Shown in pieces: positions 1-35,722 of a DNA stretch of 35,722 bases (position 1 is its first letter; each line of letters opens with the position of its first letter). Made by a program: the position numbers and the translations under genes. Under the pieces are notes generated by a model, which saw only the letters and a program-made list of their open reading frames with translations, ran no database searches and was not told the origin of the DNA. Where the stretch lies: the IMG/VR virus record IMGVR_UViG_3300048037_000106, positions 1 through 35,722 of that record. One strand, given 5' to 3'. This DNA is from a virus.

Positions 1-2
1 GC

Positions 3-347
3 ATTAAACGTGCTGCATGGGCTTCTATGACGCGCTCACAGCTTACTGCAACAGATAATAGGATTAGTCTTATATTTACCGCATATTTTGAAATACCAAA
101 ATCGTATAGTAAAAAGAAACGTATGCTTTGTGAAACAGGTAATTTAATACCAAAACGCCCTGACATTGATAATATTGCCAAAGCAATAATGGATGCTTGC
201 AATCACACTGTATTTGTAGATGATGCACAAATTTGGCATTTAAGTTGCTTTAAAAGATATTGTGATGTTGGGCAAAAACCGCACGTTCATGTTAAAGTAC
301 AATGGGACGATGCAAATGAAAATCAGTCTAATTTAATAAAGTTATAA
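3..347 (+). CDS. rusA: RusA-like Holliday junction resolvase (5' partial)
   Basis: The frame is open to the left edge, so the start lies outside the window; the first internal ATG is at 27. The visible part carries the RusA signature: a basic stretch with SKKKR, then RPDIDN followed by AKAIMDACN and, about 15 residues later, FVDDAQI. In RusA the acidic residues of these two segments bind the metal and cut four-way junctions. A short tail follows. RusA resolvases act at the end of phage recombination and replication, which fits the neighbouring ERF, SSB and Ref-like genes, although those run on the opposite strand. Its 3' end overlaps the converging nuclease gene by 25 bases, with no terminator visible. 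The family call is confident; the full length is unknown. Confidence 0.85.
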   Translation: MKRAAWASMTRSQLTATDNRISLIFTAYFEIPKSYSKKKRMLCETGNLIPKRPDIDNIAKAIMDACNHTVFVDDAQIWHLSCFKRYCDVGQKPHVHVKVQWDDANENQSNLIKL

Positions 348-643
348 TCTTTGCCATATTGCTCTTGCCATTTCTTTGGCTCTTTATGTATAGCTAACTT
401 GGAGCTGTCCCAATTACCTTGATGATGTCCTTCGCAAAGAGGGATGGCTTCACGATCACTTCTTTTTGCACCACTAAATCTATCATGTATTGTATGATGT
501 GCAGTTGTTGGTGATAATTGCGGTTCGCCAAACTTTTGGCACACACAGCAAGGTAAGCTTCTAATATATTCTAAGTATTTTTTATCAGGCTTATTTTTTG
601 GTTTTTTAAGACCTGTTGGCGGTCTATTTGCCAAATTACTCAC
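323..643 (-). CDS. Ref-like RecA-dependent HNH-type nuclease
   Basis: This is a 106-residue protein with a Cys/His pattern typical of the phage P1 Ref (RecA-dependent nuclease) family. It has LPCCVC at residues 30-35, AHH at 48-50, SDREAIPLC at 62-70, GHH at 72-74 and a C-terminal WQEQYG segment. In Ref the cysteines and histidines hold zinc and build an HNH-like active site that cuts DNA within RecA-made displacement loops. The N-terminus is lysine- and proline-rich and probably flexible. It is the last gene of the leftward recombination operon, overlaps the upstream zinc-binding gene by 4 bases and converges on the resolvase gene. A general HNH nuclease role is the alternative. Confidence 0.75.
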   Translation of the reverse strand: MSNLANRPPTGLKKPKNKPDKKYLEYIRSLPCCVCQKFGEPQLSPTTAHHTIHDRFSGAKRSDREAIPLCEGHHQGNWDSSKLAIHKEPKKWQEQYGKDYNFIKLD

Positions 644-945
644 AATTTATAACCTTTATAGTCATATGTATCTACAAATAAGTCCGAACCATTTTTATCT
701 TCGGCAACTTTTTTAAACCTTTTACTTGACCATTGTGTGTATTCATATGGTACAAAGTATTTTTGTTGCAACTTACATATTTTAACGTGTTTGTGCCAAA
801 ACAGCTGTCTTTCGTTATGGTTTTTTATTTTTCCATCTTCAGATGGTTTTCTGTTGCAATGGTGTCTTGGTAAAGCACCGCACTTTGGGCAAGGCATAGA
901 TCGTATTAAAATTTGCTCTTCAGTATAATTAGATGAGTTTGTCAT
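640..945 (-). CDS. Small zinc-binding phage protein
   Basis: This 101-residue protein has near its N-terminus CPKCGALPRHHC followed by HNERQ. That CxxC...C...H pattern resembles the small phage zinc-binding domain found in many actinophage and marine phage proteins (the CPxCGAxPGxxC type). The rest is basic and aromatic, with no further domain I recognise. It overlaps its neighbours by 4 bases at each end, so it is translated as part of the recombination operon. A DNA- or protein-binding accessory role is inferred from that position only. Confidence 0.6.
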   Translation of the reverse strand: MTNSSNYTEEQILIRSMPCPKCGALPRHHCNRKPSEDGKIKNHNERQLFWHKHVKICKLQQKYFVPYEYTQWSSKRFKKVAEDKNGSDLFVDTYDYKGYKL

Positions 946-1352
946 ATTTCCATAGGATCGTAACCGACCGCCTCCGATAGTTTCATCATTGCATTATCAA
1001 AATAAGTTTTAAATTCTTTTTGATCCATCTTTGTAAACGCAATACTATCAGGTACAAAATAAACACTATTGTTAGCTTTATTTATAACCGTTCTATAGTA
1101 TCCGCATAACATTTTTAGATCGTCATGTAGGTGAGCCGCAGTAGCCCACTTCTGAGTGTCTTTAACGACATTATTTAATACCGACCAATATTTTTTATGA
1201 TGCTGTGGTGAGCGTTCGCTTACAGCTTGTATGTCGAATAATTGGTTGGTTGAATATGTTTCTAATATTTCGGCATCGTATTGCGTGACAGGGTGCAAAA
1301 CCCCATCACGCATAACAACTTGTAAAATCGGCTTTTTAGAACGGAATTTCAT
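942..1352 (-). CDS. DUF1367-like phage protein
   Basis: The chosen start is the ATG at 1352, giving a 136-residue product beginning MKFRSKKPIL. Longer in-frame starts, up to 1463, would run deep into the ssb gene in another frame and give an implausible N-terminus. The segment RSPQHHKKYWSVLNN in the middle and PDSIAFTKMDQKEF near the C-terminus resemble the DUF1367 family of phage proteins, which in lambdoid genomes lies among the nin-region recombination genes. Its biochemical role is not known. It overlaps the 3' end of ssb by 17 bases and lacks a clear ribosome-binding site, so translational coupling to ssb is likely. Confidence 0.6.
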   Translation of the reverse strand: MKFRSKKPILQVVMRDGVLHPVTQYDAEILETYSTNQLFDIQAVSERSPQHHKKYWSVLNNVVKDTQKWATAAHLHDDLKMLCGYYRTVINKANNSVYFVPDSIAFTKMDQKEFKTYFDNAMMKLSEAVGYDPMEI

Positions 1353-1713
1353 CGTCAAAGTCTGCCGAAGCATTGCCACTGCCTGTATCGTTGGAGTTGC
1401 CAGTATCGGTAGCAGTCGAGGTTCTATTACCGCCCCCACCAAGCAACTCAACAACAGCGACATTACAAGTTATCTGTGTATTGCCATTGTATTCTTTTAA
1501 ACCTGTTTCGCCTTGCACAAATACCTTTTGACCTCTTTTAAGGTATTGCTGTAGGGCTTTAGCTCTTGCACCCCACAATGCACAATCAACATAAGTTGTT
1601 TCTTTTGTGCGACGATCATTGACCGCCACAGCAAAGTTCAAAACATCAGTACTACTTGATGCACCCATTACGCCATCGCGTGTAAGATTACCAATTGCAT
1701 TAAGCTGAAGCAT
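1336..1713 (-). CDS. ssb: Single-stranded DNA-binding protein
   Basis: The product has 125 residues. The OB-fold core starts with LNAIGNLTRDG and continues through NFAVAVNDR, TTYVDCALWG and a QGETGLKEYNGNTQI strand pair typical of bacterial and phage SSB. After residue about 90 comes a Gly/Ser/Thr/Asn-rich linker, and the protein ends in DFDDEIPF, the acidic, hydrophobic tip that recruits SSB partner proteins. It coats single-stranded DNA during phage replication and recombination. The gene overlaps erf by 14 bases upstream and the DUF1367-like gene downstream, the common ERF-SSB arrangement in phages. Confidence 0.93.
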   Translation of the reverse strand: MLQLNAIGNLTRDGVMGASSSTDVLNFAVAVNDRRTKETTYVDCALWGARAKALQQYLKRGQKVFVQGETGLKEYNGNTQITCNVAVVELLGGGGNRTSTATDTGNSNDTGSGNASADFDDEIPF

Positions 1714-2350
1714 TTTCTTCCTCTCTTTTTGCTAGTTTATGATTGGTAAATGCTACCGCCAATTCATTGGCAACAGGTTTGGCAAATTCATTTAATTGGG
1801 TAATCATGGTTTTTGCTTTATCGAAACCTTTGTCAAAATTTTCTTGGGTTTTAACACCATTAATAAGCCAATTTTCTGTGGTTTCCGCACGTTCTAATAA
1901 ATTGCGCTGTGCGTGTGTCATATCTTTGTAAGGTACTTCTGATTTGTATCGTTTACATTCTCTTGCAACAGGATTTAATGACGCTTCGCCATCATCGTCT
2001 TTGTCGCCAGATATAACCCCTGCAAGCTGTGATAAACCATATCGTCTTGCATATGTTATGGCACTACCAAGTGATTGCATATCGCCTTGTTTATAAACTA
2101 AACGTACTGATGTTTCCCAAGTTTTGCCTGATATATGTTCAAAAATTGTACTTAAAAAATCACCATGTTCGTTTGAATATTCAATATGGTTTATTAAAAA
2201 GTTGCGAACTTGAAATGCTTCTTTAACTACACGAACTACTTCATTTAAATCTGCATAGTCATTATTAACAAAACCTGTGGCATTTTTTATTGCCACCGAT
2301 AGATCACATTGCGCGGCAATATAATCTTGAATTGCTGTATTATTTTCCAT
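1700..2350 (-). CDS. erf: ERF-family single-strand annealing recombinase
   Basis: This 216-residue protein carries the ERF core. VNNDYADLNEVV lies near residue 30 and MQSLGSAITYARRYGLSQLAG, followed by DKDDDGEAS, around 90-125, matching the family pattern of a GSAxTYxRRY segment followed by an acidic DDDG. ERF proteins, such as that of phage P22, form rings that anneal complementary single strands during phage recombination and circularisation. The C-terminal part, from about 130, is helical-looking and less conserved. An AAGGA-type ribosome-binding site precedes the ATG at 2350. It sits directly between the Gp157-family gene and ssb, a typical phage recombination block. Confidence 0.92.
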   Translation of the reverse strand: MENNTAIQDYIAAQCDLSVAIKNATGFVNNDYADLNEVVRVVKEAFQVRNFLINHIEYSNEHGDFLSTIFEHISGKTWETSVRLVYKQGDMQSLGSAITYARRYGLSQLAGVISGDKDDDGEASLNPVARECKRYKSEVPYKDMTHAQRNLLERAETTENWLINGVKTQENFDKGFDKAKTMITQLNEFAKPVANELAVAFTNHKLAKREEENASA

Positions 2351-2833
2351 TTATTTAATCCTTATACTTACAGTTGGGTTACCAATTTCTATTCTCGCAC
2401 CGTCTATTTGGTCACCTTCACTTAATTTTTGTTTTATAACATTTTTAATTGGTGCTTTTTCTACCTTTATATACTCGTCTGGTAGTTGGTCTATATTATC
2501 AATTACCACAGTTTTTGCACCATCTTTTCTTGATATTGTGCCAAGTGCGTGTGGTATATTTTTTTGATTTGTAGAGTATAGAACCTTTTGCAACGATCTT
2601 TTGATACTGTCTTTTTTGTATTGCATCCTTTCTTTTCGTTCTTTGTAAGTTTTTAATAATTCATCTATTGCCAAAATGTGGGCATTAGTTTCATTGTAAT
2701 CTTCTAGTAATTTACCAACAATCCACATGACGTCGGTTTCACCATCTAACGTATCCCAGAAACACTGATTATCGTCAGAGTATTCACGCAACTGATCTGC
2801 AATGAATGTAATTAATCCAGTATCAATCCGCAT
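2351..2833 (-). CDS. Siphovirus Gp157-family protein
   Basis: This 160-residue protein matches the layout of the Sipho_Gp157 family. It has an N-terminal helical half with GETD and a long charged helix (ETNAHILAIDELLKTYKERK, residues about 48-67), then KDSIKRSLQKVL, and a C-terminal half with the pattern IPHALGTISRKDG...VVIDNIDQLPDEY...K..PIKNVIKQKLSEG..I.GARIEI. Members occur next to annealing proteins and SSB in many phages, but their molecular role is not settled. The gene overlaps the upstream gene by 11 bases and ends immediately before erf. Confidence 0.85.
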   Translation of the reverse strand: MRIDTGLITFIADQLREYSDDNQCFWDTLDGETDVMWIVGKLLEDYNETNAHILAIDELLKTYKERKERMQYKKDSIKRSLQKVLYSTNQKNIPHALGTISRKDGAKTVVIDNIDQLPDEYIKVEKAPIKNVIKQKLSEGDQIDGARIEIGNPTVSIRIK

Positions 2834-3041
2834 TTTGTTGTTCGTCCCATAAATCTATAGCAATATTTACAGCTTTTTCTATCTGTTTAATTGCATTGGT
2901 TGGGAAACTTTGCGTGTAAAACTGGTCGATTGTAATTTGGTTTAATTCAACCTGTCTTTGCAAATCTGCATTATAATTATTTATGTGTTCGCCAATTTGT
3001 GCTTTTAAAAACACTGGTGGTGGGAATTTTGTTGTCGACAT
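2823..3041 (-). CDS. Small hypothetical protein, first gene of the leftward operon
   Basis: The start at 3041 is preceded by GGAGGTTCTT, the strongest ribosome-binding site of this operon, and gives a 72-residue protein beginning MSTTKFPPPVF. An upstream in-frame ATG at 3068 is rejected because it has no such site and overlaps the promoter. The protein is mostly helical and polar, without Cys or a membrane segment, and I do not recognise a family. As the first gene behind the leftward promoter it will be among the earliest and most strongly made products of the recombination operon. Confidence 0.65.
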   Translation of the reverse strand: MSTTKFPPPVFLKAQIGEHINNYNADLQRQVELNQITIDQFYTQSFPTNAIKQIEKAVNIAIDLWDEQQNAD

Positions 3042-3068
3042 AAGAACCTCCATTCTGTCTACAAACAC

Positions 3069-3107
3069 ACTATCAAATTAGCTTATTCAGTCAACAAAGA
3101 ATTTACA
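3069..3107 (-). promoter_or_regulatory. Leftward promoter with composite element (copy 1)
   Basis: Reading leftward, TGTAAAT (3107-3101) is followed after 6 bases by TTGACT (3094-3089) and after 14 more by GATAGT (3074-3069). TTGACT serves as a -35 box; TAGTGT, 16 bases downstream of it, is the best -10 candidate. The same three blocks with the same spacing recur at 6904-6942 and 34260-34298. It would drive the recombination operon from 3041 leftward. Confidence 0.7.
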
Positions 3108-3115
3108 AATAAATA

Positions 3116-3143
3116 GTGACTTTTTAAAATCAAAGTTTATAAA
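3116..3143 (+). promoter_or_regulatory. Candidate rightward promoter for the replication and modification operon
   Basis: GTGACT (3116-3121) and TATAAA (3138-3143) are separated by 16 bases, a fair match to a sigma70-type promoter. It lies back to back with the leftward composite promoter and upstream of the leader ORF and replication initiator. Unlike the other transcription-unit heads, it lacks the TGTAAAT-N6-TTGAC block. It is based on consensus matching by eye only. Confidence 0.45.
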
Positions 3144-3168
3144 AGAAAATGACCACCCCGAAGGATGG
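3138..3168 (-). terminator. Possible leftward intrinsic terminator or 5' UTR hairpin
   Basis: Reading leftward, CCATCC-TTCG-GGGTGG (3168-3153) forms a six-pair stem, including one G-T wobble, with a UUCG tetraloop. It is followed by a T-rich stretch including TTTTCTTTTAT (3149-3139). This would stop antisense transcription arriving from the replication genes before it reaches the leftward promoter. In the rightward RNA the same sequence is a weaker hairpin with one mismatch, which would cover the ATG at 3165. Confidence 0.35.
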
Positions 3169-3210
3169 CCAAGTTTAAAAAACAGAAACGTAACAAAGAC
3201 GGAGGTTCAT

Positions 3211-3264
3211 ATGTTACAAAAGCAGTATACCCTGTCACAAATTTTAGGACAAGGAAAAAATTAA
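3211..3264 (+). CDS. Short leader ORF, translationally coupled to the replication initiator
   Basis: This 17-codon ORF begins at an ATG preceded by GGAGGTTCAT, the same strong ribosome-binding sequence used by the genes at 3041, 8729 and 34334. It encodes MLQKQYTLSQILGQGKN. Its TAA stop at 3262-3264 shares one base with the ATG at 3264 that best fits the start of the replication initiator (TAATG junction). This is the arrangement of a coupled leader peptide: ribosomes that finish it can restart on the initiator. No function of the peptide itself is claimed. The good site and exact junction make translation likely. Confidence 0.5.
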   Translation: MLQKQYTLSQILGQGKN

Positions 3265-3953
3265 TGTCACATTATATGACTGCATTAGCAATGAAACAGA
3301 AAAACCTTAAACCTGCTACAAAGGTAGTTTTATACTGGATAGCCGACCATTATAATGATGATACAACCGCGTGTTTTCCAAGCCAAACAAGATTGGCTAA
3401 TTTATGTGAAATGACAAGAGCATCGGTTAATCACCACATAAACATTTTGAAGCAACAAAATATATTAAAAACAACGCAAAGGCACAGACCTGATGGTGGT
3501 AAATCTACCCTAGGATATGAACTTTTACTAGAAAATGATGATGTAAATTTATTGAATAAGGTATGTAAAAAGAATTTACAAGGGGATGTTAAAAAACTTG
3601 ATAACAAGAACCTTATAAATGGTAACCTTGTAAAACTAACAAATAGATATGACGAATACGATTTTACAGATTTTTGGGAAATGTATCCTAAGAAGGTAGG
3701 TAAAGGTGCGGCTAGAACATCATTTATCAAAGCACTCAAAAAAGTTCCCTATGATACTATTAAAAAGGCACTGGCTAATTTTATTGAAAAAACTGATGGG
3801 CAAGATAAACAGTTTATACCAAACCCCACAACTTGGTTAAATCAAGAAAGGTGGGACGATGAATATGTTGCTAGAATTACAACAACAGGTAATTATTTAG
3901 ATAATCTGTTTACTGAAAATGCTGACGTTAAAAAATTGGGAATTACAAAATGA
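3264..3953 (+). CDS. Replication initiator, HTH_36-type (lambda O-like role)
   Basis: Starting at 3264, the product has 229 residues. The first 70 form the winged-helix HTH_36 domain common in phage and plasmid replication proteins: LKPATKVVLYWIADHYND, then CFPSQTRLANLCEMTRASVNHHINILKQQNIL. A low-complexity linker follows, then a C-terminal domain with DFWEMYPKKVGKGAA and WLNQERWDD, seen in phage initiators of the lambda O type. An in-frame ATG at 3165 would add a basic 33-residue extension. I prefer 3264 because the domain normally begins near the start, AAGGA lies 8 bases upstream, and the leader ORF ends exactly there. It probably binds the origin and recruits the helicase loader. Confidence 0.82.
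   Translation: MSHYMTALAMKQKNLKPATKVVLYWIADHYNDDTTACFPSQTRLANLCEMTRASVNHHINILKQQNILKTTQRHRPDGGKSTLGYELLLENDDVNLLNKVCKKNLQGDVKKLDNKNLINGNLVKLTNRYDEYDFTDFWEMYPKKVGKGAARTSFIKALKKVPYDTIKKALANFIEKTDGQDKQFIPNPTTWLNQERWDDEYVARITTTGNYLDNLFTENADVKKLGITK
3556..3634 (+). other. Candidate replication origin inside the initiator gene
   Basis: The linker region of the initiator gene holds a cluster of related short sites: ATAAGGT (3556-3562), TTTACAAGG (3575-3583), CCTTATAAA (3611-3619) and AACCTTGTAAA (3624-3634). TTTACAAGG and CCTTGTAAA are perfect inverted copies, and the two CCTT(A/G)TAAA sites are direct copies 15 bases apart. The stretch is very AT-rich. Lambda carries its iterons at the same place in gene O. 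The sites also encode protein, so chance is possible. Confidence 0.35.
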
Positions 3954-4462
3954 TTTATCAGGAACGAAAGAATGTTATTTCAAAATGGCTTTTTGAGTTA
4001 TTAAAAAACTATGAAGTGCCGCCACATCTTGGCAAAGACCAAGTTAAAATAGAAATGATAAATATGGTAGAGGACATAAATAGCGAGTGTCCAAAGTGCA
4101 AAGAAAATGTTTTAAATCTTTTGCTAGAAAAATCTGCACAATATATTCGTAAAAATCAAAGTTCTAGGCGATGGCCTACTATTTCGATGTTTATCAAAGC
4201 AATAAAAGAGCACAGAGAAAATTTAATGGCAGAAGAAAAGCTAGATAAAATACCACTTTTGGCTGAAAAAGACGATTACGAACTTAATTTAAATGCCATG
4301 AGAATTAAGCAAAATAAAACAGTTGCTACATATTGGGTTATAGGTAATGGAGCGCAACGATTACTTGACAAAAATATGGTTTCAACAGAAGAATTAAAGG
4401 CATATAAAACATATTGCGAAAAGGTGTTATTACTCAATGTCGAAACAATGGCCTGCAACTAA
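3950..4462 (+). CDS. Hypothetical protein in helicase-loader position
   Basis: This 170-residue, mostly helical, charged protein has no nucleotide-binding motif or membrane segment. A CPKC pair sits near residue 48, and RRWPTISMFIKAIKE near 76-90 recalls the RWP(T/S)xxxFxxA segment found in some phage replication accessory proteins. It overlaps the initiator by 4 bases and the ParB-like gene by 26. Gene order suggests a replication accessory role such as delivering the host helicase, as lambda P does, but this is inference from position only. Confidence 0.5.
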   Translation: MIYQERKNVISKWLFELLKNYEVPPHLGKDQVKIEMINMVEDINSECPKCKENVLNLLLEKSAQYIRKNQSSRRWPTISMFIKAIKEHRENLMAEEKLDKIPLLAEKDDYELNLNAMRIKQNKTVATYWVIGNGAQRLLDKNMVSTEELKAYKTYCEKVLLLNVETMACN

Positions 4463-5096
4463 AATAAGTTTAGTAGATACAAATAAGTTAGTTCCATACG
4501 CAAGAAACAGCCGCAAACATAGCGAAGAACAAGTTACGCAACTAGCGGCAAGCATACAAGAATGGGGCTTTACGGTACCAATTTTAACAGACGAAGAAAA
4601 TACTATTATAGCAGGGCATGGTCGTTTGATGGCGGCACAAAAGCTAGAAATAGATAAAGTGCCTGTTATGGTTGCCAAGGGTTGGTCTGAAGCGCAAAAA
4701 CACGCATACGTTATTGCAGATAACAAGTTAACAGAAAATAGTACTTGGGACGAAGAGCTCTTAAAGGTAGAAATTAAGCAACTTGAATTTGATAAGTTTG
4801 ATATTTCTAAGCTTGGGTTTGGCTCTGATGAATTAGCAGATTTATTTCTTGACCGTGACTTTGGCGACACAGATGCGTTTAAAGAATGGGAAGATATGCC
4901 AGAGTACGATAATGACGCAATAAAATATTATTATTCAGTCAAGGTAAACTTTGATAATCAGGAAGATGTAGACGAATTTGCTAAAAAAACAGGTTTACCG
5001 CTTACCGAAAATACTAGAAGCATTAGATATCCAGAGCCTTTAAAAGAAGATTTAGACGCTTATAGGGTGCAAGGTACAGAAAGCGATGCTGCCTAA
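4437..5096 (+). CDS. ParB-like domain protein
   Basis: The product has 219 residues. Residues about 10-105 form a ParB N-terminal (ParB/sulfiredoxin) domain with PYARNSRKH (20-28), GFTVPIL (44-50) and the nucleotide-site motif IIAGHGRLMAA (57-67), then ADNKL. There is no HTH DNA-binding domain, so it is not a partition ParB. The C-terminal part has an acidic linker and an ED-VDEF-KTGLPLTENTRSIRYPE segment, which I know from phage ParB-domain proteins. Such proteins often sit beside DNA methylases or DNA-modifying genes; here the next gene is a TAGT glycosyltransferase, which it overlaps by 11 bases. A role in base modification or DNA handling is inferred. The ParB fold call is firm. Confidence 0.82.
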   Translation: MSKQWPATKISLVDTNKLVPYARNSRKHSEEQVTQLAASIQEWGFTVPILTDEENTIIAGHGRLMAAQKLEIDKVPVMVAKGWSEAQKHAYVIADNKLTENSTWDEELLKVEIKQLEFDKFDISKLGFGSDELADLFLDRDFGDTDAFKEWEDMPEYDNDAIKYYYSVKVNFDNQEDVDEFAKKTGLPLTENTRSIRYPEPLKEDLDAYRVQGTESDAA

Positions 5097-6000
5097 TTAT
5101 CCTTTGTACATTCCTAGTAAGGGTAGGTCACAATATATGATGACCTCAAAAGCACTTACCATGATGAAAGTGCCACATTATGTAGTTGTTGAGCCGCAAG
5201 AAATTGACGAATATCAAAAGGCAATTAAACACTGGGATTTGTTGTGTGACATTATTCCGTTAGATTTGTCATACAAAGAAAAATACGAGTTGTGTGACGA
5301 TTTAGGGTTAGAGCGAAGTACTGGACCCGGCCCTGCTAGAAATTTTGCTTGGGAACATAGTAAAGATAACGGATTTGCTTGGCATTGGGTTATGGATGAT
5401 AACATACGATACTTCCACAGATTTAATAAAAACCTACAAGTTAAAGTAACAGACGGCACTTGTTTTAAAGTCATGGAAGATTTTGTAAGCAAATATAGTA
5501 ACATTGGTATGGCAGGACCAAATTACATGATGTTTGCACCACGCAAGTCAAAATTAGCACCATTTGTGCTTAATACACGAATTTATAGCTGCAATTTAAT
5601 ACGAAATGAGCTAAGATTTAGATGGCGCGGTAGATACAACGAAGATACAATTATTTCGCTAGATATTATTAAAGCAGGGTGGTGTACAACTCAATTCAAT
5701 GCTTTTTTACAAGAAAAAACTAATACACAAGTTATGAAAGGCGGCAATACAGACGAATTTTACCATGTAGAAGGTAAAGTAAAAGAAGGTGAAAGATACG
5801 CTGATACTGGAACGCTAGATAAGTCAAAAATGCTTGTTAAAGTACACCCTGATTGTTCTAGGCTAGTTATGAAATACGGCAGATGGCACCACCATGTAGA
5901 TTATAACAGATTTAAGAAGCAAAAATTAATTAGAAATCCTGACGTTAAAATAAATAATGTAGATAAAGAATACGGCATGAAAATGGTGCGAATACGTTGA
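5086..6000 (+). CDS. TET-associated glycosyltransferase (TAGT) family protein
   Basis: This 304-residue protein shows the recurring landmarks of the phage TAGT family, which is related to the GREB1 C-terminal domain. They are YIPSKGR (8-14), VVVEPQE (33-39), GPGPARN (80-86), VMDDN (102-106, the DxD-like sugar-nucleotide and metal site), YNEDT (184-188), FNAFL (204-208), MKGGNTDE (217-224) and GRWHHHVDY (265-273). Family members glycosylate modified bases in phage DNA, classically hydroxymethylated cytosine made by TET/JBP oxygenases. No TET-like or hydroxymethylase gene is in this window, so the acceptor is unknown. The gene overlaps the ParB-like gene, and its TGA overlaps the TTG start of a cytidylyltransferase, suggesting one pathway. 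Confidence 0.82.
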   Translation: MLPNYPLYIPSKGRSQYMMTSKALTMMKVPHYVVVEPQEIDEYQKAIKHWDLLCDIIPLDLSYKEKYELCDDLGLERSTGPGPARNFAWEHSKDNGFAWHWVMDDNIRYFHRFNKNLQVKVTDGTCFKVMEDFVSKYSNIGMAGPNYMMFAPRKSKLAPFVLNTRIYSCNLIRNELRFRWRGRYNEDTIISLDIIKAGWCTTQFNAFLQEKTNTQVMKGGNTDEFYHVEGKVKEGERYADTGTLDKSKMLVKVHPDCSRLVMKYGRWHHHVDYNRFKKQKLIRNPDVKINNVDKEYGMKMVRIR

Positions 6001-6431
6001 TAGGTTTTACAGCATCAACTTTTGATTTACTCCACGCAGGGCATATTGCTATGTTATCAGAAGCCAAATCTGTTTGTAGTTATTTATTAGTTGGCTTGCA
6101 CGTTAACCCAAATGCAGAACGTGACCATAAAAACCAACCAATACAAACATTGGTAGAAAGATACACACAATTAAAAGCTGTTTCGTATGTAGATGAAATT
6201 ATACCATACCAAACAGAGCAAGATTTATTGGATATATTTAAAATGTACGAAATACAGGTTAGAATTATTGGTGAAGAATACAGAGACAAAGATTTTACTG
6301 GTAAAAACTTAGATATGCAAATTCACTATAATAAAAGAAGGCATGATTTTAGTTCAAGCCTTCTAAGAGAGCGCATAGTACACGCCGAAAAATATAAGCA
6401 CAAATCAAAGGTTACAGATATGAGCCGATGA
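5997..6431 (+). CDS. TagD-like cytidylyltransferase (nucleotidyltransferase fold)
   Basis: This 144-residue protein starts at TTG, overlapping the TGA of the TAGT gene (TTGA). It shows the nucleotidyltransferase signature FDLLHAGH with HxGH at 13-16, RYTQLKAVSYVDEI at 55-68, GEEYRDKDFTG at 92-102 and the C-terminal SSSLLRERI (119-127) that replaces the usual STS/TT-KI motif. This matches the glycerol-3-phosphate cytidylyltransferase (TagD) group, which makes CDP-activated alcohols from CTP. Beside a glycosyltransferase it may supply or process an activated donor for DNA decoration, though the substrate cannot be read from sequence. The 3' end overlaps the converging small gene by 27 bases. 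Confidence 0.85.
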   Translation: MIGFTASTFDLLHAGHIAMLSEAKSVCSYLLVGLHVNPNAERDHKNQPIQTLVERYTQLKAVSYVDEIIPYQTEQDLLDIFKMYEIQVRIIGEEYRDKDFTGKNLDMQIHYNKRRHDFSSSLLRERIVHAEKYKHKSKVTDMSR

Positions 6432-6629
6432 GTTATGTTCGTTTACCGCATAAACCATTGTGCGATTATCACCGAATTGCACACAATAATCCGCAACTTC
6501 TAGTTCTGTTTTACACTCATACCGAACACGGTTTTGACCACGACCGCGTACACAAACCCAATGCGTACGCTCTTCGTAAATTTTCTTTTCGTAGTCGGTT
6601 GAAAAATCTATTACGCTTTCACCAATCAT
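6405..6629 (-). CDS. Small hypothetical protein
   Basis: The start chosen is the ATG at 6629, just behind the upstream gene's stop (GGGGTTAATTATG), giving 74 residues. An in-frame ATG at 6671 would overlap that gene by about 40 bases. The protein has WVCVRGRGQNRVRYECKT in its middle, then a short acidic helix and a strand, suggesting a small alpha/beta domain. I do not recognise a family. It forms a two-gene leftward operon with the next gene and its end overlaps the cytidylyltransferase gene convergently. Confidence 0.55.
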   Translation of the reverse strand: MIGESVIDFSTDYEKKIYEERTHWVCVRGRGQNRVRYECKTELEVADYCVQFGDNRTMVYAVNEHNSSAHICNL

Positions 6630-6631
6630 AA

Positions 6632-6874
6632 TTAACCCCAATCTTTCTGATCGCCAATATCTCTGGCGCAACTGTAACCTGCATGGTATGTATCTATCTG
6701 TTCGTCAGTCATACCATTAATTTCAATACGTGGTGTCATACCAGTAGAACCAATATAGTAGTGTGGGTCACGAGGATAGCCGTAGTAAAAATCAGCCTGA
6801 CCTCTGTCAAATGGGTCACCATGGCGAACCAAGTAAGATTTACCATTCCAAGCTGCGTTTGAATATGTAGTCAT
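6632..6874 (-). CDS. Small conserved phage protein (DPFDRG type)
   Basis: This 80-residue protein contains DPFDRGQADFYYGYPRDPHYY at residues 20-40 and a C-terminal MTDEQIDTYHAGY segment. The pairing of a DPFDRGxADxYYxRPxDPH block with a TxxEIxAYxAGY tail is familiar to me from small proteins of marine phages, but no function is known. AGAGGTTCAAA precedes the ATG, the same ribosome-binding style as the other promoter-proximal genes. It is first behind the leftward composite promoter at 6904-6942, which implies early and strong expression. Confidence 0.65.
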   Translation of the reverse strand: MTTYSNAAWNGKSYLVRHGDPFDRGQADFYYGYPRDPHYYIGSTGMTPRIEINGMTDEQIDTYHAGYSCARDIGDQKDWG

Positions 6875-6903
6875 TTTGAACCTCTTAATTATTACATATA
6901 CAT

Positions 6904-6942
6904 ACTATCAAGTGGGCTAATAGTGTCAATACATTATTTACA
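6904..6942 (-). promoter_or_regulatory. Leftward promoter with composite element (copy 2)
   Basis: Reading leftward: TGTAAAT (6942-6936), 6 bases, TTGACA (6929-6924), 14 bases, GATAGT (6909-6904). TTGACA is a perfect -35 box, and TAGTAT, 16 bases downstream, is a 4/6 -10. Spacing is identical to copies 1 and 3. It drives the small two-gene leftward operon ending at 6405. Confidence 0.72.
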
Positions 6943-6950
6943 AATAAAAC

Positions 6951-6978
6951 GTGTAAGAACTGCTGTCAGTCGCTACAC
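6951..6978. promoter_or_regulatory. Nested inverted repeat between divergent promoters
   Basis: GTGTA (6951-6955) pairs with TACAC (6974-6978), and inside them ACTG (6959-6962) pairs with CAGT (6967-6970) around a CTGT loop, with three unpaired bases on each side. It lies between the leftward and rightward composite elements. It could be an operator for a dimeric regulator or an RNA hairpin; sequence alone does not decide. Confidence 0.35.
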
Positions 6979-7011
6979 AAAAATAAATACTTCACCATTC
7001 ATAATTTATGC

Positions 7012-7030
7012 TGTAAATATACATTTGACA
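7012..7030 (+). promoter_or_regulatory. Rightward composite element of the late operon (copy 4, partial)
   Basis: TGTAAAT (7012-7018), 6 bases, TTGACA (7025-7030): the same two blocks and spacing as the other copies. GATAGT at +14 is missing because the terminase ATG falls there; GATAAA occurs 11 bases after TTGACA instead. The blocks may be a regulator site rather than a plain -35 box here. It sits 18 bases before the first late gene. Confidence 0.55.
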
Positions 7031-7047
7031 TAATAGGCGAGGATAAA

Positions 7048-7443
7048 ATGAGTAAAGCGGAAGCCAAGTCTGGTGGAAGCGCAAAACGTGGCCCGAAAGC
7101 ACCCTCTAAACCATTGAATGACGAGGACTTTTTGCGTTTACTTAATATGGTAAGAATACAATGCACACAGATAGAAATATGCAGTATTCTTGGTATGTCA
7201 GACACCACACTTAATAGAAGATTAAAAGATAGAGGATACGAAAATTTTGAAGACCTCTATAAAAGGCACAATGACGAGGGCAGAATGTCACTTAGGCGTA
7301 TGCAATGGCAAGCGGCTGAAGGCGGTAATACTTCAATATTAATTTGGCTTGGTAAACAATACCTTGGTCAGAAAGATAAGGCCGAAAGCACTGTATCAGG
7401 TGAGCATGTACACGCTTATAAGTGGTTAAGCGATGACAGTTAG
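7048..7443 (+). CDS. terS: Terminase small subunit (predicted)
   Basis: This 131-residue protein has a basic, flexible N-terminus. A helix-turn-helix lies at about 45-75 (TQIEICSILGMSDTTLNRRLKDRG), and a helical C-terminal half contains MSLRRMQWQAAEGGNTSILIWLGKQYLGQKD. That last pattern is frequent in phage small terminases, where the HTH recognises the packaging site and the helices build the oligomer. It directly precedes and overlaps the large subunit by 11 bases, which supports the call. AGGCGAGG provides the ribosome-binding site. It is the first gene of the long rightward late operon. Confidence 0.82.
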   Translation: MSKAEAKSGGSAKRGPKAPSKPLNDEDFLRLLNMVRIQCTQIEICSILGMSDTTLNRRLKDRGYENFEDLYKRHNDEGRMSLRRMQWQAAEGGNTSILIWLGKQYLGQKDKAESTVSGEHVHAYKWLSDDS

Positions 7444-8692
7444 AACAATTAAGTATAAGCCAAGGTCATTAATAAAATCTTACCATACGAGAACAGAACG
7501 CTTTGCCATTATTGTTGCGCACAGAAGGTTTGGTAAAACTGTTGCTGCAATTAATGATTTAATAAAAGATGCTTTAACAATTCCAAGGCCAAATGTAAGA
7601 GTTGCGTACATTGCTCCGTACTACAGACAGGCAAAAGCAATAGCGTGGGATTATCTTCTAGAGTATACTAGAGATATTGAAGGCGTAGAGTATAATGTTG
7701 CAGAATTACGTGCAGATTTTCCGAATGGTGCAAGATTTAGATTATTTGGTGCTGATAACCCAGACAGTTTGCGCGGATTATACTTTGACCATGTTGTGTT
7801 GGACGAACCTGCCGACTTTCCACATCGTGCATGGCCTACTGTTATAAGACCATCACTTGCAGATCGTAAAGGTAAAGCAACATTTATAGGCACACCAAAA
7901 GGTAGAAACCAATTTTACGATACTTTCGTTGCAGCTAAGAATGATCCCAATTGGCTTTCATTAATGCTTAAATCGTCAGAAACAGGCATTTTAGACGAAG
8001 AAGAATTAAAAGAAGCCAAAAAAGCAATGGGGGAAGATAGATTTGAACAAGAGTTTGAGTGTAGTTTTGAAGCCGCAATACAAGGCTCATATTATGCAGC
8101 AGAATTAAAAACAGCCGCGCAAGAAAATAGAATACGAGTTGTCCCTTATGATCCGTCCGTCGGTGTAACCACCGCATGGGATTTAGGAATTGGTGACAGT
8201 ACGGCAATATGGATGGCGCAGTTTGTGGCGCAAGAAGTTCGGTTAATAGATTATTACGAGAACTCGGGTGTGGGGTTAGATCACTACGCAAAAGAACTCA
8301 GTAGTCGGGGGTATCACTACTCTGAGCATATCCTTCCCCACGATGTACAAGTTAAAGAACTTGGCACTGGCAAGTCAAGGCTCGAAATATTAAATACATT
8401 AGGTTTAACAGATATAACCATTGCACCAAAATTAAGTATAGAAGATGGAATACAATCAGCTAGGTCTATGCTCAACAGATGTTGGTTTGATGATGAAAAG
8501 TGCGAAAGAGGTATAGAAGCCTTAAAACAGTATCGCAGAGAGTTTGACGAAAAGCTTAAAACGTGGAGAGGTAGACCTTTACATGATTGGACATCACACG
8601 GTTCAGATGCATTTCGATATTTAGCGGTAGGTAAGCGAGAAAATAAAAATTGGGGTGAACCTATAAGAAGAAATTTGCAAGGAATAGCATAA
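7433..8692 (+). CDS. terL: Terminase large subunit (packaging ATPase and nuclease)
   Basis: This is a 419-residue protein. The N-terminal ATPase has a Walker A variant, AHRRFGKT (29-36), and a Walker B, VVLDEP (121-126), with a following TFIGTPKGRN motif III region. The C-terminal RNase H-like nuclease has TAWDLGIGDSTAIW near 247-260, a second acidic region around 300-350, and HGSDAFRYLA near 390-400. It pumps DNA into the prohead through the portal and cuts the concatemer. The length is normal to slightly short for the family, and both domains are complete. The ATG lies inside the small-subunit gene, so translation is coupled. Confidence 0.96.
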   Translation: MTVRTIKYKPRSLIKSYHTRTERFAIIVAHRRFGKTVAAINDLIKDALTIPRPNVRVAYIAPYYRQAKAIAWDYLLEYTRDIEGVEYNVAELRADFPNGARFRLFGADNPDSLRGLYFDHVVLDEPADFPHRAWPTVIRPSLADRKGKATFIGTPKGRNQFYDTFVAAKNDPNWLSLMLKSSETGILDEEELKEAKKAMGEDRFEQEFECSFEAAIQGSYYAAELKTAAQENRIRVVPYDPSVGVTTAWDLGIGDSTAIWMAQFVAQEVRLIDYYENSGVGLDHYAKELSSRGYHYSEHILPHDVQVKELGTGKSRLEILNTLGLTDITIAPKLSIEDGIQSARSMLNRCWFDDEKCERGIEALKQYRREFDEKLKTWRGRPLHDWTSHGSDAFRYLAVGKRENKNWGEPIRRNLQGIA

Positions 8693-8728
8693 TGTGCTAA
8701 TTTAATTTTAACAGCAGGAGGTTCTCGT

Positions 8729-8923
8729 ATGGCAAAAAAGAAAAAACCTACTAAAAAGAAAGGCTTGTACGATAATATTCATGCTAAAAGGCGCAGAATA
8801 AAAGCGGGAAGTGGTGAGCGCATGAGAAGTGCCGACGATCCCAAAGCTCCTTCAGCAAAAAATTTTAAAGATGCTGAGAAAACTGCTAAAAAACCTAAAA
8901 AGAAAAAGAAAGGTAAAAAGTAA
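8729..8923 (+). CDS. Small lysine-rich conserved phage protein
   Basis: The product has 64 residues, and about 40 percent are Lys or Arg. A core reading GLYDNIHAKRRRIKAGSGERMRS followed by PKAPSAKNF is flanked by lysine runs at both ends (KKKKPTKKK and KKPKKKKKGKK). The YDNIHAKRxRIxxGSGExMR pattern is familiar from late operons of other phages and from marine viruses, but has no assigned function. AGGAGGTTCTCGT is a strong ribosome-binding site. A role as a DNA-compacting or minor virion protein is inferred from charge and late position only. Confidence 0.75.
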   Translation: MAKKKKPTKKKGLYDNIHAKRRRIKAGSGERMRSADDPKAPSAKNFKDAEKTAKKPKKKKKGKK

Positions 8924-8975
8924 TGCCCGGCTATCACAAAGGTAAAAAGAAAAAAGGTAAGAAAAAGTAATGCCC
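8915..8975 (+). repeat. 14-base direct repeat spanning two gene junctions
   Basis: AAAAAGTAATGCCC occurs at 8915-8928 and again at 8962-8975, each copy holding the stop of one gene and the overlapping start of the next. The intervening sequence is also A- and G-rich. It looks like a tandem duplication of a gene junction, and it brackets the 15-residue ORF at 8923-8970. Confidence 0.7.
8923..8970 (+). CDS. 15-residue basic peptide
   Basis: A 16-codon ORF encodes MPGYHKGKKKKGKKK. Its ATG overlaps the TAA of the gene before it, and its own TAA overlaps the ATG of the gene after it (TAATG at both ends). That is the same junction style seen across the operon, so ribosomes very probably translate it. 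Nine of its 15 residues are lysine. Short MPGYHKGKK-type ORFs occur in this place in related phages as far as I recall. It may bind DNA or RNA, or may only keep translation coupled. Confidence 0.6.
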   Translation: MPGYHKGKKKKGKKK

Positions 8976-9884
8976 CATGTTTCTGGTCATAACCCTACTT
9001 CGGGATCAAATATAAGTTCTTCGTTGCGCCCAAAAATAAGACCAAAGCGTAGAGATATTAATTCTGTTGTGCGTGAAGGCGAAAGAGCATCACCTGTTAT
9101 GGGTTCGCGTGATCCACAAGGTAGAATTGGTGTTGCAGGTCCTAAAGGTGGTGGAGAGGCTGCAAAAGCTCAGGTGGAAGTAGGTAGTCCTGCTTTTCGT
9201 CAATATAATACCGATGGCAAATACGGATATTATAACGATCAAGGTTTCTACGTGCCTGCCGATATAGATATGCGTGACGGTGGCGGTATGGATGCAAACG
9301 ATACCTTTTTTGAAGGCGGTGGTTTAATGTCACTGCTCGGTAATATTGCAAAAATAAAACCATACGGTCAAAAAGATACACCTCGTGAGCAAATAGGTTT
9401 TAGAAACGTTGCTGATATGTTTGATCGTGGAGGCCCTCAACACAGTGGCGGTGAATACAGAGGTGGCGGTAAAATAAGCATGTTGGGCAATATGATGGAT
9501 GAAATTGGTGGCGTAAATCAAGGCGCAAGAACTAGATATAATTACGACACAACACCAACAGCAACACGCGCAACTGGTGATTTAATAAATAATATTGAAC
9601 CCAGAGAACCAATCCCTGTTTACGATCTAGATGGTAATCCACAAAATAATGCGGCACTAAATACTGTTGCAAATAATGCAATAGCAAGTGGAGTTGAGCC
9701 TTTATATCCACCGTCACAAACTTTTAATATGACAAGCAGAGCAGAAGCAATAGCAGCATTAAGACGCAAAGCTAAAAACCCAGAAAGTTGGGACAGATTT
9801 ATGAAAGACGATCCTGCAGAAGCAGAAGAACTTATTCAAGATGCTATGCGTAAGCAAAACCCACTATTTCCTGCCAATCCCTAA
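8970..9884 (+). CDS. Hypothetical late protein with Gly-rich repeats
   Basis: This 304-residue protein has no recognised enzymatic domain. The N-terminus is basic (LRPKIRPKRRD). The central part is Gly- and Asp-rich, with two similar units: DANDTFFEGGGLMSLLGNI (about residues 109-127) and a second with EYRGGGKISMLGNMMDEIGG (about 163-182). A FRNVADMFDRGGPQHSGG segment lies between them. The C-terminus is a predicted helix (WDRFMKDDPAEAEELIQDAM). The GGGxxSxLGN units resemble short segments in phage internal proteins that come before the adaptor gene. I infer a minor virion or assembly protein; the function is unknown. Confidence 0.6.
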   Translation: MPHVSGHNPTSGSNISSSLRPKIRPKRRDINSVVREGERASPVMGSRDPQGRIGVAGPKGGGEAAKAQVEVGSPAFRQYNTDGKYGYYNDQGFYVPADIDMRDGGGMDANDTFFEGGGLMSLLGNIAKIKPYGQKDTPREQIGFRNVADMFDRGGPQHSGGEYRGGGKISMLGNMMDEIGGVNQGARTRYNYDTTPTATRATGDLINNIEPREPIPVYDLDGNPQNNAALNTVANNAIASGVEPLYPPSQTFNMTSRAEAIAALRRKAKNPESWDRFMKDDPAEAEELIQDAMRKQNPLFPANP

Positions 9885-10156
9885 TGGCTGAAAAAAAGAA
9901 AAAAGACGCTAGGCTAGAAAAGGCAGGGGTTTCTGGTTATAATAAGCCAAAAAGAACGCCAAGCCACCCAACAAAATCACACGTTGTAGTTGCTAAAGAA
10001 GGTGAAAAAGTAAAGTTAATAAGGTTTGGTCAGCAAGGCAAAACTGGTGATAAAACAATGACAAAACGCGCAAAGTCATTTAAGGCAAGGCACGCAAAGA
10101 ATATAAGAAAAGGCAAGATGTCTGCTGCGTTTTGGGCAAATAAGGTTAAGTGGTAA
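9884..10156 (+). CDS. Small basic conserved protein (DUF5872-like)
   Basis: The product has 90 residues, and the pattern runs along its whole length. It begins DARLEKAGVSGYNKPKRTP, then HPTKSHVVVAKEGEKVKLIRFG, and closes with AKSFKARHAKNIRKGKMSAAFWANKVKW. This sequence layout is strongly conserved in phages, algal viruses and some bacteria and is annotated as DUF5872, with no known function. Like its neighbours it is very basic. The start overlaps the previous stop (TAATG), and the same junction follows at its end, so it is part of the late operon. Confidence 0.8.
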   Translation: MAEKKKKDARLEKAGVSGYNKPKRTPSHPTKSHVVVAKEGEKVKLIRFGQQGKTGDKTMTKRAKSFKARHAKNIRKGKMSAAFWANKVKW

Positions 10157-10557
10157 TGGACGCAAGAGATAAATATGCCTACATGACAGGCGATTATAAT
10201 AACGCCTATAAACTATTAGAAAGTGACCAAGAAGGCTTTTTTTATACTGACAAAATGATGGAAAAAGCTGTTTCCTTATTAGAAAGTGCAAAAGATACTG
10301 GAGAACAAACATATTTTCAAACACTAATGGAAAAAAATGGTCCACATAAAGGTGCTTTATTTGCAAACTCTTATGCATTAAGTCCAATGTATGGCAGAGA
10401 AAATTTTATGAATATAAATGATAAAAATATTGGTAAAATGCAAAAACTTTATCAAGGTGCACAGTTTCTAACCAATAAAGGTGTTTATCCAAGCGCAAAA
10501 ATGGGATTTATGCAAGGGCTGCTAGACTACATGGTTGATCGCTATAATGAATATTAA
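10156..10557 (+). CDS. Hypothetical late protein
   Basis: I chose the ATG at 10156, which overlaps the preceding TAA, over a GTG two codons upstream; the product has 133 residues. It is predominantly helical, with DARDKYAYMTGDYNNAYKLL at the start and LLDYMVDRYNEY at the end, and has no Cys. I do not recognise a family. Its position between basic proteins and the head-tail adaptor suggests a head-completion or assembly role, which is inference only. Confidence 0.6.
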   Translation: MDARDKYAYMTGDYNNAYKLLESDQEGFFYTDKMMEKAVSLLESAKDTGEQTYFQTLMEKNGPHKGALFANSYALSPMYGRENFMNINDKNIGKMQKLYQGAQFLTNKGVYPSAKMGFMQGLLDYMVDRYNEY

Positions 10558-10572
10558 AGGGAAATTTTTAAA

Positions 10573-11190
10573 ATGGGATTAGCAAATTACAGCGAACTTC
10601 AATCTAGTATTGCTGATTTTTTAAACAGAAGCGATTTAACTTCGGCAATACCAGATTTTATTACTATGGCTGAAAAAAGAATGAACAGAGAAATCCGCCA
10701 TTGGCGTATGGAAAATAGGGCAACTGCTTCAGCAAGTAGTAGGTATAGTGTGTTACCCACAGATTATGTAGAGGCAATTAGGTTACATTTAGAAGTAGAC
10801 AATAGGCCAATAGAATTAGTAAGTTACCATGAAATGCAAAGTTTGCGTGAAAACAATGACGATACAGGTGGGAAGCCAACTTCATATTCTATTACTCAAG
10901 GCGAAATAGAATTGTTTCCAACGCCAGATGCAACATATAGCATAGAATTTTATTATTATGCATCGTTACCTACTTTAAGTGCTAGTCAAACAACAAATGT
11001 AATATTAACAAATTTTCCAGACGCATATTTATATGGCTCATTAATACACGCAGCGCCATATTTGCAAGAAGATGCAAGAATGAACTCATGGGCAGCATTG
11101 TATCAAAGTGCAGTTGATGCTATTAATGCAGATAGTGAAAAAGCTAAAACTGGCTCTGGTGGGCGCAGAATAAAGATTAGGAGCTACTAA
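10573..11190 (+). CDS. Head-tail adaptor (SU10 adaptor or T7 gp11-like)
   Basis: This 205-residue protein begins ANYSELQSSIADFLNRSDLTSAIPDFITMAEKRMNREIR, a pattern typical of podoviral adaptor proteins. There follow a beta-rich middle (YSVLPTDYVEAIRLHLEVDNRPIELVSY) and IELFPTPDATYSIEFYYYASLPTLS. The C-terminal helix carries DAYLYGSLIHAAPYLQEDARMNSWAALYQSAVDAIN. These proteins form the ring joining portal to tail nozzle. The SU10-like capsid protein encoded later supports the same structural lineage. AGGGAAATTTTTAAA precedes the ATG at a normal distance. Confidence 0.85.
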   Translation: MGLANYSELQSSIADFLNRSDLTSAIPDFITMAEKRMNREIRHWRMENRATASASSRYSVLPTDYVEAIRLHLEVDNRPIELVSYHEMQSLRENNDDTGGKPTSYSITQGEIELFPTPDATYSIEFYYYASLPTLSASQTTNVILTNFPDAYLYGSLIHAAPYLQEDARMNSWAALYQSAVDAINADSEKAKTGSGGRRIKIRSY

Positions 11191-12107
11191 TGGCGACTAT
11201 TGTAAAACGTGCAACAAAAGGCGCTCCGCTTACGCATGATGAAGTTGACGCTAACTTTGAAAATCTAAATACAGATTTAACAGGTAAGATTGGCGCTACT
11301 GGTGGTACAATAAACGATGATGCTATCGTTAACTTTGGTAATAGCACTGATTTACAAATTTATCACAACACAACTGGCAACGATGGTTACATTAAAAATA
11401 ACACTGGTGAGTTGTATATTCGAGGTGATAATATTACTCTTGGTGCGGTAGACGCGACAAGCCCAACATTTATTACAATGGATGAAAATGGCGCTGTTGA
11501 ATTATTTTTTAACAATAGTAAAAAGTTAGAAACAACGACAGATGGTGTTACGGTAAACGGTGCATTAACTGTTACTGGTGGATTTACTACAGCAAGTCTT
11601 ACCGTTTCTGGTGCGCTAAGTGCTGACAGTTTAACAGCTACAAATGCGCTTACATCTGGTTCGGTTGTAACAGGATTAATTACGGCTAGTGGGGCGGTGA
11701 CAAGTGCAGGGCTTACGTCAACTGGCGATGTAACTGTAACAGGTAATGTAACAGCAAGCGGAGATATGTCTGCAAGCGGTGTTACGGCAACATCTGTTAC
11801 CTCAACAGGAAATATCAGTGGTTCGGCTATATCGGCTACCACAGTGACAACAACAGGCGATATTACGTCTGGAAGTAATGTTATTGCTACTGGAAGTATT
11901 ACTTCTGATAGCGTAGCAGCTAATGGTTCCATCTCTGGTGGGGCTATCAGTTCAACAGGTGCAATAACGTCTAATGGCGGTATTAATTCTGTTGGCAATG
12001 TGACTGTAACTGGAGCGTTAAGTGTGACAGATGCAGAAACAACTAGGTCAAACCTCGATGTCGATAGGGCAGGCGAGGCATTGGCATTCAGTATAGCCTT
12101 GGGTTAA
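11190..12107 (+). CDS. Tail fibre protein with repeated beta segments
   Basis: This is a 305-residue protein. Its N-terminus MATIVKRATKGAPLTHDEVDANFENLN is a known start of marine phage fibre proteins. Next comes a segment with STDLQIYHNTTGN and GELYIRGDNITLG, and from about residue 120 a run of imperfect repeats rich in Thr, Ser, Gly, Ala and Val (units such as VTVTGNVTASGDMSASGVTA). The last part suggests a triple-stranded beta fibre, and the protein ends without an obvious enzymatic tip. It starts directly at the adaptor stop (TAATG) and opens an adhesin gene cluster extending to 19971. A host-recognition role is inferred. Confidence 0.75.
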   Translation: MATIVKRATKGAPLTHDEVDANFENLNTDLTGKIGATGGTINDDAIVNFGNSTDLQIYHNTTGNDGYIKNNTGELYIRGDNITLGAVDATSPTFITMDENGAVELFFNNSKKLETTTDGVTVNGALTVTGGFTTASLTVSGALSADSLTATNALTSGSVVTGLITASGAVTSAGLTSTGDVTVTGNVTASGDMSASGVTATSVTSTGNISGSAISATTVTTTGDITSGSNVIATGSITSDSVAANGSISGGAISSTGAITSNGGINSVGNVTVTGALSVTDAETTRSNLDVDRAGEALAFSIALG

Positions 12108-12125
12108 TTAGAAAAGGAGTAAATC

Positions 12126-12575
12126 ATGGCTGATGCAGCGAAAGCTACAATGGAAGTTACAGTCCTTCCAGATGAGATTGCAAAAACATTCTCAGCGACA
12201 ATGACTGTCACACCTGAAGATGCAAACGACAAGTGGTACTACAAGCTATCTTCAGTAAACAACACAAGCTCTGACCTTATTGCAGGACATTTTTTAGATT
12301 ATACTGCACAAGACAGTTCTACAGCACCAACAGCCGTTGCAGGCACAGATAAAGTTAAGTTTCTTTACATTAAGAATGTAGACGGAAACGGTGGCTCTAT
12401 TCATGTTTGTTTTGACGCAGGAACGGCAACGGCAACTTTGGGTGACGCTGTTACAATAGGTCCAAACGAGGCTTTTGCGGCACGTTTACCAAATGCAACG
12501 GTTGCAGAAATTCACGCAATTTCATCAGCATCTACTGTTGAGTGTGTTGTTTGCGCTTTGCTTGACGACATTTAG
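12126..12575 (+). CDS. Conserved structural protein, unknown function
   Basis: The product has 149 residues. It starts with a beta-rich segment (ATMEVTVLPDEIAKTFSATMTVTPEDANDKWYYKLSSV), continues with VKFLYIKNVDGN and CFDAGTATATLGDAVTIGPNEAFAARL, and ends with VECVVCALLDDI. The whole protein looks like a single beta-sandwich. Similar proteins sit between fibre genes in other marine phage genomes as far as I recall, with no assigned role. AAAGGAGTAAATC is a strong ribosome-binding site, which fits an abundant virion component. Confidence 0.55.
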   Translation: MADAAKATMEVTVLPDEIAKTFSATMTVTPEDANDKWYYKLSSVNNTSSDLIAGHFLDYTAQDSSTAPTAVAGTDKVKFLYIKNVDGNGGSIHVCFDAGTATATLGDAVTIGPNEAFAARLPNATVAEIHAISSASTVECVVCALLDDI

Positions 12576-12592
12576 GTAAGAGGTAAGCACAT

Positions 12593-12901
12593 ATGGCTAA
12601 TACGTTTAAAAACTACACAGCGGCTTCAGTCGGTCAGTCTGAAGAAACTGTATATCAAGTGCCGCAAGGTACAACGTCAGTGGTTATTGGATGTAATTTA
12701 GCCAATGTGCATACTGCTCAAGTAAAAATATCTGTCAAGGCTGCATATGTTCATTTGGTTAAAGATGTACCTTTGCCAAGTGGTGCGGCCTTGTCAGTTC
12801 TTGATGGAAAAGTTATTCTACAAGAAGGAAATACGGTCACGATAGAAAGTGACACAGACAAATCGGTTGACGTTATATTGAGCGTGTTGGAGCAAACATG
12901 A
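12593..12901 (+). CDS. Small beta-rich structural protein
   Basis: The product has 102 residues, with alternating hydrophobic strands: YTAASVGQSEETVYQVPQGTTSVVIGCNLANV, AQVKISVKAAYVHLVKDVPLPSGAALSVLDGKVILQEGNTVTIES, and VDVILSVLEQT. The pattern VP.G.TSVVIG..L.N.......V..............L..DVPLPSG....L.GK.VL..GD...V is familiar to me from marine phage structural proteins. It probably forms a small beta-sandwich attached to the tail or fibres. It overlaps the next gene by 4 bases. The family is recognised only by memory of the pattern. Confidence 0.55.
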   Translation: MANTFKNYTAASVGQSEETVYQVPQGTTSVVIGCNLANVHTAQVKISVKAAYVHLVKDVPLPSGAALSVLDGKVILQEGNTVTIESDTDKSVDVILSVLEQT

Positions 12902-13914
12902 GCAAGCAGAACGAATTAGTTGAACTTGCAAGAACTGGCGCATCAGGCGGTGGTGGCAAAAATCTTGTTATAAATGGAGCCTGTCAAGTATCACAAAGAG
13001 CAACGTCAACTACTGGTATAGGTGCTAGTTCTGTTTTTGGTTCAGTAGATAGATTTCAAGTAGCGTCAGGCACTACTGGAAGAGTTACAATGGCACAAGA
13101 CGGCGTAACTGATTTAGCAGGCTTTTCAAAATGTATAAAATTAAGTTGCACAACAGCAAGAACTCCCTCTGCATCTGAATTAATGTTTTTAAGGTATGCT
13201 TGGGAAGGGCATGATTTACAACGTATTAGTAAGGGTACCGCTAGTGCAAAAGCAACAAAAATAAGTTTTTATGTTAAAGCTAGTGGTGTTTTTAATATGG
13301 CTTGTGAGTTATATGATGCCGATAATAACAGACATATATCACAATTATTTGCTACATCAACCAGTTGGAATAGGATAGAATTAGATATTCCTGCTGACAC
13401 AACAGGTGCTTATGGTGACGACAATGGAGCAGGATTGCTTATGCAACTTTGGCTTCATGGCGGTACAGACCGAACAAGCGGAACCCTTCCATCAGCATGG
13501 GCGACTAAATCTTCGAACACTAATCAAGCGGCAGGAATAAGCAACTTTCTTAGCAGTACAAGTAACGAATTTTATTTTACTGGATTGCAATATGAAGTTG
13601 GGGATAAAGTAACGGACTTCGAACACGAAAATTATGGAACGACTTTAGCCAAGTGCCAGAGGTATTATTGGCAAGCCGTTGGTTCAGGGCCACATTATTA
13701 TGCTACTCAATATTCTTCTGGTTATAGATTTGTACAAGTAGATTTTGGACAAGAAATGAGAGCAACCCCAACCGTTACAGTTTCATATGCTGCTGGTGCT
13801 AGTCTTACAAATTATTTACCGAATAGACAACATTGGAAAGCCTATCTTGCAGCGGCTTATAGCGTTGTCACTAGTTACAGAAGTGACAGTTTAAAATTCG
13901 ATGCGGAGCTATAA
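12898..13914 (+). CDS. Carbohydrate-binding-like tail adhesin, copy A
   Basis: The product has 338 residues. After a short tether (MSKQNELVELARTGASGGGGK) comes KNLVINGACQVSQRATS...DRFQV, then SFYVKASGVFNMACELYDADN, WNRIELDIPADTTGAYGDDNGAG, and a FYFTGLQYEVGDKVTDFEHE...CQRYY segment. Together these form a jelly-roll fold frequently found on phage tail tips. The C-terminal domain starts with MRATPTVTVSY and ends in DAEL. The protein at 17780 has the same modules with a different C-terminal domain. It is followed by a 56-residue small protein, as its paralogue is by a 58-residue one. Host-glycan binding is inferred. Confidence 0.75.
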   Translation: MSKQNELVELARTGASGGGGKNLVINGACQVSQRATSTTGIGASSVFGSVDRFQVASGTTGRVTMAQDGVTDLAGFSKCIKLSCTTARTPSASELMFLRYAWEGHDLQRISKGTASAKATKISFYVKASGVFNMACELYDADNNRHISQLFATSTSWNRIELDIPADTTGAYGDDNGAGLLMQLWLHGGTDRTSGTLPSAWATKSSNTNQAAGISNFLSSTSNEFYFTGLQYEVGDKVTDFEHENYGTTLAKCQRYYWQAVGSGPHYYATQYSSGYRFVQVDFGQEMRATPTVTVSYAAGASLTNYLPNRQHWKAYLAAAYSVVTSYRSDSLKFDAEL

Positions 13915-14085
13915 ATGAATATTACAAAAGCAAAACATAATAAATTTGAGGGTCAGGATACTGGTTGTGTAACAGCGACAATAGATGACGTAGAACTGCA
14001 AGTTCCAAAAGATACAGAAAATAGACACTGGGTAGCCATACAAGAATGGGTTGCAGACGGTAATACAATAGAGGAAGCTGACTAA
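13915..14085 (+). CDS. Small tail-fibre-associated protein, copy A
   Basis: The 56-codon product starts MNITKAKH and holds ELQVPKDTENRHWVAIQEWVADGNTIEEAD. It is a paralogue of the 58-residue protein at 18889: both begin MNIT.AK, both contain a VP.D..N.H segment and a W...DGN.I.EA tail, and both immediately follow a carbohydrate-binding-like adhesin. The VPxDxxNxxYxxIxEWxxxGNxI pattern is familiar from marine phages. It may be a chaperone or small cap of the adhesin. The TAATG overlap with the next gene supports translation. Confidence 0.7.
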   Translation: MNITKAKHNKFEGQDTGCVTATIDDVELQVPKDTENRHWVAIQEWVADGNTIEEAD

Positions 14086-15086
14086 TGGCAGGGTATATAG
14101 GCGCAAACACTAGCTCAGTAACTAACAACCAAAATGCGGCTGAACGTAGAAAGAAGTTTACGTTTACAGCTAACACAACTGCGCTTACTGGTTTAAGCTT
14201 TTTACCTAACAAAATACATATATTCCACAACGGAATACGCCTCGTAAAAGATACGGATTTCACAGAGGCGGCTGATGGACAGAGCGTAACCCTTGTAAAT
14301 GCTGCACAAGCAGGCGATGAAGTGGTAGCAGTTACGTTTTCTCAAAACCCTTCATCTGGTGGTTATTCTGATACAGATGTTGACGCACACTTATTAACGG
14401 CAGGCGTTACGCTTGATGCAACGAATGATAGGGTTGGCATGGGGGGCGTAACCTCACCAAGCATACCATTAGAAGTAAAAGGCCGTTCTGCGGATGGAAG
14501 ATTTTTGCGTGGCTTGGATAATGGTGGAACAGATATGCTTGACTTTGGGCATAATGGTACTGAGGCTTTTATTGACGTCACTCATAGTGGTGGTGCATTT
14601 AGCGATTTAGCATTTAAAACTACTGGTGCAGAGCGTATGCGTATCCTTGCTGGTGGGGGTCTTACATTCAACGGAGATACCGCAGCCGACAACGCTTTGG
14701 ACGATTATGAGCAAGGCACATTTAATTTTGAAATGGTTGGTTACTATGGCTCTCCAACACCTAAAGTACAGATACCTGCTCATTACACTAAAATCGGTAA
14801 CACAGTTCATTTCTGGGCGCTTAAATCATCTATAAATAGTACTGGTTACTCAGGCAATATGTGGTTTACTGGATTACCTTTTACTGCACCAGCACCATAC
14901 TCTATAGGCAATATTTCTTTATATTTTATAGGAACCTATACTGGTTACGGGCCACATACATTAATTTCTGGTGGTACTGTTTATGCATTATTGCATCAAA
15001 GTAATGCTTCTTCATGGAGCGCAGTCATGCACAACGTAGTTAGTTCGAATGGTGAAGTATATATGGCTGGAACATATAAAGTTTAA
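14085..15086 (+). CDS. Tail fibre protein with MAGYIG N-terminus, copy A
   Basis: This is a 333-residue protein. The N-terminal module MAGYIGANTSS...RRKKFTFTANTT...IHIFHNGIRLVKDTDFTEA...AGDEVVAVTF is shared with the protein at 15385 and is a known attachment module of phage fibres. It is followed by GGYSDTDVDAHLLTAGVTLD, a domain with ERMRILAGGGLTFNGDTAADNALDDYEQGTF, and a C-terminal beta domain (AHYTKIGNTVHFWALKS...WFTGLPFTAP) ending YMAGTYKV. The YTKIGNxVxF and GLPF motifs occur in many phage tail-tip domains. A receptor-binding role is inferred. Confidence 0.72.
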   Translation: MAGYIGANTSSVTNNQNAAERRKKFTFTANTTALTGLSFLPNKIHIFHNGIRLVKDTDFTEAADGQSVTLVNAAQAGDEVVAVTFSQNPSSGGYSDTDVDAHLLTAGVTLDATNDRVGMGGVTSPSIPLEVKGRSADGRFLRGLDNGGTDMLDFGHNGTEAFIDVTHSGGAFSDLAFKTTGAERMRILAGGGLTFNGDTAADNALDDYEQGTFNFEMVGYYGSPTPKVQIPAHYTKIGNTVHFWALKSSINSTGYSGNMWFTGLPFTAPAPYSIGNISLYFIGTYTGYGPHTLISGGTVYALLHQSNASSWSAVMHNVVSSNGEVYMAGTYKV

Positions 15087-15102
15087 ATAAGAGGAACTTA
15101 AA

Positions 15103-15372
15103 ATGGCACTAACAGAAGAAACAATAGAAGATAAGGTTGAAATTGTTAGTAACAATGATTGGAAAGTAATCCAAGTCAGAGATGCAACGATTGTAAAGCG
15201 AGACGGTGTGGAAATAAGCCGTTCATTCCATAGGCACATTGTTATGCCAGATATAAGCGCAGATGATTTAGCGAATGAAAGTGCAGACGTACAAGCTTTT
15301 GCTGCACAAATTTTTACTGATGAAGTAAAGGCAGCGTATGCTGCACACCTTCAGTCAATGATTAGAGAATAG
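15103..15372 (+). CDS. Small conserved phage protein (ALTEET type)
   Basis: This 89-residue protein begins ALTEETIEDKVEIV, then WKVIQVRDATIVKRDGVEISRSFHRHIVMPD. It ends with an acidic and helical tail in which VQAFAAQIFTDEVKAAYAAHL stands out. The pattern IQVRxATxIxRDGVExSRSFHRHVVxP is well conserved in fibre clusters of marine phages, with no known function. It may be a small tail protein or assembly factor. GAGGAACTTAAA provides the ribosome-binding site. Confidence 0.7.
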   Translation: MALTEETIEDKVEIVSNNDWKVIQVRDATIVKRDGVEISRSFHRHIVMPDISADDLANESADVQAFAAQIFTDEVKAAYAAHLQSMIRE

Positions 15373-15384
15373 GTAAATTTTTTA

Positions 15385-15840
15385 ATGGCAGGCTATATTG
15401 GAAGTACAGGCGCAACGCCCCAAGCTACTCAAACGAGAGATACCTTTACCTGTGTTGGCGGTGAAACCAGTTTTGCCACAGGTGGATATTCGGTCAACTA
15501 TGTTGACGTATTTTTAAATGGTATAAAAATGCAAGTGGGTACGGACGTAACGGCAACTAATGGTTCCGATGTAATTTTTGCCAGTGCTTGTTCAGCTTCG
15601 GACATTGTAGAAGTCATAGCATACAAAACCTTTGAAGTTGCAGGCGCAGTAGGCGGTGGAATGTTCAAGGGTGAGAACGGCACAACTGGCACAAGTGCAG
15701 GCGATATATTTAGAGTTAACGAGCAACAGCTAGACACAGATGTAGAAATTACATCGGCAGAAAATGCCAGTGCAACAGGTCCACTTACAGTGGCTTCTGG
15801 AACAACGCTTACAGTTAATGGGAACTTGACAATCATATGA
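15385..15840 (+). CDS. Tail fibre attachment protein with MAGYIG module, copy B
   Basis: The product has 151 residues. It shares the MAGYIG start and the VNYVDVFLNGIKMQVGTDVTATNGSDVIFASACSASDIVEVIAY module with the fibre at 14085. After that it has only a short tail (ENGTTGTSAGDIFRVNEQQLDTDVEITS...TGPLTVASGTTLTVNGNLTII). That tail segment is typical of the stem of phage fibres. The long distal domain of copy A is absent. The ATGA overlap with the next gene suggests the distal part is now carried by separately encoded short adhesins. Confidence 0.65.
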   Translation: MAGYIGSTGATPQATQTRDTFTCVGGETSFATGGYSVNYVDVFLNGIKMQVGTDVTATNGSDVIFASACSASDIVEVIAYKTFEVAGAVGGGMFKGENGTTGTSAGDIFRVNEQQLDTDVEITSAENASATGPLTVASGTTLTVNGNLTII

Positions 15841-16355
15841 GTACTTTACATGTAGAAAATCTAAAAGGTCTTAGCTCTGGCGGTAATGCCAATAAGATTA
15901 TCGTACCGTCTGGTCAAACGCTTCATGCTACTGGTCATGTTATTCAAACAGTTTCAACAAATTTAGGAGCAGACCATTCTTACAGTTCATCCAGTACAGC
16001 AGAAACTAATATACTGACTTTAAATATTACACCTAAATTTAACACAAGTAAGGTATTAGTTCTTTGTAATTTAGGGTTATACCTTAATAGTAGTGCGGCT
16101 GTGTCTAGAGGTGACCTAGGTATAAGAAGAGACTCTACTCTTGTTCGAGGTCGTGACGATGCAGGGGGGGAAGGGTTTTTTAGAGATAGTAGCGGTCATT
16201 TTAAATCATACATGACAGTTTTTAATTTCTTAGACAGCCCTGCAACAACAAGTGCCATTACTTACAAAGCGTTTCACAAGGGAAATGATTATAATGCAGG
16301 AGGACATTTTAGCCAACACTACACAAGCATGTCACTAATGGAGATAGCCCAATGA
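15837..16355 (+). CDS. Short tail adhesin, copy 1
   Basis: The product has 172 residues. It starts STLHVENLKGLSSGGNANKIIVPSGQTLHATGHVIQTV, a stem segment known from phage fibres. A beta-rich head follows, with LTLNITPKFNTSKVLVLCNLGLYLN in the middle and a C-terminus ending SLMEIAQ. The adjacent gene product has the same stem, ITPKF-TSK core and LMEIAQ end, so the two are tandem paralogues. The head carries a receptor-contact-like, glycine- and charge-rich loop (GRDDAGGEGFF). The start overlaps the previous gene by 4 bases. Confidence 0.65.
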   Translation: MSTLHVENLKGLSSGGNANKIIVPSGQTLHATGHVIQTVSTNLGADHSYSSSSTAETNILTLNITPKFNTSKVLVLCNLGLYLNSSAAVSRGDLGIRRDSTLVRGRDDAGGEGFFRDSSGHFKSYMTVFNFLDSPATTSAITYKAFHKGNDYNAGGHFSQHYTSMSLMEIAQ

Positions 16356-16356
16356 G
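16336..16356 (+). repeat. 21-base direct repeat, copy 1
   Basis: A 21-base sequence (TAATGGAGATAG plus CCCAATGAG) covers the 3' end of one short adhesin gene and the start of the next. It recurs exactly at 16854-16874. Confidence 0.8.
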
Positions 16357-16873
16357 CATCCTGAAGGTAGACACCATAAACGAAAAGACTAGTGGTAATG
16401 GGGTGCAGATTGCAGGCCATGTTGTTCAGATGGTTAATACGTCTTGGAATACTCAAACAGCTATTTCATCGCAAAGTGCTACAGCAATAACTGGTGCATC
16501 TTTAGTAATAACTCCAAAATTTTCAACAAGTAAAATAGTTGTTTTGGTTAATCTTAGCGCAAGAATAGCAGACTCGAATACTACTTATTACAACACTGGT
16601 TTTGAGATTTTAAGAGGCTCAACTCAATTACAGACACTTCCTACAGATAATGCAGGACCATTTGAAATGGGTCATTACGATGGCGGTCATAGCGGTGGAG
16701 AAATTGTTTTAAGGTATGCAAATAATATTGTAGATAGTCCATCAACTACAAGTGCTACAACGTACAGCGTCAAAGGTAAAATTTATGGTACAGCAGGAGC
16801 AATTCTAACTATAAATTCTGGAAATACTACCAATGGACAGTCCTCAATTATATTAATGGAGATAGCCCAATGA
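16352..16873 (+). CDS. Short tail adhesin, copy 2
   Basis: This 173-residue tandem paralogue of the preceding protein has an N-terminal stem SILKVDTINEKTSGNGVQIAGHVVQMV, a core LVITPKFSTSKIVVLVNLSARI and the end ILMEIAQ. The heads differ strongly between stem and core, which fits diversification of a receptor-binding surface. Both proteins also share a DSP-TTSA-TY strand near the C-terminus. The 21-base repeat at both gene ends marks the duplication boundary. Confidence 0.65.
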   Translation: MSILKVDTINEKTSGNGVQIAGHVVQMVNTSWNTQTAISSQSATAITGASLVITPKFSTSKIVVLVNLSARIADSNTTYYNTGFEILRGSTQLQTLPTDNAGPFEMGHYDGGHSGGEIVLRYANNIVDSPSTTSATTYSVKGKIYGTAGAILTINSGNTTNGQSSIILMEIAQ

Positions 16874-16874
16874 G
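16854..16874 (+). repeat. 21-base direct repeat, copy 2
   Basis: This is an exact copy of the 21-base sequence at 16336-16356, again covering the end of a short adhesin gene (LMEIAQ codons) and the ATG of the next. Homologous exchange between the two copies would remove or add one adhesin gene in frame. Confidence 0.8.
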
Positions 16875-17379
16875 TTCTATCTTAAAAGTAGATGAAATAC
16901 AGAACACTGGCGGTACTAGTGCGCTAACCATAGATAGCAGTGGTAGGGTTTTTAGAGGTGTAATTCCAGCGTTTATGGTTAGTTACAATGCTACTTGGGT
17001 ACAACTTTCGGCTAATGACGTTATTCCTTTTAACGTTGATAATGTTGGAAAATTCTTCAATCATGGAGGGCATTTTAATACAAGCAATTATGCTTTTACT
17101 GCACCAGTAACAGGACTTTATTCATTTCTTTTCAATGCTTACACAGCACAATCTGATACGTTTAATTCTTTTGCACCTTATTTAAATGGCTCAATAGTAA
17201 ATGACGGTACTACTTATGGTCTTTATGTTCAATCTGGAGAAGATGCAGCGGCAGACCATACAGTGTCTTATACTTTTTTACTAAATCTTTCAGCAAACGA
17301 TGTAATAAAAATGCACGCCACTTCTGGTTCAGATATTTACGGTCACCAAAGTCATTTTGGTGGATATTTAATAGGATAG
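16870..17379 (+). CDS. Short tail adhesin with C1q/TNF-like head
   Basis: The product has 169 residues. After the stem SSILKVDEIQNTGGTSALTIDSSGRV comes a domain with the order of a C1q-like jelly roll. FMVSYNATWVQLSANDVIPFNVDNVGKFFNHGGHF is followed by YAFTAPVTGLYSFLFNAYTA, the hallmark FxAPxxGxYxF motif, then a VSYTFLLNLSANDVIKM strand, and it ends with FGGYLIG. C1q-like heads are trimeric and bind diverse ligands; in phages they serve as tail tips. The stem is similar to that of the two preceding adhesins, so the head has been swapped. Confidence 0.72.
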   Translation: MSSILKVDEIQNTGGTSALTIDSSGRVFRGVIPAFMVSYNATWVQLSANDVIPFNVDNVGKFFNHGGHFNTSNYAFTAPVTGLYSFLFNAYTAQSDTFNSFAPYLNGSIVNDGTTYGLYVQSGEDAAADHTVSYTFLLNLSANDVIKMHATSGSDIYGHQSHFGGYLIG

Positions 17380-17384
17380 GAAAA

Positions 17385-17771
17385 ATGACAGATATAGCTA
17401 CAGCACTAAACGAACTTAACGTAAAAGAATGGGTTTTGCGTGGCGAACCTACCTCTGAAGCAGAGTTCAATGAGATGTTCCGCAAAGTAACAGGCGCAGA
17501 TGATAATGGCTCTGCAATCGAAAGCAGTAACCCTAGTGACTTCGGTGTTACATGGAAGCAAGCATCAGATAAAAAGACTGAGCTAGTTAACGCCAAGCCG
17601 ATGGCCGACCTTCGAGCAGAACGTGACAGACGCTTGGCTGAAACAGATTGGTGGGCTTCTAGTGACATAACCATGAGTTCTGAGCGTATTTCGTATCGTC
17701 AGGATTTAAGAGACATACCAAGTAGCGCAACTAGTTTAGACGATGTGTCGTGGCCTACTAAACCATCGTGA
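17385..17771 (+). CDS. Tail fibre assembly chaperone-like protein
   Basis: The product has 128 residues. The C-terminal half, LRAERDRRLAETDWW and then MSSERISYRQDLRDIPSSA...WPTKP, matches the phage tail assembly chaperone pattern RxxRDxxLxxTDWxxxxD...W..YRQxLRDxP...WPxxP. These small proteins usually help fold or attach fibres encoded next to them. The N-terminal half (ALNELNVKEWVLRGEPTSEAEFNEMF) is an additional helical segment. It lies within the adhesin cluster, between the C1q-like tip and adhesin copy B, which fits the role. Confidence 0.78.
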   Translation: MTDIATALNELNVKEWVLRGEPTSEAEFNEMFRKVTGADDNGSAIESSNPSDFGVTWKQASDKKTELVNAKPMADLRAERDRRLAETDWWASSDITMSSERISYRQDLRDIPSSATSLDDVSWPTKPS

Positions 17772-17779
17772 GGTAACTA

Positions 17780-18886
17780 ATGACTAAAGCAAGAGACATA
17801 GCAGACTTAGGAGCAGTAACAGCTAGGCTTGATACTGTTGGTGGTAGTAGCGGTGCGCTGAGTAACAGAAACCTTATAATTAATGGTGGTATGACAATAA
17901 GTCAGAGAATTGGCACAACTGCTACCGCAATTACTGGCGGTGCTTATGGACTAGACCGTTGGGGTATGTACTATGATGGAAACTCTTACACAACTCAACA
18001 AGTAACAGATGCTCCTGCTGGGTTCTATAACAGTATGAAACTTACCGTTACTGGAACAACTACTCCAAATTATTCTTTCTTTGGACAAAGAATAGAAGGT
18101 TTAAATGTAAATCATTTAGGACTAGGAGCTGCGAATTGTCAAACATTTACAGTTTCATTTTATGTAAAGTCAAGTGTTGCTGGTGTATATTCAATTAGTA
18201 TGACTAATGGTGCCAGTGATTTAGCATACCCAGTACAATACACAATTAATTCTGCTGACACTTGGGAAAGAAAAACTATGACCATCCCACCAATTACAAG
18301 TGGTACATGGACTAAAGATAATACTAACGGATTATACCTAAGAATAAATCTAGGTTCACCAAGCGGTAGAACAGATACGTCTGGTGCATGGAGCAGTGGA
18401 AACTTTGACGGTGCGGATGGTTCTACTGGTGCAGTTACTTGGGCAACTACAAGCGGTGCAACTTTTTACATGACTGGCTGTCAAATAGAACTAGGTACAG
18501 AAGCCACGCCCTTTGATCATCGGTCATTTGGTGATGAGTTGTTAAGGTGCCAGAGGTATTGTATCGATTTAACACCTACTTCTGGAACTTCACCTTATAT
18601 TGGTGCAAGTGCCGCTGCTGGTAATACTACTGTTGCTGTGGCTCATATAGCATTACCAGTACAAATGAGGGCTACACCATCAGCTACCTTATCAGGAACG
18701 GCTGGTAATTATACAGTTTTTAATGGTGCTGACAGAACATGTACTAGCTATGCAATTAATGGAATGAGTCCTCTTGGTGGTGGTATTAATTTTACATGTA
18801 GTGGCGGTGGGCTTACTGCTAATGATGCGTGTGGTATTTATGTTGCTAACACTAATGTAAGAAGTATAATTGAAGCGGAGTTATAG
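17780..18886 (+). CDS. Carbohydrate-binding-like tail adhesin, copy B
   Basis: This 368-residue paralogue of the protein at 12898 begins TKARDIADLGAVTARLD, an attachment peptide, then NLIINGGMTISQRIGT...DRWGMYYDG. It continues with FGQRIEGLNVNHLGLGAANCQTFTVSFYVKSSVAGVYSISM, WERKTMTIPPITSGTW, and FYMTGCQIELGTEATPFDHRSFGDELLRCQRYC. Its C-terminal domain starts MRATPSATLSG and ends EAEL but otherwise differs from copy A. The jelly-roll with the QIELG-ATPF-CQRY end is a well-known tail-tip module. The protein probably gives the particle a second binding specificity. Confidence 0.78.
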   Translation: MTKARDIADLGAVTARLDTVGGSSGALSNRNLIINGGMTISQRIGTTATAITGGAYGLDRWGMYYDGNSYTTQQVTDAPAGFYNSMKLTVTGTTTPNYSFFGQRIEGLNVNHLGLGAANCQTFTVSFYVKSSVAGVYSISMTNGASDLAYPVQYTINSADTWERKTMTIPPITSGTWTKDNTNGLYLRINLGSPSGRTDTSGAWSSGNFDGADGSTGAVTWATTSGATFYMTGCQIELGTEATPFDHRSFGDELLRCQRYCIDLTPTSGTSPYIGASAAAGNTTVAVAHIALPVQMRATPSATLSGTAGNYTVFNGADRTCTSYAINGMSPLGGGINFTCSGGGLTANDACGIYVANTNVRSIIEAEL

Positions 18887-18888
18887 CT

Positions 18889-19065
18889 ATGAATATTACT
18901 AGCGCAAAGTATATTGCTAATATTGTAACAGGTGAAAATTCTTGTATTAATATTGTTTCAGAAGGCAAACTAATATCTGTGCCTTTAGACCCAGACAATT
19001 CCCATTACCAAGCAATTCTTGAGTGGGCGCAAGAAGACGGCAACGAGATACAGGAAGCTGAATGA
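18889..19065 (+). CDS. Small tail-fibre-associated protein, copy B
   Basis: The 58-residue product starts MNITSAKY and contains LISVPLDPDNSHYQAILEWAQEDGNEIQEAE. It is a paralogue of the protein at 13915, in the same position behind a carbohydrate-binding-like adhesin. The pairing at both loci indicates that adhesin and small protein move and work together. The TGA overlaps the next ATG (ATGA), supporting translation. Confidence 0.7.
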   Translation: MNITSAKYIANIVTGENSCINIVSEGKLISVPLDPDNSHYQAILEWAQEDGNEIQEAE

Positions 19066-19277
19066 CTGCATTAAACCCATATGTCGAGCGTGATAATAAT
19101 GCAGTAGGAGCGAATGTTGTATTTGCAGGCAAGCGATATTGGTTGGCAGGATATTGCGAAGGTGACGGCATTTGGAGTGATGACGCACAAGATCAAGGCA
19201 CATGGGCTAATGACAGTGCTGGAACAGGTACATGGGTGGATGATGGTGCAGCGTCAGGAACGTGGACGGATGCTTAG
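19062..19277 (+). CDS. Small protein with tandem tryptophan repeats
   Basis: This is a 71-residue protein. The first half (LNPYVERDNNAVGANVVFAGKRYWLAGYCEGDG) is followed by four imperfect repeats of about 10-12 residues, each with a Gly-x-Trp core and acidic residues: GIWSDD, GTWAND, GTWVDD and GTWTDA. The repeats could form a short beta structure with stacked Trp, possibly a sugar-contact surface. I do not recognise a family for the whole. It starts inside the stop of the small protein before it and ends 37 bases before the collar-domain gene. Confidence 0.6.
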   Translation: MTALNPYVERDNNAVGANVVFAGKRYWLAGYCEGDGIWSDDAQDQGTWANDSAGTGTWVDDGAASGTWTDA

Positions 19278-19314
19278 AAAAATGATACGTTGGGTTTAAG
19301 AAAAGGATTTTATT

Positions 19315-19971
19315 ATGTCTACGACAGCAAATTTAGGTTTAACTAAACCAACGGTAGGTGGAAGTGATAGCACTTGGGGTAATACACTTAACGCCAATTT
19401 TGATTTACTTGACACAGCCGTTAACAAGGCAATGCCTACTGGCGGTATTATTATGTGGTCAGGTGCGGTATCTGCTATTCCGACAGGCTGGGCATTATGT
19501 AACGGTTCAAACGGCACACCTAACTTAACAGGTAAGTTTATCGTTATGGCTGACGCTGATAGCAGTGGAACTTACAATGTTGGAAACAGTGGCGGTGCAA
19601 ATACAGTTACACTAGCAACTGGTGATATTCCTGCTCACTCTCACACTGGTACAGCGGCAAGCGGAGGGGCGCATACTCATACTGGCTCAACTTCTTCGGA
19701 AGGCGCACACACGCACACTTATGTAGATAAATATGTTGAACAAACATCTCTCATTCCGGGCATTGACATTGATTTTAACGCTACAACTTGGGACCCGAAT
19801 GGCTCACTAACTGGCACAACAAGTTCAAGCGGAGCGCATACACACACAGTAAGTATTGCTAGTGGTGGCGCTCACTCGCACACGTTAACTGTTGATAATG
19901 CAGGGGGCGGTGGCGCTCACGAAAACAGACCACCTTACTATGCTTTGGCGTATATAATGAAATTGGCTTAA
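19315..19971 (+). CDS. Tail collar domain protein (short fibre type)
   Basis: This 218-residue protein begins STTANLGLTKPTVGGSDSTWGNTLNANFDLLDTAVN, a common attachment segment. The Phage_Collar domain follows, with GGIIMWSGAVSAIPTGWALCNGSNGTPNLTGKFI at 42-75. The C-terminal part has five (S/T)HxH-type pairs (AHSHTG, AHTHTG, AHTHTY, AHTHTV, AHSHTL), as in fibres such as T4 gp12, where histidine pairs bind metal along the trimer axis. It ends with NRPPYYALAYIMKLA, the usual collar-domain end. It is the last gene of the adhesin cluster. Confidence 0.85.
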   Translation: MSTTANLGLTKPTVGGSDSTWGNTLNANFDLLDTAVNKAMPTGGIIMWSGAVSAIPTGWALCNGSNGTPNLTGKFIVMADADSSGTYNVGNSGGANTVTLATGDIPAHSHTGTAASGGAHTHTGSTSSEGAHTHTYVDKYVEQTSLIPGIDIDFNATTWDPNGSLTGTTSSSGAHTHTVSIASGGAHSHTLTVDNAGGGGAHENRPPYYALAYIMKLA

Positions 19972-19972
19972 T

Positions 19973-21862
19973 ATGACTTTAGTACCTTTGGACATACCAT
20001 CTGGCTTTTACAGAATAGGCACAGACTATGAACAATCTGGCAGATGGCGTGAAGGTAGCTTAGTCAGATGGTTGGACGGTTCATTGCGTCCTATTGGTGG
20101 TTGGCAAGACAGAAAGCAAGATTTTGCCTTACAGCCAGTTAGAGGTATGCACGCTTGGGAAGCATTAAACACTAGCACTTGGTTAGCAGGCGGTTCACAT
20201 AATGCTTTAGTTGCTATGACAGGTGGCGGTTTAGTTTATGACATTACTCCACAAAACTTAGCAACTGGACGCAAGGATGCGGCTGTATCGGCAGGATATG
20301 GTAAAGGTGCTTATGGTATTGGTTTCTGGGGTACGCCAAGACAACAACTTTCCAATGCTATTCCTGAGCCTGCTACATTCTGGAATTTAGATAACTTTGG
20401 CGAATTAATGGTGGGTTGCCATTATGATGATGGTAGGCTTTTAGAGTGGGGCTTAGGTATTTCTAGTGGTGCTGAGAAAATTACTAATAATAGCTTTACT
20501 GCAGGCACAGATTGGACGCTTGGCACTGGTTGGGCAATTAGTGGTGGCGATGCTAAATGGACAGGCACAACGGCGGCAAACCTTCAGCAAGCTATAACTG
20601 GCCTTACAAGCGGTGCTAAATATCATTTTACAATAAATGTAACTGACCCTGATGCTGATAGTGATGCGTCAACAATACCGTCATTAAAAGTTAAAGTTTT
20701 AGGCACAACAACTACTACAGTCTTGCTTGATGAAACTTTACCTATTGGAAATAGTTTTTATAGGTTTGATACGGACGATACTGGCATTACAATACAAATT
20801 TATCCTGCAAGCAATGCAGAGCAAAATGTAAATGTAGCTGAAACATCTTTAAAAATAGCAACGGTTGCTACGCCTATAACTAATGCGCCATTATCTAATC
20901 TTGGCTTAATTGTAACTGAAGAACGGTTTATTTTTGCATTAGGTTCTGGTGGAAATAGCCGTAAAATATCTTGGTGCGATAGAGAAGATAGAAATACTTG
21001 GACGCCTGCCGCTACCAATGAGGCAGGGGATATAGAGCTACAAACTTCTGGGCAAATTATGCAAGCAATAAGAACCAGAGGACAAACGCTCATTTTAACG
21101 GATACAGACGCCCATACAGCACGTTATCAAGGACCACCTTATGTTTATGGCTTTGAGAGAGTTGGTACATCATGCGGAACTGTTACGATGCGTGGAGCGG
21201 TAGATACTGATAGGGGCGTGTTCTTTATTGGTCAGGAAAACTTCTTCTTGTTTAATGGTAACACAGTACAAACTATTAAGTGCGATGTGCATGATTATAT
21301 ATTTGGCGACATTAACACTTCTCAGCAAACAAAAATTTGGGCTATGGGCATACCGCAATATGGTGAAGTTTGGTGGTTTTATCCTTCTAGCGACAGTATA
21401 GAAATAAATCGTTATGTTGCTTATGATTACAACGAAAATCACTGGATGATTGGTGAGCTATCAAGAACATCTGGCGAGGCTAGAGGTGTGTTTAGATACC
21501 CATTCATGGCAGATTATGACGGTACACACGCCAACATAAAAGAACACGAAGTTGGTTATAACGTGGATAGCGGTGCTATTTTTGCAGAAACAGGACCAGT
21601 ATCCGCAGGAACAGGCGAAAATATTATGTACGTTACTTCAGTAATTCCTGATGAAGTAACACAAGGTGATGTAAGTATGACCTTTAAAACAAGGTATCAT
21701 CCTAACGACACAGAAACATCACATGGTCCATTTACGCCTGCCAATCCTACAGATGCCAGATTTAGTGGCAGGCAAGTACGCATGAGAGTAACAGGTGTTA
21801 AGCCTGCTGATTGGCGTGTTGGTATAATGAGGCTTGAAGCTACAATAGGGGGTACACGTTAA
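19973..21862 (+). CDS. Tail nozzle or stabilisation-like structural protein
   Basis: This 629-residue protein begins LVPLDIPSGFYRIGTDYEQSGRWREGSLVRWLDGSLRPIGGW, a pattern recurring in podoviral and related phages (P.GVY.NGT.YQ..GRW...N.VRW.DG.L.P.GGW). The middle contains an inserted beta domain (residues about 170-290, SFTAGTDWTLGTGWAISGG...) resembling a carbohydrate-binding fold. The remainder has RFIFALG, NTWTPAATNEAG and VFFIGQENFFLFNG, typical of a beta-propeller. In podoviruses such propellers form the tail tube nozzle below the adaptor. The call as nozzle is inferred from fold-like pattern and neighbourhood. Confidence 0.65.
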   Translation: MTLVPLDIPSGFYRIGTDYEQSGRWREGSLVRWLDGSLRPIGGWQDRKQDFALQPVRGMHAWEALNTSTWLAGGSHNALVAMTGGGLVYDITPQNLATGRKDAAVSAGYGKGAYGIGFWGTPRQQLSNAIPEPATFWNLDNFGELMVGCHYDDGRLLEWGLGISSGAEKITNNSFTAGTDWTLGTGWAISGGDAKWTGTTAANLQQAITGLTSGAKYHFTINVTDPDADSDASTIPSLKVKVLGTTTTTVLLDETLPIGNSFYRFDTDDTGITIQIYPASNAEQNVNVAETSLKIATVATPITNAPLSNLGLIVTEERFIFALGSGGNSRKISWCDREDRNTWTPAATNEAGDIELQTSGQIMQAIRTRGQTLILTDTDAHTARYQGPPYVYGFERVGTSCGTVTMRGAVDTDRGVFFIGQENFFLFNGNTVQTIKCDVHDYIFGDINTSQQTKIWAMGIPQYGEVWWFYPSSDSIEINRYVAYDYNENHWMIGELSRTSGEARGVFRYPFMADYDGTHANIKEHEVGYNVDSGAIFAETGPVSAGTGENIMYVTSVIPDEVTQGDVSMTFKTRYHPNDTETSHGPFTPANPTDARFSGRQVRMRVTGVKPADWRVGIMRLEATIGGTR

Positions 21863-22212
21863 TGCCTGCACCTATTTTACCAGTTATAAGCCAAGATCTT
21901 TCTCAGTGGGGCAGACAGCTTACAAACTATTTACAACGTAACTTAGGTAAATTGTATTTTAAATCGTCAGACGATAACCCATCAGAAAATGGTGTTATTC
22001 TATGGGATGAAACAAAAAAATATGCTGTTGTGTCTAGCGATAATGCTTTTAGGCAACTTGCAACAAAGCAACCTACGCCTAGCGCAAACATTGGTAGCGC
22101 AGGGGATGTAACTGGAATGATAAGTTGGGATACTAATTATATTTATATTTGTGTCGCTGACCATGATGGAAGTAGCGCAATTTGGAAGAGGGTAGCACTA
22201 GCTACATGGTAA
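21862..22212 (+). CDS. Hypothetical structural protein
   Basis: The product has 116 residues. The N-terminal helix (QDLSQWGRQLTNYLQRNLGKLYF) suggests an attachment or trimerising segment. It is followed by a beta part with NGVILWDETKKYAVVSSDNAFRQL and a segment around GMISWDTNYIYICVADHDG..AIWKRVAL. The ISWDTNYIYIC...WKRVAL pattern occurs in stems of phage tail proteins. It starts inside the nozzle-like gene's stop (TAATG). A minor tail-protein role is inferred. Confidence 0.6.
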   Translation: MPAPILPVISQDLSQWGRQLTNYLQRNLGKLYFKSSDDNPSENGVILWDETKKYAVVSSDNAFRQLATKQPTPSANIGSAGDVTGMISWDTNYIYICVADHDGSSAIWKRVALATW

Positions 22213-22590
22213 ATGCCTAAAGATATTCAAGTTAATGAATTAGAAAGATGCCGTCCTTGGATCGAAGCGGCACTTAAATATACTGGAGGAACCCATTTTT
22301 GGGAAGATATAGTAGACGGTATTAGTGCAAGTAGAATGCAATTATGGCCAAGTGCTAGGGGGTGTATTGTTACGGAAATTGTGGTATACCCTAGAAAGAA
22401 AGTGCTTAATATTTTTTTGGCAGGTGGCGAATTGGAACAAATTCTTGATATGAACGACGATGTAGGAAAGTGGGCAAAGTCACATGGTTGCGAAACTGCA
22501 ATCATATCGGGAAGAATTGGTTGGAAAAAACCACTTATACCAGAGGGGTGGAAGTTAATGTATGCAAATTTCCAAAAGGAGATTAAATAA
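22213..22590 (+). CDS. Conserved phage protein, possibly GNAT-like fold
   Basis: The product has 125 residues. It starts ELERCRPWIEAALKYTGGTHFWEDIVDGI and continues MQLWPSARGCIVTEIVVYPRKKVLNIFLAGGELEQILDM. It ends with VGKWAKSHGCETAIISGRIGWKKPLIPEGWK. The last part (small acid helix, strand, GRxGW) has the order of an acetyltransferase-like fold: a central sheet with W..GCE.A...GR.GW.K.L...G. Similar proteins lie before the injection proteins in marine podoviruses as far as I recall. Whether it is catalytic is unknown. Confidence 0.6.
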   Translation: MPKDIQVNELERCRPWIEAALKYTGGTHFWEDIVDGISASRMQLWPSARGCIVTEIVVYPRKKVLNIFLAGGELEQILDMNDDVGKWAKSHGCETAIISGRIGWKKPLIPEGWKLMYANFQKEIK

Positions 22591-23033
22591 TGGCAAAAGG
22601 CGGTAGAACAAATCAAGATGCAACAATGCCTGCATTTGCAGAAACTGGAATACAGCAAACCACTGGTGTTGGAACAGATGCCGCGGCTACTGGTTATACT
22701 CCGATGTACGGTATTGATGTTGCAGGGTTTTCACCAATGCAAACAGCAGCTTTTGAAGGTACGAACCAAATGGCAAACGCTTTTGGTATGCCAACAGCAG
22801 ACAATCAAGGTTATTTACCGCCTACACAAACTATAGGTGGTATAACTGGTTATTCTTCAGGTGATGTTTATGATGCAAATGTAGATGCACTTAAAACAAG
22901 ACGCCCCGGGCAAGCTGATTACATAGAAAGTTTTGCAATTAATCCAGTTACAGGAGAAGCTGGTAGCAGAGTGCCAGATAATCAACCAGTTGCATTAGAA
23001 ATGCAAGGTCAAGGTACACGAGGAGGCAAGTAA
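22590..23033 (+). CDS. Hypothetical virion-associated protein
   Basis: The product has 147 residues and is low in charge, rich in Gly, Thr, Gln and Ala, with MYGIDVAGFSPMQTAAFEGTNQMANAFGMP in the middle and a C-terminus EMQGQGTRGGK. The P..G....A....N..A.AFGMP kind of segment also appears in phage internal proteins, which are expelled with DNA. I do not recognise the family with certainty. It is the first of four genes (to 26957) that look like ejection proteins. Confidence 0.55.
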   Translation: MAKGGRTNQDATMPAFAETGIQQTTGVGTDAAATGYTPMYGIDVAGFSPMQTAAFEGTNQMANAFGMPTADNQGYLPPTQTIGGITGYSSGDVYDANVDALKTRRPGQADYIESFAINPVTGEAGSRVPDNQPVALEMQGQGTRGGK

Positions 23034-23034
23034 A

Positions 23035-23709
23035 ATGGCAGGTGGTGCAAATCCTAACATAGTTCAGCCCACGGCAAATCCATATAACCAAGCGTCTATG
23101 GCGCAAATGGGTGCTATGGGAAGAACAGCGCAAGGTATGGGGCAAACAGCGGCTACTGGTATGGGTGCGTATCAAAACCCATACGACCAATCTGTCGTTG
23201 ACAGAACCCTTCGTGATGTTGGTGGTGCGGCACAAATTGGACTAAACACTCTTGATGCTCAAGCTGGTTCGGCAGGGGCTTACGGTGGTTCTAGGCATGG
23301 AATAGCAATGGCAGAAGCCGCAAAAGGTTATCAACAACAGGCGCTAGATAAAGTTGGGGCATTAAGACAGCAAGGTTTTAATACAGCATTGGGAGCTTCT
23401 CAAGCAGACCTTTCTAGGCAAATGCAGGCAGCAAATCAACTTGCGAATTTGGGTCAACAATCTTTTGGATATGGTCAAGCAATAGGTAATCAGCAAATGC
23501 AACAAGGCGCCTTGCAGCAAGCATTAATGCAAAATTTGGCAAATGCAGGGTCAAAGCAATATCAAGGTTATACTGGTCAACCATTAGGCTCGTTAAATAC
23601 ATTATTACAAACTTTGGCAGGTCAACCAGATATGAAAGGGCAAACTTCTTCATTCAACCCTGGCTTATTTAACTACTTACAAACAGCCGCAATGATGACA
23701 GGTGGATAA
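23035..23709 (+). CDS. Injection (internal virion) protein, Gln/Ala/Gly-rich
   Basis: The product has 224 residues. It contains NPYDQSVVDRTLRDVGGAAQIGLNTLDAQAGSAGAYGGSRHGIAMAEA, a pattern (NPY...V......D......N...A.A..AGAFGGSRH.....E) common to internal proteins of podoviruses. Long amphipathic, Gln- and Ala-rich helices follow (LSRQMQAANQLANLGQQSFG). Such proteins are packed in the capsid and form a channel across the cell envelope for the DNA. It shares the TAATG junction with the transglycosylase gene downstream. Confidence 0.72.
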   Translation: MAGGANPNIVQPTANPYNQASMAQMGAMGRTAQGMGQTAATGMGAYQNPYDQSVVDRTLRDVGGAAQIGLNTLDAQAGSAGAYGGSRHGIAMAEAAKGYQQQALDKVGALRQQGFNTALGASQADLSRQMQAANQLANLGQQSFGYGQAIGNQQMQQGALQQALMQNLANAGSKQYQGYTGQPLGSLNTLLQTLAGQPDMKGQTSSFNPGLFNYLQTAAMMTGG

Positions 23710-25046
23710 TGAACCGATATGATTTAGAAGATATAGCAAGGCGTACAGCCGCAAGTTATAATTTGCCACCAGAGATTTTTTTACGCTTAATAAATACAGA
23801 AAGCGGTTTTAATCCAAATGCAGTATCGCCAAAAGGTGCAACTGGATTAACACAACTTATGCCTGATACAGCCAGAGAAATGGGTGTAACAAATATTAAC
23901 GATATTACACAAAATATTGAAGGCGGTGCTAGATACCTTAAAAAAATGGTGGATAAGTACGATGGCAACATGGAATTGGCTCTTGCAGCATACAACGCAG
24001 GGCCGGGAAATGTTGATAAATTTAATGGCGTACCACCGTTTGCCGAAACCCAAAATTATTTATTTAAAATGCTTGGTAGACGGCCTTCTCAGCCAGAACA
24101 ATTGCCAAATACAAGAGCATCATCAAGAGGTGATGAGCAGGGCGGTTTATTAAATATGCTTACTAATATGGGCAATAAAAGCGGTATGAATACGTTACAA
24201 AACTTTGCGCAAGCACTAGATCCTTTAATCTTACCTGAAGCGAGAATGGGCAAAGTTATAAGAAGCCAAGGAGCCAAAACCCAAAAACAAAGACAAAGCA
24301 ATCAAACAGCCGCCATGCTTGATAATTTAGAAGGTGGCGCGCCATACGCAGCGGCAATTAGAAATGGTGCAGATGGTCAAACAGTTTATATGCAGTACCT
24401 AAAAGACAAAAAAGAAGGTGTATTAAGTAAAAAAGATATTTTTGCTGCAACAAATGCATTGCGTAAAGAGTATATTGGCACACCAGAAACAAAAGAATTT
24501 GCAAAACAATCAGCTGCATTTGCCAGAATTATGGCTTCATCAGAAGCTCCTACTGGTGCGGGTGATATGGCTTTGATTTTTAACTTTATGAAGTTGCTTG
24601 ATCCCGGCTCAACAGTTCGTGAAGGCGAATATGCAACAGCTAGAGATACTGGTAATGTAACGCAAAGAACTAGAGCAATATACAATAAATTGGTTATGGG
24701 TACTACATTAACAGAAGAGCAAAGGGCAGATTTTGTAGACCGATCAGTTCGCTTATACAGAAAAGCTGAAACACAATTTAAAACGGTAACAGATCAATAT
24801 ACAGCACTTGCAGAACAGCAAGGTTTGCCAATTGACCAAATAATTATTGATAAAGGTTACATTGGTGAAATTCCTAAAATTAATAAAAATATAAAACGTG
24901 AAAGTATACCGCCAAAACCAACAAGCCCACCATTTCCAGAAGCAGAAGTTGAGAAATACTCAACTGACCAAGCTTGGCGTGAGCATTGGACAAGAAATAT
25001 GACACAAACGCAACGAGAACAATATATTGATGCAATGTCGCAATAA
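23709..25046 (+). CDS. Injection protein with lytic transglycosylase (SLT) domain
   Basis: The product has 445 residues. The first 125 form an SLT domain with INTESGFNPNAVSPKGATG, catalytic Glu at 31, then GLTQLMP (46-52), EGGARYLKKMVDKY and AAYNAGPGNV. It cleaves glycan strands of peptidoglycan. The remaining 300 residues are helical and Gln/Lys-rich and probably belong to the ejected channel. Virion transglycosylases of this kind open the cell wall locally during DNA entry, as T7 gp16 does. The placement between two internal proteins supports an entry role rather than lysis; the lysis enzyme is the separate endolysin at 33738. Confidence 0.9.
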   Translation: MNRYDLEDIARRTAASYNLPPEIFLRLINTESGFNPNAVSPKGATGLTQLMPDTAREMGVTNINDITQNIEGGARYLKKMVDKYDGNMELALAAYNAGPGNVDKFNGVPPFAETQNYLFKMLGRRPSQPEQLPNTRASSRGDEQGGLLNMLTNMGNKSGMNTLQNFAQALDPLILPEARMGKVIRSQGAKTQKQRQSNQTAAMLDNLEGGAPYAAAIRNGADGQTVYMQYLKDKKEGVLSKKDIFAATNALRKEYIGTPETKEFAKQSAAFARIMASSEAPTGAGDMALIFNFMKLLDPGSTVREGEYATARDTGNVTQRTRAIYNKLVMGTTLTEEQRADFVDRSVRLYRKAETQFKTVTDQYTALAEQQGLPIDQIIIDKGYIGEIPKINKNIKRESIPPKPTSPPFPEAEVEKYSTDQAWREHWTRNMTQTQREQYIDAMSQ

Positions 25047-25058
25047 AAAGGCAAAAAT

Positions 25059-26957
25059 ATGGCTAATATAGAAGCAGCAATGGCAGCATTAGGGGCACCG
25101 CCAAAAGAGCGATTAAGAAGCATGGGTCAAGGTTTGACACTTGGTTTTGCAGACGAATTAGAAGCACGTGCAGTTTCTTTAGCATCAGGTAGGCCTTACG
25201 AAGAAGTATTAGAAGAAGTACGAGATAAGCTTTCTAGATATAGAGACGCTTACCCAATGAGTTCTTTGGGTTATGAAGCAGGCGGTGCTATGGCACCAAC
25301 AGCTATTTCTTTATTACTGTCACCATTTACTGGCGGTGGTTCCACAGCCGCAACATTACCAACATGGGCAAGAGTATTAGGCATTGGTGCAGCAGAAGGT
25401 GCGGCATACGGTTTTGGTACTGGTGAAGGTGGATTTGGCGAGCGCATTGATAGCGCAGGTAAAGGTGCTGTAACTGGTGGCGTTGGTGGAGTTGTAGGTG
25501 GTAAAGTTGCTGATTTAGGTTTCACAGCAATGAAAAATCTTGCAGACGCAAGCCGTAGAATTGTTGGTCGTAGAGGTCCAAGTGTTGTTGAAAATGAAAT
25601 ACAAAGATTGGTACAACAAACTGGAAAATCACCAGACGAAATTGTGCAAGATTTAATAGATGGTAGGATATTGGCAGAAAACAGAACTTTGGCCGCCGCG
25701 ATAAAAGCAATGCAAACAGGTCCTGCAACAAATGTTATACAAGATTTTGCAAAAACAAGACCTGCGTTGCAACGTGGCAAGGCGGCAGATGAGTTAGGCC
25801 AAGCATTAGATAGTAAAGACCCTAAATTTCCTGCAGTTGCCAATTACATAGCTGACGAAGATGAATTGCAAAAAGAAATTAGCAAACAGTACAAACCATT
25901 TAAAAACAAAATGCTTGATCAAGCAACATTTGACGATTTATCTAAAATATTAGAGCGTAATCCGCAATTTGGCTCAGCACTAAATGAACTTCAAAGTCTT
26001 AAAATGCGCAAACCTTTGTACAGTATTGGCGATGATGGCATTAAATTTATAAGACGCCCAACAGTACAAGAAGCCGAAGAAGTCTATAAGGTTATAAGAG
26101 ACAGAGGCGTAAAATTAGCAACCGATAAAAAAGGGACTGTTGCAGGTGCAACAAAAGATTTATCAAAACGTTTAAAATCTAAATTAGACACTGCATTCCC
26201 AAAATTGGCTGATGCCAGAAAAATGGCACAATCAAAAATTAACAACGCTGATGCATATAAAGCAGGTGAAGATGCACTTTCAAAAGGTGACATTTACCGA
26301 ACGATGATGGACTTAGACAGAAAATTTGATAGTCCAGAAGCTCTTGATGCTTTTAAAATGGGCTTTTTAGGTGCAATACAAACAGGTCTTACAAAAGGTA
26401 GGCAAAAAAATCTTATAAGAACATTAGCCGACGATACCAAACAAGAAGGTATGTTATTGCGGCAGTTATTACCTGATGATGATGAATATAATAAAGTATT
26501 GAAACAGCTACAACTTGCAGATGAAAGTGAAGATGTTGCAGGTAAAATATTAAATAATACCATAACAGCCGAAACCTTGCTTTCTAAGCAAGCTCAAAAT
26601 TCTAAAATAACAACAGGTGATATGCTCGGTATTTTTGCAGGTAATCCTGATAGTTATTTTAGAGCAGTCAGCAAATTTGCAAATAAATTTTCTCGTGATT
26701 TGACAGACGAAGAAAACCTTAGAATAGCTCAAATACTTGTTTCCGAAGACCCAGATCTCGTAAGAAACGCTATTATTGATGAAAGTGGCGCGCAAAAATT
26801 AGTCGATTGGTTTGCAAATAACAGATACAGAGTTGCTAGAGGTGCCGCATTGGGCGGTGCTACATTTGCAACTGGTGGCGTAGATGAAATAATGAGTGGC
26901 ATGCGTGGCGAAGATCGCAAAGGTATGGGTTTGCTTGAAAGTTTGGGAGCGTACTGA
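25059..26957 (+). CDS. Large injection (internal virion) protein
   Basis: This is a 632-residue protein. Near the N-terminus it has GLTLGFADELEARAVSLASGRPYEEVLEEVRDKLSRYRDAYPMSSLGYEAGGAM, then a Gly/Ala/Thr-rich segment (residues 75-155) with potential membrane-inserting stretches. This is typical of phage ejection proteins that start G.T.GFGDE..A. The rest is long, charged helical sequence, ending before a C-terminal GAALGGATFATGG. It likely crosses the envelope with the transglycosylase-bearing protein. It overlaps the portal gene by 1 base (TGATG). Confidence 0.75.
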   Translation: MANIEAAMAALGAPPKERLRSMGQGLTLGFADELEARAVSLASGRPYEEVLEEVRDKLSRYRDAYPMSSLGYEAGGAMAPTAISLLLSPFTGGGSTAATLPTWARVLGIGAAEGAAYGFGTGEGGFGERIDSAGKGAVTGGVGGVVGGKVADLGFTAMKNLADASRRIVGRRGPSVVENEIQRLVQQTGKSPDEIVQDLIDGRILAENRTLAAAIKAMQTGPATNVIQDFAKTRPALQRGKAADELGQALDSKDPKFPAVANYIADEDELQKEISKQYKPFKNKMLDQATFDDLSKILERNPQFGSALNELQSLKMRKPLYSIGDDGIKFIRRPTVQEAEEVYKVIRDRGVKLATDKKGTVAGATKDLSKRLKSKLDTAFPKLADARKMAQSKINNADAYKAGEDALSKGDIYRTMMDLDRKFDSPEALDAFKMGFLGAIQTGLTKGRQKNLIRTLADDTKQEGMLLRQLLPDDDEYNKVLKQLQLADESEDVAGKILNNTITAETLLSKQAQNSKITTGDMLGIFAGNPDSYFRAVSKFANKFSRDLTDEENLRIAQILVSEDPDLVRNAIIDESGAQKLVDWFANNRYRVARGAALGGATFATGGVDEIMSGMRGEDRKGMGLLESLGAY

Positions 26958-29053
26958 TGAAATTAGAAAAATTAGACCAAACGCAGATTGAAGGTATAGT
27001 TTCTAAGGCAATACAAGATGCAGTAGATTTTATAGATGATGAAATAGAGCCGCAACGTATTAAAGCACAAAGATACTTTGATGCAGAAGTTGATATTGGC
27101 TCTGAGCAGGGTAGAAGTAGTGTCGTTGCCACTAAATGCCGTGAAGTTGTGCGAGGGCTTAAGCCATCAATACAGCGTATATTTTTAAATAACGAAAAAC
27201 CAGTTGAGTTTGTGCCTCGAGGTCCAGAAGATGTAAAAGCTGCAGAACAAGCAACATCTTATATTTCGTATAAATTTCATCAGCACAACGGCTATCGTAT
27301 TTTAAATGATGTATTCCAAGATGCTATGGTTAAAAAAACTGGTATTGCATACGTTTATTACAATGAACAAATGCGCCCAGAAATACATACATATACTGGT
27401 TTAAATGACGAAGAGTTTGCGCTAGTTGTCGAGGATGATGACGTAGAAGTAATAGAACACGAAGAAACTACAACTGAAATAGTTGAAGAAGGAATGGGTG
27501 TTGCTGAAACAATACACGATGTAAAAATATCAAGAATGCAATCTATGGGTGATTTGTGTATTGAAAGTTTGCCTCCTGAAGATTTTTTTATTGATCGTAA
27601 TGCTAGAAGCATAGACGATTATTATGTTTGTGGGCACACAAGCGAAAAACGAATTTCTGATTTATTGGCAATGGGTTTTGATTTAGAAGACTTGCGTGGT
27701 TTAGAAGGCGATGACTACAGTAGTTTAGATGACGAAACTGAATTTGAGCGAAGAGGCTATTCGGTAGAACACGACGATAATGAAAACATATCAGTATCTT
27801 CAAAAAAAATAACGGTTACAGTTGCTTATATGGAGCTTGATATAGAAGGCACTGGTATGCCAAGATTATATCAATTTACCTGTGCAGGTGGTTTATATAA
27901 ATTACTTGACTATACAGAAGCTGATTATGCACCATATGCCATTTTTGAGTGTGACCCCGAAAGTCACGCGTTCTTTGGCACATCTTTAGTTGATTTAGTT
28001 CTACATGACCAAGATGCCGCCACTGCAATGTTGCGTGGAGTGCTAGATAATGTTGCACTTACAAACAATCCTGGCTTACAAGTTGTGGAAGGCCAAGCGG
28101 CAATAGACGATTTATTGAATAACGAAATTGGCAGAATTGTAAGAGTTACAAACCCTAATGCAATTCGTGAAATGGTTGTTCCGTTTACGGCAGGCTCTAC
28201 GTTACCTGCATTGCAGTATTTTGATCAGCTAGTAGATAATAAAACTGGTGTTTCAAAAATGGCACAAGGGTTAGACCCAGATGTATTAAAAAGTACTACA
28301 GCAACAGCTATTGCGGCATCACAAGAAGGTCAAACAGGCCAAGCAGAGGTTATTGCTAGAAACTTTGCTGAAGGCGGCATGAAGCAAATGTTTAAATTAA
28401 TGCTTAAATGCATGATTAAAAATACTAACAAGCAAGAAATGATGCGTTTAAATGGTGATTTTGTTCCAATTGATACAAAAGATTGGGACGGTGACATGGA
28501 TATGTCCGTTAATGTTGGCATTGGTACTGGTAGAGAAAACGATAAAATGGCTGTTCTTCAGCAAATGCTACAAATACAACAAACCATTTATCAGCAATAT
28601 GGCAATCAAAATGGGTTAGTATCGTTGACCCAAATTAGAAATACCATAGCTGATATAATGGCAATGGCTGGAATAAGAAACAGTGATCGCTATGTTGCTC
28701 CAATGACAGTTGAAATAGAGCAGCAAATGTTACAAATGCAAATGCAGCAACAAGCACAAATGGCGCAAATGCAACCGCAGCAAGCAGACCCAAACCAAAT
28801 GTTTATGCAAGCTGAAGCTATGAAATCTCAAATGGATATGCAAAAGACGGCCATGAATAATCAGTATAAAATGCACGAACTTGGTATGAAAGACGATTTA
28901 GAGCGTGACAAAATGGTGCAAGAACTTGCTGTTAAAGTAGCCGAAATATTAGGTAAATATGGAACGGCAGTAGATGTTGAAAATATTAAATCTGAGCAAA
29001 ATGCAATTAGAGAGCATAATGCTGAAATGATGGGAATGAATGGTGGATATTGA
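26957..29053 (+). CDS. Portal protein
   Basis: The product has 698 residues, within the range of long podoviral portals. RYFDAEVDIGSEQGRSSVVATKCREVVRGLKPSIQRIFLNNEKPVEFVPRGPED, in the first 95 residues, is a typical portal start (R..Y......G.....GRS..V......V....P...R.F......V.F.P). Then come AYVYYNEQ, an acidic insert (155-185), ESLPPEDFFIDRNARS, and ECDPESHAFFGTSLVDLVLHDQDAATAMLRGVLDN, followed by a helical stem. The C-terminal 110 residues are Met/Gln-rich (MQMQQQAQMAQMQ) and form a coiled or barrel extension. It forms the dodecameric vertex that binds terminase and adaptor. Confidence 0.92.
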   Translation: MKLEKLDQTQIEGIVSKAIQDAVDFIDDEIEPQRIKAQRYFDAEVDIGSEQGRSSVVATKCREVVRGLKPSIQRIFLNNEKPVEFVPRGPEDVKAAEQATSYISYKFHQHNGYRILNDVFQDAMVKKTGIAYVYYNEQMRPEIHTYTGLNDEEFALVVEDDDVEVIEHEETTTEIVEEGMGVAETIHDVKISRMQSMGDLCIESLPPEDFFIDRNARSIDDYYVCGHTSEKRISDLLAMGFDLEDLRGLEGDDYSSLDDETEFERRGYSVEHDDNENISVSSKKITVTVAYMELDIEGTGMPRLYQFTCAGGLYKLLDYTEADYAPYAIFECDPESHAFFGTSLVDLVLHDQDAATAMLRGVLDNVALTNNPGLQVVEGQAAIDDLLNNEIGRIVRVTNPNAIREMVVPFTAGSTLPALQYFDQLVDNKTGVSKMAQGLDPDVLKSTTATAIAASQEGQTGQAEVIARNFAEGGMKQMFKLMLKCMIKNTNKQEMMRLNGDFVPIDTKDWDGDMDMSVNVGIGTGRENDKMAVLQQMLQIQQTIYQQYGNQNGLVSLTQIRNTIADIMAMAGIRNSDRYVAPMTVEIEQQMLQMQMQQQAQMAQMQPQQADPNQMFMQAEAMKSQMDMQKTAMNNQYKMHELGMKDDLERDKMVQELAVKVAEILGKYGTAVDVENIKSEQNAIREHNAEMMGMNGGY

Positions 29054-29291
29054 GCAGAAGGCTAAAAGGTCTAACTATTTACTGACCAACGAGTTTTTTA
29101 TAGAAACCTTTGAGGATTTGCGAGAAGAGCAAAAAACTGTTTTCGCAAGTAGTGAGGCTTCAGATATTGAAGCACGAGAGGAAGCGCATAGTATCATACG
29201 CGCTTTAAATTTAATCAAAGCTAGACTGCAAACAAATGTTGATAGTTTAGCCTTAGAAGAAAGAAAGGCAAAGCACCGTGGAAACGACTAA
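29040..29291 (+). CDS. Small hypothetical protein between portal and scaffold
   Basis: The product has 83 residues and is entirely helical and charged: KAKRSNYLLTNEFFIETFEDLREEQKTVFASSEASDIEAREEAHSIIRALNLIKARLQTNVDSL. The A..LL.NE.F...F..L....K.....S...D...REEA...IRAL..I...L pattern is familiar from the same place in other phages, without a known role. It overlaps portal by 14 bases and the scaffold gene by 14 bases. I infer a head-assembly function from its position. Confidence 0.65.
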   Translation: MVDIEQKAKRSNYLLTNEFFIETFEDLREEQKTVFASSEASDIEAREEAHSIIRALNLIKARLQTNVDSLALEERKAKHRGND

Positions 29292-30300
29292 GCCAGAAGA
29301 TGGTTCAATAAATAACATTGTAGACAATTTAATTTTTGAGCCGCCAACTAATCCTGAACCAGAAGCAGAAGAAACTGTTGAAGCAACTGAAGATACTCAG
29401 ACAGAAACAGTAGAAGATGCAGACGTATTAGAGGATGACAGTGATGCATTAGACACTGACGAAGAAATAACTGATGCTGAGGATGAGTTAGAAGATGACG
29501 TAGCCGTTCCCCTAGACCTTACTGACGATCTGGAGATTGAATATAAATCTAACGGAGAAATCAAAAAGAAAACCTTAGGAGAGCTAAAGCAAAGCGCCGC
29601 CGGACAAGATTATATCCAAAAGGGAATGGCAGACAACGCGTCTACCAAAAAAGAACTTGAAAGTGCAAAGCAAGAATTTGCTCAACAGCAACAACAAGTA
29701 GCCCAAGAACGCCAAGCTTTAATGCAAATGGCGCAACAAATGCAATCTGGTGAAATTCCGCAAATACCACAATTACCATCTGAGGAACTTAAAATAAGTG
29801 ACCCAGTAGGATGGACTATTGCGGCTGAAGAATATCGTCAGGCATTAGATGCACGCAATAAATGGGAAAATAACGTAAGGGCAATGGCAGAACGTGAAGC
29901 CATACAAAAGCAAAACGAAGAAAAGCAATTTTTGTCTCAGCAAGCTATGAGATTACAAGATTGGATGCCTGAGTTTGCTGATCCACAAAAGCGAAGTTTA
30001 TTCATTCAAGACATGACAACAAAAGCTCAAAAACATTACAAGCTCACACAAGAGCAAATGAGTACTGTTAAAACAGCCGATGAAGTTATGATTTTAACGG
30101 ATGCTCTTAAATATCGTGAATTAATGGCAAACAAATCTAATGCGACTAAAAAAGCAAAAGATGCCAGAACCACCGTTGTAACTCCATCTGCGCGTAAATC
30201 TAATAATGCAAGTAAAGCGTCAAGAGCAAAAACAAGTAGGGCAAACATGCAAAAAACTGGCAGCATTGATGATGTTGCTAAGTTTATTGGTAATCTTTAA
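29278..30300 (+). CDS. Scaffold protein (predicted)
   Basis: The product has 340 residues starting at GTG (29278). The first 95 residues are strongly acidic (EPEAEETVEATEDTQTETVED and following), then IEYKSNGEIKKKTLGELKQSAAGQDYIQKGM and a long Gln/Glu-rich coiled-coil (about 115-210). A basic C-terminus (KKAKDARTTVVTPSARKSNNASKASRAKTSRAN) closes the protein. An acidic start, coiled-coil core and basic end, located just upstream of the major capsid gene, are typical of phage scaffolds, which guide capsid assembly and are then removed. No protease motif is seen. Confidence 0.82.
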   Translation: METTKPEDGSINNIVDNLIFEPPTNPEPEAEETVEATEDTQTETVEDADVLEDDSDALDTDEEITDAEDELEDDVAVPLDLTDDLEIEYKSNGEIKKKTLGELKQSAAGQDYIQKGMADNASTKKELESAKQEFAQQQQQVAQERQALMQMAQQMQSGEIPQIPQLPSEELKISDPVGWTIAAEEYRQALDARNKWENNVRAMAEREAIQKQNEEKQFLSQQAMRLQDWMPEFADPQKRSLFIQDMTTKAQKHYKLTQEQMSTVKTADEVMILTDALKYRELMANKSNATKKAKDARTTVVTPSARKSNNASKASRAKTSRANMQKTGSIDDVAKFIGNL

Positions 30301-30324
30301 CTCTTGTCTTAGGAGACTTTAATC

Positions 30325-31320
30325 ATGGCCGTTACAGCCAATACAAACGAAACTTATGATGTTACAACCATAAGAGAGGACCTATCTGAAGCGATGGCCT
30401 CTATCACGCCAACAGAGACATTACTGATGTCTACTATTGGATCACGCAACGTTGACAACACTTATTTTGAGTGGAGTGAAGTTGATCTTGCCGCAACTGG
30501 CGCAAACAGACAGATAGAGGGTGACGTTGGTTTATCTAACACAGCACCAACTAATGCTGTTCGTAAAGGTGGGTATACACAAATTTCAGCTAAAGTTGTA
30601 GAAGTTTCTTCAACAAACCAAGCTGTTAATGGTGTTGCAAACGCACAAACAGTTGCAAAACAAGTTGCATATAAGCTTTCTGAGCTTAAGCGCGATATGG
30701 AAGCAATGATGCTTGATAACGTGGCTGCAAATGCAGGTGCATCTGGTACAGCAAGACAAACTGCAGGATTGCCTGCGTATCTCACAACTAACGTATCTCG
30801 CGGTGGTGGTGGTGGTGCAAATGGTACAACCTCAGGTGCAGGTACTTCTGGTTTTGTAAATGCAGGTGCAACCGATGGAACTTTGCGCCCAATAACAGAA
30901 GCACTTTTAAAAGGCGTTATTGCTGATTGTTGGAACTCAGGTGCTACACCAAAAATTGTTATGTGTGGTTCAGCGCAAAAGCAAAAAATATCAACCTTTA
31001 CTGGTAACGCAACTCGTTTCAAAGAGGCAGAAGATAGCAAATTGAATGCAGCTATTGATGTTTACGTAAGCGATTTTGGTGAAGTGCAAATTGTACCTAA
31101 CCGACATATGCGTTCTAGAACAGTATCAAGTGTAGCTTATACACCTGATGTTCTTGTTCTTGATCCGTCATATGCAGAGGTTGCTTACTTGCAAACAGCG
31201 AAGCAAGAAGCTCTTGCTAAAACTGGTTTGTCTGAGCGTAGACTTATTTCTTGCGAGTATGGCTTACAAGTTACTTCAGAAAAAGCGCACGGTATCGTTG
31301 CAGATATTAACGCTTCATAA
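30325..31320 (+). CDS. Major capsid protein (SU10 type, DUF5309)
   Basis: The product has 331 residues. The N-terminus runs NETYDVTTIREDLSEAMASITPTETLLMSTIG and then TYFEWSEVDLA, followed by EGDVGLSNTAPTNAVRKGGYTQISAKVVEVSSTNQAVN. Those segments, with LKRDMEAMMLDNVAANAGASGTARQTAGLPAYL, are the signature of the SU10-like capsid family, which adopts the HK97 fold. A Gly-rich loop (GGGGGANGTTSGAGTSG) follows, and the C-terminal part has VQIVPNRHMRSRTV and VLVLDPSYAEVAYL. It builds the head shell. TAGGAGACTTTAATC provides a strong ribosome-binding site. A hairpin lies just downstream. Confidence 0.94.
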   Translation: MAVTANTNETYDVTTIREDLSEAMASITPTETLLMSTIGSRNVDNTYFEWSEVDLAATGANRQIEGDVGLSNTAPTNAVRKGGYTQISAKVVEVSSTNQAVNGVANAQTVAKQVAYKLSELKRDMEAMMLDNVAANAGASGTARQTAGLPAYLTTNVSRGGGGGANGTTSGAGTSGFVNAGATDGTLRPITEALLKGVIADCWNSGATPKIVMCGSAQKQKISTFTGNATRFKEAEDSKLNAAIDVYVSDFGEVQIVPNRHMRSRTVSSVAYTPDVLVLDPSYAEVAYLQTAKQEALAKTGLSERRLISCEYGLQVTSEKAHGIVADINAS

Positions 31321-31327
31321 AAATAGG

Positions 31328-31345
31328 TGGGGCAGAAATGCCCCA
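31328..31345 (+). terminator. Strong hairpin after the capsid gene (possible partial terminator)
   Basis: TGGGGCA (31328-31334) and TGCCCCA (31339-31345) form a perfect 7-base stem with a GAAA tetraloop, starting 8 bases after the capsid stop. No T-run follows, only TTCTTAAGG, so it is probably a transcript-stabilising or partial-termination hairpin that raises capsid mRNA relative to downstream genes. Confidence 0.6.
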
Positions 31346-31362
31346 TTCTTAAGGAGAATATT

Positions 31363-31620
31363 ATGCGAATTAAAATAACAACCGATAGAAACCCTTGGGC
31401 AAACGGAAGCCCTTGCGCAAAAGGTCAAGAAATAGATTTAGACGATGCTGAAGGTCAATTACTTGTAGATGCAGGTTTTGCATTAGAGCTTGGTGCTTCA
31501 AAACCAAAAAGGGCAAGAACTGAAAAAGGTCATTTAAAGGCTGACGATCCAAGCACACCAGATATTAATGAAGCTTGGGAAGGCGGTAAAGCACCAAAGA
31601 AAAAGAAAGCTAAAAAATGA
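31363..31620 (+). CDS. Small post-capsid protein
   Basis: I chose the ATG at 31363 behind AAGGAGAATATT, giving 85 residues; the in-frame ATG at 31327 would lie within the hairpin and has no ribosome-binding site. The N-terminus MRIKITTDRNPWANGSPCAKGQEIDLDDAEGQLLVDAGFALEL is a small beta domain with the GxEIDLxDxxAxxLxxAGxA pattern known from phage head proteins. The C-terminus is basic (KKKKAKK). A head-completion or decoration role is inferred from position. Confidence 0.65.
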   Translation: MRIKITTDRNPWANGSPCAKGQEIDLDDAEGQLLVDAGFALELGASKPKRARTEKGHLKADDPSTPDINEAWEGGKAPKKKKAKK

Positions 31621-31892
31621 GTGTACAAACAAAATATTTTGATGAGGACGGTAAAATTGTAATTAACCGCAGTCAAGATATTCAGCGCATTTTAGATTTT
31701 AACAAAGAGCGCAACATAGATGGGCATAACAGCAAGTCAGATATGAGACTGGCAGGGTCAATTCCGTTTGTTGTTATTGAAATGTGGATGAAAGAATGTG
31801 GCGCAAAAATAGGTAGCGAGGAGCTTAACGCATACATTAAGAAGAAATTAATGTCAGGTGATTATGGCAAGCTTGTAGCTAATGGGTATTAA
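31617..31892 (+). CDS. Conserved small phage protein after the capsid gene
   Basis: The product has 91 residues. It contains DGKIVINRSQDIQRILDFNKERN, then HNSKSDMRLAGSIPFVVIEMWMKE and a C-terminal helix (EELNAYIKKKLMSGDY). The pattern D..I..KRSQDVQ.ILD..K........SSDMR.AA.IP.VVIE.W..E is well conserved in marine and T7-like podoviruses. Its role is unknown; it may join neck or head assembly. It overlaps the previous gene by 4 bases and the next by 1. Confidence 0.75.
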   Translation: MSVQTKYFDEDGKIVINRSQDIQRILDFNKERNIDGHNSKSDMRLAGSIPFVVIEMWMKECGAKIGSEELNAYIKKKLMSGDYGKLVANGY

Positions 31893-32287
31893 TGAGTGAT
31901 AAACTACCAAAGGTAAGCATTGCTGTAGTCGGGGTTGTTATAGCTCAGATAGGTGGTTTTATTTGGTGGACTGCACAGCAAGCATCAACAATATCTAATC
32001 TTGAAGAAACAGTAAATATTTTGACTGTTGAAAATAACGCTACCGATAAGACTAATCTAATTAGGGATGTGCAACGTAATACTGATAACCTTCAAGAAAT
32101 TATTGATATATTGTCAGAGGTCTATGAAGAAATTGAAGATGCTGACAACGAGATTTGGGAAGATATCGACATGATTAACGAAGATATGGGCGGTATGGCT
32201 AGTCACATGATGGAGATTATTAAGCTACAATCTCGTATTGCTATATTAGAAAAGACAGTAGAGTTTTCTCGCAATGATGGAATGTAA
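31892..32287 (+). CDS. Membrane-anchored coiled-coil protein
   Basis: The product has 131 residues. A single hydrophobic segment near residues 9-27 (SIAVVGVVIAQIGGFIWW) follows a short charged N-terminus. A long heptad-like helix (ISNLEETVNILTVEN...IDILSEVYEEIEDADNEIWEDIDMI) covers the rest. An N-terminal anchor plus coiled-coil facing the periplasm is the architecture of inner-membrane spanins, but a matching lipoprotein partner is not evident. It opens a run of four small membrane-related genes leading to holin and endolysin. Confidence 0.6.
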   Translation: MSDKLPKVSIAVVGVVIAQIGGFIWWTAQQASTISNLEETVNILTVENNATDKTNLIRDVQRNTDNLQEIIDILSEVYEEIEDADNEIWEDIDMINEDMGGMASHMMEIIKLQSRIAILEKTVEFSRNDGM

Positions 32288-32289
32288 TT

Positions 32290-32748
32290 ATGGACCCAAT
32301 AACTATTTTAGCGGGCATAAAAACAGGCCTCGCTGCAGGCAAAACCATAGCGGGATTAAGCAAACAAATCGGGCAGTTTTTTGACGCAACTGACCACGCT
32401 AAGAAAACGTTACAGAAAAAAGGTGTATCAAGCAAAAGCGCAAATTCTACGGCGTTGGATCGTTGGGCGAAACTTAGACAGGCTGCAGAAGCTGAAGAAG
32501 AGCTCAAAGAGTGGATTACCCAAACTTACGGACGGTCAAAATACCTAGAACTATTAAAAATTCGTAGAGAAGTATTAGCAGAAAAACGTGAAGCAGAAGC
32601 ACAAGCAAGGCGTGACGCTATTCAGCAACAAGAACTTATGATTACGGTAGTAGGTATAATTGTTTTACTTCTTATGACGTTTGTAGGTGCCGCGGTTTAT
32701 TTACATTATATGGGTTGGCTTGATATTATGGACTATATACCTTGGTAA
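32290..32748 (+). CDS. Small protein with C-terminal membrane segment
   Basis: The product has 152 residues. The N-terminus has ITILAGIKTGLAAGKTIAGLSKQIGQFFDATD, an amphipathic, glycine-containing helix. Residues 65-110 form a charged helix (EAEEELKEWITQTYGRSKYLELLKIRREVLAEKREAEAQARRD). The C-terminus has one clear transmembrane segment (MITVVGIIVLLLMTFVGAAVYLHYM, about 116-140) and the end WLDIMDYIPW. The I..GIK.G.....I..L...I......D.....K layout is known from marine phages. A role in lysis or the virion-membrane step is inferred. Confidence 0.62.
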   Translation: MDPITILAGIKTGLAAGKTIAGLSKQIGQFFDATDHAKKTLQKKGVSSKSANSTALDRWAKLRQAAEAEEELKEWITQTYGRSKYLELLKIRREVLAEKREAEAQARRDAIQQQELMITVVGIIVLLLMTFVGAAVYLHYMGWLDIMDYIPW

Positions 32749-32924
32749 TTTATACACTTGTTTGGTTTCATTTTATTCGCACAGATCATTTGCAGTATTA
32801 TCAGTTTGATAATTATTCTACTTTCGAACAATGTAATAGCGAAAGAAAAAAAGCATCTGTATTAGTTACAAGTACAAATATGCTTTTAGAGTGCGTTATG
32901 ATGGATGTATCTAGTAGAGATTAA
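32742..32924 (+). CDS. Small protein (TTG start), possibly secreted or anchored
   Basis: The product has 60 residues from a TTG start at 32742, overlapping the previous gene by 7 bases. It begins VIYTLVWFHFIR, a short hydrophobic stretch, then HLQYYQFDNYSTFEQCNSERKKASVLVTSTNMLLECVMMD. The two cysteines (CNSER and ECVMM) could pair in the periplasm. The pattern of a hydrophobic start, F...EQC...R..A and C-terminal C is familiar from small lysis-region proteins. With no strong ribosome-binding site the call is moderate. An 83-base gene-poor gap follows before 33008. Confidence 0.5.
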   Translation: MVIYTLVWFHFIRTDHLQYYQFDNYSTFEQCNSERKKASVLVTSTNMLLECVMMDVSSRD

Positions 32925-33007
32925 ACGAAATAGGTTTGTGGTGTATACAGCAGAAAGTAAAGTTGTTATACAAACAAGTGACTTAAAGATTGCAAGAGGG
33001 TTTTTAA

Positions 33008-33355
33008 ATGAGTGAATTTAAAAAAGCTGACAGTAATGGTGATGGCGTAATACAGCCTGATGAGTGGGAAAAGTTAAAACTTGAAGAGCGAAGGCTTGAA
33101 ATTAACGACAGAGATTTAAAGCGTGATGCAGAAAGAAGATACACAGGCTTTGCATTAGCAGGAATGTTAATTTATCCGTTTATTATATTACTTGCTAGTG
33201 TCTTAGGTTTTGATAAAGCGGCTACATTAATTACAGATATTGCGTCAGTTTATGTTATTGCTGCATCTGGTGTAGTAGCGGCATTTATGGGCTTCAATGC
33301 ATACTCTGCGAAATCAGATAAAAAAACATCTATGAGCATGGAGGGTGAAAAATGA
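33008..33355 (+). CDS. EF-hand membrane protein in lysis region (holin-like)
   Basis: The product has 115 residues. Residues 8-19 (DSNGDGVIQPDE) are a complete EF-hand loop: D8, N10, D12, V14, Q16 and E19 sit at the calcium-binding positions. A charged helix (WEKLKLEERRLEINDRDLKRDAERRY) follows, then two hydrophobic segments (FALAGMLIYPFIILLASVLGF, about 47-67, and VYVIAASGVVAAFMGF, about 80-96). It overlaps the holin gene by 4 bases. The membrane part suggests a second holin or antiholin; the EF-hand could make it calcium-responsive, but that is inference. Confidence 0.72.
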   Translation: MSEFKKADSNGDGVIQPDEWEKLKLEERRLEINDRDLKRDAERRYTGFALAGMLIYPFIILLASVLGFDKAATLITDIASVYVIAASGVVAAFMGFNAYSAKSDKKTSMSMEGEK

Positions 33356-33735
33356 TAGCACAACTATTAGGTCCAGTTGCAAGTTTAGCAGGCTCTTGGC
33401 TCGATGCAAAAACAACCAAACAAGCGGCAGAAGCTAAATTAAAGCTTACTGAGGCAGAAGCTAAAAGTAAAATATTGCTCTCAAAGGAAACATCGGTTGC
33501 CGATTGGGAACGCATCATGGCGCAAGGTACTCAGAACTCTTGGAAGGACGAATATTTGGTTGGTTTGTTTAGTATTCCACTTATTTTAGTGTTCACAGGT
33601 GAAAAAGGGCGTCAGATCGTTGCAGAGGGCTTTGTAGCGTTGGAAAGTATGCCTGAGTGGTATCAGTATACCTTGGGTGTTATCGTAGCCAGTAGCTTCG
33701 CTGTGCGTTCTGCTACTAAATTCTTTAGGAGGTAA
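33352..33735 (+). CDS. Holin (GTA_holin_3TM-like)
   Basis: The product has 127 residues. After a short hydrophobic N-terminus (IAQLLGPVASLAGSW) come a charged helix with AEAKLKLTEAEAKSK, the segment NSWKDEYLVGLFSIPLILVFT that marks the GTA holin family (W.KDE......S.P), and a second hydrophobic helix (YTLGVIVASSFAVRSATKFF). These small inner-membrane proteins form lesions that release the endolysin. It lies immediately before the endolysin gene, separated by 2 bases after an AGGAGG ribosome-binding site. Confidence 0.8.
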   Translation: MIAQLLGPVASLAGSWLDAKTTKQAAEAKLKLTEAEAKSKILLSKETSVADWERIMAQGTQNSWKDEYLVGLFSIPLILVFTGEKGRQIVAEGFVALESMPEWYQYTLGVIVASSFAVRSATKFFRR

Positions 33736-33737
33736 TT

Positions 33738-34190
33738 ATGGGATTTAAATTAGGTAAAGGTAGTCTTTCAAAACTTGAAGGCGTAGACGAAAGAATGGTT
33801 GCAGTGGTAAAATATGCAATTGGTGCTTCTAAGCAAGACTTTTCATGTATTTGTGGGCTTCGTACAATTGAAGAACAGCGCGCCTTAGTGCAAAAGGGCG
33901 CATCGCAAACTATGAAATCAAAACACATTGACGGTCATGCTGTTGATTTAATGGCATATGTAAATGGTGGCAGATGGGAATTAAATCTGTATGACGAGAT
34001 TGCTGATGCAATGGCAGAAGCCGCCAGAGCGGTAGATGTTCCAATTAGGTGGGGTGCCGCATGGACAGTGCCTAATATTGCACAATGGGACGGTAATATG
34101 GAAAGTGCTATGAACGATTACATAGATACTAGAAGGTCACAAAACAGACGTCCGTTTATTGATGCGCCGCATTTTGAGTTAATGGTTTAG
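33738..34190 (+). CDS. Endolysin, M15-family peptidase
   Basis: The product has 150 residues. The peptidase M15 (VanY/CwlK, T5 endolysin-like) signature is present. GLRTIEEQRALVQKG (40-54) comes first, then SKHIDGHAVDL (61-71) with zinc ligands H63 and D70, and finally PHFEL (144-148) with H145. It hydrolyses peptide cross-links of peptidoglycan, L-alanyl-D-glutamate in the T5 enzyme. No signal peptide is seen, so export depends on the holin. GGAGGTAATT precedes the start, and a strong terminator follows the gene, closing the late operon. Confidence 0.92.
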   Translation: MGFKLGKGSLSKLEGVDERMVAVVKYAIGASKQDFSCICGLRTIEEQRALVQKGASQTMKSKHIDGHAVDLMAYVNGGRWELNLYDEIADAMAEAARAVDVPIRWGAAWTVPNIAQWDGNMESAMNDYIDTRRSQNRRPFIDAPHFELMV

Positions 34191-34219
34191 GAATAGCAGC
34201 TTCTCCCGCTGTTCGACTG

Positions 34220-34243
34220 CCCCACTTCGGTGGGGTTTTTTTT
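34220..34243 (+). terminator. Rho-independent terminator of the late operon
   Basis: CCCCAC (34220-34225), a TTCG tetraloop, GTGGGG (34230-34235) and eight T residues (34236-34243) make a textbook intrinsic terminator. It lies 30 bases behind the endolysin stop and 17 bases before the next promoter element. It separates the late operon from the early-type unit at 34334. Confidence 0.95.
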
Positions 34244-34259
34244 GGTCTCGCAAACTTTA

Positions 34260-34298
34260 TGTAAATATATTGTTGACAATGTAAGTGAGTTTGATAGT
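34260..34298 (+). promoter_or_regulatory. Rightward promoter with composite element (copy 3)
   Basis: TGTAAAT (34260-34266), 6 bases, TTGACA (34273-34278), 14 bases, GATAGT (34293-34298). TTGACA is a perfect -35 box, and TAGTAA, 16 bases downstream, is a plausible -10. Spacing is identical to copies 1 and 2. It drives the DUF932 gene at 34334. Confidence 0.75.
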
Positions 34299-34333
34299 AA
34301 GTAATTATTCATTTATTTACGGAGGTTCACAAA

Positions 34334-35161
34334 ATGGATACTAACACAAATTTCAAGGTTGAAGAAAGACCACTTACACCAGAAGGCTTAGACACACCAG
34401 TAGAAGGCTGGAAGGCTTTGGTTAGAACTGATAATAATGAAGTTCTACATTTGCACAAAGATAGCTATAAAGTGTTACCGCACGAAGATGTTATCTCAAG
34501 CACAAAAGATGCTATCAAAAAAGCAGGTCTAAAAAATACAGAATTTAGTGCATATTGCTTAGATGGTGGCAGACAGCTACAAGTTGATGTTTTATTCAAC
34601 GATTTGGTTATTGAACCTGAAGTTGGCGATCATGTTAAATTTCGTATTCGCGCATTTAACTCATATAATGGTTCATGGGCTTACCAAACTAGCACAGATG
34701 CACTTAGATTATGGTGCAAAAATGGTTGTACTCACCCAAATACACTTACCAAAACTTGGATGCGCCACACATCGCAAATTCACTTAGATGGTGTTGCAGA
34801 AAAAATTAAACTTGGCGTTGATACATTTTTTAATCAAAAAGAAATTTGGCAACAGTACAAGAAAAATAAAGTTGATATACGAAATGTAGAAAACTTTTTT
34901 AAGGCAAATCTTGTTGATCAAAAAACCAACACATCTTGTGAAAGTTTTAATAAACGCCAACTCGAAAATCTTATGGGTCAATTAAATAACGAATTTGACC
35001 AACTGGGTAAAAACCAATGGGCGGTTTATAACTGCATGACGCATTGGGCTACTCATACGCAAGATGCCAAAAACCCTAATAACGTGACCAGAGACAGAGA
35101 AAACAAATTGGTCATGGCATTAAGGTCACCACATTGGAACGGACTTGCACTTGCGGCATAA
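34334..35161 (+). CDS. DUF932 family protein
   Basis: The product has 275 residues. It begins KVEERPLTPEGLDTPVEGWKALVRTDNNEVLHLHKDSYKVLPHEDVI, then LDGGRQLQVDVLFNDLVIEPEVGDHVKFRIRAFNSYNGSWAYQTSTDALRLWCKNGCTHPNTLTKTWMRHT. That pattern, with a C-terminal NQWAVYNCMTHWATH...VMALRSPHW segment, is the DUF932 phage/plasmid family. Its role is not known; members are made early by many phages. ACGGAGGTTCACAAA precedes the ATG. It has its own promoter and terminator, so it is a strongly and separately controlled gene. Confidence 0.8.
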   Translation: MDTNTNFKVEERPLTPEGLDTPVEGWKALVRTDNNEVLHLHKDSYKVLPHEDVISSTKDAIKKAGLKNTEFSAYCLDGGRQLQVDVLFNDLVIEPEVGDHVKFRIRAFNSYNGSWAYQTSTDALRLWCKNGCTHPNTLTKTWMRHTSQIHLDGVAEKIKLGVDTFFNQKEIWQQYKKNKVDIRNVENFFKANLVDQKTNTSCESFNKRQLENLMGQLNNEFDQLGKNQWAVYNCMTHWATHTQDAKNPNNVTRDRENKLVMALRSPHWNGLALAA

Positions 35162-35167
35162 TCAACT

Positions 35168-35191
35168 GGGGGCTAACAGCCCCCTTTTTTT
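35168..35191 (+). terminator. Rho-independent terminator after the DUF932 gene
   Basis: GGGGGCT (35168-35174), AAC loop, AGCCCCC (35178-35184) and seven T residues (35185-35191). The stem is 7 bases with perfect pairing. It lies 6 bases after the DUF932 stop, so downstream genes probably receive read-through or reduced transcription. Confidence 0.93.
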
Positions 35192-35205
35192 AACGGAGGA
35201 CTGAA

Positions 35206-35442
35206 ATGATTACATTAACTAATAACGAGGTTCGGTTACTTATCGAATGTGCGCGTGAAGGGCTACCTTTACTACCAAATGGTGCAAAACCAGAGGTACG
35301 AGATATGCTAGACATTAGAAATATTCATAAGATTGTAGAAATGGATATTAAAGAAATAACCATTACTGTAACTGGTGAAAGGGTTGAAGGTTTAAATGGC
35401 AAGAAGTGGAAAATTGGACACGACTACGGAGTGGCAAAATGA
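35206..35442 (+). CDS. Small hypothetical protein
   Basis: The product has 78 residues. ITLTNNEVRLLIECAREGLPLLPNGAKPEVRDMLDIRNIHKIVE suggests a helical N-terminal part with conserved-looking L.ECA..GL, followed by strands (ITITVTGERVEGLNGKKWKIG). ACGGAGGACTGAA provides the ribosome-binding site directly behind the terminator, so the gene is either read through or has its own promoter in the terminator loop region. I do not recognise the family. Confidence 0.55.
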   Translation: MITLTNNEVRLLIECAREGLPLLPNGAKPEVRDMLDIRNIHKIVEMDIKEITITVTGERVEGLNGKKWKIGHDYGVAK

Positions 35443-35669
35443 GTATTGAAGCGCAGAATAAGCAAATATTTAACTGGTTGAAAGACCAAAATAGAGTTAA
35501 TCAGCTTATGGCATATGACCAATTTGGCTGTACTAGACTTGCGGCTCGCATATATGATTTAAAACAGATGGGTCATACAATTGGTAAATATACTGTCGTT
35601 ACACCAAATAAAAAGCGATATGCAGAATATTACTTGCAAAAAGAAAGTGAAGCAAATGGAACAGTGTAG
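35439..35669 (+). CDS. Small helix-turn-helix protein (HTH_39-like)
   Basis: I chose the ATG at 35439, overlapping the previous TGA, over an upstream in-frame ATG at 35406. The 76-residue product has AQNKQIFNWLKDQNRVNQLMAYDQFGCTRLAARIYDLKQMGHTIG, the layout of the phage HTH_39 domain (Q...I..WL......T...A...FG..RLAARI..L...G..I). It may bind DNA as a small regulator of early genes. The C-terminal tail (TPNKKRYAEYYL) is conserved in the same family. It overlaps the next ORF by 13 bases. Confidence 0.7.
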   Translation: MSIEAQNKQIFNWLKDQNRVNQLMAYDQFGCTRLAARIYDLKQMGHTIGKYTVVTPNKKRYAEYYLQKESEANGTV

Positions 35670-35722
35670 TTATTGCGATGGGCATAAAGTTGTAGAAGAC
35701 TGGCATTGCTTGCACTATAAAA
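35657..35722 (+). CDS. Partial CDS, possible small zinc-binding protein
   Basis: The frame is open to the right edge from an ATG at 35657, giving MEQCSYCDGHKVVEDWHCLHYK so far. CxxC followed by H, then C and H at longer distance, suggests a small zinc-binding protein. It overlaps the HTH gene by 13 bases, the usual spacing in this genome. Too little is present for a family call. Confidence 0.45.

Follow-up and report, generated by a model that had tools for sequence, protein, structure and literature searches.

The three-gene cassette described here is probably a phage DNA-glycosylation module, in which a nucleotidyltransferase would provide the sugar donor, a TAGT glycosyltransferase would transfer the sugar to a base and a ParB_N protein with an additional C-terminal domain (MPEF) would target the reaction, with protection of the phage DNA as its outcome. 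The cassette is positioned upstream of the terminase in a 35.7-kb IMG/VR record (IMGVR_UViG_3300048037_000106; the whole stretch of 35,722 nucleotides is referred to below as the window). The record originates from a marine virus infecting bacteria. The features of the cassette are:

4437 to 4880, plus strand: ParB_N module of the adaptor gene, residues ~9-146 (PF02195, E-value 1e-7)
4880 to 5096, plus strand: 'MPEF/TKSI' domain, C-terminal part of the ParB gene (reciprocal HMM matches; co-occurrence with TAGT)
5086 to 6000, plus strand: TAGT glycosyltransferase of GT-A type, 304 aa (PF20691, E-value 7e-39)
5997 to 6431, plus strand: CTP_transf_like nucleotidyltransferase, 144 aa, TTG start (PF01467, E-value 2e-14)

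The full ParB_N-MPEF adaptor ORF covers positions 4437-5096. The three ORFs were re-found where the initial annotation, made from the sequence alone, had placed them, and a recount of their overlaps again gave 11 bp for ParB and TAGT (5086-5096) and 4 bp for TAGT and the nucleotidyltransferase (5997-6000). The two genes 5′ of the cassette (3165-3953, 3950-4462) overlap likewise, and as such overlaps are general in the operon they were dropped as functional evidence. Elsewhere the window has genes for an SU10-type portal, adaptor and capsid as well as Erf, Gam/Gp157, SSB, RusA, NinB-like and O-like replication genes, some of these assignments coming from a scan in which the window was combined with a 48-kb relative. 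About 30 IMG/VR contigs carry the trio, at 72–100% amino-acid identity, with the nucleotidyltransferase missing from three of these loci (L023–L025). For each gene, differences between the window and its relatives are 2.5–3.4 times rarer at codon positions 1 and 2 than at position 3. This conservation of the trio, together with the strong constraint on the first two codon positions, indicates that the three genes are real.

The middle protein had been recognized as a member of the TAGT family, and profile searching bears this out, with a match to PF20691 (E-value 7e-39) that scores 134 bits (cut-off 27.5) and covers the whole model (positions 1–205 of 205). Its AF2 model has a pLDDT of 90 and in Foldseek is matched best by GT-A enzymes, GnT I among them (TM ~0.45). 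Residues D104-D105-N106 and N185-E186-D187 (the DDN and NED motifs, corresponding to the acidic metal-binding motif of GT-A enzymes), R165, K211, and H268-H269 are invariant in 49 relatives, which, in conjunction with the good GT-A model, suggests that the protein is most likely an active nucleotide-sugar-dependent transferase. PF20691 includes the T2/T6 beta-glucosyl-HMC-alpha-glucosyltransferase, which adds a second glucose onto glucosyl-hmC, and 288 of 753 glycosyltransferase-bearing phages possess a solitary TAGT to which no role was assigned (PMC13216743).

The last ~70 amino acids of the ParB gene product (residues ~148–215) form a second conserved domain, named MPEF/TKSI here, with the consensus WxxMPxY ... 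FxxxEDVxxF ... LTxxTxSIxYP. There is no Pfam model for it and it matches PHROG 22103, for which no function is annotated. As tblastn with the tail alone finds few distant members, profile searching is needed for its detection. Matches were identified in N-terminal extensions of TAGTs of T4-like and Vibrio phages and in standalone ORFs, two of which lie directly 3′ of TAGT (Aeromonas phage Aeh1, Pectobacterium phage POP12). The HMM of the ParB tails hits the Aeh1 TAGT extension with an E-value of 6e-13 and other extensions more weakly, while that of the TAGT extensions hits ParB tails at 4e-16 to 1e-12, reciprocal matches being mostly in the range of 1e-8 to 1e-16. The domain can thus be found as a ParB tail, as an ORF of 60–120 aa, as an N-terminal TAGT extension in T4-like phages and, in one case, within a ParB-MPEF-TAGT fusion, a single 673-aa polypeptide on a MAG contig (L396) whose initial ~180 residues are possibly spurious. 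Over the MPEF domain the AF2 model of the ParB protein is weak (pLDDT ~60 at residues 141–160 and 201–210; pTM 0.55), and a fold is therefore not assigned to it.

The MPEF domain is a near-obligate partner of TAGT in both directions. Co-occurrence was counted at loci comprising the best 80 per list, selected by conserved peptides, and the rates accordingly hold for this clade rather than for all TAGTs. Among the matches listed there were 75 TAGTs at <92% identity, and MPEF was present at all 70 testable loci (ParB and MPEF beside 54, an MPEF protein with no detectable ParB_N at 10, fused in 6), the remaining five being left out as their contigs end <300 bp upstream. It was found at none of 62 ParB loci without TAGT. 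Where loci were picked by MPEF alone, a TAGT was located within 4 kb in 79 of 79 among the matches listed, adjacent or overlapping in 66. In bacterial genomes MPEF accompanies 44 of 52 TAGT loci, most exceptions being contig fragments. Several loci have genes inserted between ParB-MPEF and TAGT, these being a SAM methyltransferase (L126, L129, L133, L190), a GT32 glycosyltransferase (L140, L141), an FkbM methyltransferase (L167), and a radical SAM enzyme (L054). They are of interest as leads, as if the added sugar were decorated further or the base prepared differently.

The first protein was initially described as having a ParB fold without an HTH domain. This part of the description stands, while the MPEF domain behind it had been overlooked. 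Its N-terminal module is assigned to ParB_N by Pfam (PF02195, E-value 1e-7), Noc/ParB structures are recovered both by sequence profile and by fold, and its AF2 model resembles the N-domains of ParB/Noc (Foldseek E-value 1e-6). ParB_N is shared with the ParB of ParABS partition systems, but in the window protein no HTH (parS-binding) domain was detected by Pfam after it, the C-terminal part being MPEF instead. Among phage proteins, the module is closest to the N-terminal halves of fusions between ParB and DNA methyltransferases, and phage DNA methylases are the usual fusion partners of its subfamily, an example being the N4/N6-methylase fusion of Vibrio phage 1.213.O. Without MPEF, ParB_N can also be found directly before Mom (Psychrobacter phage Y8A, L085), TET/JBP (L067, L091), C5-methylases (L071, L072, L108), and a short TAGT (L076). 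In none of 18 phages with ParB-MPEF-TAGT was an N4/N6-methylase detected. Judging from these contexts, ParB_N may be a general adaptor of phage DNA-modifying enzymes, with MPEF as its TAGT-specific coupling. The ParB_N-methyltransferase fusions and ParB-Mom pairs are of the same subfamily and, like the cassette, often lie just upstream of the terminase. However, the modifier in the window is a glycosyltransferase, and the MPEF tail is found on ParB only with a TAGT partner. ParB-like proteins also serve DNA modification in the Dpd and Dnd systems (DpdB, DndB; PMC12839542). These belong to the ParB superfamily, but their chemistry differs (deazaguanine and phosphorothioate) and no MPEF domain has been reported for them.

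In the proposed mechanism, the nucleotidyltransferase would use CTP or ATP to activate a phosphorylated sugar (probably a sugar 1-phosphate), and the GT-A fold TAGT would move the sugar onto a base in the phage DNA. The ParB_N-MPEF protein would act as the targeting subunit, its ParB_N module engaging DNA, as it seemingly does for phage methylases, Mom and TET/JBP, and its MPEF domain docking TAGT onto it. The purpose would be to shield the phage DNA from host nucleases. Targeted DNA glycosylation is supported by the MPEF/TAGT linkage, the partners of ParB_N, the ParB-MPEF-TAGT fusion and, in another phage (L182), a fusion of TAGT to an SNF2 helicase. The suggestion of DNA hypermodification in the initial annotation is well supported by context, and the identity of the TAGT is firm. 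It could be argued that TAGT glycosylates a virion or host protein or RNA, with ParB merely co-transcribed, given that GT-A enzymes take many acceptors, that the nearest Foldseek folds include GnT I and peptide xylosyltransferase and that the TAGT of Vibrio phage 1.076.O lies between portal and head genes. The near-obligate link to ParB-MPEF, the three-domain and SNF2 helicase fusions and the recurrence of ParB_N with Mom, TET/JBP and DNA methylases all speak against this, and it is considered improbable.

The third protein had been placed in the TagD group of cytidylyltransferases. Its membership of the CTP_transf_like family (PF01467, E-value 2e-14) holds, with the likeness to TagD being at superfamily level only. 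It possesses the motif TFDLLHAGH, with the HxGH motif present (PF01467; alignment to 1coz), and a C-terminal RRHDFSSS, which is a partial match at the position aligned with the RTEGISTT-type signature of TagD. Its PDB relatives are ethanolamine-phosphate (E-value 2e-20) and glycerol-3-phosphate (E-value 8e-11) cytidylyltransferases, and it matches PHROG 7878, which is named after HldE. Both TagD and the adenylyltransferase domain of HldE have the same HxGH nucleotidyltransferase fold, but unlike TagD, the relatives of the window enzyme adjoin PMM, phosphatase and epimerase genes, not teichoic acid genes.

A CDP-alditol had been suggested as the donor. The enzyme would then make CDP-glycerol or another CDP-alditol from which TAGT would transfer a phospho-alditol to DNA, a scheme that agrees with PF01467 and the PDB relatives and that host glycerol-3-phosphate would turn into a one-step pathway. 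However, no specific support for it was found. The TAGT has a GT-A fold by Foldseek, whereas the CDP-glycerol transferases known to us are GT-B, and the PMM-like, histidine-phosphatase and nucleotide-sugar epimerase genes of relatives point to a sugar 1-phosphate, making the CDP-alditol scheme unlikely. These neighbors favor a sugar-1-phosphate nucleotidyltransferase, and the most likely product of the enzyme is a nucleotide sugar, formed from a sugar 1-phosphate and CTP or ATP. The arrangements include PMM - nucleotidyltransferase - GT4 - MPEF-TAGT (L261), PMM - nucleotidyltransferase - MPEF - TAGT (L312) and ParB - [histidine phosphatase and nucleotidyltransferase fusion] - TAGT (L104, with a more distant TAGT). 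The PMM-like gene encodes a phosphomannomutase-like HAD enzyme (PF03332) and is also found ~5 kb upstream in six relatives of the window (L011, L017, L022, L027, L028, L124). It is absent from the window contig and its 99%-identical relatives, and was dropped as a candidate window gene as neither gave a match.

The nucleotidyltransferase is found near TAGT at 12 of 75 loci, as against none of the 62 TAGT-free ParB loci (Fisher p 5e-4), or in 6 of 60 groups when clustered at 80% identity. Its placement varies, being 3′ of TAGT in the window, 5′ of ParB in L156, L163, and L175 and some kb off in L031 and L164. Among its best 80 phage relatives, most of which belong to other phage types, a TAGT is near 4, a PMM-like gene near 32 and an epimerase gene near 24. 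With 76 of the 80 away from TAGT, a role as dedicated TAGT partner was rejected as a general rule, and as most TAGT loci also have no such enzyme, donor supply appears to be a local add-on. These same relatives, mostly located beside PMM and epimerase genes, would fit an enzyme that is a mere neighbor of TAGT, serving for example virion or host-surface glycan metabolism. Such a reading is rather doubtful in view of the difference between TAGT and control loci, of the varied arrangements in which the two genes meet (the 4-bp overlap of the window, L104, L261, L312) and of Agathobaculum phage AB434P2, where the gene that the enzyme's ORF overlaps is adjacent to a thymidylate-synthase-family gene with the annotation deoxyuridylate hydroxymethyltransferase. 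The AB434P2 neighborhood may be taken as another hint of base modification.

To our knowledge, every characterized TAGT-type DNA glycosyltransferase acts on an already oxidized base. The initial annotation had seen no TET/JBP, hydroxymethylase or DNA methylase in the window, and profile searching agrees, as TET, the thymidylate-synthase family and C5- and N4/N6-methylases all gave no match in these 35.7 kb, which may be a fragment. For TET and the thymidylate-synthase family the scan covered 29 contigs, made up of the window with 8 relatives plus another 20, with lengths reaching 69 kb. TET/JBP was found in 0 of 29, with a search that recovers known positives, and the thymidylate-synthase family in 1 of 29 (none in the window and its 8 relatives, one in the 20 further contigs). 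There were likewise no 2OG-Fe oxygenase or Thy1 matches in 19 contigs and no C5-methylase in the nine window-type contigs. Incomplete contigs weaken each single absence, and the overall pattern less so. That no acceptor-making enzyme was detected in these small phages suggests that they either glycosylate a different acceptor, perhaps a plain base, or rely on an enzyme that escaped the search or comes from the host. In the proposed module the acceptor would accordingly be an unmodified base, or one altered by an unrecognised phage enzyme or by a host enzyme.

One possibility, though not one that we favor, is that TAGT acts on a conventional 5-hydroxymethyl- or 5-hydroxy-pyrimidine whose maker lies outside the contig, is too divergent for the profiles used or is host-supplied. 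Most contigs, the window included, may be incomplete, and thymidylate-synthase-family genes that could be pyrimidine hydroxymethylases are present in T4-like and other large phages whose TAGTs are close relatives (Kuja, henriette, PTm1, Aeh1, POP12). Against this, the 29 contigs gave a single thymidylate-synthase match and no TET with the positive control working, and Vibrio phages 1.076.O and 1.124.O (~47 kb, both labeled partial) have an MPEF-TAGT fusion with no thymidylate-synthase or TET match. A more speculative proposal is that TAGTs of this clade glycosylate a canonical unmodified base directly, for example at an exocyclic amine, guided by ParB-MPEF and with a donor from the phage nucleotidyltransferase. 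This would be a single step without hydroxymethylation or TET oxidation, for which Mom, which acts on plain adenine, offers a parallel. As known base-preparing enzymes were not found, the point of sugar attachment may be new chemistry.

The window TAGT is, by its profile match, a PF20691 member, but as the defining enzymes were searched for and not found, the cassette is classed neither as a TET-TAGT operon nor as a T-even hmC system. With the T2/T6 alpha-glucosyltransferase it has the Pfam family and the GT-A fold class in common. However, T6 glucosylates hmC that is already glucosylated, whereas neither a hydroxymethylase nor an enzyme for the first glucosylation was detected in the window, whose TAGT is linked to an MPEF-ParB adaptor. 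TET/JBP-TAGT hypermodification operons, reportedly predicted by Iyer and colleagues in 2013, resemble the window in having TAGT in compact phage loci, and ParB_N does occur beside TET/JBP in other phages. They differ in that TET/JBP is absent from all 29 contigs here, the constant partner being the MPEF domain. No literature joining ParB to a glycosyltransferase in phage hypermodification was found among open-licence papers, which is weak evidence of novelty, and the main text of the MetaGPA paper names neither ParB nor TAGT.

For relatives of the solitary-TAGT phages, these results add a constant partner (MPEF), a probable targeting module (ParB_N) and, in some, a probable donor-making enzyme. 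They also raise the sharp question of which base receives the sugar in phages where acceptor-making enzymes were not detected. Prophages carrying the cassette are present in cultured type strains, for example Rhodovulum euryhalinum DSM 4868 (L373), Chryseobacterium daeguense DSM 19388 (L375) and Marivivens donghaensis KCTC 42776 (L397), making direct testing possible. The direct route, if true, would be a new way of glycosylating DNA and a possible DNA-labeling tool.

Beyond the cassette itself, ParB_N, TAGT and nucleotidyltransferase genes were found in other arrangements in the following loci:

L042 (Psychrobacter phage Y8A), 3489-4746: overlapping ParB_N and Mom genes (Mom, PF25680, E-value 2e-55)
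L067, 1372-2911: ParB_N, then TET/JBP dioxygenase, genes overlapping
L091, 798-2383: ParB_N, then TET/JBP dioxygenase
L182, 1901-4234: SNF2-type helicase and TAGT joined in a single 777-aa protein
L037 (Vibrio phage henriette 12B8), 6636-7816: MPEF and TAGT as separate ORFs, both unannotated
L364, 6396-8912: one ParB-MPEF gene, then two tandem TAGT genes
L104, 5794-8528: ParB_N, a histidine phosphatase-CTP_transf_like fusion and a distant TAGT, all overlapping
L202 (Agathobaculum phage AB434P2), 1314-5582: consecutive genes for a choline-kinase-like protein (weak), a nucleotidyltransferase, an unknown protein and a thymidylate-synthase-family member
L054, 6651-7754: gene for a radical SAM/SPASM enzyme, lying between those for ParB-MPEF and TAGT

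ParB_N is followed directly at its 3′ side by a TET/JBP dioxygenase in two viral contigs (L067, L091). In phage Y8A a terminase lies downstream of the ParB_N/Mom pair. The Mom gene of this phage is recorded as hypothetical by the authors of its genome.

Directly past the cassette in the window, two mutually overlapping ORFs lie on opposite strands:

6405-6671, minus strand: ORF matching PHROG 21360 (E-value 3e-6)
6428-6631, plus strand: ORF

The former is probably the real gene of the pair, as it recurs in distant relatives and the latter is seen only in close ones.

A tandem TAGT pair is also present in Vibrio phage Kuja (L036), and such pairs, as in L364, perhaps produce a disaccharide. In AB434P2, the thymidylate-synthase-family member is annotated as deoxyuridylate hydroxymethyltransferase, and the row represents a possible separate hypermodification operon. 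The radical SAM/SPASM enzyme of L054 is a candidate for carrying out base or sugar chemistry of another kind.
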